Shown here: piece after piece, positions 1-58,377 of the stretch
How positions within the stretch are numbered: the first letter of the stretch is position 1
How the letters are laid out: every line of letters begins with the position of its first letter
Source of the DNA: a virus
Direction: 5' to 3' (one strand)
DNA length: 58,377 nt
Virus record (IMG/VR): IMGVR_UViG_3300022723_000109
Coordinates: 1-58,377 of that record
The notes under the pieces: model-generated
Told to the model about the DNA's origin: nothing
What the model saw: the letters and a program-made list of their open reading frames with translations, nothing else
The model's database searches: none
Translations under genes and position numbers: made by a program

Positions 1-147
1 GCGGGTGCTGGAGAGCCTGCGCCCAGCCCGGACGGGGCTCGGCGAGCCGGTTCGCTTCGAGGAACCGCTGCACGAGCTCGGCCGCGGGCGCGGAGTCGTG
101 GCCGGCCCCGAACGTCACCGACTCGGCGCGCGTCGTGAGCCAGGACA
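1..147. repeat. Left copy of terminal direct repeat
   Basis: The first 147 bases recur at 58231-58377 with one difference (G at 21, T at 58251). This marks a circular or terminally redundant genome whose ends overlap in the assembly. The repeat lies inside a minus-strand gene that reads across the join, and the mismatch changes one codon (Ala versus Glu). Confidence 0.95.
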
Positions 148-463
148 CGAAACCGAAGACGGCCTCGCTCGCGATGAACTCGGGCACGCTCTCGAACGTG
201 AACCCGCAGACCTCCAAGGCGCGGACGGTCGCGTCCTCTTCGTGCTCGACCGGCGCGTCGGGATTCGTCTGCTTCCCGCTGCGCGTGAGCTTCACCATCA
301 TCCGCGCGCCCGCTTCGAGCTTGTAGAACTCGACGCGGACGACGTCGGTGAGCAGGTCGTCGACGGTGAGCTCGCGCTCGCCGTCCCATGTCGTGATATC
401 GAAGATCTCGGTCGACGACCCGAGGCCGTTGCCCTTGATCATGACTCGGCGGATGTCGGTCAC
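1..463 (-). CDS. Hypothetical phage protein, N-terminal part (continues at 58199-58377)
   Basis: A GTG start at 463 overlaps the TGA of nothing upstream but shares bases with the stop of the metallopeptidase-like gene's partner junction (GTGA type). The protein begins MTDIRRVMIKGNGLGSS and is cut by the window edge. On the circle it continues from 58230 and stops at 58199, giving 164 residues. No family is recognised. Its first third looks like a beta-rich substrate or partner domain. The neighbours in the same minus-strand operon are small early-type genes. The continuous reading frame across the join is the main evidence that the two ends are adjacent. Confidence 0.75.
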   Translation of the reverse strand, partial: MTDIRRVMIKGNGLGSSTEIFDITTWDGERELTVDDLLTDVVRVEFYKLEAGARMMVKLTRSGKQTNPDAPVEHEEDATVRALEVCGFTFESVPEFIASEAVFGFVSWLTTRAESVTFGAGHDSAPAAELVQRFLEANRLAEPRPGWAQALQHP

Positions 464-951
464 TTCTTCTTCTCCTTGCGCTTCTTCTTGGGGTTGGGTT
501 TCGCGGACGCCGCTTCACGGATGCGACGGCCGTGCTCGACGAGCTCCTTCGCGTTCATGCCGAGGCCGTGCTTCAGCATGTCGACGATGCCGCAAGCGGT
601 GCGCTCGCACCCGTGGCGCCACGCGACATCGAGCGCGTTGAAAGCCTGGTCGTGTACGAGCTCGCCGACCTGCTTGCGGTAGGTCTCGAAGCTCGCGTGC
701 TTGACGTGGCTGAGCTCGTGCAGGAGCGTCTCGCGCACGTCCTCGATCCCCTCGTGCATCTCGGGGTCGATCGTCATGTCGGCGCGACGGTAGGCCGGCT
801 CGGGAACGATCTCCGCCAGCCGCGAGGCGTCGCCGGCGACGTCGATGTGCCCGTACGAGACGTTCACCGTCCAATCCTGGACCTGGAAGAGCCAGAGCAG
901 CGGACGGATCGACTCCTCGACGACGCGCCTGCAGGCGGAGCGGTCCATCAA
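460..951 (-). CDS. Metallopeptidase-like protein with HELSH motif
   Basis: The 163-residue protein contains ETLLHELSHVKH near residue 98, an HExxH-type zinc site with a third histidine four residues later. This resembles the core of SprT- or minigluzincin-like peptidases found in phages. The C-terminus is a lysine-rich tail (PKKKRKEKKK). The stop codon overlaps the GTG of the next gene, so it belongs to a translationally coupled operon. No signal peptide is seen, so it should act in the cytoplasm. Peptidase activity is inferred from the motif only. Confidence 0.65.
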   Translation of the reverse strand: MMDRSACRRVVEESIRPLLWLFQVQDWTVNVSYGHIDVAGDASRLAEIVPEPAYRRADMTIDPEMHEGIEDVRETLLHELSHVKHASFETYRKQVGELVHDQAFNALDVAWRHGCERTACGIVDMLKHGLGMNAKELVEHGRRIREAASAKPNPKKKRKEKKK

Positions 952-1541
952 CCGCGGCCGTGCGAGCCTTCGCCGATGGTGCGCTTGCCGGCGGGGCGCT
1001 CCTGCCCGGGCTTCGCCTGCAGGGCCGAGGCGACCGCGATCTCCAGCGCTTGCACCCGCGCCTCCATCTCGCGCCGCCAGTCGTCGGGGGCCTCGCCGGC
1101 GCGCTGCTTCGTGAGCAGGGGCTTCAGCACGAGGATCATCTCGTCGCAGAACGCCCGGACGACGACGTCGAAGGCGCCCCGGGGGTGCTGCTGCCCGACG
1201 ACGTTGCGCTCGTCGTCTGGCCTGGTCGTCGCGAGCACGCAGTCGGCCTCGCGTAGGCCGGTGCGCAGCGCGCGCTCGCAGCGCTCGCGGATCGTGAGCG
1301 CGCCCGTCTCGTCCTGCACCGCGATCTCGTCCGCGCCGACGTGCACGCCGGCCTCGGTCGCCGGCGGGTCGAGCGCGGCCGACTCCCGCCCGCTCTGGAA
1401 GCCGCGCGAGCTCGCCGCCTCGGCCGCCGAGGAGAGAGCGTCGCGGAGCAGCGCGAGGGCGCCGATCCGGTCGTGCTGCAAGAGGTTCTCCTCGATCGCT
1501 TCGAGGATGTCGTCTGCCGGGTCCGTCTTCTCTTCGGTCAT
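948..1541 (-). CDS. Hypothetical protein
   Basis: This 197-residue acidic protein overlaps its downstream neighbour by ATGA and its upstream neighbour at 1538. The N-terminal 45 residues look helical, the centre is a loose hydrophilic stretch, and the C-terminal half (EMEARVQALEIAVASALQ) looks like a coiled coil. No family is recognised. Its place directly after the RuvA-like gene suggests an early DNA-metabolism operon, but no function can be assigned. Confidence 0.65.
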   Translation of the reverse strand: MTEEKTDPADDILEAIEENLLQHDRIGALALLRDALSSAAEAASSRGFQSGRESAALDPPATEAGVHVGADEIAVQDETGALTIRERCERALRTGLREADCVLATTRPDDERNVVGQQHPRGAFDVVVRAFCDEMILVLKPLLTKQRAGEAPDDWRREMEARVQALEIAVASALQAKPGQERPAGKRTIGEGSHGRG

Positions 1542-1963
1542 CGCAGCACCTTCGGGAGCTCCATCATGATCCGCATCGCCACGGCTTCACCGACGCCGGG
1601 GATCTTGCGGAGGATCTGCTTGTCGCCGGTCTCGCGCACCTTGCGGAGGCCGTCCGTTCCGAGCTGGCACGCGACCTTCAACGCGATCGCCGGTCCGACG
1701 CTCTTGATCGAGAGCAGCCGGCGGAAGAGGTCGCGCTCGCCAGGGTAGCGGAAGGCGTAGAGCTTGGCGCCGTCCTCGCGCTGCTCGTGGTGCACGTAGA
1801 CCGTGCGCCGCGGGAGCGATCCGGAGCCGAGCGCCTTGCGCTGCTCTTCCTCGGTCGTCAGATCGGAGCCGTGCAGCTCGTACGTGACGCCGCAGGAGAG
1901 CGTGCAGGTCCAGCGATACTCGTCGCCGGTGGGCTTGACGAGCCCGGTGAGCTCGACAATCAC
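1538..1963 (-). CDS. RuvA-like Holliday-junction-binding protein
   Basis: The 141-residue protein (GTG start overlapping the previous TGA) follows the RuvA plan. It has an N-terminal OB-like part beginning VIVELTGLV, then YAFRYPGERDLFRRLLSI. Two helix-hairpin-helix segments follow, VGPAIALKVACQLG and KIPGVGEAVAMRIMMEL. Cellular RuvA is about 200 residues and has a third domain that contacts RuvB; that domain is missing here and no RuvB-like ATPase is seen in the window. It may bind four-way junctions during late replication or packaging, alone or with host RuvB. Confidence 0.7.
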   Translation of the reverse strand: MIVELTGLVKPTGDEYRWTCTLSCGVTYELHGSDLTTEEEQRKALGSGSLPRRTVYVHHEQREDGAKLYAFRYPGERDLFRRLLSIKSVGPAIALKVACQLGTDGLRKVRETGDKQILRKIPGVGEAVAMRIMMELPKVLR

Positions 1964-2166
1964 GGCAGCTCCCCGCGGGCTCGAGCCTGCTTCACCTTGA
2001 GCGTCATGTAGTCCTTGAGACGCTTCTTGAACCACCGGCCCGCGCGACGCGGGTCGAAGCCCTGCAGCATCTTCAGCTCGTCCAGGCTGATCACCATGAC
2101 GAGAGAGCCGGGCTCCTCGCGGAAGCGCTGCTCGATGCGCCGCTCCTTGCTCTCGTCGTCGCTCAC
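1960..2166 (-). CDS. Small hypothetical protein
   Basis: A 68-residue charged protein starting MSDDESKERRIEQRF, with a helical C-terminal half (RWFKKRLKDYMTLKVKQ). It is coupled on both sides by 4-base overlaps (stop inside the RuvA-like GTG; start inside the preceding stop). One perfect GGCTCGAGCC palindrome lies in its 3' end and is read as Gln-Ala-Arg-Ala. No family recognised. Confidence 0.6.
   Translation of the reverse strand: MSDDESKERRIEQRFREEPGSLVMVISLDELKMLQGFDPRRAGRWFKKRLKDYMTLKVKQARARGELP
1978..1987. repeat. GGCTCGAGCC palindrome 1
   Basis: Exact copy in the 68-residue gene next to the RuvA-like gene, Ala-Arg-Ala frame. Confidence 0.9.
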
Positions 2167-2405
2167 GTCTTCCCTCCGAAGTAGCTGCGGGCGACGCGGT
2201 CGAGAGCGGCGACGTCCCGCAGCTCTTCGAGGACGTCTGCCACCCGGCTGAAGTGGATCGTCTCGGCGCCGTCCGTGTAGAACGCGCTCGCGCCCGGCGT
2301 GACCTTCGAGTGCTCCCGATGCAGGAAGCGGATCTCGATCTGCGCGTCCGGGTCCTTGACGAGGACGTCTTCGACGTGACGCATGAGGGTCCGCAGGTCG
2401 TTCAC
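2163..2405 (-). CDS. Small hypothetical protein
   Basis: An 80-residue protein with a GTG start at 2405 sharing bases with the TGA of the zinc-ribbon gene before it. It begins MNDLRTLMRHVEDVLVKDP and has a beta-like centre (AQIEIRFLHREH) followed by helices. No recognised motif. Operon context only. Confidence 0.6.
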   Translation of the reverse strand: MNDLRTLMRHVEDVLVKDPDAQIEIRFLHREHSKVTPGASAFYTDGAETIHFSRVADVLEELRDVAALDRVARSYFGGKT

Positions 2406-2764
2406 GATCGGTCCCTCCCGCGCTTCGCCTGCTTGCCCTTCACGCGCCGGAACTGCTCGGCCTTCGGGCAGTCGGAGAAGTGCGAGCTGAAGAACGAGAG
2501 CGTCCCGACGCCGGCGCACTCCGCGCAATGGCCCGGGTTGTCGCCGTGGCAGAGACCGCACGGGACCTTCTTCTCGGTCGCCTTCGAGAGCGGCATCTTG
2601 AACGGCTCGCCGTCGCTCTTGCGCTTGCCGGCGAAGAAGTAGATCTCGGCGTCGCACTTCCTGCAGCGGCAGACTCGCTCGATGCTCGGGTCGAGCTGGA
2701 ACATGCGATCCGGGTAGCCGCTGCGGTCGACCTTCGGCTTCGGGTGTCGTTGGGAGCTGCTCAT
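2402..2764 (-). CDS. Zinc-ribbon protein
   Basis: The 120-residue protein has several paired cysteines: CRCRKC near residue 32, CGLCHGDNPGHCAEC near residue 70, and a late SDCPK. The second cluster, with glycines between the CxxC pairs, resembles a DnaJ-type zinc finger repeat. It probably binds zinc and possibly nucleic acid or protein. The start ATG overlaps the stop of the next zinc-finger gene. Confidence 0.6.
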   Translation of the reverse strand: MSSSQRHPKPKVDRSGYPDRMFQLDPSIERVCRCRKCDAEIYFFAGKRKSDGEPFKMPLSKATEKKVPCGLCHGDNPGHCAECAGVGTLSFFSSHFSDCPKAEQFRRVKGKQAKRGRDRS

Positions 2765-3240
2765 GCTCGTCTCTCCTCTTGTGCGCGCGGGTCCTGGTCG
2801 GCGTGGCAGTTGCAAGGCTTGTTCGTCGACCCGCCGATCGCGGGGTCGATGTCGAAGACGTCGCACTCGGGATCGTGCCGGCGCGCCTCTTGCATGCCAG
2901 ACGAGTACGCGAGCTCGAAGAGTCGCCCGTGCCTGCAGTCGCTCGTCAGACCGTCGCCCGGGTCGATGCGATGGTGCCACCGCGCGCCGTCGCCGTGAAC
3001 GCAACGCCAGGCCGGCTCAACTTCGCTCGACTCGCAGAGGTCGCAGACGAGGGGCTCCCTCTCCTCTCGCTCTTCGAGTAGGCCGGCGCGATCGTCGCGC
3101 ACGAGCTCGAACATCGCCTTCGTCTCCTCGGGGTCCGTCGGCGTGTAGCACGACAAGCACCCGAAGCGGTTCGGGAGGAACTCCAACGTCGCTCCCCCGC
3201 AGGACCCGCACGGGCCCCCGAGTCGTCTATGACTCCCCAT
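2761..3240 (-). CDS. Cysteine-rich zinc-binding protein
   Basis: A 159-residue protein with CGSCGG and CLSCY pairs at the N-terminus (one zinc ribbon), CDLCES near residue 66, and CNCH near the C-terminus. This suggests two or more structural zinc sites. It overlaps the terminase-small-like gene by 14 bases. No specific family is recognised. It is one of a run of CxxC proteins between 2.4 and 5.3 kb. Confidence 0.6.
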   Translation of the reverse strand: MGSHRRLGGPCGSCGGATLEFLPNRFGCLSCYTPTDPEETKAMFELVRDDRAGLLEEREEREPLVCDLCESSEVEPAWRCVHGDGARWHHRIDPGDGLTSDCRHGRLFELAYSSGMQEARRHDPECDVFDIDPAIGGSTNKPCNCHADQDPRAQEERRA

Positions 3241-3784
3241 CGCTTGCTTCTCCGGATTCTGGAGGGGCCGTCCCCTCGGTCTTCGTTACGCCTTCGGCGG
3301 CCTGCAGGAAGGCGCGGATCTCCGCGGCCTTCTCGGCGGCCGTCGCGTCGGCTTGCTGCTCCGACTCCTGGCCGTAGCGGTCCTTCATCCTGGTCTTCAG
3401 GAGGAAGATCGTCAACGTCTCCGGGAACGTGGTGAGGTACACCGTCCTCCCGCGCTCGTCCTTCACGATCTTCCCGTTGTGGACGAAGGGCCGCACGACC
3501 CCGTCGATGCAGCGGTTCACGGCCGAGGCTTCGAGCAGCTCGTCCGTCTGGAGCTCGATCTCGTCCCACTCCTCGGCGAAGGCCGGGTCGCTCTTCCGCC
3601 GGTCGTACACCGTGGTCCGCCCCTTGTGGACGACCTTGCAGGCCGTCGTGACGCACCGGTGCCGGCGGAACGCCGCGAGCCAGAGCGGAGCCCAATCGAC
3701 GCGCGGCTTGCGCGGGGGTCTCTTTTTGGCGCGTCCGGATTGTGCGCCGCCGCGCGCGCCCGCCTTGCTCGCCTTCTTCGCCAT
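3227..3784 (-). CDS. Terminase small-subunit-like DNA-binding protein
   Basis: The 185-residue protein has a basic N-terminal tail and then WLAAFRRHRCVTTACKVVHK, GRTTVYDRRKSDPAFAEEWD and a later LTIFLLKTRMKDRYGQ. This order matches the homeodomain-like small-terminase/phBC6A51 type found in many phages. It would recognise packaging sites and load the large subunit. It is unusual in lying about 15 kb (on the circle) from the large terminase and on an early-type operon, so a different DNA-binding role is possible. Confidence 0.5.
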   Translation of the reverse strand: MAKKASKAGARGGAQSGRAKKRPPRKPRVDWAPLWLAAFRRHRCVTTACKVVHKGRTTVYDRRKSDPAFAEEWDEIELQTDELLEASAVNRCIDGVVRPFVHNGKIVKDERGRTVYLTTFPETLTIFLLKTRMKDRYGQESEQQADATAAEKAAEIRAFLQAAEGVTKTEGTAPPESGEASDGES

Positions 3785-3801
3785 CGCGCCCGACACGGTA
3801 C

Positions 3802-4044
3802 CTAATCTGCATCGACATCGAAGAAGACGGTCTCGCCGCAATGCCCGCAGACGCGCGAGTCGCTGTAGAGCTCGGTCGGATCTGGCGGTACGCCGTACTC
3901 CAGAACGGTCCCGCAGGTCGCGCAGCTCTTCGTCGCCACGCCGTTGATCCTGCGCCAGTCGAAGAAGCGGATCGGCTTGCCGCAGTAGGGGCACGGTGCC
4001 GAGTTCCTCGGACGGAAGCTCTTCGAGGACCGGGCGCCACTCAC
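3802..4044 (-). CDS. Small zinc-ribbon protein
   Basis: An 80-residue protein from a GTG at 4044 (overlapping the preceding TGA). It has three cysteine pairs: CPYCGKP, CATCG and CGHCGE. The arrangement suggests a zinc ribbon with an extra pair. Similar small CxxC proteins flank it. The partner or target is unknown. Confidence 0.55.
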   Translation of the reverse strand: MSGARSSKSFRPRNSAPCPYCGKPIRFFDWRRINGVATKSCATCGTVLEYGVPPDPTELYSDSRVCGHCGETVFFDVDAD

Positions 4045-4235
4045 GGAAGCGGAGGCGCGAGGTCTTCGTCTTCGAGGTGAGGGGGCGGCGCCTCTCGCTC
4101 CACCGGAGCCGGGCGCGGGGCGCTGCGCTCCCCGCGCCCTCGCAGCCTGCACTCGCACGTCGTCGGCTGCTCGTTCTCCAGGCGCGAGCACACGAGCCCG
4201 GTCCCTCGGCACTTCGGGCAGTCGGTCGAGGTCAA
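4041..4235 (-). CDS. Small zinc-ribbon protein, TTG start
   Basis: A 64-residue protein read from a TTG at 4235 that overlaps the preceding stop (TTGA). It begins MTSTDCPKCRGTGLVC and has a later CEC pair, then a proline-rich acidic tail. The cysteine spacing and in-operon coupling support it, but the start is inferred from the overlap alone. Confidence 0.5.
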   Translation of the reverse strand: MTSTDCPKCRGTGLVCSRLENEQPTTCECRLRGRGERSAPRPAPVEREAPPPHLEDEDLAPPLP

Positions 4236-4633
4236 GAGCTTGTCTCCGGCAAGAGCTTCGGGACGTCGCCCGGCGCGAGGGCTTCGAGCTGGGGACGGAC
4301 CTCTTCGTAGACGACGCGGCCCGTGGGCAGGAGCAGGTCCGCGAAGAACGTGCGGTCGAAGGACGCGAGCCCTTCCTCGACGGCCGTGAGCTTCGCCTTC
4401 GTGACGAGAACCAGGACGCGCCAGAGGCGACAGATCTCGCGCTCGTCGCCGTCGTCCGGGTAGGGGACGAAGACCCGGCACGCCCGGCCCTCGACGCGGA
4501 ACATGATCGCGGCGCGCGGGGGGCTGCTCTCCTCCGCCCAGCCGAACGCCTCAGCGCCGAAGCGGGTGACGAGCTTGCGGAGCTCGGCGACGCTCCGGTC
4601 GACGGGGACCTTCGTGTTCGCTGCGTACGGCAT
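4232..4633 (-). CDS. Conserved phage protein of unknown function
   Basis: The 133-residue protein starts MPYAANTKVPVDRSVAELRK and has a beta-rich centre (AAIMFRVEGRACRVFVPYP), then WRVLVLVTKAKLTAVEEGL and a late VRPQLEA. I recognise this layout as a widespread phage and prophage hypothetical family, often encoded near recombination or replication genes, without a known role. It starts in a TGATG overlap with the gene before it. Confidence 0.65.
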   Translation of the reverse strand: MPYAANTKVPVDRSVAELRKLVTRFGAEAFGWAEESSPPRAAIMFRVEGRACRVFVPYPDDGDEREICRLWRVLVLVTKAKLTAVEEGLASFDRTFFADLLLPTGRVVYEEVRPQLEALAPGDVPKLLPETSS

Positions 4634-4917
4634 CAGCACTCTCCCTCGACGGTGCCGAGCCACTCGATGAGTTCGTCGGCGGACGGCGGCCCCTCGATCG
4701 GCTGCTTCTGATTCCGGCGGTAGGCCGAGTACGCGGCCGAGGCGATGCCGTGCGCGCGCATCTCGTCGTCGGCCGGCGGCCGGTTGATCGCCTTGACGAT
4801 GGCTCGGGCCGTGCGCTCCTCGCTGCTATCGAACTCGATCACGGTGTCGCCGGCTGCGTCGACGACGGCGACCTCGAACGAGCTCACGACCTTCCACGGG
4901 AGCGGGTGCACGCTCAC
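4633..4917 (-). CDS. Small hypothetical protein
   Basis: A 94-residue protein from GTG at 4917 (GTGA overlap). It begins MSVHPLPWKVVSSFEVAVVD and continues with TARAIVKAINRPPADDE. The pattern of a short beta hairpin followed by a helix resembles small phage proteins that report on nucleic acid, but no family can be named. Confidence 0.6.
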   Translation of the reverse strand: MSVHPLPWKVVSSFEVAVVDAAGDTVIEFDSSEERTARAIVKAINRPPADDEMRAHGIASAAYSAYRRNQKQPIEGPPSADELIEWLGTVEGEC

Positions 4918-5135
4918 GGGAGAGCCTCGCCCGCCGCCTGGAGCGGAGCCTTCAAGCGCTGGAGCGTCATGATCCGCTCGGCGAGCGCGCGCATCTTCCC
5001 GTCGAGCTCGCCGCGCCGCTCGCGGAGCTCCTCGTGCTCGGCGTTGAGCATCTCGATCGCCGCGTCGAGCCGTTGATGCAGCTCGGGCAGCGCGTCGACG
5101 TCGGTCCATCCGATCGGCTTCTTCTCTGCGTTCAT
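4914..5135 (-). CDS. Small coiled-coil protein
   Basis: A 73-residue protein starting MNAEKKPIGWTDVDALPEL and continuing as an almost unbroken heptad-rich helix from about residue 20 to 65. It overlaps both neighbours by 4 bases. It is likely an oligomeric adaptor. No family recognised. Confidence 0.6.
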   Translation of the reverse strand: MNAEKKPIGWTDVDALPELHQRLDAAIEMLNAEHEELRERRGELDGKMRALAERIMTLQRLKAPLQAAGEALP

Positions 5136-5329
5136 GCGTCCTCCGACATCATCTCGGCACCGCACTCGCGGTTCGGGCAAAAGAGCTTCGAGACCCAGGT
5201 CGTGAGCTTGACCTCGGTGCCGCAGGCCAGGCACGACCAGTTCGTTTCGACCTCGGGCGGATCATGGTCGGCTTGAGGGTCGTGTCGCGGCGTGCCGCCG
5301 CGCGTGTCGTACGAGCCGCCGCCGCTCAC
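5132..5329 (-). CDS. Small zinc-ribbon protein
   Basis: A 65-residue protein from GTG at 5329 (overlapping the TGA of the next gene). A flexible N-terminus is followed by CLACGTEVKLTTWVSKLFCP and NREC, a classic CxxC-x(13-16)-CPxxxC ribbon. Zinc binding is likely; the target is unknown. Confidence 0.6.
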   Translation of the reverse strand: MSGGGSYDTRGGTPRHDPQADHDPPEVETNWSCLACGTEVKLTTWVSKLFCPNRECGAEMMSEDA

Positions 5330-5781
5330 TCGTGGATCTCCGGGCGGTCGGGCATGTCCTCTTCGGTCGGCTCGTACTGGCGATCGCCGGGCGAGCTGCG
5401 CTCGACCTGGTCGTCGTCGGCGTACCCGTCGTCCGTGTCGTTCTCGGCGAGCTTCACGTAGAGCGCGCGCGTCTCGACGAAGTCCTCGCCCACGTGGAGC
5501 AGGGCGAGCTCGTCGGGCAGCATCTCGTCGGCGCCGCGCTTCGCGGTCTCGACCACGGTGCAGCCGAGCTCGTCGACGTCGATGCAGAGGCAGCGCTTCG
5601 CCACGACGGCGGGCTTGTCCTGCACGACGGCCGTGAGATGGCGCTCCTCTCCGCCGATGCGCGAGACGAGCTTGAAGTGCATCTCGGCGACGTGGCCTTC
5701 GTGCCCCTTCGCCTGGACGAGCCAGAGCTCGTCGCCATAGAAGAGGCCGCAGAAGTGCCCCTCGATCGGTCGTCCGGTCAT
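5326..5781 (-). CDS. Hypothetical protein
   Basis: A 151-residue protein beginning MTGRPIEGHFCGLFYGDELW. The first 110 residues look beta-rich; the last 40 are acidic and disordered (SSPGDRQYEPTEEDMPDRP). A good Shine-Dalgarno (AGGAGAAGCGACG) precedes the ATG. No family is recognised. It lies just downstream of the helix-hairpin-helix gene, the first gene of the leftward block. Confidence 0.65.
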   Translation of the reverse strand: MTGRPIEGHFCGLFYGDELWLVQAKGHEGHVAEMHFKLVSRIGGEERHLTAVVQDKPAVVAKRCLCIDVDELGCTVVETAKRGADEMLPDELALLHVGEDFVETRALYVKLAENDTDDGYADDDQVERSSPGDRQYEPTEEDMPDRPEIHE

Positions 5782-5851
5782 CGTCGCTTCTCCTTGCGCG
5801 AGAGAGTGCCGGAGGCCGCCGCGTGACCGACGACCTCCGGCGGCTTCCCAT
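5782..5851. other. Short intergenic gap
   Basis: A 70-base spacer between the first two leftward genes. It holds the Shine-Dalgarno for the 5781 start. A GC-rich inverted repeat (CCGGAGGCCGCCG with CGACCTCCGGCGG) near 5810-5842 could pause or weakly end transcription. No T-run follows it. Confidence 0.35.
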
Positions 5852-6457
5852 CTACTCCCCGTCCTCCGGCGAGCTCTGCTCACCGTCGGCGGTCCATTGC
5901 GGGTTGCTCTTCCAGAAGCGGAAGAGCGCGTCCTCGATCTCCTCGGCCTTCTTGGGCCCGATCTTCGGGATGTCGGTGAGCTGCATCTTCGAGAGGTACT
6001 CCTGCAGCGCGCCGACCGTCTGCGTCGGGAAGATGCCGCGCGTGTTCTCCTCGATGAGGCCGGCGAGCGACTTGGAGCCGAGCGCTTCCTCGATCGAGAT
6101 GCCGCGCCAGCCCTCGGGGTCCATGCGCGCGGTGAGCGGGCCGTCCTCGCTGCAGCCGCGGAAGATCGCTTCGAGCCGCTCCTGCGCCTCTTCGAGCTCC
6201 TTCTTCTTCTCGTTCATCTTCGTCCGCGCGGCCTCGAAGGCGTTGCGCTTGTCGCGGACGTCCTGGTACACGTGCAGCGCGCGGTCGAAGGTGTCGACCT
6301 TCCACTTCGGCAGCTCGGCGGGGCTCGAGCCCGCGTCGTCCTGCTTCGTCGTCGCGGCCGCGCCGCCCTTCCCCTCGCCGCCGCCGCTCGCCTTCGTGCG
6401 CTTGCGAGTGGTGCGCTTCGTCGTCTTCTTGCCAGTCGTCTTCGTGGCCTTCGCCAT
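5852..6457 (-). CDS. Helix-hairpin-helix protein with histone-H1-like basic tail
   Basis: The 201-residue protein has a Lys/Arg/Thr-rich N-terminus (KATKTTGKKTTKRTTRKRTK) like a histone H1 tail. A coiled coil follows at about residues 65-115. A C-terminal helix-hairpin-helix comes last (LTDIPKIGPKKAEEIEDALF). It probably binds DNA non-specifically and may compact or bridge it. It is the first gene of the leftward operon, preceded by GGAGGAGATCACC. A perfect GGCTCGAGCC palindrome lies inside it (Gly-Ser-Ser-Pro frame). Confidence 0.65.
   Translation of the reverse strand: MAKATKTTGKKTTKRTTRKRTKASGGGEGKGGAAATTKQDDAGSSPAELPKWKVDTFDRALHVYQDVRDKRNAFEAARTKMNEKKKELEEAQERLEAIFRGCSEDGPLTARMDPEGWRGISIEEALGSKSLAGLIEENTRGIFPTQTVGALQEYLSKMQLTDIPKIGPKKAEEIEDALFRFWKSNPQWTADGEQSSPEDGE
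6322..6331. repeat. GGCTCGAGCC palindrome 2
   Basis: Exact copy within the helix-hairpin-helix gene, Gly-Ser-Ser-Pro frame. Confidence 0.9.
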
Positions 6458-6549
6458 CGGGTGATCTCCTCCCGGGGTTCGAGGTCGGAGCGAGCTCCCC
6501 ACCCGCGACGCGAGTCGATCGAGCTTCTCCGGTCGCAGAGTCTCGCCGC

Positions 6550-6560
6550 TGTAGGGTAGA
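6550..6560 (+). promoter_or_regulatory. Promoter-like box TGTAGGGTAGA
   Basis: It matches the boxes at 7207 and 17089. TAGGGT fits a sigma-70 -10 element (TAnnnT), and TG directly before it would be an extended -10. No protein gene begins within 600 bases downstream, so it may drive a short RNA ending at the 6689-6705 hairpin. Confidence 0.4.
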
Positions 6561-6688
6561 TCCGCAAGGTGGGCGACCAGGTCCCGAGCTCGCCGAGATC
6601 TCGTCCACCGGCGGGACCCGCTGCTCGGACCTGCAGGCGGGCAAGCTCGACGGACCGGGCGAGGGCCCATCCCTCCCCCCTCGAAGAC

Positions 6689-6705
6689 GCCCGCCGCAGG
6701 CGGGC
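6689..6705 (+). terminator. GC-rich hairpin, possible terminator
   Basis: GCCCGCC-GCA-GGCGGGC is a perfect 7-bp stem with a 3-base loop, followed by CCTCTCT. It could end a transcript started at the 6550 box. The tail is not a good T-run, so termination is uncertain. Confidence 0.35.
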
Positions 6706-7047
6706 CTCTCTGGAGAGCCCCTCAGAGCCTCAGCACGGGGAGCCAGCGACCGAGGGCCCGGAGCGTCGCGCTCCCGGCCCTGCGCGCTCAGCGGGGAGGA
6801 GCGGCCCCCCCTCGCAGGCCGTGCCAGGGGGAGCCGCCGGGGCCGAGCGTCGGGCGGTTGATGTCGTGGCGCACGCCAGCTCGGGGGCTCCCCTCGGGAG
6901 CCAGGGGGCGGGGCCCGGCGGCGCGTTGTCCACACGGCCCCCCTCCCCCTACAACTGCCAGAGTACGTACAGTCTTTCTCTCTTCTACCTCTTCCCGACC
7001 ATCGCCGCCGTAAGTCCTTTGCCAGCGCCGATCGGCCGCAGCGAATC

Positions 7048-7091
7048 GGCACCGATTTGGCACGGATTCGGCACGGATTCGGCACGGATTC
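7048..7091. repeat. Four tandem 11-bp iterons
   Basis: The unit GGCACGGATTC is repeated three times exactly (7059, 7070 and 7081), preceded by a two-mismatch copy GGCACCGATTT at 7048. An 11-bp period puts all copies on about the same helix face, as in iteron-type origins or cooperative operators. Confidence 0.8.
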
Positions 7092-7206
7092 GCGCGGGCC
7101 TGCCGACCTGGCAGGTTCGCGGCCCGAGCTCTCCACACGCGGCGCGCGGCCGTGGAGAACGTGGGGATCGAGGGAACCTCCAGACGGGGCCGACCGAGGG
7201 CCGACG

Positions 7207-7220
7207 TGTAGGGTAGACTC
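7207..7220 (+). promoter_or_regulatory. Promoter-like box TGTAGGGTAGACTC
   Basis: It is identical over 14 bases to 17089-17102. The ATG of the first rightward gene lies 6 bases beyond it, so the message would be leaderless or nearly so. TAGGGT or TAGACT could serve as the -10 element. Confidence 0.5.
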
Positions 7221-7226
7221 CGGGAC

Positions 7227-7421
7227 ATGGACGCCAGGAACAAGGGCCGGAAGCGGCCCCCGAAGCACGGCTCGCAGGCCGAATACAAGCGCGGCTGCCG
7301 CTGCGCCGACTGCCGTGCCTGGAAGGCGGAGGACGTGGCCCGATACCGGGCGCGCTGCGCCGAGCGCGAGGGCAAGGAGCCCCGCGACGTCCAGGGGTCG
7401 AAGCACGCGATGGCCGGTTGA
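7227..7421 (+). CDS. Small cysteine-rich phage protein
   Basis: A 64-residue basic protein with HGSQAEYKRGCRCADCRAWK, the GCRCxxC signature of small, widespread phage proteins thought to bind zinc. It is the first rightward gene after the control region. The ATG follows the promoter-like box by only 6 bases and no Shine-Dalgarno is visible, in line with leaderless translation. Confidence 0.6.
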   Translation: MDARNKGRKRPPKHGSQAEYKRGCRCADCRAWKAEDVARYRARCAEREGKEPRDVQGSKHAMAG

Positions 7422-7661
7422 CGGCGGAGGGTTTCGGGATGACGAAGATGCGCGAGCTCCAGGAGCGCGCGCGCCGGCGAGCGGAGAAGCTCTGGCCACG
7501 AGTTCCACGAGTGGCACGAGCACAAGCTCCGGCGCCAGCCGCGGCGACTAGCGGAGACGGCGTGCGTGCGCTGCCGCGCCGACCTCTTCGTCGACACGCG
7601 CCCCGGGCCCGGCTCTCTTCCGATGGCCGGCTCCGCTCTCCGACAACGCTGCGAACGCTAG
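7418..7661 (+). pseudogene. Small zinc-site protein split by a frameshift
   Basis: The frame starts at TTG 7418 or ATG 7440 with MTKMRELQERARRRAEKLW. It then turns to low-complexity sequence. From about 7497 another frame continues naturally as HEFHEWHEHKLRR, ETACVRCRADLF and a TAG at 7659-7661, just before the next gene's Shine-Dalgarno. Removing one C at TGGCCACG (7494-7500) joins the halves into one protein of about 80 residues. A sequencing error or a recent mutation is more likely than programmed shifting. Confidence 0.45.
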
Positions 7662-7671
7662 GAGGTACCTC

Positions 7672-7929
7672 GTGCAGCTCGCACTCGACACTCTCATCCT
7701 CGTCGCCCTGATCTTCATCTCCTCGGTCGGGCTCGCGATCTTCGGAACGCTCCGCCTGCTCAAGCAGAAGCTCGACCAGGTCATCGACCCGCTCATCGAA
7801 GCGCGCAAGGCTCGAGCCTCCGAGCTCGCGGCCGCGCTGAAGAAGACCGGCGCTCAGCTTCACGATCTCGCGCGACGTGCACGAGAGGAGCAGGAGCGCA
7901 AGAACCGCGAAGACGCTCGGAGGAACTGA
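7672..7929 (+). CDS. Small membrane protein
   Basis: An 85-residue protein from GTG, with AGGAGG 9 bases upstream. Residues 3-29 are a hydrophobic membrane helix (LDTLILVALIFISSVGLAIF) and the rest is a charged coiled coil. The N-in or N-out topology is unclear. Together with the next gene it may form a small membrane complex. Function unknown. Confidence 0.65.
   Translation: MQLALDTLILVALIFISSVGLAIFGTLRLLKQKLDQVIDPLIEARKARASELAAALKKTGAQLHDLARRAREEQERKNREDARRN
7809..7818. repeat. GGCTCGAGCC palindrome 3
   Basis: Exact copy in a small membrane-protein gene, Ala-Arg-Ala frame. Confidence 0.9.
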
Positions 7930-8249
7930 TGCGCTCGCTCGCCACACTCTGCACCCTCGCCCTTCTCACCTTCGTCGCGTGGATCGTCGGCGTCTCGCTC
8001 GGGGTGCTCCACGACGACACGGCGTCGCGCATCGCGCGAGCGCTACTCTTCCCGCTCGACGATCCGATCAACGACTCGCCGCAGAACCGCGACGCGATCC
8101 TTGCCACGGCCGGCGCGTGCTGGGGGATCCTCGTCGTCGCGACCCTGGTCGGCGCGGTCGGCTGCGCGAAGCTCTGGCTCGCCGCACGCGACCGCCAGGT
8201 CAACGACGGGAGCGAGACGATCCCCGGCCTGCACGGGTGGAAGCGGTGA
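7929..8249 (+). CDS. Small membrane protein, two helices
   Basis: A 106-residue protein starting in a TGATG overlap. Hydrophobic helices lie at about residues 5-27 (LCTLALLTFVAWIVGVSLGV) and 60-85 (AGACWGILVVATLVGAVGC), separated by an acidic loop. The first helix could be a signal anchor. No family recognised. Confidence 0.65.
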   Translation: MRSLATLCTLALLTFVAWIVGVSLGVLHDDTASRIARALLFPLDDPINDSPQNRDAILATAGACWGILVVATLVGAVGCAKLWLAARDRQVNDGSETIPGLHGWKR

Positions 8250-8581
8250 AGACCACGCGCCAGAAGATCGCCGAGGCGTCCGCCATCGGGCAGCGGATTC
8301 AAGATCGGCTGCAGGCCGTCGTCGACCCCGTCATCGACGCGATGGACGAGAACGCGCCCGACGACGAGAACGAGCCCCGCATGCTCGGCTTCCTGATCGG
8401 CGTGCGGTCCTGGATCGCGCACTTCGAGGCGATCGAGGACAGGGTTCTCACGATGGTCGGGAAGTCGATCCCGTCGCTCGACCGAGATCGGTACGAGCGC
8501 ATGCGGACCTTCATGGACGCAGCCGGCATCATGGTCCTCGAACACGTCGAGCGGCTCTACAACGACGCGGAGGGAACGTGA
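8246..8581 (+). CDS. Hypothetical protein
   Basis: A 111-residue protein from GTG (GTGA overlap). It begins MKTTRQKIAEASAIGQRIQD and is mostly helical, with a central acidic MDENAPDDENEP. It is coupled at both ends. No motif recognised. Confidence 0.6.
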   Translation: MKTTRQKIAEASAIGQRIQDRLQAVVDPVIDAMDENAPDDENEPRMLGFLIGVRSWIAHFEAIEDRVLTMVGKSIPSLDRDRYERMRTFMDAAGIMVLEHVERLYNDAEGT

Positions 8582-8835
8582 AGCTCAACGACGGCCTCTT
8601 CAGGAAGCAGGTCGGCGAGCGCCAGGTCGACGCGCGCGCCGAGCACCGGATCGCGAGCGGCTTCGACAAGATCTTCGGCTCTCGGCGCAACGGCGATGGG
8701 TGCTACGCCTGGCACGTCGCGCTCTGGCTCTGCGGGTACCGGCAGTCGCGACCGTCCCGGACGATTCACAGCGGGGTCCGGGACCGGGCTCGAGCCGAGG
8801 CTATCGAGCGCCAGGTGCGCGAGCTCGCAGGATAG
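8578..8835 (+). CDS. Small hypothetical protein
   Basis: An 85-residue basic protein from GTG (GTGA overlap). It begins MKLNDGLFRKQVGERQVDAR and includes GCYAWHVALWLCGYR and an Arg-rich C-terminus, where a GGCTCGAGCC palindrome is read as Arg-Ala-Arg-Ala. Possibly nucleic-acid binding. No family recognised. Confidence 0.55.
   Translation: MKLNDGLFRKQVGERQVDARAEHRIASGFDKIFGSRRNGDGCYAWHVALWLCGYRQSRPSRTIHSGVRDRARAEAIERQVRELAG
8787..8796. repeat. GGCTCGAGCC palindrome 4
   Basis: Exact copy near the 3' end of a small gene before the nuclease operon. Confidence 0.9.
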
Positions 8836-8839
8836 ACTC
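8831..8839 (+). promoter_or_regulatory. Promoter-like box GATAGACTC
   Basis: It shares TAGACTC with the boxes at 7207 and 17089 and lies 5 bases before an ATG without a Shine-Dalgarno. It is probably an internal promoter giving a nearly leaderless message for the nuclease operon. Confidence 0.4.
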
Positions 8840-8844
8840 GCCGG

Positions 8845-9039
8845 ATGACGAGCAACGACGAAACCCCCGACGTCGCGGAGATGCGGACGAAGGTGAACCT
8901 CTGGCTCACGACGCTCGACGGCAAGCCGATGTTCGAGGACGACCCGCAGCTTCGGGAGAAGATCCTCGACGCGCTCTTCCGATGCTCCGACGACAAGATC
9001 AGACGGATCTATCTGAAGATCCCGGAGGGCGAACGGTGA
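8845..9039 (+). CDS. Small hypothetical protein upstream of nuclease
   Basis: A 64-residue acidic protein starting MTSNDETPDVAEMRTKV, helical throughout. Its stop overlaps the GTG of the PD-(D/E)XK nuclease, so the two are translationally coupled and perhaps work together. No family recognised. Confidence 0.55.
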   Translation: MTSNDETPDVAEMRTKVNLWLTTLDGKPMFEDDPQLREKILDALFRCSDDKIRRIYLKIPEGER

Positions 9040-9836
9040 CGCTGGAGATCCATCAATCGACGATGTCCCTGATGTCGAAGTGCCCGCAGGCCGTCGAGCA
9101 CTACCTCAACGGGCTCAAGCGTCCGCCGCTCGTGGTGCTGCTCATGGGAACCGTCACGCACCGCGTCGGCGAAGCGAACCTCGGGCACAAGATGGAGCAC
9201 GGCGAGCTCCTCGGCGACGCGGACGTCATGGACCTCGCGGCGTCGATCTTCCGCGACGAGTGGGACGGCGGCGAGCCGCTGCTCACGGAAGAGGAGCGCC
9301 AGCTCGGGAAGTCGCGCGTCAAGGGCGCGACGAAGGACGCATGCGTCAACCTCGGGCTCATGCACTCGAAGCGCATCGCCCCGTCGATCGAGCCCGTCGC
9401 TCTTGAGCGCGCGATGACGCTCCTCGTCGACGGTGAACGATACCGCCTGGTCGGGACGCTCGACGTCGAAGAGGAAGACCGGATCCGCGACCTGAAGACC
9501 TCCGTCTCGCGCATGACGATCGACGACGCACGCGACTCGGTGCAGCTCGATATGTACGCCTTCATGCTGGAGCGGCTCACCGGCAAGCGCGTCTCGCGGG
9601 TCTGCCTCGACGTCCTGCAGAAGGCCGTCATCCCCAAGCCGTACACCCTGGACGTCGCCGCGCCGTCCGACTTCGAGCCGCTGCTCATGCGGATCGAGCG
9701 GACCGCAAAGGTGATCGAGTCCGGGGCCTTCATGCCCGTCGACCCGAGCGGCCCCTCCGGGTGGATCTGCTCGGAGCGGTTCTGCGGGTACTTCGACGAC
9801 TGCGTCTTCGGCCGGCGACGGCGGAAGGCGCTATGA
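9036..9836 (+). CDS. PD-(D/E)XK exonuclease, Cas4/RecB-like, with likely Fe-S cluster
   Basis: The 266-residue protein has the RecB-family order: H42 in TVTHRVGE, D143 in GTLDV, D152-L-K154 in IRDLKT, and Q170..Y174 in QLDMYAF. C16 near the N-terminus and C245, C250 and C256 near the C-terminus fit the four-cysteine iron-sulfur cluster of Cas4 and AddB. It probably resects double-stranded DNA ends to give single strands for annealing. The next gene is the likely annealing partner, an exonuclease/annealase pairing common in phages. Confidence 0.8.
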   Translation: MTLEIHQSTMSLMSKCPQAVEHYLNGLKRPPLVVLLMGTVTHRVGEANLGHKMEHGELLGDADVMDLAASIFRDEWDGGEPLLTEEERQLGKSRVKGATKDACVNLGLMHSKRIAPSIEPVALERAMTLLVDGERYRLVGTLDVEEEDRIRDLKTSVSRMTIDDARDSVQLDMYAFMLERLTGKRVSRVCLDVLQKAVIPKPYTLDVAAPSDFEPLLMRIERTAKVIESGAFMPVDPSGPSGWICSERFCGYFDDCVFGRRRRKAL

Positions 9837-9875
9837 TCGTCGGCTCGTTTTCACCACTCCCAGGAGAAGCACGAC

Positions 9876-11363
9876 ATGGAAGTCCTTCCGAAAGAGGGCG
9901 GAGCCCTCGCAGAGACCGGTCGCAACGTGACCGGAGACGCCGGCGCGATCGCCGAGCAAGGCGCGCAGCACACGTCGGCCCTCGCGGCTGAGCGCTACCG
10001 AATCGAGGGCATGATCATCGCGGCCGAGCGGAGGCCGCGTGACGAAGAGCGCGCGCGCGACCGCGTGCTCAAGAGCTGCAAGCGCCCGAGGTTCGCCGAG
10101 GGCGCGACGTACGAGTTCCCGCGCGGCGGCTCCGTCGTGACCGGGCCTTCGGTGAACCTCGCCCGCGAGATGGCGCGCGCGTGGGGAAACATCATGACCG
10201 GGTACCGGATCGTCGACATGGACGACGTCTGGATCACGATCGAGGGGTTCGCGTACGACGTCGAGACGAACACCGTGCTCGCCGAGCAATCCCGCTTCAA
10301 GCGCATGGTGCAGCGGAAGCCGAAGGACGCGCGCGGCCGCACGATCAAGGGCGCGCCGGCGACGTGGGTCCGCATCGACGACGAGCGCGACCTCATGGAG
10401 CTCGTCGGCCGCAACGCGGCGAAGCGGCAACGGAACTGCATCTTGAACCTCATGCCCTTCGACATCCGCGAAGAGGCGTTGGAGATCTGCTACAACACCG
10501 CGCTCCAGCTCGCCGACCGCGAGCTCAAGGGCAAGAAGATCGAGGAAGTGATCGAGGATCTCCTCGAAGCGTTCGAGCACTACGGCGTCGAGCGCGACGC
10601 GATCGAGGCGTTCCTGAAGCGCCCGATGGAGGAGATGACCGACGGCGACCTCGTGAAGCTGCGCGGCGTCTACCGCTCGATCAAGGCGGGCGAGGGGAAG
10701 GTCGACGAGTTCTTCGACGTGAAGCCCGCCGAGCCGGCGAAGGCGGGAGTCCGGCCGGAGCAGGTCCATCCCGAAGGCGGCTCGAGCCCGGCCGACGCGA
10801 AGAAGGAAGACGCCGCCGGCGCCCCCGAGGCGGACGGCAAGGACGACGCGCGCAGGATGCCGACGTCGCGCCAGCTCACGAAGCTCCGGAAGGTCGTGCG
10901 CGAGCACGGCACGAAGGAGGCGTTCATCGACTGGCTCGCGGCCGAGTTCGAGATCGAGGTCGACGACGGCACGCTCAACTCCGCATGCGAGGCGATCAAG
11001 GGCAAGCTCGGCGAGGACGACGTCGAGGTCATGATCGCCCGGATCGAGCAGGGCGGCGAGCTGAAGCAGGAAGAGGACGCCGGCGGCGAGGACGAGGTCC
11101 CTACGAGTGGGGGCTCTGCCGAGGAGTCCCCTGCCTCGTCGACGCCCGAACGCACGAGATCCTCCAGCTCTGACGGACCGACCGACGAGCAGATCCGGCG
11201 CATCGTGCAGATGCTCGACGCGCACGAGGTCAAGCGGAAGGATCTCGACGAGCTGCTCGCGAAGCTCTTCCAGGTCGAGAACGAGCGCGAGCTCACCGTC
11301 GAACGGGCGGCCGAGCTGATCACCGGCATCGAGTCCGGCGATATCTGGAGCGCCCTCGACTGA
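9876..11363 (+). CDS. Conserved phage protein, possible recombination partner of the nuclease
   Basis: The 495-residue protein has an N-terminal half (AAERYRIEGMIIAAERRPRD, SVVTGPSVNLAREMARAWGN, later RQRNCILNLMP). I recognise this half as a widespread phage family encoded beside Cas4-like nucleases. Context suggests a RecT-like single-strand annealing role, but homology to RecT is not shown. The C-terminal half holds two related roughly 35-residue helical segments (PTSRQLTKLRKVVREHG and PTDEQIRRIVQMLDAHEV), joined by an acidic low-complexity linker. The start has a good GGAGAAG. Confidence 0.65.
   Translation: MEVLPKEGGALAETGRNVTGDAGAIAEQGAQHTSALAAERYRIEGMIIAAERRPRDEERARDRVLKSCKRPRFAEGATYEFPRGGSVVTGPSVNLAREMARAWGNIMTGYRIVDMDDVWITIEGFAYDVETNTVLAEQSRFKRMVQRKPKDARGRTIKGAPATWVRIDDERDLMELVGRNAAKRQRNCILNLMPFDIREEALEICYNTALQLADRELKGKKIEEVIEDLLEAFEHYGVERDAIEAFLKRPMEEMTDGDLVKLRGVYRSIKAGEGKVDEFFDVKPAEPAKAGVRPEQVHPEGGSSPADAKKEDAAGAPEADGKDDARRMPTSRQLTKLRKVVREHGTKEAFIDWLAAEFEIEVDDGTLNSACEAIKGKLGEDDVEVMIARIEQGGELKQEEDAGGEDEVPTSGGSAEESPASSTPERTRSSSSDGPTDEQIRRIVQMLDAHEVKRKDLDELLAKLFQVENERELTVERAAELITGIESGDIWSALD
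10779..10788. repeat. GGCTCGAGCC palindrome 5
   Basis: Exact copy in the linker of the candidate recombination protein, Gly-Ser-Ser-Pro frame. Confidence 0.9.
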
Positions 11364-11695
11364 TGCCGGGCGGCAAGCCCCCGCGCCGCGGCGACTCGCT
11401 CGGGCTCGATGCCTGGCAGGTCGCCGCGGCCTCCACTTCCGGCCAACCCGACGAGCTCGACGAAGTGCACTTCAAGCTCCGGCTCCCGGGTCTGGCGGAG
11501 CCGTTGATCATGCGCTTCCGGAGCGCGTCGGCAGTCGATCGCCTCGTCCTTGCTCTGGACAATCACCGGCGCATCGTGTTCCCCGACGACGACATCATGC
11601 TCCTCACGCGCTGCAGTAGATGCGGAGCGCTGGAGGACGTTCGCGGCGACGAGCCGTGCAAGGTCTGCCAGCACCGCGCGACGAGGCACACGTGA
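11363..11695 (+). CDS. Hypothetical protein with C-terminal zinc ribbon
   Basis: A 110-residue protein starting in a TGATG overlap with the preceding gene. A beta-rich centre (VHFKLRLPGLAEPLIMRF) is followed by CSRCGALEDVRGDEPCKVCQ, a compact zinc ribbon. No specific family. It is coupled to the next gene by GTGA. Confidence 0.6.
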   Translation: MPGGKPPRRGDSLGLDAWQVAAASTSGQPDELDEVHFKLRLPGLAEPLIMRFRSASAVDRLVLALDNHRRIVFPDDDIMLLTRCSRCGALEDVRGDEPCKVCQHRATRHT

Positions 11696-11895
11696 CGATC
11701 TACGGCGTGAAGCTCTACGCCTGCGAGGTCGACGGCTGCGAGTGGGTCGGCCCCGAGTCGGAGATGCTCAGCGACTACGTCCCGGGCGGAGAGCACGGGG
11801 ACGAGTCCTGGTCGAGCCATATCTGCCCCGCGTGCGGGGCGTGGCAGATCGACCTCGACGAGTACGAGCTCGTCGACAACGGGGCGGACGGTTGA
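11692..11895 (+). CDS. Small zinc-binding protein
   Basis: A 67-residue protein from GTG. It begins MTIYGVKLYACEVDGCEWVG and has a later CPACG pair, forming a likely C2-C2 zinc site with an acidic surface. It sits between recombination genes. Role unknown. Confidence 0.55.
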   Translation: MTIYGVKLYACEVDGCEWVGPESEMLSDYVPGGEHGDESWSSHICPACGAWQIDLDEYELVDNGADG

Positions 11896-12221
11896 AGAGC
11901 CGGCACGCCGCGAAGGTCGACGCGAATCAGCCCGCGCTCATCCGCGCCGCCGAGCGGTACGCGCGCGAGCTCGGGGCGGAGATCTCGATCGAGAGCCTCG
12001 CGTCATGCGGCGATGACGTGCCCGATCTCCTCATCGGGTACCGCGGCCGGAACCTGCTCGTCGAGGTCAAGAACCCCGCCGCCGGCGCCTCGCGGCGCGC
12101 CCTCCGCCCCGGGCAACGGCGCTGGCATCGAGCGTGGAAGGGGCAGGTCGCCAAGGTGGAAACCGATTCCGAGCTGCTCGCCCTGCTTCGGGAGGTAGAC
12201 CGATCCGAGCTCGGCGGGTAG
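11892..12221 (+). CDS. VRR-NUC family nuclease
   Basis: A 109-residue protein from TTG (TTGA overlap). It contains DVPDLLIGYRGRNLLVEVKN, the D..E-V-K core of the VRR-NUC/PD-(D/E)XK fold, and LRPGQRRWHRAWKG, matching the family's conserved LtpaQ-x-x-w segment. Stand-alone phage VRR-NUC proteins cut Holliday junctions or flaps. It is in operon with the Cas4-like nuclease and lies in the same genome as a RuvA-like protein. Confidence 0.8.
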   Translation: MKSRHAAKVDANQPALIRAAERYARELGAEISIESLASCGDDVPDLLIGYRGRNLLVEVKNPAAGASRRALRPGQRRWHRAWKGQVAKVETDSELLALLREVDRSELGG

Positions 12222-12270
12222 CCTGGTCGGTCCCCTACTCCCCGAAGGCCCTCACGTCCAGGAGAAGCAC

Positions 12271-12513
12271 GTGCAGGACGAGAACACGATCGCGCTCGAC
12301 AAGCGCGGAGGTCGGCTCACGATCGCCGGCCAGCTCACGCAGGTCCAGGTCGGGCAAGAGGCCCGGCAGATCCAGACGGCGGCGTTGTACGACCTGCTCT
12401 GCCGCTCGGGCTTCGAGCCCGACTCGAACGGCGGCGTCGTGCTGATCGGCTACTGCGTCGTCATGCTCATCGGCGTCGCGTGCGGCCTCGGCCTCGGCGC
12501 GTGGCTCTTCTGA
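12271..12513 (+). CDS. Small membrane protein
   Basis: An 80-residue protein from GTG with AGGAGAAG upstream. The N-terminal 50 residues are soluble and a C-terminal hydrophobic helix (VVLIGYCVVMLIGVACGLGL) suggests a tail anchor. It ends in a TGATG overlap. No family recognised. Confidence 0.6.
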   Translation: MQDENTIALDKRGGRLTIAGQLTQVQVGQEARQIQTAALYDLLCRSGFEPDSNGGVVLIGYCVVMLIGVACGLGLGAWLF

Positions 12514-12806
12514 TGCCGGAGAAGCTCACCCCCTGCGGCGGCTGCCAGTTCGGCGCGTCGCCCGACTACTGCATCGACTCGCCCGAGCTCTCGCCGTACC
12601 GTCGCGAGGGCATGCGCAACGGCGACGAGCTCCGCTGCCACCGCGACCCGACGCAGCTCTGCAAGGGCTTCGCGCGAGAGCGCCGGAATCACCCGGGCCT
12701 CAAGAGCTACTTCTACCGCCAGAGCGAGGCCCTCGTTCGCCACGGCTGGACGCCCGAAGAGGTCGCACGTGACCGCGCCGGCGAGTCGGAAGAGGCTGCG
12801 TCGTGA
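12513..12806 (+). CDS. Cysteine-rich hypothetical protein
   Basis: A 97-residue protein starting MPEKLTPCGGCQFGASPDYC, with further cysteines in CHRDPTQLCKGF. This layout resembles small phage proteins with a four-cysteine metal site. The C-terminus is helical and charged. Its 3' end overlaps the beginning of the next frame. Confidence 0.6.
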   Translation: MPEKLTPCGGCQFGASPDYCIDSPELSPYRREGMRNGDELRCHRDPTQLCKGFARERRNHPGLKSYFYRQSEALVRHGWTPEEVARDRAGESEEAAS

Positions 12807-13056
12807 CCTGGTCGCGGACGGCCCTCTCCGGATGGAGATCATGCCGCTCCTCTTCGGCCGTGCGCGGATCATCTACACCGACGGCCTCTCGGTCTTCGAC
12901 GGATGGTGATACGACACGCCCGAGCTCGCCGTGCGCGCGCTTGTCGAGTGGCTCGCGACCGACCGCGAGCACGAGCCCGAAGGTTGGATGCGCTGCGTCA
13001 ACGACGGCCGCCGCCGGCCAGGCGGTGACGCGAGCAAGGAGTACGTGAACCCGTGA
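12769..13056 (+). pseudogene. Hypothetical protein interrupted by an in-frame TGA
   Basis: From GTG 12769 (or ATG 12832) the frame reads MEIMPLLFGRARIIYTDG, LSVFDGW, then TGA at 12907-12909. It continues as YDTPELAVRALVEWLATDRE, ending GRRRPGGDASKEYVNP at 13056. There the TGA overlaps the next gene's GTG exactly as elsewhere in this operon. The reading frame is clearly coding on both sides. A TGG or TGC to TGA change, a sequencing error, readthrough or selenocysteine could explain it; no SECIS-like hairpin was looked for by computation. Confidence 0.6.
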
Positions 13057-13457
13057 TCTTCTTCCGGAAGCAACCCGAGCCCGAGGAGATGCGCACCGCT
13101 GAGGAGTTCCTCGCGGAGCAGGCCAAGCTCGCCGGCGTCGATTGGAGCGTCGAGCAATGCCGCGCCCTGATCGAGTCCTGCCGTCGCATGGCGGCGCTCG
13201 TGCAGGGTTCGGCGATGGCCTTCGCCGAGGCGGCCCTGCAGATCTCGCGAGCGATGCCCTCGTTCGAGGAGCTTGCCGAGACGCTCGACGAGCTCCGGCG
13301 CATCGGCGTCGACCTGCGGGACGACGACCAGGTCGTCCGGAGAAAGCGCCAGCGCGTCGCCGCGCTCGTGTCGCACGCGAAGATCAAGCAGTACGACGGC
13401 CGGCAGATCCACCGGCCCCGGGCTCGAGCCCGCTATACCCGCGCGAGGAAGCGATGA
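13053..13457 (+). CDS. Hypothetical helical protein
   Basis: A 134-residue protein from GTG. It begins MIFFRKQPEPEEMRTAEEF, is helical to about residue 110 and ends in an Arg-rich tail holding a GGCTCGAGCC palindrome (Arg-Ala-Arg-Ala frame). The next ATG overlaps its TGA. No family recognised. Confidence 0.6.
   Translation: MIFFRKQPEPEEMRTAEEFLAEQAKLAGVDWSVEQCRALIESCRRMAALVQGSAMAFAEAALQISRAMPSFEELAETLDELRRIGVDLRDDDQVVRRKRQRVAALVSHAKIKQYDGRQIHRPRARARYTRARKR
13421..13430. repeat. GGCTCGAGCC palindrome 6
   Basis: Exact copy at the 3' end of a gene, flanked by CCCG and CGCT. Confidence 0.9.
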
Positions 13458-13777
13458 AGATCAAGATCACCTTCGACCCGTCCCACACGACCGGCCATCT
13501 CCGCAACGTCTTCGACGACGACGTCGCGCGTACGCTCTGGCTCCTCTGGAAGCGAGGCCATCTCACGAACGACGACTTCTCGGAGGAGTGCGTCGTCGTG
13601 GCGGACCGGATCCGGGAGTCCAAGCCGGAGACCGCGGAGGAGCTCGCTCGGTGCTTCCCCACGCTGGACCCGCGCGGCAGCAACTTCACCGCCGGCGACG
13701 TCGAGAGGTTCACGGCGAAGTACCTCGGCTTCTTCACCGGGGACGACTCGGTCGAGTACGAGGTCGTCAGCTCGTGA
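13454..13777 (+). CDS. Hypothetical protein
   Basis: A 107-residue protein starting MKIKITFDPSHTTGHLRNVF. The beta strand followed by helices (ARTLWLLWKRGHLTNDDFSE) suggests a small globular fold. It is coupled by ATGA and GTGA overlaps. No family recognised. Confidence 0.6.
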   Translation: MKIKITFDPSHTTGHLRNVFDDDVARTLWLLWKRGHLTNDDFSEECVVVADRIRESKPETAEELARCFPTLDPRGSNFTAGDVERFTAKYLGFFTGDDSVEYEVVSS

Positions 13778-14007
13778 GCCCCGGGATCGAGGTCCCCAAA
13801 CTCGCCAGCGCGGCCGAGCTCGTGCTGATCAAGTGGCGCTGCTACGCGATCCTCGGCGCCCTCGGCCAGGGCCCGCGGGTCGATCAGCTCGTCGGCGAGA
13901 TCATGCTCGACTCGCAGCCGCCGAATCGGGAGAGTGTGCTCCGTCTCGCCGAGCGAACGGCTCGCGCGATGGGCAACGATCCACGAACGAAGAGACTCAG
14001 ACGATGA
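13774..14007 (+). CDS. Small helical hypothetical protein
   Basis: A 77-residue protein from GTG. It begins MSPGIEVPKLASAAELVLIK and is largely helical, with a basic C-terminus (DPRTKRLRR). It is coupled to both neighbours. No family recognised. Confidence 0.55.
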   Translation: MSPGIEVPKLASAAELVLIKWRCYAILGALGQGPRVDQLVGEIMLDSQPPNRESVLRLAERTARAMGNDPRTKRLRR

Positions 14008-14660
14008 ACGCTCAGATCAGCCGACTCAAGGCGCTCGACCCCCCGACCGACGAAGCCGTCGCCGCCAAGGTGACGGAAGTGCTCGCGGGGAGCGCGGCGC
14101 AGTACCGCCCGTTCCTTCAGACCCTCTCCGGGATGCTCCCGTTCGCGCACGCGAAGGAGTTCATGGGAAGCCTCGTCCCCGAGGGTACCGACTTCCGGAC
14201 CTGGACCCCGCCGCAGCGGACGTACGACTACCTGCTCCGCAAGATGCAGCGGTACCTCAAGAAGAAGCTCGTCCGCGCTGCGAACACGCGCAAGCCGCTC
14301 AGCGTGTCCGCGTGCGTCCAGCACTTCGCCGCCTGGTCGTGGCTCATCGGAGACGTCGACACGTCCTCGAAGCTGCTCGCCTGGCACGACGCCGCGCTCG
14401 ACTACTGCGGCAAGCCGATCGCGTACATGGTCGGCGACTTCCTCAACGAACTCGTCGAGGGCATGAAGCAGGAAGCGCTCGCGACGGTCAACCCCGAGGA
14501 CGAGGTCGCGCGCGCCAGGGTGAACGCCGACTTCGAGGCGCAGAAGATCGACGTCGCGTCGCTCGACGACGGCGAGTGGTACGAGACCTTCGAGAGCGAG
14601 TCCCCCGTCGACGCTCGCGAAGCCTTCGCCGCCTGGAAGCAGAAGGTTGGCATCGAGTGA
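14004..14660 (+). CDS. Hypothetical protein
   Basis: The 218-residue protein begins MNAQISRLKALDPPTDEAVA and contains QRTYDYLLRKMQRYLKKKLV and VQHFAAWSWLIGDVDTSSK. Most of it is predicted helical by eye. It is followed by the ASCH-like gene in a GTGA overlap. No known family recognised. Confidence 0.65.
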   Translation: MNAQISRLKALDPPTDEAVAAKVTEVLAGSAAQYRPFLQTLSGMLPFAHAKEFMGSLVPEGTDFRTWTPPQRTYDYLLRKMQRYLKKKLVRAANTRKPLSVSACVQHFAAWSWLIGDVDTSSKLLAWHDAALDYCGKPIAYMVGDFLNELVEGMKQEALATVNPEDEVARARVNADFEAQKIDVASLDDGEWYETFESESPVDAREAFAAWKQKVGIE

Positions 14661-15163
14661 TCGCGATCTCGCTCTGGCAGCCTTAGGCGACCCTGATCGT
14701 CATCGGCCGGAAGCGCGTCGAGACTCGATCATGGTCGCCCGGGCAGCCGGGCAAGCGGATCGCGATCCATGCGGCGAAGCGATGGGGGCACGACCAGGTC
14801 GCCGCGTGCTGCACGAACAAGGGGATCCGCCGGGCGCTGCTAGACCACTTCGGCGGATCCTTCTCCCCCGAGGACGACCTGCCGCGGGGAGTCCTGCTCG
14901 GGACGGCCGAGCTCGCCGGCGCCGCGACGATGCGGGCGCCAGACCTCTTCCCTTCGGGGAAGATCGCGGGGACGGACGTCGCGCTACCCGACTGGCCGGC
15001 CGGATGGCGCCCGGACCGCGACGAAGCGCACTTCGGGCACTTCGAGGCCGGCCGTTGGGGATGGTACCTCAGCGACGCGAGGCCGCTCGACGAGCCTATC
15101 GAAGCCCGAGGTCGGCAAGGTCTCTGGACGCTTCCGTCTGACCTTGCCGCGCTCCTTCGGTGA
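14657..15163 (+). pseudogene. ASCH-domain protein with premature TAG at codon 10
   Basis: The frame opens MIAISLWQP, then TAG at 14684-14686, then ATLIVIGRKRVETRSWSPG. The ASCH family conserves SLWQPWA...G.K..ETRSW, so the stop falls exactly where Trp is expected (TGG to TAG). The rest reads cleanly to 15163 and includes HFEAGRWGWYLSDARPLDEP, typical of the family's end. ASCH proteins bind RNA or modified nucleotides. The copy is inactive unless the stop is suppressed or is an error. Confidence 0.7.
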
Positions 15164-15257
15164 TCTCCTTGCGGAGGTCGGCGACGCACTTCCCGGCGAA
15201 GGCCATCCCGCCGAGCAGGCCGAGAGCGATGACGGTGAGCGAGAGCGTGCGCTTCAT
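15096..15257 (-). CDS. Small exported protein with signal peptide
   Basis: The frame gives 53 residues, MKRTLSLTVIALGLLGGMAF followed by AGKCVADLRKEITEGA. This is a positive N-terminus, a hydrophobic core and an AFA-G cleavage site, leaving a short helical mature peptide with one cysteine. It overlaps the 3' end of the ASCH frame on the other strand by 68 bases and is coupled by ATGA to the gene upstream. It might be a small lysis or exclusion factor. Confidence 0.55.
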   Translation of the reverse strand: MKRTLSLTVIALGLLGGMAFAGKCVADLRKEITEGARQGQTEASRDLADLGLR

Positions 15258-15466
15258 GACTTCTCCGGGAGCATGCCGAGCTTCCGCGCCGCGCGGCTGA
15301 GCGCACGGTTGACGACGTCGAGGTCGCGGATCACGAAGGCTCGGTCGTTGCCGAGCTGCTCGTGCTGCTCGGCGATGATGGTGAGGCCGTCGGAGATGCG
15401 GCGGATGAGCAGGCGGGCCTCGCGTTCGCGGGCTTCGTGCTCGGGCTTGCGGTCGCGTCTCTTCAT
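15254..15466 (-). CDS. Small coiled-coil protein
   Basis: A 70-residue highly charged helical protein (MKRRDRKPEHEAREREARLL). It is the first gene of a two-gene leftward unit embedded between rightward operons. No family recognised. A leftward terminator lies just upstream (15503-15549), so its promoter must lie between 15467 and 15502, or a readthrough product is used. Confidence 0.5.
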   Translation of the reverse strand: MKRRDRKPEHEAREREARLLIRRISDGLTIIAEQHEQLGNDRAFVIRDLDVVNRALSRAARKLGMLPEKS

Positions 15467-15502
15467 GGCACTCTCTCCATCGTCACGGCGACGCTCGCGA
15501 CT

Positions 15503-15549
15503 GAAGAAAAACGGCCCGCACCCCTGAGAGCTTCGAGGGCGCGGGCCGT
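15503..15549 (-). terminator. Rho-independent terminator, leftward
   Basis: ACGGCCCGC and GCGGGCCGT form a 9-bp perfect stem. On the minus strand it is followed by TTTTTCTTC. This is a textbook intrinsic terminator facing left, yet no protein gene lies upstream on that strand before 15960. Confidence 0.7.
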
Positions 15550-15962
15550 CGGCGCGAGATGCTCCCGAGGGTGGCAAGCCCTCGCACCTTCAGGAGGAAC
15601 ATGATGGCTTCGGGGGTCCCTAGTCCCCTCAGCCGGTCCCCTCCAGCCTACCCGAGAGATCGAGATCCGGGGGGAGAAGCTCAAGGTCGCCGGGGAGCTT
15701 GGCCGAAGGGGGAGGCTTCAACCCGAGTCGGCCCCCCCGCCCTCGGCCCTCGTCGGGGCCCTTCATGGCGGAAGCTCGGCAGGGGAGGCACGGCTCCGGA
15801 CATCGGGGTCGGCGGCGAAGGCTGCCGGCCCCTCGCCCTGCAGGCGGGGCGCGGCTCGAGCCCGGAAGATCCTTCCCGATCTGACCGAGCCCTAACGAAG
15901 TCGGTGCAGAAACCGAAACGAGCTTCAGGGCGATCCCCCTTCAGGTCGACGAAGGGAGTGCC
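15550..15962. other. Non-coding stretch, candidate leftward small-RNA region
   Basis: Frames here are Pro/Gly/Arg-rich and not protein-like, although AGGAGG precedes an ATG at 15601. A small hairpin (CGAGGG at 15566 with CCCTCG at 15579) and one GGCTCGAGCC palindrome at 15853 are present. Because a strong leftward terminator ends at 15503, a minus-strand RNA of a few hundred bases is possible. Confidence 0.4.
15853..15862. repeat. GGCTCGAGCC palindrome 7
   Basis: Exact copy in the non-coding stretch 15550-15962. Confidence 0.9.
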
Positions 15963-16190
15963 ATGAAGATCACCGACGCACACGACCTCAAGAAAGCCGC
16001 GATCGTTTGGGAGACCGGAGACCTGCAGAGCATCGAGCAGCTCCGACGTGACGAGCAGGTGCGCGCGAAGTTCAAGCGCACCTTCACGCACGCTTACGCC
16101 GAGACGCCGCGTCGCGAGAAGCCCGTGAGCGAGATGACCTTCGAGGAGTTCGCCGCAAGCCGTCGACGTCAGAAAGGAGTCACGCTCTGA
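15963..16190 (+). CDS. Small hypothetical protein
   Basis: A 75-residue helical protein starting MKITDAHDLKKAAIVWETGD, with AGGGAGTGCC just before the ATG. It is first in a three-gene rightward unit. The start of the next gene shares its stop (TGATG). No family recognised. Confidence 0.6.
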   Translation: MKITDAHDLKKAAIVWETGDLQSIEQLRRDEQVRAKFKRTFTHAYAETPRREKPVSEMTFEEFAASRRRQKGVTL

Positions 16191-16477
16191 TGCTCACCTT
16201 CCTCCAGTTCGGGCCGCCGGGGGTCCTCTTCCGTTCCCGGAACGTGTTCGCCGTACTCTCAGCGGTCGTCGCCTTCACGGTGGCGGCCGTTTTTCTTTCG
16301 CCGATCCTCGCGATCGCCATTCCCGACGAGCCGTCGATCGGGATCGACGCCGCCCTCGTCCGCGACCTGATCTTCTGGATCTCGATCGCGATGACGTGGG
16401 CCGCGCTGATCTCGGCGCGCGACCTCTTCATGCCCGCCTCGACTGCGGACGTGAGGGGGTGCGCCGATGTCCGCTGA
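16190..16477 (+). CDS. Small membrane protein
   Basis: A 95-residue protein with two hydrophobic helices at about residues 19-45 (VFAVLSAVVAFTVAAVFLSP) and 58-80 (VRDLIFWISIAMTWAALISA). It overlaps the next gene by 11 bases. A holin-like or membrane-modifying role is possible but unsupported. Confidence 0.6.
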   Translation: MLTFLQFGPPGVLFRSRNVFAVLSAVVAFTVAAVFLSPILAIAIPDEPSIGIDAALVRDLIFWISIAMTWAALISARDLFMPASTADVRGCADVR

Positions 16478-16925
16478 TTCCCTGCGCTACTCCGAGCTCG
16501 CGATCCGGCAATGCCTGGAGCTCTGCGAGCCCGGCGCCCGCCGAGACCTTGAAGCCCTGCTGCGCTCGCATCAGCGCTCCGAAGCCGAGGCCGTGATCAG
16601 ACGGGCCGCCGAGCTCCGCGCGCTCGACGCGATCGACCGCTTCCTCACCGCGTACGATCCGCCGATGGCGGAGTTCCGTCGCGAGGGACCCGACGGGCGG
16701 GTCCAGACCTGGAAGCCGAAGACCCCGCGCCAGCGGGCGATCTGCGCTTCGGCCGCGGCGCGGGGGGAGAGCTTCGTCGATCTGCCCTCCCTCCGCCGGC
16801 CCGACCCCGCCCCTGCGCTCCCTCAGCGGCGCCAGGAGCGGGGCAGGGCCCGGACCGGGCACACGGTCGCCATCGGGGCCGCGGCGCTTCTGGCGCTCGC
16901 CTGCGCTGCCTTCGTGGCCGGCTGA
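16467..16925 (+). CDS. Hypothetical protein with C-terminal membrane anchor
   Basis: A 152-residue protein. A helical N-terminal half (SELAIRQCLELCEPGARRDL) is followed by a proline- and arginine-rich linker and a C-terminal helix (HTVAIGAAALLALACAAFVA) that suggests a tail-anchored protein facing the cytoplasm. It is last in the unit, before a strong hairpin. No family recognised. Confidence 0.55.
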   Translation: MSADSLRYSELAIRQCLELCEPGARRDLEALLRSHQRSEAEAVIRRAAELRALDAIDRFLTAYDPPMAEFRREGPDGRVQTWKPKTPRQRAICASAAARGESFVDLPSLRRPDPAPALPQRRQERGRARTGHTVAIGAAALLALACAAFVAG

Positions 16926-17011
16926 TCGCCAGCCGCCCGCCCGCTCTCCTGGCTCGCCCTGGAGCGCGCTGACGGGGGGCCGGGTCGACACCCTGGACCC
17001 CCGAGCCGGAA

Positions 17012-17048
17012 GTCCCCGGAGAGGAGCTCTCAGAGCCTCTCCGGGGAC
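17012..17048 (+). terminator. Strong inverted repeat, likely transcription terminator
   Basis: GTCCCCGGAGAGG (17012-17024) and CCTCTCCGGGGAC (17036-17048) form a perfect 13-bp stem with an 11-base loop. It follows the last gene of the rightward unit, and the tail CCTCCTTCTA is pyrimidine-rich. Confidence 0.65.
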
Positions 17049-17056
17049 GACCTCCT

Positions 17057-17066
17057 TCTACCCTAC
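17057..17066 (-). promoter_or_regulatory. Inverted copy of TAGGGTAGA box
   Basis: On the minus strand this reads GTAGGGTAGA, facing left into the 17012-17048 hairpin. With the plus-strand copy at 17089 it forms a divergent pair 22 bases apart, suggesting an operator arrangement or a protein-binding repeat as well as a promoter. Confidence 0.4.
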
Positions 17067-17088
17067 CGGGGGCCTCCCCTGGACCGCT

Positions 17089-17102
17089 TGTAGGGTAGAC
17101 TC
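17089..17102 (+). promoter_or_regulatory. Promoter-like box TGTAGGGTAGACTC
   Basis: Identical to 7207-7220. It lies after the terminator hairpin and ahead of the 17.2-19.2 kb gene set, so it probably starts that transcript. Confidence 0.5.
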
Positions 17103-17241
17103 GCGCAGCGGTCGAAGAAGAGAGGCGGGAGCCGGCGCGATGGGATGCCGACCCCCGCCCGGCGGCCGCCCCACTCCCGAGGCGACCGAGCCGAGCCTAC
17201 CGGATCGGCCGGTCCGCCTCCATCCCTCCCGCCGCCACTCG

Positions 17242-17634
17242 ATGCAGCCCCTCGACGTCAACGCCTGCGAGCGCGTCTTCCTGCTCTGGAGATGCTCCGA
17301 GCTCGTCTTCGCCGACCACGTCTTCGAGCTGCTCGTCGAGGCGGGCATCGCCGACGGGGAGCTCGTCCACGTGGCGCCCTCGATCGAGAGCTGCCGGGTC
17401 CAGCACAACGGCGAAAGGGTGCCGCTCGATCGAGCGCGCCGAGTCGTCGCGTCGGACCCGGACGGATTCCAGAAGGCCGCCGAGCTCGCCTTCGAGAAGC
17501 TCGGACCGTTCGCCAGGAGAAGCGACCATGACCGAAGTGAGAAGCGTACCGGTGCCCGCAGAGCTGCGCGAGGCGACCGAACTCGTCGCGATCAGCGAGG
17601 AGCACGCCGCCAAGATCCGGCAGCTCGTACGTAA
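17242..17634 (+). CDS. Hypothetical protein
   Basis: The reading starting MQPLDVNACERVFLLWRCSE is protein-like to about residue 95 (FQKAAELAFEKLGPFA). The last 35 residues, which overlap the next gene in another frame, are Arg-rich and may not be meaningful. An in-frame ATG at 17140 lies closer to the promoter box but would add a proline-rich segment. Total 130 residues from the later start. No family recognised. Confidence 0.5.
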   Translation: MQPLDVNACERVFLLWRCSELVFADHVFELLVEAGIADGELVHVAPSIESCRVQHNGERVPLDRARRVVASDPDGFQKAAELAFEKLGPFARRSDHDRSEKRTGARRAARGDRTRRDQRGARRQDPAART

Positions 17635-18217
17635 GGGGAGCGCGATGCAGGTCCGCGACGCCGAGAGCTTCGCGGCCGCCGACGCGCTCAACGGGGAGAT
17701 CCGAGAGCTCTCCCGCGCGATCGAGGATCAGCGCAAGGAGCTCTCACGTCCTGCTCTCGACCTGCAGCGCACGCTCAAGGCCGTCGCCGACGAGGCGCGC
17801 GCCGAGCTGCAGCGCGCGACGCAGCTCCTCTCGAAGCGCCTGCACAACTACACCGCCGAGCAGGAGAGGAAGCAGCGCGAGGCGGCAGCCGAAGCGGAGC
17901 GGGCTCGAGCCCGGCGTGAGGCCGAGGAGATGCGGAAGCCAGGCGCGAGCGTCGAGCTCCTGCCTCCCGAGGGATCCGTGCCCGCGACCGTCGAGGTCGA
18001 TCCAGTTCCGAAGGCGAAGAGCGTCCGCACCCGACGCAAGAAGACCCTCGTCATTCACGACGTCTCGAAGATCCCCGCGACCTTCGGAACCGTCCGGCTC
18101 ATGGTGCCCGACGAGCAGGCGATCAAGAAGCTCCTCGAAGCCGGCGTCGACGTGCCAGGCTGCAGCCTGGTCGAAGAGCGAGCCGTGACGAACCCGGGCG
18201 GCAAGGTGGGGGGTTGA
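17528..18217 (+). CDS. Conserved phage coiled-coil protein
   Basis: The 229-residue protein begins MTEVRSVPVPAELREATEL. It has a long charged helix from about 45 to 135 (KELSRPALDLQRTLKAVADE), a linker, and a C-terminal globular part (VSKIPATFGTVRLMVPDEQA, AGVDVPGCSLVEE). I recognise this layout in many phage early regions beside recombination genes, without a known role. A GGCTCGAGCC palindrome is read as Arg-Ala-Arg-Ala. Confidence 0.65.
   Translation: MTEVRSVPVPAELREATELVAISEEHAAKIRQLVRKGSAMQVRDAESFAAADALNGEIRELSRAIEDQRKELSRPALDLQRTLKAVADEARAELQRATQLLSKRLHNYTAEQERKQREAAAEAERARARREAEEMRKPGASVELLPPEGSVPATVEVDPVPKAKSVRTRRKKTLVIHDVSKIPATFGTVRLMVPDEQAIKKLLEAGVDVPGCSLVEERAVTNPGGKVGG
17902..17911. 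repeat. GGCTCGAGCC palindrome 8
   Basis: Exact copy in the coiled-coil gene, extended to CGGGCTCGAGCCCG on most sides. Confidence 0.9.
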
Positions 18218-18345
18218 TCCCACGGCCAGGGGTGCCAGGATGGGGAAGGCGATCGACTTCGTCGGTCAGCTTCTCCACGGGCCGGCCTCGCTCTTCGGAG
18301 CGGGTCGGCCCTTTCTCTCGGTTGAAGCGGCGCGCGCGCGGGCGC

Positions 18346-18354
18346 TAGAGTCTC
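18346..18354 (+). promoter_or_regulatory. Promoter-like box TAGAGTCTC
   Basis: It resembles the TAGACTC boxes and sits 19 bases before the TTG of the replisome-organiser-like gene, after a 150-base gap that holds no convincing gene. Confidence 0.3.
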
Positions 18355-18372
18355 GGGCATGGAGGAGCAGGC

Positions 18373-18765
18373 TTGCCGAAGCCGTGGCGGAAGTTGTGGG
18401 TCGAGAAGATGCTCGGCTCGCCCCGGATACGCGCGCTGAAGCCGTACGACCGGGGGATCTACTTCACGATGCTCTGCATGGCGAACGATGAGGGCGCCCT
18501 GCGGAGCGCGCAGCACGTCTACACGATCAAGGACATCGCGAACGAGTCCAACGCGAACCGCGCCCTCAAGCGCGTCACGAAGGCGGTCGAGCACTTCGTC
18601 GAGGTCGGGATCGTCGCGAAGGGCCCGGACGGCGAGCTCGTCGTCTCGAACCTGGCCGAGCTCCAGAAGCACGACGCCGTGCGGCGAGCTCGGCGACGCC
18701 CGGGCGGGGGACGCCGACCCCGCGGGGGTGGACCGCAGTCGATCGGCGACATACTCGGGCAATGA
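18373..18765 (+). CDS. Replisome-organiser-like N-terminal domain protein
   Basis: A 130-residue protein from TTG, with GGAGGAGC 7 bases upstream. It begins MPKPWRKLWVEKMLGSPRIR, ALKPYDRGIYFTMLCMAND, a segment typical of the N-terminal helix-turn-helix domain of phage replication proteins (O/DnaD-like). Those proteins are usually 250 residues or longer, so this is a stand-alone DNA-binding half with a basic Arg/Gly tail. It may bind the origin, for example the 7.05 kb iterons (inference). Confidence 0.5.
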   Translation: MPKPWRKLWVEKMLGSPRIRALKPYDRGIYFTMLCMANDEGALRSAQHVYTIKDIANESNANRALKRVTKAVEHFVEVGIVAKGPDGELVVSNLAELQKHDAVRRARRRPGGGRRPRGGGPQSIGDILGQ

Positions 18766-19223
18766 AGGAAGAAGAGAAGCGGCACACGCCGGCCGGCAAG
18801 AAGTGGCTCGCGATGGAGGAGTCGGAGCGATGGGGCCGGATCACCGGCGTCATGGACAAGATCTGCGCGGCCGCGTACGGCGTCGTCCGAAGGCCCGCCT
18901 TCCTCGTGAACTCGACCGACTTCGAGCTCCTGCGCAAACGGATCCCGAGCCAGTTCGGAGACGAGGCCGGGAAGTACCAGGACGTCCCGGTCTTCCCCCA
19001 CTCAAAGGCCCCGCTCGCGAACGCGGTCCTCGACGAGTTCCGCGTGATCAGCGTGCTCCGGCGGATGCTCGATGCGTGGGACGAAGAGGGGGAGTTTCAG
19101 AGCGTCCTCGCGGTCGCGAAGGAGATCGCCGAGAAGGGGCAGATCCAGAGCTTCACGACCGACGACATGCGGGCGCGCGGCCTCGGCGTCGGCAGAGTGA
19201 ACGGGAAGCGCCTGGAGCTCTGA
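18762..19223 (+). CDS. Hypothetical protein
   Basis: A 153-residue protein starting MKEEEKRHTPAGKKWLAMEE (ATGA overlap). It contains VNSTDFELLRKRIPSQF and a helical C-terminus. Coupling to the previous gene suggests a shared function, possibly helicase loading, but no family match is visible. The stop is followed directly by a GGCTCGAGCC palindrome. Confidence 0.6.
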   Translation: MKEEEKRHTPAGKKWLAMEESERWGRITGVMDKICAAAYGVVRRPAFLVNSTDFELLRKRIPSQFGDEAGKYQDVPVFPHSKAPLANAVLDEFRVISVLRRMLDAWDEEGEFQSVLAVAKEIAEKGQIQSFTTDDMRARGLGVGRVNGKRLEL

Positions 19224-19233
19224 GGCTCGAGCC
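19224..19233. repeat. GGCTCGAGCC palindrome 9
   Basis: Exact copy that fills the entire 10-base gap between the stop codons of two convergent genes. Confidence 0.95.
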
Positions 19234-19752
19234 CTACGTCGCGAGCAGGTCGGCGGTCCGCATGCTGGAGAGGAGCGCGTTGACCTTCGCGGCGAGGGTC
19301 GCGATCGCGTCGGCCGCGGTGCTCACGTCGCTCACGGCCGCGATCGTGTCGCCGCCGCTGGAGCCGCCCGAGTTGTCGGTGAGGCTGGCGACGGCCGCGG
19401 CTTGCGTGCCGAAGACGACGTGCGCGCTCGGGCTCGTGAAGACGATGAAGAGGTTCTCGTCCGTGACCCATGCGTGCCAGCCCTCTTCCGGAGTGAAGAA
19501 GATCCACGCGCCGTTCAGATAGACGGCGATGTCGCCCGAGTTGCTCGACCACGCGCCGGACGGCGAGCTCCCGACGTGGTAGGCGTCGCCCTCGCCCGGG
19601 GACCCCGGGGGAGCGTTGCGGTTACGGTCGAGCAAGGTGAGCTGCGCGAAGGCGTCGAGCGTCAAGAGGAACTCGTTCGCGCGCGTCTCGGCTCCTGCCT
19701 GGCCTTGGACGAGCAGGGTACGGCCGAAGTGGGGAGAGACGGGATCGGGCAT
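19234..19752 (-). CDS. Tail fibre/tip attachment protein, DUF2793-like
   Basis: The 172-residue protein has the DUF2793 pattern: TLLVQGQAGAETRANEFLLT, LDRNRNAPPGSPGEGDAYHV, then GAWIFFTPEEGWHAWV. Such domains occur in tail tip or fibre proteins of proteobacterial phages and gene transfer agents. The C-terminus is Ser/Thr/Ala-rich and helical. It is last in the late operon, right after the J-like hub protein, and likely contacts the host surface. Confidence 0.8.
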   Translation of the reverse strand: MPDPVSPHFGRTLLVQGQAGAETRANEFLLTLDAFAQLTLLDRNRNAPPGSPGEGDAYHVGSSPSGAWSSNSGDIAVYLNGAWIFFTPEEGWHAWVTDENLFIVFTSPSAHVVFGTQAAAVASLTDNSGGSSGGDTIAAVSDVSTAADAIATLAAKVNALLSSMRTADLLAT

Positions 19753-19754
19753 CG

Positions 19755-22373
19755 CTAGACCTCTTCGGCTTGACCGGTTCCCCGGCCGACCTGCTCGCTG
19801 AGCTGATAGACGACGACGTCGACGGGGTCGCCGGGAGTGAGGCCGTCGGTCGTCTGCTCCGCGGCCGTGTAGCTCGCGGTCGGCGACGTGAGGCCGGTGA
19901 TCGTGCGGAGGACGTTGCCGCCCGGAGCGTCGAGGATGTCGACCTCGTACTCCTCGGAGTCCTCCGCGAGGGGGATAGGGGGTCCCGTGAGCAGCTTGAC
20001 GATCGCACGAGTGCGTCGCGTCCAGGTGACGGTCAGGTTGTCCGAGCCGTCACGGGAACCTTGAACGTCCACGACCGAGAAGGGCTTCAGGTTCGCGCCG
20101 TCGACGGCCAGGTCGACGACCTGCTCCTCGAAGTCCGCGACGACGCCGGCGCGCGGGACCGCCTTGTACGACCTGGTCGAGTTGAGCGCGGTGAGCGGGC
20201 GCGTCTGGAACGTGACGCCGGAGGAGTTGAGCAGCACGACACGATCGAACTCCGTGTGCTGATCGACCTGCGCCTCCGTTCCTCGCTGGCCTCGGAGGAG
20301 CGTGTCGATCGTCCAGGTGCCGTCGGTCTCCTGCGTCGCGTTGGCGAAGCCGATGATCTCGCCGCCGACGACCATGCGGTTGAGCCCGTTCTTCAGCACG
20401 TCCTCTTCCGATCGGGAGAAGAGCGCGCCCTCGATGAGCCGGATGTTGAGCGTGTTCGCTCGGTCCCACACGTTCGGATAGACCGGCGCGCCGAGCTCCT
20501 CCGTCACCCGTCCGAGCGTCGCCTCGCTGATCGGGTTGCCGAGCGCGTTGAAGGTGGCGCCGGCGTCGGTCGACTCGTATAGCGTCGCTCCGCCGTACAG
20601 GGCGGTCGAGTCCTCCGCAGCGAGCGCGTAGTAGAAGCCGTACGTCGAGAGCTGGTCGTCCTGCAGCGGGGGAAGCAGGAGCACGAAGAGCTCCAGCTCG
20701 GGCGGGATGTAGATGACCTGGTCGGGCAGGTCCGCCTCGTCGGCGACGCAGTCGAGGTCGGGGTCGAAGTCGAGCGCCTCCGACTCCTCGATCACGCCTT
20801 CGAGCTTGATCAAGCCGTAGTCGGCTCCGCGGTCGACCTGGTCGACGATCATCGTGTAGGTCTCGCCGTCGACCTCGAACTCGACGAGGTCGCTCTCCTG
20901 GACGCGGATGTACGAGATCGGGAGCTGGATCTGCACCCGAGTCCGGTTCGCCCATGCGGTCCAAAGGAGCTTCTTCGCGATGCACCGACCGTCGCGAGCT
21001 CGCATCGCGAACGGCAGTTGTACGGTCGTGTAGCGGTCAGTCGGCGCGTCGATGCGGACCTCGACCTGCGAGCCGGTCTGATACTCGGCGTCCTTGTCGA
21101 CGTAGTTGACCGCGAGCCGCTTCGGAAGCTCGGTCGATGGCCGGTCGGTGAAGCGCGCGTTCCGCGGCGCGTCACCCCCCGAGGGGTGCGCCGCCAGGTC
21201 GTCAGCGTCGACGACGATCGTCTCCAGGTTCGTCCGGGAGAGGAACTTGATCTTCGAGTCGGTCTCCTGCGGCCGGATGTCGAAGGCCAGCATGAACGGG
21301 TTGAGCACGGCCGAGCTCGAACGACGCCCGACGAACCCGACGCCGTCGAGCGCGCCCGAGATGGCCGACGTATCGAACTCGGAAGAAGGCCGGCCCGTGC
21401 GCTCGGTGAGAATGTCGATCGCCTGCGCGATGGTCCGCGTGGCGTCCTCTTCGACGAGAAAGCTGAGCTGACGGGGCCGGCCCCCTGATCCCGTGACGTT
21501 CATGCTCTGGATCACGCAGTACGCGCGGCCGAAGTAGGCCGGCACGTTGCCCGCTCCGAGGTCCGCCTCCATCGTCGGGTCCGGGAGCTGCGTCTGCGAG
21601 CCAGGGTAGAAGGTGATCCCGTCGGCGAAGCTCGGGGAGAGCTCGGGGTTGTCCTGGACGACGGTGATCGAGTTCCCCGCGCTCTCGTCGGCGGCCGTGC
21701 TAGTGCGCGAGAGCTTGAAGCGTGCGGTACTCGTGCCGGTGAGGGAGTCGAAGGACGACGAGACGCACTTGAAGGTCCCGTTGAGGGCGCCGTCGCTCCA
21801 TCCGCTGAGGGTCGCGACGTTGCCCGACTTCAGGACCGACAGGTCGGGCCCTCCGTTCGGCGAGTTGATGTCGACGTACTTCTTCGTGACCTGCGCGGGG
21901 AAGGTCGGATTCTCGAACTCCTCGGTCACGTCGGCCGAGAGCTGCGTGCTCGTGAGGTTGACGTCGACGTCGGCGTTGTAGACCTCCTCGCCCTCGGCCC
22001 ATATCTTCACGACGCGCGACGTCTCGCGACGGTTGTAGACGTACGCGATGTCGAGGAAGTACGTGTACGTCGTGACCTCTTGTCCGCCGCCTCCCTTTCC
22101 GACCTCTTCCTCTTCGGCGACCTCCCGGAGATCGCTGATGTAGATGATCCGGCCGGGCGCCTTGCCGATGCCGATGATCAGCGGCACGCCCGAACCTTCC
22201 GCCGACGAGTTGAGCTGCAAGTCGTCGACCTTCGGGCCTTCCTGCGGGTCCTGCGGGAAGAGCGCCGGGAAGATGATGTTCTGGTCGATGAAGTTGCCGA
22301 TGAAGGCGCCGACGATGCCCCCGACTCCGGGGACGATCGCGTTGCCGACGGCCTGGAGGGCGATCGTTGCCAC
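19755..22373 (-). CDS. J-like tail tip/host specificity protein
   Basis: The 872-residue protein starts at a GTG sharing one base with the NlpC gene's TAG. It begins MATIALQAVGNAIVPGVGG. The plan follows gene-transfer-agent g15 and phage-tail_3 proteins. It has a glycine-rich hydrophobic N-terminus, VPLIIGIGKAPGRIIYISDL, a middle with repeated beta domains (LPKRLAVNYVDKDAEYQTGS), and C-terminal fibronectin-like stretches (LKPFSVVDVQGSRDGSDNLT). It forms the baseplate hub and binds the host. Confidence 0.8.
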   Translation of the reverse strand: MATIALQAVGNAIVPGVGGIVGAFIGNFIDQNIIFPALFPQDPQEGPKVDDLQLNSSAEGSGVPLIIGIGKAPGRIIYISDLREVAEEEEVGKGGGGQEVTTYTYFLDIAYVYNRRETSRVVKIWAEGEEVYNADVDVNLTSTQLSADVTEEFENPTFPAQVTKKYVDINSPNGGPDLSVLKSGNVATLSGWSDGALNGTFKCVSSSFDSLTGTSTARFKLSRTSTAADESAGNSITVVQDNPELSPSFADGITFYPGSQTQLPDPTMEADLGAGNVPAYFGRAYCVIQSMNVTGSGGRPRQLSFLVEEDATRTIAQAIDILTERTGRPSSEFDTSAISGALDGVGFVGRRSSSAVLNPFMLAFDIRPQETDSKIKFLSRTNLETIVVDADDLAAHPSGGDAPRNARFTDRPSTELPKRLAVNYVDKDAEYQTGSQVEVRIDAPTDRYTTVQLPFAMRARDGRCIAKKLLWTAWANRTRVQIQLPISYIRVQESDLVEFEVDGETYTMIVDQVDRGADYGLIKLEGVIEESEALDFDPDLDCVADEADLPDQVIYIPPELELFVLLLPPLQDDQLSTYGFYYALAAEDSTALYGGATLYESTDAGATFNALGNPISEATLGRVTEELGAPVYPNVWDRANTLNIRLIEGALFSRSEEDVLKNGLNRMVVGGEIIGFANATQETDGTWTIDTLLRGQRGTEAQVDQHTEFDRVVLLNSSGVTFQTRPLTALNSTRSYKAVPRAGVVADFEEQVVDLAVDGANLKPFSVVDVQGSRDGSDNLTVTWTRRTRAIVKLLTGPPIPLAEDSEEYEVDILDAPGGNVLRTITGLTSPTASYTAAEQTTDGLTPGDPVDVVVYQLSEQVGRGTGQAEEV

Positions 22374-22843
22374 TACGCGACGAGCTCCTCGAAGCGGTAC
22401 CGGTAGAACGAGTGCGTCCGCTCGACCCATTGGCCGGCGTAGCCGACGTGCGTGCACCGCTGCTTCTGGAGGTCGGCGTGCACGATGCGCCGGTCGGGCA
22501 CGAGGAGCGCGAGATGCTGCGGCCCGATGCTCCAGCGCCAGACCATGCACACGACGTCGCCCGGCCTCGCTTCTTCGGCCGAGATCTCCGTGAGGTTGTC
22601 GCGCACGAGCTCCATGAAGGTCCGGGGGTGAGGCTGGCGAGAGTAGTTCGGCGGGACGGTGAACTCCAGGCCGCGTCGCATCGCTGGCACGACGATCACT
22701 CCGACGCAGTCGATGCCGTAGGGTGGGGTCCGCCCCTGATGCCTCCAGGGAGTGCGCGCGCGCGCGAACGCGATCGCGTCGTCGCAGATCTCCGCGCGCA
22801 GCCGGTCCTCGACCGCGGGCTCGAGCCCGGTCGCGGAGCTCAC
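22373..22843 (-). CDS. NlpC/P60-type tail peptidoglycan hydrolase
   Basis: A 156-residue protein from GTG (GTGA overlap). The catalytic cysteine lies in PPYGIDCVGVIVV, the histidine in SIGPQHLALLVPD, and a third polar residue in RIVHADLQK. This matches gene-transfer-agent g14-like peptidases that sit in the tail tip and open the cell wall during entry. A GGCTCGAGCC palindrome near the start is read Gly-Leu-Glu-Pro. Confidence 0.85.
   Translation of the reverse strand: MSSATGLEPAVEDRLRAEICDDAIAFARARTPWRHQGRTPPYGIDCVGVIVVPAMRRGLEFTVPPNYSRQPHPRTFMELVRDNLTEISAEEARPGDVVCMVWRWSIGPQHLALLVPDRRIVHADLQKQRCTHVGYAGQWVERTHSFYRYRFEELVA
22818..22827. repeat. GGCTCGAGCC palindrome 10
   Basis: Exact copy near the NlpC/P60 start, Gly-Leu-Glu-Pro frame. 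Confidence 0.9.
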
Positions 22844-23724
22844 CCCTTGTTCCTCGCGACCTGGAGCGTGCGGTTCGTCGTCGGCACGTGCGGGTACCCT
22901 CCGAAGGCGTCGCCGCGCGCGTAGCGGCTCACGCAGGTCCCGAAGGTCTTGTCGCATCCGGGCTCGATGTCGCACGTGTCGCCGATCTCGATGTCGAACG
23001 GCGTCGGGAGCTGCAGGTAGAACTCGCGGAGAGACTCGTCGTATCGCTTGATCTCCGACACGATCCCCGCGTTCGCTCCCGAGATCCACCGGATCTTGCC
23101 GCCCCGGAAGTGCTCGTCGCCGTCGGGGAACGTGGTGATGATCCCCGAGACCCCGAAGTGCGAACGCACGTTGCCGGGCGAGCTCGGCAGGTCGTTCACG
23201 GCCTTCCCGAATTGCGTCGTCGCGTTGATGTTCGCGCCGCAGTTTCCGTCGCCCACGTCGTACGGGCAGTTCCGCGTGAGCTGGTCCCCGACCTCCGGCC
23301 GGAGCCATCGGGCGATCCCCTCGACCTGGAGCGTGTAGAGCTCGCCGTCGAACTCCTGCGAGTGGACCCACAAGCGCCGCGTCTCGAAGACGCCCGCCCA
23401 CGGATAGAGCCAGTCGACGAGCTCTAGGTCGAGCTGCGCGTCGATCCAGCGCTTCGCGCGGAGGTCGGCGACGGTGATCGCGTCGGACGCGATCGCGCCG
23501 GTGAACTCGGCGTTCTGAGGGCGGAGCCCCGTCGCCTTCCTCGTGGCCGTCAGATCCCACGCGCCCGCCGGCGTGTACGTGAAGAGCCCTCTCGTGAGCG
23601 GCGCGTCGTGGTCGGTGAACGTGAAGACCTGGCCGTCGACGCGCGTCGCCCGGATGAGGGATGCCATCCGGTGCGTCTGATTCTCCAGGAAGGAGAGCAT
23701 CGGCGCTTCGAGCGTGCTCGTCAT
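22840..23724 (-). CDS. Tail hub protein, DUF2163/phage_BR0599 type
   Basis: The 294-residue protein contains QVFTFTDHDAPLTRGLFTYT, YTLQVEGIARWLRPEVGD and the cysteine-rich NCPYDVGDGNCGANI and IEPGCDKTFGTCVSRYARGD. These are the two signatures of the DUF2163 plus BR0599 hub proteins (gene-transfer-agent g13). The protein joins the distal tail to the J-like hub; the cysteines may bind an iron-sulfur cluster, as known in the family. Its order between the 241-residue gene and NlpC fits. Confidence 0.85.
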   Translation of the reverse strand: MTSTLEAPMLSFLENQTHRMASLIRATRVDGQVFTFTDHDAPLTRGLFTYTPAGAWDLTATRKATGLRPQNAEFTGAIASDAITVADLRAKRWIDAQLDLELVDWLYPWAGVFETRRLWVHSQEFDGELYTLQVEGIARWLRPEVGDQLTRNCPYDVGDGNCGANINATTQFGKAVNDLPSSPGNVRSHFGVSGIITTFPDGDEHFRGGKIRWISGANAGIVSEIKRYDESLREFYLQLPTPFDIEIGDTCDIEPGCDKTFGTCVSRYARGDAFGGYPHVPTTNRTLQVARNKG

Positions 23725-24446
23725 CGCGCTTGCCTGCGCTCCTCGCTCAAGAGCTCGACCAGGTTGCCGGCGCCCGGCACCACCTTCCCACCGTCGCAGA
23801 TCGAGCGGATCTCCTCCATCGTCGGAACCTTGAAGGTCGGCTCGGAGGGCAGCTCGGGCATCTCACGCGAGACGATGTAGTTCCGGAGCTGCGCGGTGTT
23901 CTGGAGCTCGGCGAGCAGCGGAAGACGCTCGCGCTTCGGGAGCGTGGAAACGAGCGCCCAGCACTTGCGGCTCACGGCCCCCGACTGCACGACGTCGAGC
24001 CCCGCCATGTTGCGGAACGTCTCCCTCCAGAACTCGTCGTCAAGGACGCGGCGGCGCTCGTCGGTGAGCTCGCCGACCTGCTCCTTCCAGGCGCGCGCGT
24101 GGGCGAGGAAGCGAGCAAACTCCCGCGAGATCTCTCGAACGGCGAAGACCTTCGAGTCCTTGCGGACGCGGAGATCTTGGACCTTCAGAACATGACGCCG
24201 GCGGTCGAAGTCGCTCTCGAACTCCGCGCGCGCCTCAGCTTCTTCGAGGTCGATCTGCAGCTCTTGCAGCTCGCGCCACGCACTCCAGAGCGACGAGTAC
24301 CTCGACCACAACTCCCGGAGCGACTGCCGGTAGCGGCCGTACGGCGTGAGGCCCGAGCGCGCGACGATGAACGAGTCGATCTGCCGCTCGGAGTGGTACT
24401 TGCGATGGTCTCCGAAGAGGGAGCCGAGTTCCTCGCGGGTGATCAT
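23721..24446 (-). CDS. Hypothetical protein inside the tail module
   Basis: The 241-residue, mostly helical charged protein begins MITREELGSLFGDHRKYHSE. It contains LQELQIDLEEAEARAEFESD, FARFLAHARAWKEQVGELT, and VQSGAVSRKCWALVSTLPKR. It does not resemble a known tail protein. The helix-rich, soluble composition between DUF2163 and the Kelch-like gene could mean an assembly factor or an internal virion protein. ATGA coupling on both sides. Confidence 0.6.
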   Translation of the reverse strand: MITREELGSLFGDHRKYHSERQIDSFIVARSGLTPYGRYRQSLRELWSRYSSLWSAWRELQELQIDLEEAEARAEFESDFDRRRHVLKVQDLRVRKDSKVFAVREISREFARFLAHARAWKEQVGELTDERRRVLDDEFWRETFRNMAGLDVVQSGAVSRKCWALVSTLPKRERLPLLAELQNTAQLRNYIVSREMPELPSEPTFKVPTMEEIRSICDGGKVVPGAGNLVELLSEERRQAR

Positions 24447-25702
24447 GGGGCGATGCTCGTGACGGATTGGTAGACGTCGCGCCGACGCTCGGGAGCGTCC
24501 TGCTTGCTAACGAAGGTGTCGATCGAAGGCAGGTACTCCTCGACGTCGTCCTTGGACGACGAGCTCACCCCGTCATCCCGGAAGCCGCAGAAGGTGAAGA
24601 GCTCGTCGCCTTCACGATCGTCGAGTCGGTGTGCGCCCATGCCGAAGACGTTCGAGTCCGGGAAAGCGTTCTTCGTCGTCCACGAATCGCCGGCGACGTC
24701 GTACTCGACGACCTGGTCGACGTCGGCGCTTCCGCTGACCTCGCCGCCGATCTTGTAGAGCTCACCCGACGAGGTTCCCATGAAGGAGAACTCCGAAACT
24801 TCCGGCCCTGGAGCGTCGGTCTTCTCGACCCACGTGTACGACGGGCTTCCGTCGAGCTCGACGAGGCCCGAGTCGTCCTGCCCGATCGGAAGGTCGAGGC
24901 GGTTTCCGCTGGCAGCATAGCCGCGCTCATCGGACCCGTTGACGCTCGCCGCCCCTGAGCCCTCCGCGAAGGCTATCGGGCAATCGGTGCGCCCGGTCCA
25001 TGCGTCGCCGACGTCGTCGTACTCCTCAAGGACGTCGTCGTAGAAGGTGCCGGTCGTGTAGTAGGCGATATCGTCGACCTTGAACGTGCAGCCGTTGGAA
25101 CGGTCGCCGTTGAGATCGTTCTTCTGCGTCCAGGTGTCGGGGTCGTACTGCCAGCACTCATCGCGCGACCCGATCGTATTCAGGGCGCCGACGCGGTAGC
25201 CCGCGGTTCCCATCGCGACGAAGTTCGTCCGTCGCGAATCCATCCCTCCATCGGTTTTCGCGGTCCAGGCGTCGAGCGGGTGATTGTATTCGCGGACGTC
25301 GTCGAAGTCGTTGTCGGGCGGTCGCCCGCCGTGCATGTAGAAGAGTTCGTTCGGAGTCGGGTTCGCGACGACCCCCATCGCGTTTGCCTCGATGTACCAC
25401 TCGCCCGCGGCCGTGCTGCGGTCCCCGAGCGAGATGAGTCCGCCTTCCCCTGCGGCGAGCACGACGATCGTCGTCCCGTCGGCATCCTTGACCGTCAGCG
25501 ACTCGGTCGTCGAGTTGTTCCCGAGATAGCCGACGTCGGGACCCGACTGAGGCATCGTGCGCGCGTCTGGAAGGTTGAGGTCCAGCCCTCCGGTCGTCGT
25601 GTCGAAGAGCTGGAGCGCACCCTCGCGGAAGTTGATGTCGTGGTCCGCGCTGATCGAGTGTTCGATCGCCCCCCCGTACTGATTCTCCTGCGAGATCGAC
25701 AT
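24443..25702 (-). CDS. Kelch-like beta-propeller virion protein
   Basis: A 419-residue protein from ATG 25702, 4 bases after the DUF2460 stop. Residues 1-100 resemble a phage appendage N-domain (GLDLNLPDARTMPQSGPDVG). Then repeats such as YNHPLDAWTAKTDGGMDSRR, YDPDTWTQKNDLNGDRSNGC and YDVAGDSWTTKNAFPDSNVF recur about every 45-50 residues. The Y-D-x-x-x-x-x-W-T pattern is typical of Kelch blades. A propeller on the distal tail probably binds sugar or protein at the host surface. Confidence 0.7.
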   Translation of the reverse strand: MSISQENQYGGAIEHSISADHDINFREGALQLFDTTTGGLDLNLPDARTMPQSGPDVGYLGNNSTTESLTVKDADGTTIVVLAAGEGGLISLGDRSTAAGEWYIEANAMGVVANPTPNELFYMHGGRPPDNDFDDVREYNHPLDAWTAKTDGGMDSRRTNFVAMGTAGYRVGALNTIGSRDECWQYDPDTWTQKNDLNGDRSNGCTFKVDDIAYYTTGTFYDDVLEEYDDVGDAWTGRTDCPIAFAEGSGAASVNGSDERGYAASGNRLDLPIGQDDSGLVELDGSPSYTWVEKTDAPGPEVSEFSFMGTSSGELYKIGGEVSGSADVDQVVEYDVAGDSWTTKNAFPDSNVFGMGAHRLDDREGDELFTFCGFRDDGVSSSSKDDVEEYLPSIDTFVSKQDAPERRRDVYQSVTSIAP

Positions 25703-25706
25703 CGCG

Positions 25707-26672
25707 TCACGCAGCGAGCGCGATCCAGGTCTTCGCGTTCGAGGAGTTGATCGAGAGATGGAAGTGCGCAACGGACCCGGTCGTCAGAGCGAGGACGAGC
25801 GTGTCGTCCTGCGTCCGGATGTCGATGTCGTTGCTGCCGTCGTTCGTGAGGACGAGGATGTTGATCCCGGGGGGGATGTCGTCCGCGATCGGCAGGTACG
25901 CCGTGAGGCTGCCGACGGTCGGCTTGAGGATCTGAAGGGCGCCCTTCCCGAGGGCGAGCATGATGTCGGCCGAGAGGTCCCCGAAGTCGACGTGCCCTCC
26001 GAGGTACCGCTCGTCGTCGATCGGGAGCTCGTCCCGAACCTCGACGATGGGGATGTCCTGGATCGAGTGCGCCTCGAAGCCGTCGATCGAGATCGGGAGC
26101 TGCTTGTCGAGCTCGATGCCGAACCGAGCCGGCACGTGGAACTCGCATCCGGCGGTGACGCTGACTCCGACGCCCGGGGCCGTGGTGAAGGTCACGATGC
26201 CGGTCGTGTCGTCTACGGTGAAGTCTACGCCCTCCGTCTGCGCGACACCGTCGAGAGCGACGACGACCGTGCCGGCGACGGGCTTCGTGATGTTGCGGAT
26301 CCGCGTGTACGTCCCGTCCTCGTACTTCTTGCGGAGCTGGAAGAAGACGTTCGAGCCGTCCCCGACGCCGATCTCGTGGTCCTCGTCGTCCGGCGCGGAG
26401 TAGTGATCGCTCGCGGTCGTGTAGTCGCTGAAGTCCTTGTACCGGAAGGAGAGCTCGGGGCCGCGGACGATGATGTAGAACGTGAGCAGCGCGGAGAGGT
26501 CGCTCGGAGACTTCAGACCATAGACCGCGTTGTACCTGCGGCGCGCGCCGTTCCATCGGCCGGTACGCTCCTCTTGCCCGGCCGCGTTCTCGATCACGGC
26601 GGTCGAGAATCCAGGGCCCCCGCGCGAGCCGTACGAGATGTTCGTCGGGAAGAGCTTCTCGGTTGATCCCAT
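25707..26672 (-). CDS. Distal tail protein, DUF2460-like
   Basis: The 321-residue protein has the DUF2460/TIGR02217 core. It opens MGSTEKLFPTNISYGSRGGP, then ARRRYNAVYGLKSPSDLSAL, RKKYEDGTYTRIRNITKP and PVAGTVVVALDG. The last 90 residues form an extra beta domain (YLPIADDIPPGINILVLTND) related to the N-part of the next gene's product. Gene-transfer-agent g12 is the model: it caps the tube and holds the hub. Confidence 0.8.
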   Translation of the reverse strand: MGSTEKLFPTNISYGSRGGPGFSTAVIENAAGQEERTGRWNGARRRYNAVYGLKSPSDLSALLTFYIIVRGPELSFRYKDFSDYTTASDHYSAPDDEDHEIGVGDGSNVFFQLRKKYEDGTYTRIRNITKPVAGTVVVALDGVAQTEGVDFTVDDTTGIVTFTTAPGVGVSVTAGCEFHVPARFGIELDKQLPISIDGFEAHSIQDIPIVEVRDELPIDDERYLGGHVDFGDLSADIMLALGKGALQILKPTVGSLTAYLPIADDIPPGINILVLTNDGSNDIDIRTQDDTLVLALTTGSVAHFHLSINSSNAKTWIALAA

Positions 26673-26681
26673 GCGGTGCCC

Positions 26682-29645
26682 CTAGAGCTGATCGAGCCCC
26701 TTCTTAGCGTCCTGCTTGACCTGCTCCATCGACTGACGGAAGCCGTCGGGGTTCGGCGTGCTGATGTTGAAGTTCTGGATCACGGTGCGCCCCGCGGCTC
26801 CGTCGTTGATCTCGACGCCGAGCCGACCGTTCTTCCTGGAGAGCGGAGCGATCGCCGCTTCGGGGCCGGCCTCGCCTGCGATGCCGACGTTGCCGCCGGC
26901 GAGCGGGAAGGCGGTCGGGCCGCTGAAGAGCCCGCCGTTCTGGAAGGGTACGACCTGCCCGCCGCGGAAGACGTTGCCCTTCGCGCTGAAGAAGGCTCCG
27001 AGCCCGCCGGTCCCGGGCCCGTTCGTCGGGCCGAGGAAGCTGGAGATCCCCTGGATCAGCGGTTGGATCGCAAGCACTTCGAGGAGCCCGTCGATGACGC
27101 GCTTGAAGGCTTGCTCGGCAGCCTCGCCGAGGTTTTCGTAGTCGGTGATCGCCGAGCGCGCGACGTCGCCGAGCCCCTGCGCAATGAGGTCGGCGCTCGC
27201 TTGCTGCTTCTCCGCCTGCTCGACCTGGCGCTCAAGCTCCTCCGCGCTCTTGCGGTACGCCTCGGTGAGCGTGTCGACGTCGACGACCTGGCCGAGGATC
27301 GCCTGCCGTTCGAGCTCGCGAAGCTCGATGGCAAGCTGCCGCTCGTCGTTCGTGAGCCCGACGAGCTCCTTCTCGAACTCCAGAGCGGCGAACATATCGG
27401 AGATCGTATTGAGCGCGTCGGTGCGCGCCTGGTCGAGCTGCGCGATGCCTCCCGCTGCTTGCTCGAACCCGGCTCGAGCCCCGGCTCCGTCGCCCGGTCC
27501 GCCGTCGTCACCTTCGCCGCGCGGCTGGAATCCGAGCGCGCTGAGCACTTGCTTCCCCTTCGTCTGCAACTGCTCGATCAGACCACGCGCGAAGCGCTCG
27601 GCCGCGATGCGACCCTGCTCCTCGTCGATCTCGCGGAAGATGCCGCCGAAGAACTCGTCGAAGGCCGCCTCCCCCTCCAGCCCTCGGAAGCCGCCGACGA
27701 GCGCCGTGAGGGAGTCCTTGCCGATCTGCGTGAACTCGGCGACGAAGTCGGTCGAGAAGTTCTCCGCCGCGCTGCCGCCAATGTCCTTCAGCGCGTCGAT
27801 CGAGCGCTCCAGGTTCGCGAGGCTCACGTCCTTCAGCGATCCCACGAAGGCGATCGGGTTGCTGAAGTCGAGGTTCCGCAGCTCGCGGAAGTTGTCGACG
27901 ATCGTCTCGACGACGGTGAGGATCGCGTCGCCGACCGTTTTGAAGGACGCGATGGCGAGGTTCGCGAAGCCCTTCACGAGGTCGCCGATGAAGCCGAGCG
28001 CGGAGTCCCAATCCGTTCCGATCAGTTCGAGCGCGTCCTGCACGAGGTCGACGATGAAGTCGAAGGCTTGGGAGAAGAGACGGGAGAGCGTCTCGATCAC
28101 GCCCCGCGCGACCTCGACCAGGCGGGGGAAGATGAACTCCCAACGCTCGCGGAGGACGTTGATCGTGGCGGTGAGCACGTCGCCGAGGCGCCGCCCCCCG
28201 ATCGTGAGGTCGGCGATCTCCTCGCGGAAGGTGATCACGGCCCCGATCGCCGCGCCGATGGCGATGGGGATGAGCCCGATCCCCGAGGTCGCGAGCGCGA
28301 CCTTGAGCGCGCGGATCGCTCCGATCGTGCCCTGCACGGCCTTCGTGAGCGCGATGAAGCCGCCGGCGCCAGCGAGTCCCCGGAGCACCTTCGCGAAGAG
28401 CTCGGCGCGCTCGCGGTTCCCGTCGAACTCGTCGCCGAGCCCGGAGAGGATCAGGACCGCTCCGCGGACGCCCTCGACGAAGTCCTTGATCGGACCGGTC
28501 GAGTCGCGGAACTGCAGCACGGCCGCGCCGAGCGCGTTGCCGAGCAGCGTGAGCTCGCTGCCGAGCGTGTCGAAGGCGCGCGACGACTCCTCTTCGAGCG
28601 CGTTCGTGTTCGCGAGCTCGTCGGAGACGAGGGCGAGCGTCTTCGCGAGTTGTTCGTTGTTCTTGGCAAGCGGGACGAGTACCTGCAGGTTGCGCACTCC
28701 GGAGAGACCGAGCTGATCGAGCACCGCGGCCGCGCTGCCCCCCTGCTCGATCGTGCGCCCGAGGCCCTCGATGAAGGCTTGGAAGCCGGCGAGCTGATCG
28801 CCCTGGAAGAGCTGCGCGAACTCCTCATTCGTGGTCCCCGCGATCTGCGCGAGGAGCTCCAGGTCGTCGCCCGCCTCACGCACGGCCGCGTCGATCGCGG
28901 TGAAGGCGCGCCCGACCGACGATCCGCCGAGCTCGGCCTCGACGCCGAGCGACTTGAGCGCAGCTCCGAGCGCGGCCGTCTCGCCGGCGCTGAGGTCGAA
29001 GGCGGCCGTCGCCTGCGCGATCCGGGTCGTGATCGTGGCGATCTCGCTCTCCGTCGCCTCGATGTTGTTCCCGAGGCGCACGAAGACTGAGGCGATCTCG
29101 TCGACCTGGTCGATCCCTTCGCCGGTCACGTTGAGGAGCCGCGCGAGCGTGGTCGCGGCTTCGTCGCCCGCGAGGTCGGAGGCGCTTCCCAGCTTCGCGA
29201 TCGTGTCGGTGAAGTTGAGGATGTTGTCGGCGCCGGTGACGCCGAGCTGCCCCGCAGCCTGGCCGATCGAGAGGAGCTCGTCGCGCGTGACGGGGATGCG
29301 GTTCCCGAGTGCGATGAAGTCGTCGCCGAGAGCCTGCAGAGCCTCGCCGGCGATGTCGGTCGTCTTCCCGACGCCGACGAGACCCTGCTCGAAGTCGACG
29401 AGCTGGCGGAAGGCGGCGCGAGTGATCAGACCCGCGGAGAGCCCGGCGGTCAGTCGGCCGAGGATCCTCCCGAAGCCTTGCGCCGTGCGCCCGGTGCGAT
29501 CGAGGCTCGCGTCGGTGCGGTTGACGTCCGCCACGAAGCGCCCGAGCTCGTCCCGGGTCTGCCGCGATCCACGGCGGACGACGCGGAAGCCCCCTTCAGC
29601 GCGAGCGGCCTCGATGCGGACGGCGAGCGTTGCTACCTCGACCAA
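26682..29645 (-). CDS. Tape measure protein
   Basis: The 987-residue protein has long alpha-helical and Ala/Leu-rich stretches. It shows the TIGR01760-type core (AFRQLVDFEQGLVGVGKTTD, TRDELLSIGQAAGQLGV, TNEEFAQLFQ). Hydrophobic segments lie around residues 430-485 (SGIGLIPIAIGAAIGAVITF). The typical end AGEAGPEAAIAPLSR follows a glycine-rich GGLFSGPTAFPLAGGNVGIA. It sets tail length and is ejected first. The start overlaps the GT frameshift product by 50 bases, as in many siphophages. Confidence 0.9.
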   Translation of the reverse strand: MVEVATLAVRIEAARAEGGFRVVRRGSRQTRDELGRFVADVNRTDASLDRTGRTAQGFGRILGRLTAGLSAGLITRAAFRQLVDFEQGLVGVGKTTDIAGEALQALGDDFIALGNRIPVTRDELLSIGQAAGQLGVTGADNILNFTDTIAKLGSASDLAGDEAATTLARLLNVTGEGIDQVDEIASVFVRLGNNIEATESEIATITTRIAQATAAFDLSAGETAALGAALKSLGVEAELGGSSVGRAFTAIDAAVREAGDDLELLAQIAGTTNEEFAQLFQGDQLAGFQAFIEGLGRTIEQGGSAAAVLDQLGLSGVRNLQVLVPLAKNNEQLAKTLALVSDELANTNALEEESSRAFDTLGSELTLLGNALGAAVLQFRDSTGPIKDFVEGVRGAVLILSGLGDEFDGNRERAELFAKVLRGLAGAGGFIALTKAVQGTIGAIRALKVALATSGIGLIPIAIGAAIGAVITFREEIADLTIGGRRLGDVLTATINVLRERWEFIFPRLVEVARGVIETLSRLFSQAFDFIVDLVQDALELIGTDWDSALGFIGDLVKGFANLAIASFKTVGDAILTVVETIVDNFRELRNLDFSNPIAFVGSLKDVSLANLERSIDALKDIGGSAAENFSTDFVAEFTQIGKDSLTALVGGFRGLEGEAAFDEFFGGIFREIDEEQGRIAAERFARGLIEQLQTKGKQVLSALGFQPRGEGDDGGPGDGAGARAGFEQAAGGIAQLDQARTDALNTISDMFAALEFEKELVGLTNDERQLAIELRELERQAILGQVVDVDTLTEAYRKSAEELERQVEQAEKQQASADLIAQGLGDVARSAITDYENLGEAAEQAFKRVIDGLLEVLAIQPLIQGISSFLGPTNGPGTGGLGAFFSAKGNVFRGGQVVPFQNGGLFSGPTAFPLAGGNVGIAGEAGPEAAIAPLSRKNGRLGVEINDGAAGRTVIQNFNISTPNPDGFRQSMEQVKQDAKKGLDQL
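27471..27480. repeat. GGCTCGAGCC palindrome 11
   Basis: Exact copy in the tape measure gene, Ala-Arg-Ala frame. Confidence 0.9.
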
Positions 29646-30404
29646 GAGTCCGCCTCCCCTTGCCTCCGCCGCCCTTGCTCTGCTTCGCCTTCTTGCGCGC
29701 CCATTCGAGCCACGAGTCTTCGAGACGACGGAAGAGGTACCACCACTCTTCGCGGGTCTCCCATTCCGTGATCCGGTGCTCGTCCAGAACGCATCGCAGC
29801 TCCGCCGGGGTCCAGGCCCGAGGGCCTTCGGTCATGTCCCGCATCCGGTGCGTGTCCTCCCAAAGGGTCCAGACCGGAACGAGATCGTCGTGCAGTCGAG
29901 GTCGCTTGTCCCAGCTCTCGGACCGCTCCCCGCGGGCGGCGCGCTTCTTGAAGGTCTCGATCATGTGCCCCCAAGAGAGCATCCAGAGCTGGAACTCGAT
30001 CAGTTTTTTGCGTCGTCCTCCAGTCCTTGCCGCAGGTAGGCCGTGTGCTCGCGGGCGACGTGAAGGACCCACTTCCAGAGGTCGCGCAGCGGCTCGCGGT
30101 CGACGAGCTCGCGGCACTTCTCCGTCGAGAACGGGATCGGCGCGCCCGCCTCGTCGAGTCCTCTCCAGCCCTTGACGATGTAGTCCGTGAGCATGCGCTT
30201 GCCCTGCTCCTGGATCGCTTCGTCGTCGAAGTTGTCGTCGCGCACGGCCTGCTTGACCTGCGAGCGCTGCTTCTGCAGGAAGGCCCGGAGGTCCGGGTTG
30301 TCGGCGCGTGCGATGCAGATCTCGACCTCGGGCGCGACGGGGTACTTGAACCACTTGCCTTCGCGCTCGGCGGCCGGATCGGTTTCGAGAAGTCGGATGT
30401 CCAT
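29596..30404 (-). CDS. Tail assembly chaperone fusion G-T made by -1 frameshift
   Basis: G (134 residues, 30404 to 30000) ends GLEDDAKN-stop. Just before that stop the message reads GCA AAA AAC, a canonical A-AAA-AAC slippery heptamer at about 30004-30010. A -1 shift continues as KKLIEFQLWMLSWGHM and ends in an Arg-rich tail at 29596, overlapping the tape measure start. The G/GT pair coats and folds the tape measure in siphophages. The position between tail tube and tape measure is exactly as expected. Confidence 0.85.
30000..30404 (-). CDS. Tail assembly chaperone G
   Basis: The unshifted 134-residue product begins MDIRLLETDPAAEREGKWFK and is acidic and helical beyond residue 35. It is the main product; a minority of ribosomes shift to make the longer GT protein. 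The leader AAGGAATCAAGCG before the ATG is the same as that of the scaffold gene at 39856. Confidence 0.85.
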   Translation of the reverse strand: MDIRLLETDPAAEREGKWFKYPVAPEVEICIARADNPDLRAFLQKQRSQVKQAVRDDNFDDEAIQEQGKRMLTDYIVKGWRGLDEAGAPIPFSTEKCRELVDREPLRDLWKWVLHVAREHTAYLRQGLEDDAKN

Positions 30405-30424
30405 CGCTTGATTCCTTGAGGGTG

Positions 30425-30434
30425 GGCTCGAGCC
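30425..30434. repeat. GGCTCGAGCC palindrome 12
   Basis: Exact copy in the gap between tail tube and chaperone genes. Confidence 0.9.
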
Positions 30435-30440
30435 AGGTTC

Positions 30441-30472
30441 CCCGGGACGCTACCGAACGCGCCCCGGGGTTC
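30441..30472 (-). terminator. Hairpin after the tail tube gene
   Basis: CCCCGGG and CCCGGGG pair across a 16-base loop, between the tail tube stop and the chaperone start. It may trim or attenuate the late transcript, as is common after major tail genes. No T-run is visible. A GGCTCGAGCC palindrome lies just beside it at 30425. Confidence 0.4.
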
Positions 30473-30486
30473 CAAGCTCGCAGGGA

Positions 30487-31734
30487 TCAGAACGGGCCGG
30501 CGAAGCGCGAGATGATCATCGTGCGATCGTCGGTCGTGTCCTTGGACGCCTCGTAGGTCATCCGGGCCTCGATGTCGTTGTTCTGGCCCGGGTTCGAGTC
30601 GTCCCCGTCGGTGTAGTTGATGTGCGGCAGCTCCCACACGTACCCGTTGCCGACGTTGTCGACGAAGACCACGGCGACCGCGGAGTCGTCGAAGTCGAGG
30701 TACTTGTCCATGAGGTCGCGGTTCACGAGGTACACGTTGAGGGTGCCGTTGATGTCGATCGTGCCGGAGCGGATCGACGTGGGGCCGAGGTTCCCGATCG
30801 CGTCGCGACCCGCGAGGTTGTTCGCGTACGTGATCGTGAACTCCGTGGCGTCCGTCACGGTGTCGAGACCCGTGCCCTCCATGATGGCGGAGACGTCGTC
30901 CACGGCGTTCATGATCCGGTTCCCCGGAGCGGCCGCGTTCGAGCCGTCGCCGATCGTGGCGGTGCCCGTGGTCTGGCTCTTGCCGAGGAACGTGAAGGCG
31001 CCCTCGATCAGCGAGCCCGGCGTGATCGTGAAGTTGAAGCCGTCGAGCACCATCCCGTTGAAGACCGCGAATTTCGACGCGGCGACGAGGTCGGTGTTCT
31101 CCCGCTCGATGACGATCGACTGGCAGAGCACGCCGTTCTCGACGTGCCCGCCCATCTGGACCTTCGCGTTCGAGGTCGCCGCGCTGGCCGCGACGGTCTC
31201 GGCCACGAGGCCACGACCGCGGATCGTGATCTCGTTGTTCGAGCCCTTCGCGATCACCTTGACGATCTGATTGTTCACGCCCGAGGACGTGACGAAGTTG
31301 CCGAGGCGGATCCACCGCCCGACGACGATGTTCGTCCACGAGTTGTTCGTGTCGTCGTCGGTGAGGGTCGCGTCGTTCCCCGAAGTGAGGGCGATCGTGA
31401 CCGCGGTGTTCGAGTCCTGCTCCAGCGCGTCGACGACGCTCGACCAGGTCGCGTCGCTCTGGAGCGCGTACTCCAGCCACGAGTCATGCGACCCGTACGA
31501 GAGGATGACGTTGACGTCGCCGCCGGCGTCGGCACGCACGCGCGCGACGCCGGTCTTCTGCCGGGACGACTCGATCTCCGGAGAGGAGACGGTGTCCGTG
31601 TTCTGCTTGAGGGTTTCGCTCACGTACCGGACGCGCTGGAGGGTCGGGTTCCCCGCCGGCGTTTCGCCGTACGTGGATTCGAGGACCCAAGCGAGATCTT
31701 GACGTGAGGCATCAGCGCCAGCGGTACCGGCCAT
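30487..31734 (-). CDS. Major tail tube protein
   Basis: The 415-residue protein starts MAGTAGADASRQDLAWVLES with TYGETPAGNPTLQRVRYVSE, the opening of phage_tail_2/tail-tube proteins in gene-transfer-agent-like siphophages. It goes on with VLSYGSHDSWLEYALQS-type segments and several beta-rich repeats. The length is at the upper end for the family. It polymerises into the tail tube. The order between terminator protein and chaperone gene fits. Confidence 0.8.
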   Translation of the reverse strand: MAGTAGADASRQDLAWVLESTYGETPAGNPTLQRVRYVSETLKQNTDTVSSPEIESSRQKTGVARVRADAGGDVNVILSYGSHDSWLEYALQSDATWSSVVDALEQDSNTAVTIALTSGNDATLTDDDTNNSWTNIVVGRWIRLGNFVTSSGVNNQIVKVIAKGSNNEITIRGRGLVAETVAASAATSNAKVQMGGHVENGVLCQSIVIERENTDLVAASKFAVFNGMVLDGFNFTITPGSLIEGAFTFLGKSQTTGTATIGDGSNAAAPGNRIMNAVDDVSAIMEGTGLDTVTDATEFTITYANNLAGRDAIGNLGPTSIRSGTIDINGTLNVYLVNRDLMDKYLDFDDSAVAVVFVDNVGNGYVWELPHINYTDGDDSNPGQNNDIEARMTYEASKDTTDDRTMIISRFAGPF

Positions 31735-31749
31735 GAGGTCACTCCTGCC

Positions 31750-32190
31750 TTAGACGATGGTGTCGGTGAGTTGGAACGGGATCGAGACGTCGACGCGCCA
31801 CTTCGCCTCCGTGTCCGGGTCCCGGCCGATCGTGATCGGGAACGGGACGAGGTACGTGACGAGCGTGCCGGTCGTCTTCCTGAAGTTCGTGACGATGAGG
31901 TCGACGAGCGTCCAGAAGGCGTCGTCTCCCCCGAGAATGTCCGACCGGATCTGCACCGTGACGGTGCCCGGCTGGAGGAAGGTCCCTTGCCCATCCGCGG
32001 GACCGGTGATCTCGACCTGCGAGCTCGCGCCGAAGCTGAGCCGCATGTCGCACCACAAGCCGGAGTCCGGCTGCGAGAACGGAAGATTCGGGTACTTCAC
32101 CCGGCCCGAGAGGCCGGGGTGCACGAGCTCGATGTCGGCCTCGAACTTGGCGACGATCTCGTCGCGCGCGTCTCCGTAGAGCGTCGTCAT
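31750..32190 (-). CDS. Tail terminator-like protein, DUF4128 type
   Basis: A 146-residue protein beginning MTTLYGDARDEIVAKFEADI. It shows the DUF4128 pattern of an N-terminal helix followed by a beta sheet (EITGPADGQGTFLQPGTVTV) and ends VSIPFQLTDTIV. The family caps the tail and joins it to the head. Overlaps the gp10-like gene by ATGA. Confidence 0.65.
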   Translation of the reverse strand: MTTLYGDARDEIVAKFEADIELVHPGLSGRVKYPNLPFSQPDSGLWCDMRLSFGASSQVEITGPADGQGTFLQPGTVTVQIRSDILGGDDAFWTLVDLIVTNFRKTTGTLVTYLVPFPITIGRDPDTEAKWRVDVSIPFQLTDTIV

Positions 32191-32579
32191 GAGAAGATCG
32201 CCGCCAGTTCTTCGACCGTCCGCTCGAACATGAAGTCACCCTCGAAGTGCTCGGTCCCGTTGTTCACGTAGATCGTGTACGAGACCGGATTCGAGATAAC
32301 TACGTCCTGGAAGGGGCGAAGTCCAGAGAGCGCCGCGAGCCCTGCGGAGATGGTCGAGCTCCCGCTCGGGTCCACGCGCCCCGGATCCTCGGTCGTAGGG
32401 TTGTCGAGCGACACCGTGTACCCGCCTCGGAGGCGCCCCGTGCGCACTCGCGTCCGCAGCACGAGCCGCGAGAGCCCCTCGAACGCGATCTTCGCGACGA
32501 AGTCGCGGGCCTGCTCGGGGAGCAGGGTATCCGTGAAGCGCGAGAGCTGCGCGTTGAAGGTTGCGAGGTCGGCGGGCAT
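32187..32579 (-). CDS. Neck/tail completion protein, HK97 gp10-like
   Basis: A 130-residue protein from ATG 32579 (TGATG with the gene before). It begins MPADLATFNAQLSRFTDTLL and contains RTRVRTGRLRGGYTVSLD and YTIYVNNGTEHFEGDFMFER. The T-G-x-L/R-R...Y-x-x-x-v-n-n-G-T pattern is typical of HK97 gp10-like proteins. It sits between the connector proteins and the tail terminator, as usual. Confidence 0.7.
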   Translation of the reverse strand: MPADLATFNAQLSRFTDTLLPEQARDFVAKIAFEGLSRLVLRTRVRTGRLRGGYTVSLDNPTTEDPGRVDPSGSSTISAGLAALSGLRPFQDVVISNPVSYTIYVNNGTEHFEGDFMFERTVEELAAIFS

Positions 32580-32908
32580 CAGGTCTGCGAGGGCGGAGTT
32601 GTCGATCGCAGCGTCGAGAGGTTCGAGTTGAGCAGCGCCAGGGCCGCGATCGCGCCGGCGTGCGGGGGATCGTCGATCTCTGGGTAGTGGAGCCAGTCGT
32701 CGAGCCAGACGATCTCCCACCCGAGGGGGAAGTGCGCCGTATAGACGACGTGATTCTCCGTCCCGGTGACGCCCATGTAGTGCAGCGCCCACGACTTGTT
32801 TACGCAAAGGCGCTGCGCGAGCAGGACGCCGTCCTCTCCGAGCGCGACCGCGACGTGCTCGGCGAATCCGAAGATGCCGATCATCGTGCAGTAGATCTTG
32901 CTCGTCAT
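32579..32908 (-). CDS. Hypothetical protein in the neck module
   Basis: A 109-residue protein from ATG 32908 (ATGA overlap). It begins MTSKIYCTMIGIFGFAEHVA. The middle is aromatic-rich (HFPLGWEIVWLDDWLHYPEI). No family recognised. Its position between the connector-fusion gene and the gp10-like gene suggests a minor virion or assembly role. Confidence 0.6.
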   Translation of the reverse strand: MTSKIYCTMIGIFGFAEHVAVALGEDGVLLAQRLCVNKSWALHYMGVTGTENHVVYTAHFPLGWEIVWLDDWLHYPEIDDPPHAGAIAALALLNSNLSTLRSTTPPSQT

Positions 32909-35900
32909 CTTCGAGAGACCTCCACTTCCCAAAGGACCACCTTCCCGCCGGCGTAGAGTGGACCGACGAACGTCGTCCTCCACTTCGACCCCTCCGTCCC
33001 GAGGCGCACTTCCTGCCCCTCGTACGGGTTCGGGAAGGGAAGCTCCTTGCTCGGGACGTAGAAGATCTGCCGACCGGTCTTCACGAGTTCCCCATCGCTC
33101 AATCGACGGACGAACTCCTGCGGAGGAGTTCCCTTGATGCAATGCTCGCACCTTCCTTTGCGGGAGACGGTTCCCGCTCCTGCGTTGACGATCTCGAACT
33201 CGTACGTCACGAAGACGTACGCCTTGCCGAGCTCGTCGATCAGCTCCTTCGAGTCGTTGAAGAAGTCCGCGTCGAGCTCGGTGACGATCGCGGACGACGT
33301 CGGGAGGCCGCCGCCGCGAAGGTGCAGGACGTAGAGCGCGATCGCCCCGCCCGCATAGAGCGCCTCGATCCTCACGACCGACCAGGTCGTGCCGTCGTAC
33401 TCGACGACGTCGGCCTTGCTCGGCACGAAGCCGAGCTCGAGCCCGGGGACGAAGAGCTGCACGTCGCCACGCTTGACGAGTTCTCCGTCGACGAGGCTCC
33501 TCTTGAAAGCAAGAGGCGGCGACGTCTGCACGGCCGGGTAGAGCGTGGCGTTGTTCGTGATCGCGACCGTGCGCCCGAGCTCGTCGATGATCTCCTTCGC
33601 CGCCGTGAGCAGCTCGGAGTCGAGCGTCGTGACGATCGCCGTAGCCGAAGGAACCCCCCCGCCCCGAAGGTGGATCGCGTAGAGGGCGACCAGGTCGCCC
33701 GAGTAGATCTCATCGAACCGAACGACCCGCCAGGTCGTGCCGTCGAAGGAGACCGTCTCGGCGAGCTCGGGGGTGAGGGGAGCGTCCTGCGCCGCGAGGA
33801 AGACGACGACGTCGCCGCGCTGGACGAGCTCGCCGTCGACGTAGCGGTCGGAGAAGTTGAACGCGGGGGAGATCTGCACGTCGGAGAACGGGGTCCCCCC
33901 GACGTCGAAGTCGGCCGTCCTGCCGAACTCCTGGATCAGGTCGAGCGCCGCCTGCCGCAGGTCGACATCGAGCTCGGTCGGGATGCCGATGCAGTCGGTG
34001 AGCTTGGAGGCGATGACCTGGCCGGTCGCCTGGCCGAAGGCGGCCGCCTGGACGTCCTGCATCCCCGCGATCACCATCGCGACCGCGGTCGAAGTGGCCG
34101 AGCCGGCGGCCGCTCCGTCGACGCAGCGCTCCCGACACGGGTCGCCGCCGCTCGACGTCGCCACCCCGGACGCGATGGCGGGCCCCGTCGGGATGTCCCC
34201 GGAGACGACCACCGACCCGACCGAGTCCCCTGCCGCGGAGCCCTGGACGGCTCGCAGGCGGCACGGCTGAGCCACCGTCCCGACGGCCAGGCCGGCGGCC
34301 GAGCCGTCCACTCCGCGCAGCCTGGCGGCGCTGGCGGCTGCCGTCGCGGCTCCGGCGTCGCTCGCCGCGGCCGAGACCGCGAGGGCCCCGATCGCCGCAG
34401 CGGTCGCGAGGCCGTTCGAGAGGGCCGCCACGGGCCGCAGGCGGCACGCCGCCGGCACCGTGCCCGTCGATGCCCCCGCGGCTGAGGCCGCCGCAGAGCG
34501 GCGCCTGCACGGCGTCACGGCCTCGAACGAGGAGCCGGCCGCCGAGCCGTCGACCGCGCGGGCGCGCTGAGCCGTCGCCGCCGAGCTCGCGGAGCCGGCG
34601 TCGGTCGCGCTCACCGACCGGAGGACGGTGCCCGAGGCGGTCGCCGTCGAGCTCCCCGAGGCAGACGCGGAGACGGCCCGGATCCTGGTCGGCGTGACCG
34701 GGGGGAGTGAGGTCGCCCCGGCGGCTGAGCCGTCGACGGGGCGGAGCCTGGTCGGCGCGGCCGAGCTCGTCGCCGCCCCCTCGGCCAGCGTGGGGCCGCT
34801 CGGCCGACGCCTCGTCGGCGTGACCGGGATGAAGGGACCGCCCGGAGTGCCCGAGACGCTCGCGGAGCGGAGGCGGTTCGGCGGCACGTCGATCGCGCTG
34901 CCCGCCCCGGCGTCGCTGGCCTGCGCTCGCTGGAAGACGCCGAGCGAGACGGCGAAGGTGAGGATCCGCGCGGCGACCGCGGTGTCGAGCCAGTCGAGCG
35001 AGAGGCCGGCCTGCAGCGCGGCGTCGACCTCCGCGTTCATGTCGTCGGTCGTGTCGCCTTGGCTCCGAGCGATGTTGACGAGCTGGTCCCCCTCGAAGCG
35101 GTTGTGCGTGTTCGTCGGGTTCGCCGCGTCCTCGCCGCCGTGATAGATGCTCGCCTCGACGCCCGACTCCGAGACCCACACTCCATGCCCGAGGACGCCG
35201 ACCTGCGCGCCGCTCGTGACGCCGAAGTCCCACGAGCCCGTCACGATCCGTTCGAGGAGCATGAAGACGAAGCGGGGGTTGAAGCCGATGTCCTCGTGAT
35301 CCTCGACGCCGTCGCTCGTGGGCGCGGTGATCTCTCCGAGGAAGACGTCCTCGGAGTCGAAGTCCATCGCGCAGTAGGCGACCGGCCAGCCGGCGAACCC
35401 TCCGCGGTTGATCGTGAAGGTGCCTTCGCCAACGCTCCCGATCGTCTGCAGCCCGCCGATCAGATCAGCGCCGAAGGAGTCGACGCCGAGGCGCGCCGAA
35501 TCCATGCGCGTAATCGCCCGCGAGTTGACCGACGCCCCGAGATCGTCGTACTCGTAGTTCCGCGACCGGTGCCTCGCGCCGGCGGCGTGATCGTTCGCCC
35601 AAAAGCCGAAGCGAGAGATGACGCTGAGGTTGAGCCCTCCGGTGACGTTCGATCGACCGTGGGCTCGAGCGAGGATTGCCTTCGGCGTACGGTCCGCCAT
35701 CGTGCCCGCGAGCGAGATCGTGTCGCTCGCCGACGTCGTGTCGCCGAAGCCGCACTCCATCGCGACATCCTCGCCACCGAAGAGCACGAGGACCCACTTG
35801 ATCGCGAGCGTCGGTGCGACGAGCCACTCGATGACGATGCCGTCGTCCGTCCAGGAGTCGAAGCGGAAGGCTTGCTCGACCGCCCCGCTGACCGGGTTGT

Positions 35901-36192
35901 AGATGACGCCGAGGCGATCGTTCCATCCGACCGACGCCGCGCTTGGCGACGAGTCGGCGTCGGTCATGACGTCCTGAAAGCACCACTCGTTCCCGTCGGC
36001 GTCGACGGCCCCGAACGAGTCCGACCCGCTCGAAATGATCGTGCCGTCGAAGATCGTCCGGACGCCGAAGATCCACGCGCCGGCGATGTCCGCCTCGTCG
36101 ACCGCGCCGGCGACGGTGATCGTCTGCGTCTCGCCGACGCCCTTCGCGGTATCGGAGGTCCAGACGACGGCGTCGATGAAGGTGTCGCCCAC
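32905..36192 (-). CDS. Large fused structural protein with three tandem connector-like domains
   Basis: The 1095-residue protein has three parts. Residues 1-425 are a virion-type domain (VFMLLERIVTGSWDFGVTSG). Residues about 430-725 hold about twelve degenerate 20-25-residue repeats built on RLRPVDGSAAG. Residues about 734-1095 are three related domains, each with a helix (DLIQEFGRT, EIIDELGRT, ELIDELGK), then VDGELVxRGD and YDGTTWSVVRIEALYAG. The last domains resemble the roughly 100-residue head-closure protein normally encoded alone here. Fusion of three copies to a repeat-rich exposed protein is unusual. Confidence 0.7.
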   Translation of the reverse strand: MGDTFIDAVVWTSDTAKGVGETQTITVAGAVDEADIAGAWIFGVRTIFDGTIISSGSDSFGAVDADGNEWCFQDVMTDADSSPSAASVGWNDRLGVIYNPVSGAVEQAFRFDSWTDDGIVIEWLVAPTLAIKWVLVLFGGEDVAMECGFGDTTSASDTISLAGTMADRTPKAILARAHGRSNVTGGLNLSVISRFGFWANDHAAGARHRSRNYEYDDLGASVNSRAITRMDSARLGVDSFGADLIGGLQTIGSVGEGTFTINRGGFAGWPVAYCAMDFDSEDVFLGEITAPTSDGVEDHEDIGFNPRFVFMLLERIVTGSWDFGVTSGAQVGVLGHGVWVSESGVEASIYHGGEDAANPTNTHNRFEGDQLVNIARSQGDTTDDMNAEVDAALQAGLSLDWLDTAVAARILTFAVSLGVFQRAQASDAGAGSAIDVPPNRLRSASVSGTPGGPFIPVTPTRRRPSGPTLAEGAATSSAAPTRLRPVDGSAAGATSLPPVTPTRIRAVSASASGSSTATASGTVLRSVSATDAGSASSAATAQRARAVDGSAAGSSFEAVTPCRRRSAAASAAGASTGTVPAACRLRPVAALSNGLATAAAIGALAVSAAASDAGAATAAASAARLRGVDGSAAGLAVGTVAQPCRLRAVQGSAAGDSVGSVVVSGDIPTGPAIASGVATSSGGDPCRERCVDGAAAGSATSTAVAMVIAGMQDVQAAAFGQATGQVIASKLTDCIGIPTELDVDLRQAALDLIQEFGRTADFDVGGTPFSDVQISPAFNFSDRYVDGELVQRGDVVVFLAAQDAPLTPELAETVSFDGTTWRVVRFDEIYSGDLVALYAIHLRGGGVPSATAIVTTLDSELLTAAKEIIDELGRTVAITNNATLYPAVQTSPPLAFKRSLVDGELVKRGDVQLFVPGLELGFVPSKADVVEYDGTTWSVVRIEALYAGGAIALYVLHLRGGGLPTSSAIVTELDADFFNDSKELIDELGKAYVFVTYEFEIVNAGAGTVSRKGRCEHCIKGTPPQEFVRRLSDGELVKTGRQIFYVPSKELPFPNPYEGQEVRLGTEGSKWRTTFVGPLYAGGKVVLWEVEVSRR
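33434..33443. repeat. Near copy of the palindrome (AGCTCGAGCC)
   Basis: One mismatch at the outer base; in the connector-fusion gene. Confidence 0.5.
35662..35671. repeat. Near copy of the palindrome (GGCTCGAGCG)
   Basis: One mismatch at the outer base; in the connector-fusion gene. Confidence 0.5.
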
Positions 36193-36229
36193 GCCTGGAC
36201 CTCCTTACGGGACCGCGAGCGGACCCGCG

Positions 36230-36673
36230 CTAGTCCTCGGAGATATCGAGGTCGCCGGCCTCGACGACGAGCGTGTCGTTGGGCTCGATGGTCTTCGAGC
36301 TCGTGAGGGCCGGGTAGTAGAGCAGGAGACCGGCGCCCGACACCGACGTCCCGACGCCGAGGTGCGTGACGGTGAAGTTGCCGCCGCCCGTGCTCTTCGG
36401 GAAGTTGATGTTGTTGTCGTTGTCGACGGTGTCGCCGGTGACGGTCCAGTTCGAGCCGTTGCGAGGAACCGCGACGCGCGCGTAACTCGTCCAGCCGGCT
36501 TCGCTCGTCGTCTGATCACCGGCCTCGCCGGGCGACGCCGTGTGCGCGGAGACGTAGAAGTTCCCCGCGGCGGACGAGCCCTGGAGACCGGTCGCGTCGC
36601 CGATGTTGGCGATGTTCGTGTTGAGGAAGAGGAGTTCGAGAAGGTCGGTCTCGAAGGCGTTGCTCTTGGACAT
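36230..36673 (-). CDS. Conserved virion structural protein
   Basis: The 147-residue protein begins MSKSNAFETDLLELLFLNTN and continues FYVSAHTASPGEAGDQTTSE, GWTSYARVAVPRNGSNW and a late GLLLYYPALTSSKTI. I know this beta-rich family as common in the structural modules of proteobacterial phages, usually just before or after connector genes. It may be a capsid decoration or fibre protein. Confidence 0.65.
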   Translation of the reverse strand: MSKSNAFETDLLELLFLNTNIANIGDATGLQGSSAAGNFYVSAHTASPGEAGDQTTSEAGWTSYARVAVPRNGSNWTVTGDTVDNDNNINFPKSTGGGNFTVTHLGVGTSVSGAGLLLYYPALTSSKTIEPNDTLVVEAGDLDISED

Positions 36674-36676
36674 GAT

Positions 36677-37195
36677 CTAGGCCCGCTCGGCGACGATCCC
36701 GCCGCTTTCCAGGAAGTCGGCGACCATCGCGTCGATCTCGCTGTAGCGCTTGACCTGCGAGGCGCCGAAATACTCGGTCTCGGTTTCCAGGGGACCGACC
36801 TTCTTCTTGACGCGACGGATCGCCCCGACGGGCGCCGCGATGTCGGGAAGGAGCTCGGCGGACAATGCCTTCGACGAGAGGAGAGCGTGCGCGTCGCGCC
36901 ACTTCTGCGGGACCTCCGACGAGGAGAGGCAGAAGCGGTCGCGTCGCACGCCGATCCTCGGCCATTCGAGGGCTTGATCGACGATTCGAATCTCGCCCTG
37001 CAGGCGCGGGCCGTACACGGCATCCATGTACCGCGCCGCGACCCGGCACGCGATCTCCGCATCCGAGAGCGCGGCTCCGGTCCATGCGGTCGCGGCCGTC
37101 GCATCGTGCTCGTCGAGGTACGCCTGCACGTCCGCGACTTCGTTGTACGTGTCGGCCGTTGAGAGGCCGGACCCGTCTTCGATCGTGAGCGTCAT
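36677..37195 (-). CDS. Head-tail connector/adaptor, DnaT-like family
   Basis: The 172-residue protein begins MTLTIEDGSGLSTADTYNEV, followed by ADVQAYLDEHDATAATAW and AARYMDAVYGPRLQG. The family is annotated DnaT-like, but in phages it sits at the head-tail adaptor position, as here directly after the capsid genes. It is mainly helical. It should bind below the portal. Confidence 0.7.
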   Translation of the reverse strand: MTLTIEDGSGLSTADTYNEVADVQAYLDEHDATAATAWTGAALSDAEIACRVAARYMDAVYGPRLQGEIRIVDQALEWPRIGVRRDRFCLSSSEVPQKWRDAHALLSSKALSAELLPDIAAPVGAIRRVKKKVGPLETETEYFGASQVKRYSEIDAMVADFLESGGIVAERA

Positions 37196-37359
37196 GACGT
37201 CGCGTAGTCCCGGAGAGCGATCCAGCCGGTGCCCGAGATTAAGATCTCGTACTGCCCGGCGGTGACGTTGAAGATGATGCGCCGGTCGACCGTGGTCGGC
37301 AGCGCGTCACGCTGCGCCTCGGTGATCCGAGGCTCGTGCACCCAATCCTCGACCGACAT
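37192..37359 (-). CDS. Small structural-module protein
   Basis: A 55-residue protein from ATG 37359 ending in an ATGA-type overlap with the adaptor gene. It reads MSVEDWVHEPRITEAQRDAL and ends QYEILISGTGWIALRD. The short beta-rich end suggests a fold that packs on the capsid or fibre. No Shine-Dalgarno is visible, so the start is uncertain. Confidence 0.5.
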   Translation of the reverse strand: MSVEDWVHEPRITEAQRDALPTTVDRRIIFNVTAGQYEILISGTGWIALRDYATS

Positions 37360-37408
37360 CCGGGTCGCCAGCGTTTGACGACCCGGACGCCGGACAGGAC
37401 GAGCGGCG

Positions 37409-37816
37409 CTAGGACGAAGGCGAAGCGCCACCGGCAGCGGCCCTTGCGTTGGCGAGGATGACGTTCGCTTCCTCGTTCGCCTTGGCGACGATGCGCGCGG
37501 CCTCGGCCTTCGCCTCTTCGAGGACCACCTTCGCGCCACCGTCTCCGGAGCCGGCGAGGAACTTCTCGCGCTCGGCCTTCGCGTGAGCCGCGGAGCGCTT
37601 CGACTGCGCGATGCAGTCGGCGAGCGACGCCTGCGCGATGCCGGTGTCGTTGAGCGGCTTGCCCGCCGCTCCGCTCTCGCCGGCCTTGGGCGCGACGCCC
37701 GGCTCGGTGGGGTCCTTCGGCTTGTCGGCCGGAGGCTGAGCGGTCGATCCGCCCGCCGCCGGCGCGCCGTCCGTCTTCTCGGGCGGCTTCGCGCCCGGCT
37801 TCGTCTGCTCGGTCAT
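37409..37816 (-). CDS. Hypothetical protein after capsid gene
   Basis: A 135-residue protein starting MTEQTKPGAKPPEKTDGAPA. The N-terminal 50 residues are Pro/Lys/Ala-rich and disordered; the rest is a charged Ala-rich helix (AARIVAKANEEANVILANAR). It could be a capsid-linked minor protein. No family recognised. Confidence 0.55.
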   Translation of the reverse strand: MTEQTKPGAKPPEKTDGAPAAGGSTAQPPADKPKDPTEPGVAPKAGESGAAGKPLNDTGIAQASLADCIAQSKRSAAHAKAEREKFLAGSGDGGAKVVLEEAKAEAARIVAKANEEANVILANARAAAGGASPSS

Positions 37817-37853
37817 GATCGGAGTCTCGTCGTGGAAGGGTCTCGGGGAAGGT

Positions 37854-37885
37854 GCCCCCTCCCGAGCTCGCGCGCGGGAGGGGGC
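37854..37885 (-). terminator. Strong hairpin after the major capsid gene
   Basis: GCCCCCTCCCG (37854-37864) pairs with CGGGAGGGGGC (37875-37885), an 11-bp perfect stem with a 10-base loop, just after the capsid stop. It may act as a partial terminator or as an RNA-stabilising element keeping capsid mRNA high. Confidence 0.5.
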
Positions 37886-37909
37886 CGGAGTTCCGGGGGC
37901 TTGCAGGCC

Positions 37910-38917
37910 CTAGCCGTTCGTCCGGAGCTCGGCGATGCGCACGAGCTTCCGGTCGTACACGCGGTTCCAGTTCGCGGCCGCTTCGAGCTCGGTGTTCGTC
38001 GGCGAGTTGCCGGCGACCGAAGCGTTCGTGAACGTGATCCCGCGCGGGTGCAGGATGAACTCGCGCCGCGAGTGGAGGGTCTCCACGCCGGCGCCGCCGC
38101 CCTGCAGGGCCTCGCGCTCGACCTCGACCGGGACCTTCGCGCGCCCCTCGGCGAAGCCGACGGCTCCCGCCCCGAAGAGGTAGGTCGAGTACCGGATCCG
38201 GTTCGTCAGAGCGACGGCCGGGCAGAGGTCGTCCTCGATCACCGCGAGACCCATGAACGTCGGGAAGTTCACGACGCCCTGCGAGTTCGGGATGAACGTG
38301 ATGAGGTTCTGCTTCTTCAGCTCCGTCAGCACGACCGAGTGCATCGCGATCGCGACGAGGTTCTGCCCCATGTCGCCCATCGTCTGCTTCGTGTCGAGGA
38401 TGGCCTCCGCGGAGACCTTCTCGGCAGCGAGGACGGCGGTCGCGTTGTCGTTGCTGATGTCGTTGATCATGTCCCCCGAGTCGTTCGCCAGGTTGTCGGC
38501 GAAGACCCCGGTAAGGGAGCTGATCAGCGCGCGCTCGTCCTGCCGGACCCAGTAGTCGACGACGCGGTTCGCGATCGCCATCATCGGATCGTTGCCGATC
38601 ACCGACGCGAGCAGGTCCGCGGAGCCCCATGCCTGGTTGCGCATGTGCTTGATCGCGTTGTCCTGCCCCGTTCCGATGTTCTGCGGGGTCGCGACGCTCG
38701 CGGGGTTGTCGTTGCTGATGTTCGGCAGCGTGTCCGCGAGGTCGTTGAAGAACGGCATCTGGAAGAGGGTGCCGGCGCCCATGACGAGCGTCTGCAGCCT
38801 CGCGTCCGGTTGGACGATGCCGCTCCGGATGAGCGTAGAGACCTCCGTGCTCCGGAGCTGGAAGTAGTCTTGCCAGACGTCGGGCTCGATGACGTCGGAC
38901 AGTTGGGTTACGGCCAT
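37910..38917 (-). CDS. Major capsid protein
   Basis: The 335-residue protein begins MAVTQLSDVIEPDVWQDYFQ and continues LRSTEVSTLIRSGIVQPDAR. It has LFQMPFFNDLADTLPNISND, VVDYWVRQDERALISSLTGV and a C-terminal SRREFILHPRGITFTNASV. This is the HK97-fold capsid type common in DUF4055-portal phages. No protease domain is seen; scaffold is separate. The leader holds a GGCTCGAGCC palindrome at 38955. Confidence 0.9.
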   Translation of the reverse strand: MAVTQLSDVIEPDVWQDYFQLRSTEVSTLIRSGIVQPDARLQTLVMGAGTLFQMPFFNDLADTLPNISNDNPASVATPQNIGTGQDNAIKHMRNQAWGSADLLASVIGNDPMMAIANRVVDYWVRQDERALISSLTGVFADNLANDSGDMINDISNDNATAVLAAEKVSAEAILDTKQTMGDMGQNLVAIAMHSVVLTELKKQNLITFIPNSQGVVNFPTFMGLAVIEDDLCPAVALTNRIRYSTYLFGAGAVGFAEGRAKVPVEVEREALQGGGAGVETLHSRREFILHPRGITFTNASVAGNSPTNTELEAAANWNRVYDRKLVRIAELRTNG

Positions 38918-38954
38918 CGGTCAATCCTTGGGTTGTGACCGAGTGCCTTCGTCG

Positions 38955-38964
38955 GGCTCGAGCC
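38955..38964. repeat. GGCTCGAGCC palindrome 13
   Basis: Exact copy in the leader between scaffold and capsid genes. Confidence 0.9.
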
Positions 38965-38971
38965 TCAGCCG

Positions 38972-39856
38972 CTAGACGGGAGCGGCTCCGGCCTGCTCGC
39001 CTTGCAGCGGAGGAAGACCGGCTTCGGCGCGGAGACGGCGGTACTCGGCGGGGTTCTCTTTGCGGAGACGGCTCTGCTCGCTGAGGTTGACCGTCTCCTT
39101 CTTGAACGGGTTCTTTCCACCTTGAGGACCCCCGCGCCGCGGGCTTCCCGGCGTACCGCTCCCGGCGATACCTTCGCCGTCGAAGGCGCGACCCATGATC
39201 GGATCGTCCCGCAACGACGCGAGGAGGTCTTTGAGTTGCATGTCGCCGACCTTCCCGTCCTTCGTGTGCTGCCGGACGACCTCCGTGCCCGGACGCACAA
39301 CCTGGACGGCATGCTTGCCGTCGTCACCCTTGACGACTCGCGTCTCACGCCGCACCCGGTCGATGACGAGATCGGCTTCACCCTGGAGACCGTAGGCTTC
39401 GGTCGACATGAGCCGACGCACTTCCGCGTCGACGAGGAGCTCGCCGACTTCACCGCTGAGCCCGCCGTTCTGCTTCTTCAGCTCGTCGATCTGCGTGAGC
39501 AGCGGAGCCGTGGCTTCCTCGACGCTGGCCTTGATCTTGGCCTGCGTCTTCTCGTCGTCCTTGCCGTGCTTGTCGAGCACGTCCTTCAGACGATCGGAGT
39601 CCGCCTTCAGCTTGCGGAAGGTCTCGCCGTTGAAGTCGTCCGGGAGACCCTCGACCCGCGAGGTGGCCTTCCGGCGCTTGTCCTTCTCGTCCTCCAGAGC
39701 GTTCCGGAGGCTCGACACGTTCTCCAGGGCCCACCCCGAATCCTCCTTGACCTTCAGACGGTACGACCCGTCTTCGAGCTTGCGGTACCACTTCTGCACG
39801 GCTTCGTCGGCCGCGCTGTAGGCTTCTGCGGAGAGGTTCGGGAGCAGTTCGTCCAT
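38972..39856 (-). CDS. Capsid scaffolding protein
   Basis: The 294-residue, highly charged helical protein has a coiled coil from about residue 55 to 135 (DFNGETFRKLKADSDRLKDV). Its end SRLRKENPAEYRRLRAEAGL is a signature of phage scaffolds. It shapes the procapsid and leaves before DNA packaging. The Shine-Dalgarno leader matches that of the tail chaperone. Confidence 0.75.
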   Translation of the reverse strand: MDELLPNLSAEAYSAADEAVQKWYRKLEDGSYRLKVKEDSGWALENVSSLRNALEDEKDKRRKATSRVEGLPDDFNGETFRKLKADSDRLKDVLDKHGKDDEKTQAKIKASVEEATAPLLTQIDELKKQNGGLSGEVGELLVDAEVRRLMSTEAYGLQGEADLVIDRVRRETRVVKGDDGKHAVQVVRPGTEVVRQHTKDGKVGDMQLKDLLASLRDDPIMGRAFDGEGIAGSGTPGSPRRGGPQGGKNPFKKETVNLSEQSRLRKENPAEYRRLRAEAGLPPLQGEQAGAAPV

Positions 39857-39968
39857 CGCTTGATTCCTTCGGCTTCCTGCGGCACCCGGCCGCGCGAGGG
39901 GCGCCCGGCCCCTCTCGGATGACGTGAGTGCAGACCGGTCTACGGACCCGCCAGGGACGAGTCAAGCC
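39857..39968. other. Leader of the scaffold-capsid genes
   Basis: A 112-base gap with AAGGAATCAAGCG before the scaffold ATG and a hairpin (GAGGGGC near 39897 pairing with GCCCCTC near 39909). A late promoter may sit here. No clear -35/-10 pair was seen. Confidence 0.35.
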
Positions 39969-41078
39969 TCAATCGAGCCCCTCCAGCCGACGAACCTGCT
40001 CCAGAGTGAGCGGCGCGTTCGTTCGATCGACCAGGCGAGAGAGCGGCAGACCGCCCGCGATGAGGTCGGCACGGCCGGCGCCGACGGCCGCGACCTGCAC
40101 GCTGCGCGGCTGCGAGAGGAGCCAGTCGCGGTACGTGAACGTGCCCGGAACCTCGCCGGCGATCTGCGCTTCGCCGATCCTCGCGAACCGAGAGCCGGGC
40201 GGCGCGAGCTCCTTGAGGCCGGGGATCCCGAGCTCGGCGAAGCTCTTCACGACGGGCGCGGTGTCGGACCTGCATCCGACGTGCTGCGGGGGACGCGGCC
40301 CCTCGCCGACCGCGTAGACGTTCCCGTCGAGGCTCGCGCAAATGATCGTCGTGTTCGCGTCGAGAGTCGCGACGTAGCGGACGCCGCTGATGATGTTCCC
40401 GTTCTCGCGGTAGCTCTCCTCGCGCGCGTGCGTGGTCGTGTGATTGACCGCGGTGCGCACGATCGCCGCGACTCCCCGGCGCGAGCTGCCGACCATCGTC
40501 TGCCGGACACGCTGCACGATCGTCGGGATCCCTTCACCTTGCGAGAGTCCGAGGTTGACGGCCCGCGTGACCGCGACCTGGTCGGCGCGCGCCTGGCGCT
40601 GAAACCAATCCCGCAAGAGCGCGCCCTGCATCGGGCGAGCTCGAACGATCGAGCGGAGCGTCTGCACGCTCGGCAGCTCCAGGTCGAAGGCGATCGGGAT
40701 CCTGCGCGTGATCGCCTGCTTGACGGCCGCGGCTTGAAACTCGGCTTCGCTGAGAGCGATGTCGTCGAGCGAGGACCGGAGCCGCGAGCTCGCCTCACGC
40801 ATGCCGACGCGGATGAGTTCGTTGTACGCCTGCTCCATCCGGCGCAAGCGCTGCGTCGTGTGCACGCCTCGGCCGAGCGCCCGGGTCGGGCTCGCTTCGA
40901 GCCGGCGCTGCAGCGTCGAGAGGATGTCGGGATAGACCTCGCCGTCGAGGAACGAGATGATCCGCGAAGCCTCGCCGGTGCTGAGCCGACGCAGGTAGAT
41001 CAGGTGCCGGATCGCGCGGTCGAGGAGCTCGCCGTTGACCGTCCTCCGGAGCTCAGCCCGTAGACGCCGGTCGGCCAT
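39969..41078 (-). CDS. Minor head protein, Mu gpF-like
   Basis: The 369-residue protein contains RGVAAIVRTAVNHTTTHARE, then VRYVATLDANTTIICASLDG and VYAVGEGPRPPQHVGCRSDT. This R-T-x(n)-A-R-E...L-D-x-x-T...C...H...C-R pattern defines the Mu F/SPP1 gp7 minor head family. It binds the portal and takes part in early head assembly or DNA entry. Position right after the portal is canonical. Confidence 0.85.
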   Translation of the reverse strand: MADRRLRAELRRTVNGELLDRAIRHLIYLRRLSTGEASRIISFLDGEVYPDILSTLQRRLEASPTRALGRGVHTTQRLRRMEQAYNELIRVGMREASSRLRSSLDDIALSEAEFQAAAVKQAITRRIPIAFDLELPSVQTLRSIVRARPMQGALLRDWFQRQARADQVAVTRAVNLGLSQGEGIPTIVQRVRQTMVGSSRRGVAAIVRTAVNHTTTHAREESYRENGNIISGVRYVATLDANTTIICASLDGNVYAVGEGPRPPQHVGCRSDTAPVVKSFAELGIPGLKELAPPGSRFARIGEAQIAGEVPGTFTYRDWLLSQPRSVQVAAVGAGRADLIAGGLPLSRLVDRTNAPLTLEQVRRLEGLD

Positions 41079-41081
41079 CGC

Positions 41082-42680
41082 CTACGCCGCTTCGGTGCCG
41101 CCGTCCTGCGGGTTCTGATCTCCGGGGAGCTCGGTGTCCGGCTCGCCCGGCCGCTCGGGATCGTCCTCGGGATCGTCCTCGTCCGTCTCGACCTCGACCC
41201 GCGGCGGCAGGATGTCGCGCTCCTGCATCGCCTGCTCGATGACCTCTTCGATGTCGACGTCCTCGCTGAAGAGGCCGCGCCGCTTGAGTTCGTTGAGGAG
41301 CAGCACCTTCGGGATCTCCGGCGCGCCGGTCGCGTCCGGCTCGCGCAGCTTGAGCAGGATCTCAGCGTCGTCCTTGGCGCGGCTGCCAAGCGGGAAGTCC
41401 TTGAAGACGACGACCTTGAAGGCTTCTTCGAGCTCGGTCCGGACCCACTTCGCGGCGAGCTCGAAGCACTTGCGGAGGCCGGTCTCGAAGTTCTCGACCC
41501 ACGAGATGATCGTCGCCTGCGTCTTCGCTTCGTTGATCCCCTTGCCGGTCGCGGTCTCGCTTCCGGTCCGACGGACGAGGGGCTCGAGCCCGAGTCGCTC
41601 CATGCGCTCTTCGAGCGCCTTGAGGTCTTCGGCGCCGGCGCCGATCGCCTGCCCCGTGTGCTCGACGACCGAGAGCTTCGCGTCCGGGTTCTTGGCAGCG
41701 AAGAGCCGGTTGCCGCCGACGGTGAAGCCCTGCTTCAGGTCTTCCTCGGTGAGACCCGCGCCGAAGTAGACGCCTACGCGCGCGAACCGGAGAAGGTTGC
41801 GTTGATCGGAGTCGCTCTGCCAATGCGTGAGGTTGAGCCAGGCGAGATCCATGAACGGCGGGCGGCCCGTCATGAAGCCGGTGCGGTCCGCGTACCACGT
41901 GCAGAGCGGGATCTCGCCGAAGGGGTGCGTCTGCGTGTCGAAGAGCTCCCACTTCCCGCGGCCGATCGTGCCTCGCGGCGAGTCGGTGCGCTGCCAGAGC
42001 TCCCACCGATCGGGGAGCCAGCGCTTCACGACCGGCTCGTTCCGCTGGCCGAACTGCCCGCGCTTGACGAGGCGGTGATCCATGATGCGCACTTCGAGGA
42101 GCTTCTCGCTTCCGTCGACCTCCTGCTCCGACTCCCAAAAGAAGAGCTGCGGCGCGCGGATCTCGGCGAAGTACGGGTGAGCTCGCGCGGCAGCTACGGG
42201 GTCGCGCGTCGGGCCCTGCGTGACGCGGGGGAAGTCGACGATCGTGTGCGCGAGGCCGTGCGTGACTCCGTTGCGGAACCAGTCGCGCGCGTACTGCGTG
42301 AGGTTCCTGCCGGCCATGTCGGCGTTGACCATGATGCCGGCGAGCCGGTCGATGAGGGTCCCCTCGGTCTTCACCATCTTCGCGAACGGCTTCGCGACGA
42401 CGTCGTCGATGGCCTTCTCCAGAGCGCCGAAGAGGACCGACCGAGCGACGCGCACGCTGTACGCCTTGTCGCTCTCCTTCTCTTCCTGCGGGAGCCAGCG
42501 GTGTGCCTTGCGCCGCATCCTGCGGGTGCCGCCGAGGAGATCCTCGATCAGCTCCCAATCGAGACGCATCTCGTCGTAGTCCGGCGAGGTCGTCGCGATG
42601 TCGTCCTCTTCCTGGACGTGCAGGCTCAGCTCTTGGGGGAGGAAGTGGAACTTGCCATTGACGGACGCGAATGAGGACAT
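41082..42680 (-). CDS. Portal protein, DUF4055 type
   Basis: The 532-residue protein begins MSSFASVNGKFHFLPQELSL. It carries the DUF4055 portal pattern: HRWLPQEEKESDKAYSVRVA, RARSVLFGALEKAIDDVV-like, WYADRTGFMTGRPPFMDLAW and RTGSETATGKGINEAK. The C-terminus is an acidic disordered tail. It forms the dodecameric DNA channel. The order terminase, portal, gpF, scaffold and capsid is standard. Confidence 0.9.
   Translation of the reverse strand: MSSFASVNGKFHFLPQELSLHVQEEDDIATTSPDYDEMRLDWELIEDLLGGTRRMRRKAHRWLPQEEKESDKAYSVRVARSVLFGALEKAIDDVVAKPFAKMVKTEGTLIDRLAGIMVNADMAGRNLTQYARDWFRNGVTHGLAHTIVDFPRVTQGPTRDPVAAARAHPYFAEIRAPQLFFWESEQEVDGSEKLLEVRIMDHRLVKRGQFGQRNEPVVKRWLPDRWELWQRTDSPRGTIGRGKWELFDTQTHPFGEIPLCTWYADRTGFMTGRPPFMDLAWLNLTHWQSDSDQRNLLRFARVGVYFGAGLTEEDLKQGFTVGGNRLFAAKNPDAKLSVVEHTGQAIGAGAEDLKALEERMERLGLEPLVRRTGSETATGKGINEAKTQATIISWVENFETGLRKCFELAAKWVRTELEEAFKVVVFKDFPLGSRAKDDAEILLKLREPDATGAPEIPKVLLLNELKRRGLFSEDVDIEEVIEQAMQERDILPPRVEVETDEDDPEDDPERPGEPDTELPGDQNPQDGGTEAA
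41581..41590. repeat. GGCTCGAGCC palindrome 14
   Basis: Exact copy in the portal gene, Gly-Leu-Glu-Pro frame. Confidence 0.9.
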
Positions 42681-42689
42681 CGGGCCCCC

Positions 42690-42911
42690 CTACTTGTTCT
42701 GCGACGACTGAATGGCCGCGTGCACGTTGCGGAAGAGCTCGGCGTTCTCACGTGCGAGCGCGCGGTACTGCTCGACCAGGTCGGCCATCCGATCGTTGTG
42801 CGCCGTGGAGACTCGTTCGAGGTACTTGAGGAAGTAGTGCACGAGCCACACGAGCACGATGAGCGCGGGCGCCTGCTTGGCGATCTCGATCCAGACGTTC
42901 ACGTCGGTCAT
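42690..42911 (-). CDS. Small membrane protein, holin candidate
   Basis: A 73-residue protein with one membrane helix at residues 13-31 (APALIVLVWLVHYFLKYLER) followed by a charged coiled coil. Size, single N-terminal helix and position next to a spanin-like lipoprotein gene fit a class III-like holin or antiholin, but many phages have similar non-holin proteins. Confidence 0.45.
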   Translation of the reverse strand: MTDVNVWIEIAKQAPALIVLVWLVHYFLKYLERVSTAHNDRMADLVEQYRALARENAELFRNVHAAIQSSQNK

Positions 42912-42921
42912 GCCGTACCTC

Positions 42922-43329
42922 TCAGATCCCGACGATGATCTTCGCGCGGAAGCGCACCGTCACGAGTACGGCGTACCAGGAGACGACGGCGGTGAGTGCG
43001 TGCCACCACGCGAAGACCGGGTACGCCGGCCAGACGAAGGAGACCACGCCTTCGAGATGCCCGATCCCGCAGACGGCGATGAAGAAGGCGTACGCGGTCC
43101 GGACCGTTGCCTTCTCGTCGCTGGAGAGCTGATCCTGCTTCGGTCGGGTCCGCTCTGCAAGGACCGCGCCGAGCAGGATGACAGGAATCGCAACGTACGC
43201 CGCGGAGATCGCGAGGTGCGACCAGAGATAGAGCTGCTCCAGGAGAAGCGTCCAGGGCCCACACTCTCCACGAGTGAGCCACTCCCCGGCGTGGTCGCAC
43301 GACCCTACATGATGCGCGTCCTGCAGCAT
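42922..43329 (-). CDS. Three-helix membrane protein resembling the ethylene-binding domain of ethylene receptors
   Basis: The 135-residue protein is almost wholly a three-helix membrane domain at about 33-57, 79-98 and 104-125. Helix 1 ends Y45..I48-P49, helix 2 holds AFFIAVCGIGHLEG with C87 and H91, and helix 3 reads HALTAVVSWYAVLVTV. In ETR1 the same places are Y32, I35-P36, C65-x3-H69 (copper ligands) and LTAVVSCATALMLV. ETR1 D25 is replaced by H38. No kinase or GAF domain follows. It lies beside holin-like and spanin-like genes. Ethylene or copper binding is inference; a holin-like role is the alternative. Confidence 0.55.
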   Translation of the reverse strand: MLQDAHHVGSCDHAGEWLTRGECGPWTLLLEQLYLWSHLAISAAYVAIPVILLGAVLAERTRPKQDQLSSDEKATVRTAYAFFIAVCGIGHLEGVVSFVWPAYPVFAWWHALTAVVSWYAVLVTVRFRAKIIVGI

Positions 43330-43360
43330 GGTCCCGCCGGAACCTCGCCGCCAACGAAGA

Positions 43361-43397
43361 GGCCCCCGCGCACGAGAGGTATCGAAGCGCGGGGGCC
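43361..43397 (-). terminator. Strong hairpin between spanin-like and membrane-protein genes
   Basis: GGCCCCCGCGC (43361-43371) and GCGCGGGGGCC (43387-43397) form a perfect 11-bp stem with a 15-base loop. On the minus strand TCTTCGTTGG follows. It would end or weaken the terminase-spike-spanin transcript before the membrane protein and portal genes. Confidence 0.55.
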
Positions 43398-43417
43398 GAT
43401 GCAAGCGCCGGCCGAGC

Positions 43418-43891
43418 TCAGCCCACCGGCGCGGTGACGGGTGGGACCGGCGACCCCCTGGCTGCGGCGACCGCCCTCGGGTCGGTCGTCACGAGCTCCC
43501 CGCGCGCCTGCCGCTGCTTGTTCCTCACGTGCTGCGTGAGTCCGAAGCCGCCGATCACGCTGCCGAGGGCCGTGAGTCCGAGGTCGATCATGGGATTCCC
43601 GGTGATCGGTGAGCCCGCCGCGCCCGCGACGATCTGCTGCACCCTGCCGGAGATCTCGTCGACCTTCCCGTTGATCGAGTCGTAGACCTGCCCGTTCGCG
43701 GCCGTGATCCGGTCGCGCAGCTCGGTCTCCGAGATGACGCCGGCTTCCAGGTCGTCGAGGGCCTCGTCGATCTTCGCGTCCCTGGCCTCGAAGGAGGCCC
43801 GCATGTCGAGAAGGTCGCCCTTCGTCGCGACGCATGAGGAGAAGCCCCCCATCGCCGCCACGAGCACGACCCATCCGAGGATCTGCTTCAT
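43418..43891 (-). CDS. Lipoprotein with C-terminal membrane helix, u-spanin-like
   Basis: The 157-residue protein begins MKQILGWVVLVAAMGGFSSC, a lipoprotein signal with C20 as the acylation site. A helical periplasmic segment follows (residues 22-85). A hydrophobic stretch (PMIDLGLTALGSVIGGFGL, about 100-118) then leads to a basic tail. An outer-membrane lipid anchor plus a C-terminal inner-membrane helix is the plan of unimolecular spanins, which fuse the two membranes at lysis. The helix is only moderately hydrophobic. Confidence 0.6.
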   Translation of the reverse strand: MKQILGWVVLVAAMGGFSSCVATKGDLLDMRASFEARDAKIDEALDDLEAGVISETELRDRITAANGQVYDSINGKVDEISGRVQQIVAGAAGSPITGNPMIDLGLTALGSVIGGFGLTQHVRNKQRQARGELVTTDPRAVAAARGSPVPPVTAPVG

Positions 43892-45036
43892 GAGCTGAGC
43901 TCCAGGTTGTCGGTGATCGCACCGACGTCGTTGCGGTTGAGATGCACGCGCACGTTGCCCGTGCAGTTCCGGATCGAGACCTTCGTCGGTCCCGTGATCG
44001 AGATCCACGGCTGCCCGCCGGTCGCCTCGAAGTGGCAGCCGTCGAGGACGAGCTCGGCGACGCGCTTGAAGTTCGCGATCGGGCGCGTCGTCTTCTGGAA
44101 GAGCGCCCGGACGTTGCGGCACACGGCCTTCGTGCGATCCTCGATCAAGAGCGCGCCGTGGTCGGTGTCGGGGCTGATCGCAAGCGCGCTGAGGTTCTGC
44201 TCGGAGTTGTCGACCTCGACGTTCTCCAGGTAGAGCGCGTGCGGGGTCGGGAAGAAGCTCAGCGCGTACGAGGCTCGAGCCGAGCCGCCGTGATTCCAGC
44301 CGATATCGCGGGCGGTGACGTCGCGCACGACGACCACGCCTCCGGCAGCGCCGTCGAGCTCGGGCTCCGGCGTCTCCGCTTCGCGTCCGGGCACGCCGAC
44401 GAACTGGATCGCCTGCGATCCGATGTGCTCGAAGTGCGTTAGCTCGATGAGGATCGCGATCATGTCGAGCGTCGGAGCGTCGTCGCCCAGCCACGCCGGC
44501 CACGGTCCCCCGCCGCCGGCGAGGTTCCAGTAGAAGCCGTGCTCGGTCCTGCAGTTCGAGAGCGTGCATCCGCTCACGACGATCGGCTTGCCCGGGAGGC
44601 CGCGCATGCGGTACGCCCTGGAGAGCCACTTGTCGCCGTCGTCGAGGATGCAGTTGCGGATCTCGAAGTCGTCGAGCGGGCCGGCCCCCTTGCCGTGGTG
44701 CATGCCCGTCCATCCGAAGTTGTGGAAGCGCGTGTCCTTCAGCCGGTCGCCCGACGAGATCTCGAAGGGGTCCCACAAGCGGAAGTCCCGTTGCGCGAGG
44801 ACACCCTGCGCGCCGATCACCTTCGGGGGATCGACGACGGGGTCGTCGGGCGGATCGACCGGAGGATCGACCACGTCGGGGAGGAGAGGCTCTAGCTCCG
44901 CCGCGAAGCGGGCCTCGGCCGCGACGAGATCTCGGTGCGCCGTGAGGAGCGCGACATTCGACTCGTCGATCGTCTTTCGGAGCGCCTGCGTTCTCCGCCA
45001 CACGTCGAGCAGGCTTTCGGGGATCTGCTTCGCCAC
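43888..45036 (-). CDS. Right-handed beta-helix protein, tailspike- or decoration-like
   Basis: A 382-residue protein from GTG 45036, with AAGGAGG upstream. Residues 1-50 form a coiled coil, then a proline/aspartate linker (DVVDPPVDPPDDPVVDPP). From about residue 75 come repeated short strands such as FEIRNCILDDGDKWLSRAYR, PIVVSGCTLSNCRTEHG and VSIRNCTGNVRVHLNRND. These are typical coils of a parallel beta-helix. Enzyme or receptor role is unknown. Its place beside the terminase is not that of a tail gene. Confidence 0.65.
   Translation of the reverse strand: MAKQIPESLLDVWRRTQALRKTIDESNVALLTAHRDLVAAEARFAAELEPLLPDVVDPPVDPPDDPVVDPPKVIGAQGVLAQRDFRLWDPFEISSGDRLKDTRFHNFGWTGMHHGKGAGPLDDFEIRNCILDDGDKWLSRAYRMRGLPGKPIVVSGCTLSNCRTEHGFYWNLAGGGGPWPAWLGDDAPTLDMIAILIELTHFEHIGSQAIQFVGVPGREAETPEPELDGAAGGVVVVRDVTARDIGWNHGGSARASYALSFFPTPHALYLENVEVDNSEQNLSALAISPDTDHGALLIEDRTKAVCRNVRALFQKTTRPIANFKRVAELVLDGCHFEATGGQPWISITGPTKVSIRNCTGNVRVHLNRNDVGAITDNLELSS
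44272..44281. repeat. GGCTCGAGCC palindrome 15
   Basis: Exact copy in the beta-helix gene, Ala-Arg-Ala frame. Confidence 0.9.
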
Positions 45037-45064
45037 GTCATTCCCTCCTTGGGGAGTTCGTCGG

Positions 45065-46417
45065 TTAGACCTCTTGCACCACGACGCGCGGATCGCCGTC
45101 GACCGGGTGCGCGAGGTAGACGTAGTACCCTAGACCATCGGTAAGGTGGGTCCAGAGCTTGTCGCGCTTGTCGAGCTCGCCGCCGGTGCCCTCCAGGACG
45201 ATCACGCTCTCCAGGTCGTCGCAGAGGTTCGGGCACGCCTCCGGGCAGACGAGCAGGCGGATCGTCCCGTCGGCGGAGAGGAGCCGCGAGTTCACGGCGT
45301 TCACGCGGGTCCGCTCCGCGGGGTTCGAGCGCTCGTAGTCGAAGAAGACGCGGCCGCCGAACTTCGCGCGGAGGATCTTCTTGATCAGGTCCCAATCGGA
45401 CCCCTCGGTCTGAGCCGTGCCGCGCGCGCCGCCCGTCGCGTCGCCGTAGCACCGGACCTCGCCGGCGTGGTGGCCCCACAACTGCACGAGCCGCTCGGTC
45501 ACGCGCGGGGTCGTCGAGTCGTGCGGGATGTAGACCTCGCCGATGCAGGCGGTGATCCGTGCGGCGACGCGCGGGTCGACACCCTGGTAGAGCTGCTCCT
45601 GGCACACGACGGCGACGCCAGGGTCGACGTTGAAGTCGAAGCAGAAGATGAGCGGCTTCTGCGGGTCGTACCGGAGGATCTCGCGGGCCTGCGTCTCGCG
45701 GTCGAAGCCGTAGTACGCCTGGCCCTTGATGTTCTTGAAGCTCGCCTCCCATTCGATCGCCCACGTCAGCGGGTCGGTCGTCGCCTTCGCGCTCTCGATC
45801 TCGTCGGCGGGGAGGACGCTCGCGCTCGTCCAATGGAAGTAGGCGTGATCCGCGACCTTCGGGTTCTTCGCGTGATTGACGAGATCCTTGTAGTGCTTGC
45901 CTCCGCGCGGCACGCCGTAGACCCACGCACGACCAGGTCGCCCCATCGTTCCGAGCGCGGGGCGCACGTGCTTCGGCCAGACGTGCGGCTTCATGTCGCC
46001 GAACTCGTCGACGAAGGCCCAATCGAGAGGACGACCCTCGGCTCGAGCCGGCTTGTCCATCCCGAGCACTTCCCAGGTCGTCCCGTTGACGCCGAGGATC
46101 TGCAGCTTCGACTCGCGGATCTTGCGGATGAAGCGCTCGGGGATCAGCGCCTTCAGGTCGTCCCAATAGATGTCGTGGGCCTGGTCGCGCGTCGGCGCCA
46201 TGAACGAGACGCGGTAGTCCGGCCATCGGTCGTTCGAGAGACCGACGACGACGCCCTTGCGCTTCGCGAGCATCGTCTTCCCGGAGCGGCGTCCGCACGG
46301 CGCGACGTTGATCCGGATCTCCGAGCTCCAGAGACGTTGCTGCTCGTCGTGGTGATCGACCGGCGTCCACGCCGGAGTCAGCGCACCGGGCTCGGCTGGA
46401 GCTGCCGCCGGCGTCAT
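45065..46417 (-). CDS. Terminase large subunit
   Basis: The 450-residue protein has Walker A CGRRSGKT (42-48), Walker B LDWAFVDEFGD with D137-E138, and the RNase-H-like nuclease start FCFDFNVDPG with D261 and D265. A later ECF-like DxxG (GDATGG) follows. It is the ATP-driven packaging motor and DNA-cutting enzyme. It starts in an ATGA overlap with a 58-residue gene. Confidence 0.92.
   Translation of the reverse strand: MTPAAAPAEPGALTPAWTPVDHHDEQQRLWSSEIRINVAPCGRRSGKTMLAKRKGVVVGLSNDRWPDYRVSFMAPTRDQAHDIYWDDLKALIPERFIRKIRESKLQILGVNGTTWEVLGMDKPARAEGRPLDWAFVDEFGDMKPHVWPKHVRPALGTMGRPGRAWVYGVPRGGKHYKDLVNHAKNPKVADHAYFHWTSASVLPADEIESAKATTDPLTWAIEWEASFKNIKGQAYYGFDRETQAREILRYDPQKPLIFCFDFNVDPGVAVVCQEQLYQGVDPRVAARITACIGEVYIPHDSTTPRVTERLVQLWGHHAGEVRCYGDATGGARGTAQTEGSDWDLIKKILRAKFGGRVFFDYERSNPAERTRVNAVNSRLLSADGTIRLLVCPEACPNLCDDLESVIVLEGTGGELDKRDKLWTHLTDGLGYYVYLAHPVDGDPRVVVQEV
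46040..46049. repeat. GGCTCGAGCC palindrome 16
   Basis: Exact copy in the terminase gene, just before Walker B, Ala-Arg-Ala frame. Confidence 0.9.
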
Positions 46418-46590
46418 CGTTCGAGGCCCCGGTCGTCGACCTCGGCCTCGACGTCCGCGAGCAGCTCGTCGAAGCGCTCGCCTCCAAGCTGGACCCGCAG
46501 GTCGTCCCGGAACCGTAGCAGGCGGAGGAGCTCCTGCAGGAGCTCGACGTCGTCCAGCTCGAAGCCGTGACGGTCTTCGCGGGGCTTCAT
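46414..46590 (-). CDS. Small helical protein coupled to the terminase
   Basis: Reading the minus strand from ATG 46590 gives 58 residues starting MKPREDRHGFELDDVELLQE, helical and charged, with its TGA overlapping the terminase ATG. It occupies the position of a small terminase subunit but is far too short for a usual one and has no helix-turn-helix that I can see. It may be a translational-coupling leader or a minor packaging factor. Confidence 0.6.
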   Translation of the reverse strand: MKPREDRHGFELDDVELLQELLRLLRFRDDLRVQLGGERFDELLADVEAEVDDRGLER

Positions 46591-46658
46591 GGAAGAGCCG
46601 TACCGAAAACCGACGAGCGGCTCAAGGTGCGAGCATCGCCTTCCCGATAGGTGGGGAC
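46591..46658. other. Divergent promoter region between late and plus-strand blocks
   Basis: This 68-base gap must hold the leftward late promoter as well as the rightward box at 46621. The leftward side reads TCGGTTTTCGGTACGGCTCTTCC before the ATG, without a consensus -10. Confidence 0.4.
46621..46651 (+). promoter_or_regulatory. Repeated upstream box (copy 1)
   Basis: CTCAAGG, 3 bases, then GAGCATCGCC, 4 bases, then CGATAGG, ending 7 bases before the ATG at 46659. The same order recurs at 47121, 48876, 49252 and 52940. GATAGG probably marks the -10 of a strong early or phage-specific promoter. Confidence 0.6.
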
Positions 46659-46928
46659 ATGAAGCTCACCCTCACCATCGAGAACGACCGCCCCCGGGTG
46701 CACGTCGTCGGCGAGTTCTTCGGCGACCGCGTCATCCTCACCACCTACCCGCGCACGTCGACGACGTCGCTCGGCCGCGACCCCGACCTCACGGTCGGCG
46801 AGAAGCGCGTCGCCCTCGGCGACAACCTGCCGGCCTCCGCGCTCAACCTGCTCCCGCACCGCTTCGAGGGAGACCTCAAGGCGTGGGCGCCCCTGCTCCG
46901 CGAGCTCGTGCGGCTGGGGGCGATCTGA
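46659..46928 (+). CDS. Small hypothetical protein
   Basis: An 89-residue protein beginning MKLTLTIENDRPRVHVVGEF. Beta-rich first half, helical second half. It has no Shine-Dalgarno and lies 7 bases after promoter box 1, so translation may be leaderless. Its stop overlaps the next start (TGATG). No family recognised. Confidence 0.6.
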   Translation: MKLTLTIENDRPRVHVVGEFFGDRVILTTYPRTSTTSLGRDPDLTVGEKRVALGDNLPASALNLLPHRFEGDLKAWAPLLRELVRLGAI

Positions 46929-47110
46929 TGCTCGCCGACTGCCCGAAGTGCGCCGCCGAGATGGCGGTCGAGTACGAGGACGAGCAGACGATGCAGACGT
47001 GCCGGTGCGCCGAGTGCGGCGCGCGCTTCGAGGTCGAGGCCGACGCCGACTTCAACGGCGACCACTTCGTCGACTGCTCCACGCCCGGGAAAGAACTTCC
47101 TCCCGCGTAA
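46928..47110 (+). CDS. Small zinc-ribbon protein
   Basis: A 60-residue protein starting MLADCPKCAAEMAVEYEDEQ, with CRCAECGARFEVEADADF following. The CPxC...CxxCG ribbon with acidic flanks is like many small transcription-factor or MJ0042-type zinc ribbons. Likely a zinc protein with an unknown partner. Confidence 0.6.
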   Translation: MLADCPKCAAEMAVEYEDEQTMQTCRCAECGARFEVEADADFNGDHFVDCSTPGKELPPA

Positions 47111-47120
47111 AACCGCGAAC

Positions 47121-47153
47121 GGCTCCAGCCGCGAACGTCGCCACGCCGATAGG
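47121..47153 (+). promoter_or_regulatory. Repeated upstream box (copy 2)
   Basis: GGCTCCAGCCGCGAACGTCG, CCACG, CCGATAGG, 22 bases before the ATG at 47176. This copy has a longer leader with a Shine-Dalgarno (CAGGAGAAG). Confidence 0.6.
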
Positions 47154-47175
47154 GTTCGGTACAGGAGAAGCAATC

Positions 47176-47673
47176 ATGACCACGACCACCGAAAAGACCG
47201 CCGCCATCCGCACGCAACTCAAGGCCCACGGCTGGAGCTCCCGCAAGGTGAGCGTCCGCGCCGAGCGCTGCACCTACTCGTCCTCGATCGAGGTCCGCAT
47301 CAAGGACCCCGAGGTCAACATCGACATCGTCCGCGACGTCGTCGATCAGTACGAGTCGGTCCGCCGCTGCGAAGTGACGCACGAGATCCTCAGCGGCGGG
47401 AACACCTTCACGCACGTCAGCTACACCCGGGAGGCCCGCGAGGCTCTCGCGGGCCCGCACGTCGAGGCGCTGCGCGCCGCGATGGCGAAGGTCGACGAGC
47501 TCTCCGACTCGACGCTCGTCGAAGTCGACGGGACCGAGGGCAAGGTCTCCGTCGGCAAGGACGGCGTCGGCGGATACCGGCTCTGGACCGATCGCGCCGG
47601 CATGCACGTCAATACGCCCGAGTGCGGCGCCTTCTTCGTCGCCGGCTACGTCCGCGGCTGGAAGGTCCAATGA
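47176..47673 (+). CDS. LPD29-like polyvalent-protein-type domain
   Basis: The 165-residue protein reads TAAIRTQLKAHGWSSRKVSV, SSSIEVRIKDPEVNIDIVRD, then SGGNTFTHVSY. The L-K-A..G.SSRKVSVR...I.V.IKDP..d...v pattern is the LPD29 domain seen in phages and plasmids, often within large polyvalent proteins. Function unproven; association with anti-restriction or conjugation-like systems is known for related domains. Confidence 0.6.
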   Translation: MTTTTEKTAAIRTQLKAHGWSSRKVSVRAERCTYSSSIEVRIKDPEVNIDIVRDVVDQYESVRRCEVTHEILSGGNTFTHVSYTREAREALAGPHVEALRAAMAKVDELSDSTLVEVDGTEGKVSVGKDGVGGYRLWTDRAGMHVNTPECGAFFVAGYVRGWKVQ

Positions 47674-47978
47674 GCGCCCGCAAGCGCCAGAAGGCGAAGC
47701 CGCCCGGCCTGGACCGCAAGGCCCTCGTCGGGCGGGTCGTCCGCTTCACCGACGCGAACCGAGGCGGCACGCGCTGCGGCGTCGTTCGCCAGGTCGCACG
47801 CAACTCGAAGACGATCGTCGTGCAGCTCCCGGGAGGTCCGAAGCAGCTCGACGGCTCCACGTTCTCCGCCCGCTGCCGCGGGCAGCGCTGGCGCGTCGAC
47901 GTCGACCAGGTCGCCGGCATCGTGGACAAGCGCGCGACGGGCGGCCTCCGCTCCCTGCCCTGGACGCTTGACTCGTGA
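47670..47978 (+). CDS. Hypothetical basic protein
   Basis: A 102-residue protein starting MSARKRQKAKPPGLDRKALV. A basic tail is followed by an SH3-like beta barrel pattern (VGRVVRFTDANRGGTRCGVV). It overlaps the neighbours by ATGA and GTGA. It may bind DNA or RNA. No family recognised. Confidence 0.55.
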   Translation: MSARKRQKAKPPGLDRKALVGRVVRFTDANRGGTRCGVVRQVARNSKTIVVQLPGGPKQLDGSTFSARCRGQRWRVDVDQVAGIVDKRATGGLRSLPWTLDS

Positions 47979-48916
47979 GGGTCTTCGCCTCCGGCCTCTC
48001 TCGCCCCGGGAACGCTCGCCCCTTCTTGTGGGCCGGCGCGCCCGTGGGCGCCGTCGCGGGTGAGCTCTCGCCGCGGATGATCGCCGAGCTCGCGCAGTAC
48101 GCCGAAGCGGGCGGCCGCGTCTTCGTCGACTCGGGCGCCTTCTCGACCTGCTCGCGCGGCCTGGCCGTCGACTCCCCCGCGATCCTCGCGACGTACCGCG
48201 AGCTCGGCCGAGCGTGCTCGTGCGCTGAGCGGATCGAGGTCGTCGCGCCGGACGTGGTCGGCGACCAGGCGGCGACCCTGGAGCTCCTGCGGATGCACGC
48301 CGACGACCTGGCGGAGCTCGTCGACGTCGGCCTCACCCTGCTCGTGCCGCTGCAGAAGGGCTCCCTCTCCGGCGCTGATCTCCTGCAGGCGACGCGCGAC
48401 GCGGTCGTCGACCTGCCCTTCGTGCCGGCGGTGCCATTCAACCTACACGCCTGGAGCGACCTCGATGTCGCGGAGTTCGCGAACGCGACCCGCATCGAGC
48501 GCGTGCACCTACTCGGCGCGAGCGGCAAGAAGCTCGCGCGCGTGGCCGAGCTCATCGACGTCGAGGTCGAGCTGCAGGGCGACGCGAACCGGGCTCGAGC
48601 CTGGCTCGGAACGTACCCGACCGCGAAGCTCGGCCGCGTCGGTCGCAAGGTGCGCCGCGTCATGGCCGAGACGCTCGACCTCGCGATCGACGAGTACGGG
48701 CGCGACGTCGACGGCGGAGCGTGGACCGAGGACGGCGCCGAGTGGGATGCGCTCGTGCAGGACGTGAAGGACGAAGCGCTCTGGCTCCTGGCGCTGCAGG
48801 AGCTCGGGGACCTGGCGCTGGCCCGGAGGCTGGCTCCGACCCCCTACCTCGCCCGTGCGGGGATCCTGGAATCTCCTCAAGGGCCGAACGTCGCCAGGCC
48901 GATAGGTGCGGCATGA
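47975..48916 (+). CDS. TGT/DpdA-like TIM-barrel enzyme
   Basis: A 313-residue protein from GTG. Key segments are GGRVFVDSGAFSTCSRG with D52-S-G-A-F, then VVAPDVVGDQAATLELLRMH, LLVPLQKG, and a late HLLGASGKK. The D-S-G-A/G-F and P-D...T-L-E-L...Q layout fits tRNA-guanine transglycosylase-related proteins. Phage DpdA types of this family place 7-deazaguanines in DNA. The zinc site of true TGT is not visible. A DNA C5-methyltransferase gene lies 700 bases downstream, in line with DNA modification. Confidence 0.55.
   Translation: MRVFASGLSRPGNARPFLWAGAPVGAVAGELSPRMIAELAQYAEAGGRVFVDSGAFSTCSRGLAVDSPAILATYRELGRACSCAERIEVVAPDVVGDQAATLELLRMHADDLAELVDVGLTLLVPLQKGSLSGADLLQATRDAVVDLPFVPAVPFNLHAWSDLDVAEFANATRIERVHLLGASGKKLARVAELIDVEVELQGDANRARAWLGTYPTAKLGRVGRKVRRVMAETLDLAIDEYGRDVDGGAWTEDGAEWDALVQDVKDEALWLLALQELGDLALARRLAPTPYLARAGILESPQGPNVARPIGAA
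48592..48601. repeat. GGCTCGAGCC palindrome 17
   Basis: Exact copy in the TGT/DpdA-like gene, Arg-Ala-Arg-Ala frame. Confidence 0.9.
48876..48906 (+). promoter_or_regulatory. Repeated upstream box (copy 3)
   Basis: CTCAAGGGCCGAACGTCGCC, then AGG and CCGATAGG, ending 6 bases before the ATG at 48913. It lies inside the 3' end of the TGT-like gene. Confidence 0.6.
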
Positions 48917-49251
48917 AGCAATCGACCACCACGACCGAGATCCTCGAAGCCCTGGAGATCCTGAAGCGCCAAGCGCAGCGCACCGTCTGCGCGGGCGGAG
49001 TCATCGAGCGCCCGGAGGCGGAGCGGATGGCCGAGTTCGAGGCGGAGGTCGTCCGCAGGGGCGACGAGCGCCGCCTGCTCGGCCTGCGCGACGAGTACGG
49101 CGTCCCGATCTACGACGCCGCCGACGTCGACGAGATCGTGCGGATCCAGCCGCGCCCGGGCCTCTCCTCGCGCGACTGCGATCTCTGCCGGTCGCCGCTG
49201 AGCCACGAAGAGGCAGACCGCGGGTCGCTCTGCGATTCCTGCGAAGACTAG
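48913..49251 (+). CDS. Hypothetical protein with C-terminal zinc ribbon
   Basis: A 112-residue protein starting MKQSTTTTEILEALEILKRQ. A helical body ends with CDLCRSPLSHEEADRGSLCD and SCED, a CxxC...CxxC zinc site. It has its own upstream box and lies 6 bases after it. No family recognised. Confidence 0.6.
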   Translation: MKQSTTTTEILEALEILKRQAQRTVCAGGVIERPEAERMAEFEAEVVRRGDERRLLGLRDEYGVPIYDAADVDEIVRIQPRPGLSSRDCDLCRSPLSHEEADRGSLCDSCED

Positions 49252-49282
49252 CTCAAGGTCGGAGCATCGCCACGCCGATAGG
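49252..49282 (+). promoter_or_regulatory. Repeated upstream box (copy 4)
   Basis: CTCAAGGTCGGAGCATCGCC, ACG, CCGATAGG, ending 7 bases before the ATG at 49290. Only 1 base separates it from the preceding stop, so the whole gap is the promoter-like element. Confidence 0.6.
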
Positions 49283-49289
49283 GACCACC

Positions 49290-49592
49290 ATGAAGCAAGA
49301 GCAAGCACTCGCGCTCGCGCGCGACCTCAAGGCCCGCACCACCGTCCAGCGCCGGCGCGTCGAAGACGCTGAGCGCGAGCGTCTCGCCGCGCGGCCGGAC
49401 GCCTCGAAGCTCCGCCAGGTCGACGAGCGTCTCGTGACGCTGCGCTTCGAGCTCGCCGAGACCCTTCTCTCTCTGAGCATGGCGCGCCGCGACGCCGGCG
49501 ACCACGAGGGCGCGCTCGACGCGGCTCGTCTCTTCTCCGAGCAGGAGCATCTCGCGCGCACCACGCGCGACAACCTGGCGAGGGTCGTCTGA
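49290..49592 (+). CDS. Small coiled-coil protein upstream of methyltransferase
   Basis: A 100-residue helical protein starting MKQEQALALARDLKARTTVQ, with heptads throughout. Its TGA overlaps the methyltransferase ATG, so both are translated together. It could help the methyltransferase or be independent. No family recognised. Confidence 0.6.
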   Translation: MKQEQALALARDLKARTTVQRRRVEDAERERLAARPDASKLRQVDERLVTLRFELAETLLSLSMARRDAGDHEGALDAARLFSEQEHLARTTRDNLARVV

Positions 49593-50536
49593 TGCTGCGC
49601 GTCGTCGACTACTTCGCCGGCTTGGGAGGATCCTCTCTCGGAGCCGAGCGCGCCGGCATGAAGGTCGTGCTCTGCGCGAATCACTACGGGCCCGCGGTCG
49701 ACACGCTGCGCCACCACCACCCGAGCGCGCAGTTCGTGACGCAGGATCTCCGGCAGTACGATCACGCGCTCGCCCCCGAGCACGACGTCTTCATCGCCTC
49801 GCCCGAGTGCAAGGGGCACGCGGACGCCGGCAACGGCGCGCGCGGTCGGTGGGGCCTGGACTACTCGTACCACGACGCGAGCCGCGCGACGGCTTGGGCC
49901 GTGGTCGACGCGATCGAGGCGAACCGCCCGCGCTACGCGGTCATCGAGAACGTCGTGCGCTTCCGCGAGTGGTCGAAGTTCGATCTCTGGACCGAGTCCA
50001 TCCGCCGCGACGGGTACGACCTCAAGGTCGAGGACATCAACGCGGCCGACCTCGGCGTCCCGCAGGACCGGCTCCGCATGTTCGTCGTCGCCTGGCGCCA
50101 CGGCGAGCAGGAGCCCGACATCAGCGTCGCCGCTCGACCTGAAGCCGAGTGGACGCCGGCGAGCTCGATCGTCGACGTCGAGGGCGGCGACCGGTGGGCG
50201 CCCGTGAGCTCGAAGAGCGCGGCCGTGCAGTCGCGCGTCGCGAACGGTCGGCGCAACGTCGGCGAGGTCTTCATCTCGCAGCACGTCACGAATCACCCGG
50301 GACGCTCGATCGACCGGCCGCTGCCGACGATCACGACCCGGGATCAGCTCTGCATCGTGAACGGGGACCTCATGCGGCCGCTCTCCTGGCAGGAGTACCT
50401 CGCGGCGATGGGCCTTCCGTCCGACTACCACGTCGCCACGAAGAGCAAGAAGAAGCTCGTCCTCATGGCCGGGAACGCCGTGTGCCCGCCCGTGTCCGAG
50501 CACGTTCTCACCCGAGTCGCGGAGGCCGCAGCATGA
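49592..50536 (+). CDS. DNA cytosine-5 methyltransferase
   Basis: The 314-residue protein has the C5 set: motif I DYFAGLGGSSLGAERAG (6-22), motif IV ASPECKGH with catalytic C73 (the usual P-C-Q is P-E-C-K), motif VI VIENVV with E119-N120, motif VIII VPQDRLRMF (157-164), and motif X LMAGNAVCPPVS near the end. The target-recognition region is short. It would methylate a specific cytosine and shield the phage genome from host restriction. No partner endonuclease is seen. Confidence 0.88.
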   Translation: MLRVVDYFAGLGGSSLGAERAGMKVVLCANHYGPAVDTLRHHHPSAQFVTQDLRQYDHALAPEHDVFIASPECKGHADAGNGARGRWGLDYSYHDASRATAWAVVDAIEANRPRYAVIENVVRFREWSKFDLWTESIRRDGYDLKVEDINAADLGVPQDRLRMFVVAWRHGEQEPDISVAARPEAEWTPASSIVDVEGGDRWAPVSSKSAAVQSRVANGRRNVGEVFISQHVTNHPGRSIDRPLPTITTRDQLCIVNGDLMRPLSWQEYLAAMGLPSDYHVATKSKKKLVLMAGNAVCPPVSEHVLTRVAEAAA

Positions 50537-51090
50537 GCGCCAAGAAGAAGACCGAACCGAAGGAGATCAAGCCGTTCGTCGCGCTGCTCGTGTACGCCGG
50601 CGTCGGCATCGGGGCCCGCGGAACGCAGCTCCACGTCTACCACGAGCTCGCCGTGCGTCGGAACCTCAAGAAGGGCATCGACGTCGACGAGTGGCTCGCT
50701 GACGGCCACGTGCGCCAGCTAATCCAAGAGGTCGAGGGGCACGAGCGCCTCAACGAAGGCGTCGGCTGGAAGAAGGTGATCGGCCACACGCGCCAGGTCG
50801 GCGCGATCCTGACCGTCGAGTGCGAGGACAAGAGCGCGAGCACGATCTACGCGGGCACCGGCACGAGAGTCGGCGAGGTCGACGACCAGGTCGCCGCCGA
50901 GTGGCAGGCAGCGAGCTCCGGCTGCGAGGTTGAGCTCCAGGTCGAGCGCGATCGCCGCAAGGAGAAGAGCGTCGACCACCTAGCGGAGCAGCTCGCGCCC
51001 GTGCGCGAAGCGTACAAGCGACTCCGCACGAAGGCCCAACGCGCCGCCATGCTGGCGGCCGTCATCGAAACCGTTACCCGAGGAAGCTGA
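50533..51090 (+). CDS. Hypothetical protein
   Basis: The 185-residue protein starts MSAKKKTEPKEIKPFVALLV (ATGA overlap with the methyltransferase). A first half with mixed alpha/beta content is followed by a helical end (LAPVREAYKRLRTKAQRAAM). The next gene is coupled by TGATG. No known domain; the three-gene coupling suggests a shared regulatory setting. Confidence 0.6.
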   Translation: MSAKKKTEPKEIKPFVALLVYAGVGIGARGTQLHVYHELAVRRNLKKGIDVDEWLADGHVRQLIQEVEGHERLNEGVGWKKVIGHTRQVGAILTVECEDKSASTIYAGTGTRVGEVDDQVAAEWQAASSGCEVELQVERDRRKEKSVDHLAEQLAPVREAYKRLRTKAQRAAMLAAVIETVTRGS

Positions 51091-51767
51091 TGTCGAAGAC
51101 GATGAAGATCACGACGCCGGTCGACGTGCCGGCAGAGCTGCTAGCGACGATGACGGTCGCGTGCTTGGCGGGGAGCCCCGTCTACCACGTGACCGATCGA
51201 GACGCGAAGCACGGCGGGGGCACGTGGCGCCCGCTCTGCACCCCCGACCACTCGGGAGGCGACGGTGCGCGCCACGCTGCGCGCGAGCTCGCCAGCTTCC
51301 ACACGTACCGGCTCTGCCGCGCGTGCGTCGAGGCGATCGTCCCCGAGGAGCTCTACAACCTGGAGGACGTCGAGGAAGGGGACACCCTGGTCCGCGAGTT
51401 CTGGCGGGGAGGGAAGGAGCTCGTCTCGTGCTCCAAGAAGACGGCGAAGACCGTGTTCGTCAAGAGCTACCGCTACCAGGCGAAGGACGGCCGTCCGGCT
51501 CGGGTCGAGGGCGGCCGCGGCCGGGTGCGCAGGCCGAAGCCCGGCGAGGCGACGGCGATGATCGACGAGGGCATCGCGCGGCAGACGAAGCGCGACCGCG
51601 AGGAGCGCAGCCGCAAGAAGCAGCACGCGGCCGATCTGCGCTGGCTCCGGATGGCGGTGCGTGCCGCCGGCGACGAGCTGCTCGACGAGATGCTGCGCAA
51701 GATGACGAGCGGGTACGAGCCGTCCGAGATGCGCGAACTCTTCGAGGACCGCGTCCCGACCGAGTGA
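51090..51767 (+). CDS. Hypothetical zinc-site protein
   Basis: The 225-residue protein starts MSKTMKITTPVDVPAELLAT. It has C-x(n)-C pairs and histidines in the first 90 residues (SFHTYRLCRACVEAIV), then a basic Arg/Lys-rich linker and a helical end. It probably binds a metal in its N-terminal half. Function unknown. A GGCTCGAGCC palindrome follows 5 bases after its stop. Confidence 0.55.
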   Translation: MSKTMKITTPVDVPAELLATMTVACLAGSPVYHVTDRDAKHGGGTWRPLCTPDHSGGDGARHAARELASFHTYRLCRACVEAIVPEELYNLEDVEEGDTLVREFWRGGKELVSCSKKTAKTVFVKSYRYQAKDGRPARVEGGRGRVRRPKPGEATAMIDEGIARQTKRDREERSRKKQHAADLRWLRMAVRAAGDELLDEMLRKMTSGYEPSEMRELFEDRVPTE

Positions 51768-51772
51768 GGCCG

Positions 51773-51782
51773 GGCTCGAGCC
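51773..51782. repeat. GGCTCGAGCC palindrome 18
   Basis: Exact copy in the gap between the 51.1 kb gene and the barrel lipoprotein gene. Confidence 0.9.
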
Positions 51783-51797
51783 CGCGCCCGAGATTCT

Positions 51798-51826
51798 CTC
51801 AAGCACCGAACGCCCCGGAGCCGATG
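51798..51826 (+). promoter_or_regulatory. Degenerate upstream box (possible copy 6)
   Basis: CTCAAGCACCGAACGCCCCG, GAG, CCGATG keeps the CTCAAG, CCGAACG and CCGAT blocks of the repeated box but lacks the final AGG. It precedes the barrel lipoprotein gene by 40 bases. Confidence 0.4.
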
Positions 51827-51865
51827 CCCGGGGACCACTCTTCACCCTGGCCCAAGGAGGGCACC

Positions 51866-52441
51866 ATGCAACGCACCATCATCTCGCTCGTCACGGCCGC
51901 GCTCGTCGCGCTGATCGGCACGAGCTGCATCGCAGGCAAGGACGGCTCGGCCAAGATCGCCCCGTTCGCCATGATCCAGGATCGGTCCGGTCTCGGCGAC
52001 GCAGGCGACATGACCGGCGGAGGCGTGTACGCGACCTGGCGCGAGAAGGACGCGAAGATCGCGAGCGAGGTCTCGATCGCCTACACGGGCGGCAGCGAGG
52101 ACGACTTCGACGCCGGGCCGCTCGGCACCTTCGACATCGACACGCAGTCGCAGGAGATCGCGCTCGGCGCGAGGTACGACTTCGGGACCGCCGCCGGCGT
52201 GACGCCGTTCTTCGGAGCGGGCGCGCTGATCCAACGCGCGGAGGCCGACGGCGGGGGTGACGACGACGAGGACGTCAGCTTCGGCGGGTACGCTCAGCTC
52301 GGGATCGACTGGCAGGTCACGCAGCGGATCGGGATCATGATCGCCGGGCGCTACGGGAACGGAACCGACTTCGAGCTCGGGGACGAGGACGTCAGCGCCG
52401 AGCACGTCGCCGGCATCTTGGGGATCACCTTCAGCCCGTGA
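51866..52441 (+). CDS. Outer-membrane beta-barrel lipoprotein
   Basis: The 191-residue protein begins MQRTIISLVTAALVALIGTS with C21, a lipoprotein signal peptide, and AAGGAGG upstream. The mature part has alternating strands (VASEVSIAYTGGS-like, EIALGARYDFGTAAGVTPFF, QLGIDWQVTQRIGIMIAGRY), ending GILGITFSP with a terminal aromatic-type strand. This is the size and pattern of an 8-strand OmpX/Lom-like barrel. In phages such proteins alter the cell surface or block superinfection. Confidence 0.65.
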   Translation: MQRTIISLVTAALVALIGTSCIAGKDGSAKIAPFAMIQDRSGLGDAGDMTGGGVYATWREKDAKIASEVSIAYTGGSEDDFDAGPLGTFDIDTQSQEIALGARYDFGTAAGVTPFFGAGALIQRAEADGGGDDDEDVSFGGYAQLGIDWQVTQRIGIMIAGRYGNGTDFELGDEDVSAEHVAGILGITFSP

Positions 52442-52462
52442 GGCTCGGAGGGTGAGGGGAGC

Positions 52463-52510
52463 GGGCCCCGGCCGGTGGAAGAGATCCGCCGGACGGGGCC
52501 CATCTCTTCC
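52463..52510. terminator. Bidirectional hairpin between convergent genes
   Basis: Two nested inverted repeats: GGGCCCCG (52463) with CGGGGCCC (52494), and GGAAGAGAT (52477) with ATCTCTTCC (52502). They fill the gap between the converging barrel and DUF1353 genes and probably end transcription from both sides. Confidence 0.55.
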
Positions 52511-52515
52511 ACGCG

Positions 52516-52908
52516 CTACGCGCTCGGGTTGAGCTTCCGGAAGAGCTGGCCGAGCACGGGGATCCGGATGAGGCCCGAGTAGAGCCGGACCGCGGCGTAC
52601 ATGGGGACGCGCTTCCATGCGGGCACGCCCTGCTCCCGCATGACGCGCAGGAAGACGCCGTCGGCATCCGAGCGCGAGATCCCTCCCCCCCCGCTCGTGT
52701 GCCAGTCGTGAAGGACCGCCGCCTCGGTGTAGGCGCCGCCCATCTTCGGCACGAGCCACGTGAGGAGCCGCGGGGCGCTCGCTCCGTCCGTCTCGAAGCC
52801 CTCCGGGACCGCCCAGCTCTCCCGGCTCCCGCGGTACTGCAGGGGCGCCAGGAGCCGCCAGCGCTCCAGGCCGACGCGCCGGACGTCGAGAGGGGTCTCG
52901 AAGGGCAT
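52516..52908 (-). CDS. DUF1353 family protein
   Basis: A 130-residue protein from ATG 52908. It contains WAVPEGFETDGASAPRLLTW and YTEAAVLHDWHTSGGGGISR, the P-x-G-F-x-T-D-x-A-S and A-A-x-x-H-D-x signatures of DUF1353, common in phage lysis and tail-end regions, function unknown. It is a lone minus-strand gene among plus-strand ones. Confidence 0.75.
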   Translation of the reverse strand: MPFETPLDVRRVGLERWRLLAPLQYRGSRESWAVPEGFETDGASAPRLLTWLVPKMGGAYTEAAVLHDWHTSGGGGISRSDADGVFLRVMREQGVPAWKRVPMYAAVRLYSGLIRIPVLGQLFRKLNPSA

Positions 52909-52939
52909 GCCGGCCAGGCTGGCGGATTCCGGGGAAGGG

Positions 52940-52970
52940 TTCAAGGCCCGACCGTCGCCGACCCGATAGG
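52940..52970 (+). promoter_or_regulatory. Repeated upstream box (copy 5)
   Basis: TTCAAGGCCCGACCGTCGCC, GAC, CCGATAGG, ending 7 bases before the ATG at 52978. Confidence 0.6.
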
Positions 52971-52977
52971 TTTCAGC

Positions 52978-53298
52978 ATGAGCGAGCAAGAGAAGCCCAA
53001 GCGCGAGCCCGTCGGGTTCGTGATTCCCTGGACCGACCACAAGGGCCGCGAGTGCGCCGACTGCGTCTGCGTCGAGTGCCTCAAGGACCCCGAGACCGCA
53101 GCCGTGTACGGCACGGGGACGGGCAAGTTCGAGCCGGTCTACTACGTCGAGCTCGAACACGACGACCCCGAAGATCCCGAGGCGTGCTCTCTCTGCGGCG
53201 CGGAGCTGCAGGAGCGAGAAGAGCCGCCCATGACCCGCGAGGACTACCTCGCTGAAGAAGCGGACCGGCTCTGCAGCGAGCCCCGCGAGGAGTGGTAA
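52978..53298 (+). CDS. Hypothetical protein with cysteine clusters
   Basis: A 106-residue acidic protein starting MSEQEKPKREPVGFVIPWTD. Cysteines occur in CADCVCVECLKDPE and CSLCGAELQ, a probable zinc or iron-sulfur site. It is transcribed from its own box and followed 2 bases later by another gene. No family recognised. Confidence 0.6.
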   Translation: MSEQEKPKREPVGFVIPWTDHKGRECADCVCVECLKDPETAAVYGTGTGKFEPVYYVELEHDDPEDPEACSLCGAELQEREEPPMTREDYLAEEADRLCSEPREEW

Positions 53299-53300
53299 CG

Positions 53301-53540
53301 ATGGAGATCCGACCCGACCAGGCCCGAGCGATCAACGACCTCCGGACCGCGTCGCGCAAGCTCGCCGAGCTCTTCCGCGAAGCTGGCAAGAAGGGCATCG
53401 CGACGCAGATCGAAGCGACGGCGCGCGAGGCGCGCGAGGAGTTCGATGCGCTGAAGGAGGAGCTCTACAACGCGCCGCCGTGCGCGCTCTGCCAGAGCAA
53501 GGACCACGGCGCCGACGAGTGCCCGCACGAGGGGAGCTGA
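53301..53540 (+). CDS. Small helical protein with zinc knuckle
   Basis: A 79-residue protein from ATG 53301. A long charged helix is followed by CALCQSKDHGADECP, a CCHC-like knuckle (C-x2-C-x4-H-x4-C). It probably binds single-stranded nucleic acid or a protein. TGATG coupling with the next gene. Confidence 0.6.
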   Translation: MEIRPDQARAINDLRTASRKLAELFREAGKKGIATQIEATAREAREEFDALKEELYNAPPCALCQSKDHGADECPHEGS

Positions 53541-53785
53541 TGCAGCGACGACTCAAGAAGAAGCCGGTCCGGTACTTCAACCTGCAGCTCACGAGCGGAT
53601 CGCTCTGGCGGTACCGGGGCGCGTGGCTCCACGAGACGCCGGAGATCACGCTCGTCCCGCTGCAGTACGCCGGCCGCGTGAAGCCGGGGACCGAGCTCTT
53701 CCCGGTCCGCCGCTTCCCGAACGTGATCGAGGCGTGCGCGTGGCTCGACACGTACTTCGAGCAGAACCCGGAGCTCGCGCGGTGA
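53540..53785 (+). CDS. Small hypothetical protein
   Basis: An 81-residue basic protein starting MQRRLKKKPVRYFNLQLTSG, with a beta-rich body and a helical end (VIEACAWLDTYFEQNPEL). The GTGA overlap with the AP2-like gene suggests joint expression. No family recognised. Confidence 0.6.
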   Translation: MQRRLKKKPVRYFNLQLTSGSLWRYRGAWLHETPEITLVPLQYAGRVKPGTELFPVRRFPNVIEACAWLDTYFEQNPELAR

Positions 53786-54204
53786 AGGGTCTGCAGCGCA
53801 TCGAGCGCCCCGGCTGGCGCTCCTACTTCTGCCGCGTGTACCACGCCGGCGACGTGCTGACGAAGAGCTTCGCCGATCGCGAGCATGGCGGCAGGGCTCA
53901 AGCCCGGGCCGCGGCGGTCGCGTGGCTTCGAGAGACTCGCTCCGAGCTCGGCCAGGTCGAGCGGCGCGGCCGCGTGGTCGCATCGAAGGCCGACGGGACC
54001 GACGAGCTCGTCGGGGTCCACGTGCACGAGCGCACCACGCGCGCCGGCAGTCTCTCGCGCGCTTGGGTCGCCACGTGGGGGGAGACGCGGGGCGGCAAGC
54101 GCCGGCAGAAACGGAAGAGCTTCTCCGTCCGAGTGCACGGCGAAGACGGGGCGCGCGAGCTCGCGCGAGCTCAGCGCCGCGAGTGGGAGCGCGGGGCCGC
54201 TTGA
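53782..54204 (+). CDS. AP2-like DNA-binding protein
   Basis: A 140-residue protein from GTG. The first unit is GWRSYFCRVYHAGDVLTKSF with an AQARAAAVAWLRE helix. The second unit is RAWVATWGETRGGKRRQKRK, then SFSVRVHGEDGARELARAQR. Each has the three-strand-plus-helix layout of AP2/ERF domains as found in bacterial and phage homing proteins, here without an HNH domain. It should bind DNA sequence-specifically. The 3' end overlaps a minus-strand gene by 34 bases. Confidence 0.65.
   Translation: MKGLQRIERPGWRSYFCRVYHAGDVLTKSFADREHGGRAQARAAAVAWLRETRSELGQVERRGRVVASKADGTDELVGVHVHERTTRAGSLSRAWVATWGETRGGKRRQKRKSFSVRVHGEDGARELARAQRREWERGAA
53895..53904. repeat. Near copy of the palindrome (GGCTCAAGCC)
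   Basis: One mismatch at the centre; in the AP2-like gene. Confidence 0.5.
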
Positions 54205-54413
54205 GCCCCGAGTTCCCCTTTTACGTCCTCATCGGTGCTCGTAAAAGCGGAACCGCACGTGCACGGGTCGCACTTCGGGCAGACGTCGCGGCCGTGCTCG
54301 CACTCGATCGCGACGGTCCCGAGCGCCGCGCCCATCGGGCAGCCCTTCGCGTGCCCGTCCTGGCGCAGAAAGTGGCCGGGCGGAAGGCCGACCTCGTGAA
54401 GTCGTTCGCTCAT
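54171..54413 (-). CDS. Small cysteine-rich protein
   Basis: An 80-residue protein from ATG 54413. It contains CEHGRDVCPKCDPCTCGS, a dense cysteine/histidine cluster for one or two metals, with an Arg/Ser-rich end. It converges with the AP2-like gene and overlaps its 3' end. Confidence 0.5.
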   Translation of the reverse strand: MSERLHEVGLPPGHFLRQDGHAKGCPMGAALGTVAIECEHGRDVCPKCDPCTCGSAFTSTDEDVKGELGAQAAPRSHSRR

Positions 54414-54520
54414 CCCTCGAAGCGCAACGCGCCGGGGCCTCGAACCCGGAGCAGCGGCCCCCCGCGTGGTCGATGGACGGATCGGCCGCCCTTCCAAGCA
54501 GGTCCCGACGTCGTCACGTT

Positions 54521-54835
54521 CTAGCGGCCCTGATGCCGGCGGACGTTCTGGCGGCCCTTCGGCACGTGGCCGACGCCGCGCGGGGCGACATCCGGACGAC
54601 CGATGCCCCTCGGGAACGTCGCGCGGCTCTCCTCCGGAGGCTGCCCCTGCGTGAGGGCCTCGCGGAACTCCTCCTTCCCGTCCCTGCGGCCGTGCTCCTT
54701 GAGCCACTCGGCGCGCTCGTCCGGCGTCATCTTGTCGAGCTCGGCGAACTCCTGCGGCGTGAGCGGGAGGTACCCGTCGGGCACCGGCTCACCGTCCGCG
54801 AAGCGTCGGATCTCGTGGGGATACGACTCCTGCAT
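54521..54835 (-). CDS. Small hypothetical protein
   Basis: A 104-residue protein starting MQESYPHEIRRFADGEPVPD, GYLPLTPQEFAELDKMTPDE; a Shine-Dalgarno (AGGAGAAGCAGACG) precedes it. The C-terminal part is Arg/Gly-rich. No family recognised. Confidence 0.6.
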   Translation of the reverse strand: MQESYPHEIRRFADGEPVPDGYLPLTPQEFAELDKMTPDERAEWLKEHGRRDGKEEFREALTQGQPPEESRATFPRGIGRPDVAPRGVGHVPKGRQNVRRHQGR

Positions 54836-54847
54836 CGTCTGCTTCTC

Positions 54848-55264
54848 CTACTCTCCGGGACCTGCGGAGTGCATGTCCCACGACTTCGGCCGCTTGCACC
54901 ATCGGCACACGGGCTTCCCGCCAACGTCGCGCTCGAACTCGTGAGGCAGCGCCCCGCGCGCGTGACGCGGGTGCTCGTGCGCGCCGTGCTTGATCGAGAT
55001 CGCGCGCACGTCCTGCGTGCTCCAGTCGGGCTCCGCCTTCAGCGACGTCCGGATCTGATGCGCGACGAGCTCCTTGCCCTTCTCGGTGAGCCAGGGAGCC
55101 GAGGGGTCCTTCGCGTGCTCGACGCACAACGGCAGCGCGGCGCACGCCTTCGCGGGAGGGTGGGAGCCGCGCTTGTGCCCGACCGCCCACACGTTGACCT
55201 CCGGGTAGTGCGTGGCCCTGGCCTCGCAGTCGCCGAAGCTGCAGAGCACCGGCGACGAGCTCAT
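54848..55264 (-). CDS. Hypothetical protein with zinc pairs
   Basis: A 138-residue protein starting MSSSPVLCSFGDCEARATHY, with a later CVEH and a C-terminal CRWCKRPKSWD. Spaced Cys/His pairs suggest two metal sites. ATGA overlap with the Tat-signal gene. No family recognised. Confidence 0.6.
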   Translation of the reverse strand: MSSSPVLCSFGDCEARATHYPEVNVWAVGHKRGSHPPAKACAALPLCVEHAKDPSAPWLTEKGKELVAHQIRTSLKAEPDWSTQDVRAISIKHGAHEHPRHARGALPHEFERDVGGKPVCRWCKRPKSWDMHSAGPGE

Positions 55265-55749
55265 CCGCGCCACTTCCCGCGGTACCGACCGTCGATGAAG
55301 CGGCGCGCATGGTCGAGCGCGTCGAGCTCGTGTCGGTCGACGTCTCGGCCGAGGATCGCGCGGCGCACGTGATCCGGCTGCACCTTGAGCCAGGCCGTGT
55401 ACGTGGAGTCGCTCGCGACGCGCTTCGCCTCGTGGCGAGGCAGCACCGGCGGGAGCTCGAACTTCGTGCGGCACGTCTCGATCGTCTTCACGTCTTCCGG
55501 GTACACGATCGGCACCCCGCAGCACGTGGGCTCGCGGAACTCCGCGCGACACGGGTACGGGTACAGGAACTCGCCGCGCGTCTCGCCTGCAGGCCAGCAA
55601 GGACCCTTCACGATTCCGCCGCGCATGTAGCGGTCCGCCTCGTCGACGGTCACGTACGGTTCGGTGCTCGGGCTCGAGCCCGCCTTGCGTCCGATGCCGA
55701 CGGCCGCGGCCGCGCTGGCGAGGAGCTTGAAGAAGCTGCGTCGGTTCAA
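55261..55749 (-). CDS. Exported protein with twin-arginine signal, TTG start
   Basis: From the TTG at 55749 (TTGA overlap) the 162-residue protein starts MNRRSFFKLLASAAAAVGIG. This matches the Tat pattern R-R-x-F-F-K followed by a mildly hydrophobic Ala-rich core. The mature part has five cysteines (GPCWPAGE, YPCRAEFREPTCC, IETCRT), which could bind a cofactor or metal before export, the usual reason for Tat use. No known family. Phage-encoded Tat substrates are rare. Confidence 0.6.
   Translation of the reverse strand: MNRRSFFKLLASAAAAVGIGRKAGSSPSTEPYVTVDEADRYMRGGIVKGPCWPAGETRGEFLYPYPCRAEFREPTCCGVPIVYPEDVKTIETCRTKFELPPVLPRHEAKRVASDSTYTAWLKVQPDHVRRAILGRDVDRHELDALDHARRFIDGRYRGKWRG
55671..55680. 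repeat. GGCTCGAGCC palindrome 19
   Basis: Exact copy in the Tat-signal gene, Gly-Ser-Ser-Pro frame. Confidence 0.9.
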
Positions 55750-55910
55750 TCCTGGTCCTCGTCTTCGTTCGCCTTGCACTTCAAGCAGAGTCGTCCGACG
55801 CCGTCGTCGACGTGGCACTCCGGGCAGACGACCTCGTCGCAGTTGTCGCACCGGATCCCCGCCTCGGTCTCCTCTTGGCAGAGCGTGCACGTGATCGCGA
55901 GCTCGTCCAT
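55746..55910 (-). CDS. Small double zinc-finger protein
   Basis: A 54-residue protein starting MDELAITCTLCQEETEAGIR, with CDNCDEVVCPECH and CLKC: eight cysteines and one histidine arranged as a treble-clef or RING/B-box-like cross-brace. Probably a protein-binding zinc module. It is translated together with the Tat-signal protein. Confidence 0.6.
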   Translation of the reverse strand: MDELAITCTLCQEETEAGIRCDNCDEVVCPECHVDDGVGRLCLKCKANEDEDQD

Positions 55911-55961
55911 CGCGGCTCCAGGGTCCACCGTCTCCGAGATCTCGTCAACCCCCGCAGGCCG

Positions 55962-55999
55962 AAGAAACGGGCCCCCGACCTGGCAAGGGTCGAGGGCCC
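55962..55999 (-). terminator. Rho-independent terminator, leftward
   Basis: GGGCCC-C-CGACC (55969-55980) pairs with GGGTCG-A-GGGCCC (55987-55999). On the minus strand CGTTTCTTCGG follows. It ends the transcript of the secreted-protein gene to its right. Confidence 0.65.
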
Positions 56000-56025
56000 A
56001 CCCCGGGGGACCGGGGATGACGGCG

Positions 56026-56631
56026 CTACTGCGGCTGCGGCTGCGGGGGGAAGACCTCTTGCAGCTCTTCGAGCCGCTTCTTGTGCTTCCGCGCGATCGC
56101 ACCGGATCCGCTTCCGGATCCCCAAGGCGTGCAGACGCATTGCCAGTTGCCCCACACGTCGCACCATCCGGTGCACACGGCGTTCTCCTCCGAACACGCC
56201 GACGACTGGCAGGAGTAGAGCGGCGGGGGTGCGTTCGGGTCGAGGTCGAAGCGCGGCGAGTTCCCGAACACGGTGCCGGCCGTGACGTTGTCCGCGAAGG
56301 ACCAGGTCGACGCGACCGACGGGTTCGTGCTGACGGGTCCGACCGGCTGCATCAGGTTCGTCAGCCCGACGAACTCGTACACGTACTGCGCGCGTCCGCC
56401 GGCGAGCTCGTGCACCACGCGCGAGCCGTGGAGCTCCGCTTGCGGTCCGGTGACGACGAGGTAGTGCGTGAACTCGATCGGCTGCAGCGAGAGGTACGGG
56501 ACGGTCTCGCCGCCCTCGCCCCCCCACAAGGGCAGCGTGCCGGAGTCGTCGTCCTGCGGCGAGGCGATCGCCACGGTCGAGCAGAGCATCAGAGCGAGCA
56601 GAGACGAGAGTGTGCGAAGTAGGGTCTTCAT
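56026..56631 (-). CDS. Secreted protein with Sec signal peptide
   Basis: The 201-residue protein begins MKTLLRTLSSLLALMLCSTV with an AIAS cleavage site. The mature part is beta-rich (YLSLQPIEFTHYLVVTGPQA) and has a cysteine cluster (SCQSSACSEENAVCTGWCDV, WQCVC) that suggests disulfides outside the cytoplasm. It ends QPQPQ. No family recognised. A terminator of its own implies separate expression, perhaps a surface-modifying or exclusion factor. Confidence 0.6.
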   Translation of the reverse strand: MKTLLRTLSSLLALMLCSTVAIASPQDDDSGTLPLWGGEGGETVPYLSLQPIEFTHYLVVTGPQAELHGSRVVHELAGGRAQYVYEFVGLTNLMQPVGPVSTNPSVASTWSFADNVTAGTVFGNSPRFDLDPNAPPPLYSCQSSACSEENAVCTGWCDVWGNWQCVCTPWGSGSGSGAIARKHKKRLEELQEVFPPQPQPQ

Positions 56632-56666
56632 GAATCTCTAGTGGCTTGGCGAGCGGTTCGCTCGCG

Positions 56667-56903
56667 TCAGCGGCGCCGAGGATCTTCCGGATCGGCGTCG
56701 CGATGCAAAGGGTCCGGAACCCGTTCTTCTATCCCCTGCGGTGCTGGCGCGTGCAGGGGTTGCTCGACGGGGTGCGTGAGGAAGCGCTCGTGCGCGTCGG
56801 CCGTGACGATCAGCACGACGATCAGACCGACGAGCGTCGCGTAGGCGAGCAGGATCACGACCACGAGGGCCGGGCTCCATCGGCTGCAGTTGCGCTCCGG
56901 CAT
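56667..56903 (-). CDS. Small membrane protein
   Basis: A 78-residue protein, MPERNCSRWSPALVVVILLA, with one membrane helix at residues 11-34 and a Pro/His/Asp-rich tail. It starts in a TGATG overlap with the ribbon-helix-helix-like gene. No family recognised. Confidence 0.55.
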   Translation of the reverse strand: MPERNCSRWSPALVVVILLAYATLVGLIVVLIVTADAHERFLTHPVEQPLHAPAPQGIEERVPDPLHRDADPEDPRRR

Positions 56904-57079
56904 CAGCTCCCCCCCTCGACGTCCTGGATCGTCGGCAAGATCTCCAGGAGACGCGAGGCGATGAGCCTCTCGGCGACGTCCTGGAGCGAGTGTCCGTAGA
57001 GCCCGGTTTCGAGCAAGCGCTGCAGGGCGCGCTCTTCCTGCGGGCTCAGCTCGATCGTCAGCCGCTCACGCTCGGGCAT
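56903..57079 (-). CDS. Small ribbon-helix-helix-like protein
   Basis: Reading the minus strand from ATG 57079 gives 58 residues, MPERERLTIELSPQEERALQ, then LLETGLYGHSLQDVAERLIA. A strand followed by two helices with a G-x-S turn is the Arc/CopG-type layout. It could repress one of the early operons. The start overlaps the preceding gene by 14 bases. Confidence 0.55.
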   Translation of the reverse strand: MPERERLTIELSPQEERALQRLLETGLYGHSLQDVAERLIASRLLEILPTIQDVEGGS

Positions 57080-57788
57080 CGCCCTCGCCCTTCGTCGGCG
57101 TCACGACGAACGAGAAGCTCGCGTCGCATCGCGGGTTGTCGCACGTGACGCCGAGCAGCCGGAGCTCGGCCGCATCGGCGGGCATGGTCTCCTCGATCAG
57201 CACGGTCCCGGCCTTGCACGCCTCGCAGTCTCCGCGCAGGAAGAACCGGTGCAGCGGGCGCACCGACGTCCGCACCGTCACCGGGCTCGAGCCCGGAGTC
57301 AGCGGAACGCCGCCGCGCGCCTGGACGTGCTCCGCGACGTAGCGCATGCGCGAGATCTCGCCCGGCCTTCTGTCGCTCGGCTTGCCGAGCCGCAGCTCGC
57401 AGAGCTTCATGACGAGCCAGGTGCACTCCTCACCCTTGTCCTCGTCGCGCCAGCTCGCACGCGCGTATCGCTCGGTGAGCTCGCCGGCGAGATCCCATTC
57501 CGGATCCGTCGCCTCGGCCGCGGTGACGATGTCGGGCAGCGTCTCGTCGATCGCGACGAGCGCGAGGGAGAGCATGCGATCGAGCTTCGCCGCCTCGACG
57601 GTCCCGAAGCGCTTCGCCCACAAGCGCCCGACGTCGGCGATCTGCGCCTCACACTCCTTGCGCACGACCTCGACGCAGGGACGGACGAGCGGGTCGCCGC
57701 CTTCCCGTGCGATGAGCTGGAGGTACTCCAGCACCTTCCGGAACGCAGCGACCCGCCGATCGTGGGTCCACTCGTCAGAGCCGCTCAT
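57066..57788 (-). CDS. Hypothetical protein with C-terminal zinc site
   Basis: The 240-residue protein starts MSGSDEWTHDRRVAAFRKVL. The first 150 residues are helical; the last 60 hold CEACKAGTVLIEETMP and CDNPRCDASFSF, a zinc-ribbon-like pair of CxxC/CxxxxC motifs. A GGCTCGAGCC palindrome is read Gly-Ser-Ser-Pro. No family recognised. Confidence 0.6.
   Translation of the reverse strand: MSGSDEWTHDRRVAAFRKVLEYLQLIAREGGDPLVRPCVEVVRKECEAQIADVGRLWAKRFGTVEAAKLDRMLSLALVAIDETLPDIVTAAEATDPEWDLAGELTERYARASWRDEDKGEECTWLVMKLCELRLGKPSDRRPGEISRMRYVAEHVQARGGVPLTPGSSPVTVRTSVRPLHRFFLRGDCEACKAGTVLIEETMPADAAELRLLGVTCDNPRCDASFSFVVTPTKGEGDARA
57284..57293. repeat. GGCTCGAGCC palindrome 20
   Basis: Exact copy in the 240-residue zinc-site gene, Gly-Ser-Ser-Pro frame. 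Confidence 0.9.
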
Positions 57789-58021
57789 GTCGTCGGCTCC
57801 GAAGCACTCCGCGCGTGCTCGGCGATGCAGCGCTCGAACAAGCGCGGAGCGACCTCTTCGAGATCAGGAAGATCCGCCTCGCTTCCGACCGCGAGGCTGA
57901 CGCTTCGACTGACCGGACCCGCCCTCAGCGTCACCGTTACCCGGATCTCCAGGGGCTTGTCCGTCTCCACTTCCTCCCGGTGCACCTTCACCGGGATCTC
58001 GATCGTCGGCTTCTCCGGCAT
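57785..58021 (-). CDS. Small hypothetical protein
   Basis: A 78-residue protein starting MPEKPTIEIPVKVHREEVET. Two beta strands are followed by a helical end (LEEVAPRLFERCIAEHARSA). ATGA overlap with the zinc-site gene. It shares 158 bases in another frame with the gene upstream. Confidence 0.55.
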   Translation of the reverse strand: MPEKPTIEIPVKVHREEVETDKPLEIRVTVTLRAGPVSRSVSLAVGSEADLPDLEEVAPRLFERCIAEHARSASEPTT

Positions 58022-58202
58022 CGACTCCCTCCGCGACGTCACGTCGCCAGACCACGAGGACCGACCCCGGCTGCCCGGGGTTCGGCGACACGGCCACAAC
58101 GTACCATGTAGGGTCGGAATCGGGCGGAGAAAGCGGCTCGCCCCCCATCCTGGAGGCCGCGAAGGCGCTCATGACGACGATCCGGTGCTCGAAGGCCCTC
58201 AT
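57864..58202 (-). CDS. Hypothetical protein with glycine-rich tail, long overlap
   Basis: A 112-residue protein from ATG 58202, which overlaps the preceding stop (TGATG). The first half (DPTWYVVAVSPNPGQPGSVL) is protein-like; the second half is Gly/Asp/Pro-rich and coincides with the next gene in another frame. Either it is a true long overlap or the real protein ends earlier by an error. Confidence 0.45.
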   Translation of the reverse strand: MRAFEHRIVVMSAFAASRMGGEPLSPPDSDPTWYVVAVSPNPGQPGSVLVVWRRDVAEGVDAGEADDRDPGEGAPGGSGDGQAPGDPGNGDAEGGSGQSKRQPRGRKRGGSS

Positions 58203-58377
58203 CCGGGCAGGCCCTCCGAGGCGGTCTCCTGCGGGTGCTGGAGAGCCTGCTCCCAGCCCGGACGGGGCTCGGCGAGCCGGTTCGCTTCGAGGAACCGCTG
58301 CACGAGCTCGGCCGCGGGCGCGGAGTCGTGGCCGGCCCCGAACGTCACCGACTCGGCGCGCGTCGTGAGCCAGGACA
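58199..58377 (-). CDS. C-terminal part of the gene crossing the join
   Basis: This is the end of the protein whose start is at 463. It reads FLEANRLAEPRPGW, then a codon for Glu (Ala in the left copy), QALQHPQETASEGLPG and a TGA at 58199-58201. The frame matches the left end exactly, so the gene is intact on the circular molecule. Confidence 0.75.
   Translation of the reverse strand, partial: SWLTTRAESVTFGAGHDSAPAAELVQRFLEANRLAEPRPGWEQALQHPQETASEGLPG
58231..58377. repeat. Right copy of terminal direct repeat
   Basis: Second copy of positions 1-147 with one substitution at 58251. See the left copy. Confidence 0.95.

Follow-up and report, generated by a model that had tools for sequence, protein, structure and literature searches.

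Phages are generally described as using promoters of the housekeeping sigma factor or as relying on a sigma factor or polymerase of their own, and the early promoters that temperate and lytic phages carry in several copies are usually of the sigma-70 type. In textbook sigma-28 promoters, TAAA and GCCGATAA are separated by about 15-16 bp. The FliA/WhiG consensus, found for example in the WhiG regulon of Rubrobacter, combines a TAAA -35 element with a -10 element of GCCGATAA (PMC8325347), and the sigma-28 promoter of Chlamydia reads TAAAGWWY-N11/12-RYCGAWRN (PMC8762339). A further repeated element, the start-associated sequence (SAS) of Cluster K mycobacteriophages, is the 13-bp GGGATAGGAGCCC, which has an AGGAG Shine-Dalgarno (SD) core and lies 3-7 bp from the start codon (PMC3203893).

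The DNA analysed here, hereafter the window, is the whole stretch of a 58,377-bp virus record (GC 68%) that represents a novel siphovirus. Its structural genes lie on the minus strand, and small non-structural genes, including those for a C5 DNA methylase and an outer-membrane barrel, are clustered on the plus strand at 46.6-53.5 kb, right of the terminase gene (Table 1). Within this cluster are five near-identical copies of a 31-bp box, all on the plus strand, with the consensus CTCAAGG-N2-CGANCRTCGCC-N3-CCGATAGG. On the strength of sequence comparisons, these boxes are probably (probability about 0.6) promoters of the sigma-28 (FliA/WhiG) type, each serving a single unit and used by the host RNA polymerase.

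Table 1. Coordinates of the boxes, the degenerate boxes and the associated genes in the window
Feature	Position	Strand	Sequence	Content or context
Structural module (siphovirus)	45065-46417 (terminase)	minus		Terminase, portal, major head protein, tape measure
Box 1	46621-46651	plus	CTCAAGGTGCGAGCATCGCCTTCCCGATAGG	ATG 46659 begins 7 nt on
Unit 1	46659-47110	plus		89-aa ORF, then overlapping 60-aa zinc-ribbon-like ORF (46928)
Box 2	47123-47153	plus	CTCCAGCCGCGAACGTCGCCACGCCGATAGG	22-nt leader with SD, then ATG 47176
Unit 2	47176-48916	plus		ORFs 47176 (165 aa), 47670 and 47975 (313 aa); starts overlap
Box 3	48876-48906	plus	CTCAAGGGCCGAACGTCGCCAGGCCGATAGG	Within 3' end of ORF 47975-48916, overlapping its last codons; ATG 48913 6 nt on
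Unit 3	48913-49251	plus		112-aa ORF without assigned function; start overlaps unit 2 stop
Box 4	49252-49282	plus	CTCAAGGTCGGAGCATCGCCACGCCGATAGG	ATG 49290 begins 7 nt on
Unit 4	49290-51767	plus		100-aa ORF, C5 cytosine DNA methylase (49592-50536), ORFs 50533 and 51090; starts overlap
Degenerate box	51798-51828	plus	CTCAAGCACCGAACGCCCCGGAGCCGATGCC	Upstream of beta-barrel gene, then SD-bearing leader
Unit 5	51866-52441	plus		Outer-membrane beta-barrel protein, lipoprotein-like signal (PF13505, 2.4e-08)
Box 5	52940-52970	plus	TTCAAGGCCCGACCGTCGCCGACCCGATAGG	ATG 52978 begins 7 nt on
Unit 6	52978-53540	plus		106-aa ORF, then ORF 53301-53540
Degenerate box	15476-15506	minus	CTTCAGTCGCGAGCGTCGCCGTGACGATGGA	ATG 15466 begins 9 nt on

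All five copies claimed in an initial sequence-only reading are present, in one fixed register and without indels; the position given for the second, 47121, is corrected to 47123. At up to 3 mismatches, the 31-bp box had 0 matches in 100 dinucleotide-preserving shuffles. With a 31-column matrix the five boxes score 40-45 bits; elsewhere in the 58 kb no site exceeds 18.7, and the best of 40 Markov windows reaches 20.3. This genome-wide scan thus finds no equal match inside genes, a result that would have spoken against the sequence-only reading. A matrix of the -35 and -10 parts alone gives 22-27 for the boxes, compared with 14.4 for the rest of the window and 16.4 for the reversed window. CCGATA is present in all five boxes, preceded by G in three and by C in two, and the -35 element is TCAAG in 4/5, one substitution from TAAA(G). 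The two are 17 bp apart (TCAAG-N17-CCGATA).

The boxes are laid out as promoters for successive operons are. The gene starts at 46928, 47670, 47975, 48913, 49592, 50533 and 51090 overlap the preceding stop and that at 53301 lies two bases after one, whereas five starts in the cluster are separated (46659, 47176, 49290, 51866 and 52978). Of the separated starts, 4/5 have a full box before them, against 1/8 of the overlapping or abutting ones (p 0.03); if the degenerate copy at 51798 is counted, the figures are 5/5 and 1/8 (p 0.005). As had been described, four copies stand close to an ATG, with GATAGG ending 7, 6, 7 and 7 nt before 46659, 48913, 49290 and 52978, and copy 2 has a longer leader, of 22 nt with an AGGAG-type SD, before ATG 47176. 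The description of the box ATGs as lacking an SD is fair overall, except that copy 1 has GGTGGGG. Since copy 2 retains its box although an SD is already supplied by the leader, the box does not serve as a ribosome-binding element. The RNA over the boxes shows no excess folding (z +0.6 to +1.2) and has no Rfam match.

Several other features of the cluster were observed. The 313-aa ORF of unit 2 (47975-48916) has no relatives among IMG/VR viral contigs. The beta-barrel gene of unit 5 lies in a phage accessory region and could be a moron whose product acts on the surface of the host. A DUF1353 protein is encoded on the minus strand at 52516-52908 (PF07087, 5e-29), divergent from box 5.

Two degenerate boxes were also considered. 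The one at 51798, proposed earlier as a sixth copy, is indeed placed before a unit head, but its matrix score of 13.2 is at noise level genome-wide, such a score being reached in 9 of 40 null windows; its position upstream of the unit head is the main support for it. The other, at 15506-15476 on the minus strand, had been missed by the sequence-only reading and is the top non-box matrix match in the window (18.7). It precedes a two-gene unit consisting of a 70-aa ORF and a small protein whose N terminus is signal-like. Directly before it, a GC stem (GGCCCGC...GCGGGCCGTTTTT) with a T-run is visible by eye (window 15466-15600, minus strand); an automatic scan did not list this stem.

In the sigma-28 reading, CTCAAG would be the -35 element and CCGATAGG the -10 element of a FliA/WhiG-type promoter. 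Host RNA polymerase with a sigma factor of this family would bind the box, open the DNA at CCGATAGG and start transcription 6-9 nt past it. For four copies the start would fall at or adjoining the ATG, so that their messages would plausibly have no leader or almost none; for copy 2, transcription would start 5' of the SD-bearing leader. We infer that the boxes are active promoters, which sigma factor reads them and where transcription begins, as well as a diderm host resembling planctomycetes. The assignment to sigma-28 is favoured rather than proven because TCAAG and the 17-bp spacing deviate slightly. No plain sigma-70 promoter (TTGACA/TATAAT) was found in 45-54 kb of the window, which supports the earlier view that the promoter is of another kind.

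The full 31-bp box has no match in IMG/VR viral contigs outside the window. Other phages keep just both ends, CTCAAG and, 15-17 bp on, CCGATA[A/G]G, with unrelated spacer sequences, so the conservation over more than 25 bases that had been emphasised applies within the window's phage and not beyond it. In these phages the -10 reads GCCGATA[A/G]G; the boxes of the window end in GG. The pattern CTCAAG-N16/17-CCGATA[AG]G-N6/7-ATG was found in 57 viral stretches of IMG/VR, versus 13 for a control with the -35 reversed, and several of the 57 are chance matches with a short ORF or none. Among 52 distinct viral matches the spacer is 16 in 40 and 17 in 12, and with the commonest layout 22 of 26 matches open an ORF of at least 40 aa. 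Counted per whole viral record and in one orientation, there are six copies in one 60-kb contig and four, three, three, three and three in others; the control had no matches in these multi-copy records.

In several other phages the box is followed by CATG and then by an AAGGGG/AGGAG-type SD and a second start 20-35 nt downstream, and two copies have an SD and no CATG. Because the spacers are unrelated and many copies have a downstream SD and second start, the element acts at a step before translation. Transcription may begin at the CATG behind the box, and this ATG is not necessarily the principal start codon; given the second, SD-bearing starts of these relatives, a box ATG may sometimes be merely an initiation region. 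In contigs L328, L329 and L327 the box is followed by RCATGAnC and then by an SD and second start 20-35 nt on, which may reflect a short leader peptide or a signature of initiation.

These observations also bear on whether the boxes could instead act in translation, in the manner of the Cluster K SAS, as an extended ribosome-binding site or a protein-binding site on the message. The 6-7 nt between four copies and their ATG would suit such a role, as would the GATAGG common to the boxes and GGGATAGGAGCCC and the location of both in non-structural regions. It is nevertheless improbable, since in copy 2 and in many of the relatives a separate SD and start lie further downstream, copies are rare at overlapping starts, and the boxes combine a -35/-10 geometry with the absence of an AGGAG core and of RNA structure.

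The box-bearing viral contigs appear mostly unrelated to the window's phage. Detectable protein sharing between the comparison contigs and the window is confined to the methylase, in one contig, and to head genes, in L122. The C5 DNA methylases of the window (49592-50536) and of L329 (11106-12239) are 43% identical and box-adjacent in both phages. Among the IMG/VR loci compared, the nearest phage relatives by TerL have no boxes. A search of one literature library found no description of such a phage promoter class. Judged by these matches, the boxes are part of a wider class of putative phage promoters.

The conserved spacer, CGANCRTCGCC, appears peculiar to the window's phage and may be a relic of promoter copying or the operator of a co-ordinating regulator, the two being equally possible. 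A reading of its dyad, CGA-N3-TCG, as a strong palindrome was rejected; the arms are only 3-4 bp and the dyad fails in copy 4. Copies 1, 3 and 4 also share ATGAAGC downstream of the box, which fits duplication. That the boxes merely reflect the recent duplication of a gene-start cassette into five copies, with little selection on the box, would account for homology running past the box in these copies; it is extremely unlikely, because the downstream proteins look mutually unrelated on inspection, the flanks vary around a fixed -35 and -10, and the bipartite element recurs elsewhere. An array of operators or a partition-type site for a phage repressor, rather than the promoter itself, would explain the conserved spacer with its short dyad and the confinement of full copies to one region. 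Strict gene-ward orientation, a fixed distance to the ATG and the retention of both ends by unrelated phages that lack the spacer make this very improbable.

A promoter common to unrelated phages points to the host polymerase. The initial mechanistic proposal was right in kind, the element being promoter-like; its phage-specific sigma factor is not supported, as the element also occurs in bacterial genomes and in phages unrelated to this one, and the window encodes no FliA/WhiG sigma. Like the window, six of the seven other box-bearing contigs gave no match to this family, and among those ORFs of the window, a possibly incomplete record, that were scanned with Pfam, none had a sigma or RNA polymerase domain. 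The seventh comparison contig, G314 (the 82-kb virus record of L232), has a weak sigma-factor-like match (TIGR02479, 4.5e-12).

In bacterial genome contigs, a looser search with the full-length box gave one match, before a FlgI-domain gene of a Tepidisphaeraceae genome (Planctomycetota), and a second, bipartite copy in the same genome precedes an FlgG-like (FlgE/F/G-type rod) gene. Two flagellin genes lying in tandem in another planctomycete are each preceded by TCAAG-N16-CCGATA, and TAAAG-type versions are found upstream of other flagellin genes. Among ~290 planctomycete genomes, the full box is all but absent. Because base composition biases the reversed pattern in bacterial genomes, the control there was the pair at a wrong spacing (N26-27). 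Across 59 planctomycete genomes, the pair occurs 368 times at N16-17 versus 144 times at N26-27 (p 6e-8). A dependence of this enrichment on flagellin was rejected, the enrichment being the same with and without flagellin. Five flagellin-negative genomes without a FliA/WhiG match over the cut-off have 4 copies versus 13.5 expected (p 0.003); these genomes are small and few, and their right and wrong spacings stand at 4:4, which is not significant (ratio test, p 0.23). Over all 59 genomes the spacing ratio does not differ by FliA/WhiG status (342:133 in positive and 26:11 in negative genomes).

The boxes could also be promoters for another host sigma factor (ECF or a lineage-specific group 3 member), or for the housekeeping sigma factor assisted by a phage activator that binds the spacer. 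Consistent with this, the -35 and the spacing differ from textbook sigma-28, the spacer is kept over about 10 positions in the window's phage and contains CGA-N3-TCG, and the enrichment in Planctomycetota is independent of flagellin. This is rather unlikely, however, since CCGATA with a -35 of [A/T][A/C]AAG is a sigma-28 signature, both ends are kept without the spacer in other phages, and the pair also precedes flagellin, FlgI-like and FlgG-like genes.

The window shows synteny with the prophage region of one planctomycete genome (TerL 42%, tape measure 43%, portal and head protein) and partial structural synteny with a second; the TerL relatives that are closer (about 50%) belong to anonymous viral contigs. 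Annotated phages were of no use in assigning a host. Structural synteny and the outer-membrane barrel gene weakly suggest a diderm, perhaps planctomycete, host.

Separately, an exact 10-bp palindrome, GGCTCGAGCC, occurs in 20 copies genome-wide versus 0.49 expected, and none of 100 shuffles came near this number. The sites span 1978 to 57284 (e.g. 6322, 19224, 30425, 38955 and 51773), within and between genes and about 1-9 kb apart, with just six one-mismatch variants. The palindrome is absent from the prophage region of G156. From its distribution, it looks like a dispersed protein-binding site, a segregation or packaging signal, or a modification target.

It is possible, if doubtful, that unrelated phages tie batteries of small non-structural operons to a host sigma factor of the FliA/WhiG class, with a spacer operator adding a phage switch in the present case. 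If so, phage gene expression would be tied to the physiological state of the host, and such operons would be on only in a given state of motility, c-di-GMP or development. A recurring class would also provide a simple motif with which to map transcription units in GC-rich environmental phages without a cultured host.

The boxes can finally be set beside the known systems. Like the Cluster K SAS, they are repeated in one orientation just before the starts of small non-structural genes, share GATAGG and, in 4/5 cases, lie 6-7 nt from the start, in keeping with the 3-7 bp rule. Unlike the boxes, the SAS contains an SD core and lacks a partner element 17 bp upstream; by sequence, the boxes do not match the 13-bp GGGATAGGAGCCC with its AGGAG core. 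The likeness to sigma-28 promoters lies in the CCGATA -10 core, which agrees with GCCGATAA, in a [TA][CA]AAG-type -35, in a bipartite form whose spacer is free outside the window's phage, and in the occurrence before flagellar genes in Planctomycetota. The boxes depart from that consensus in having TCAAG instead of TAAAG, a spacing 1-2 bp longer and a final GG instead of A/AA, and from sigma-28 promoters in forming phage-borne arrays with, in the window's phage, a conserved spacer. As in the case of repeated phage early promoters, they would be multiple near-identical promoters of host type for short operons, but where those are usually of the sigma-70 type, the boxes have a sigma-28-like consensus.
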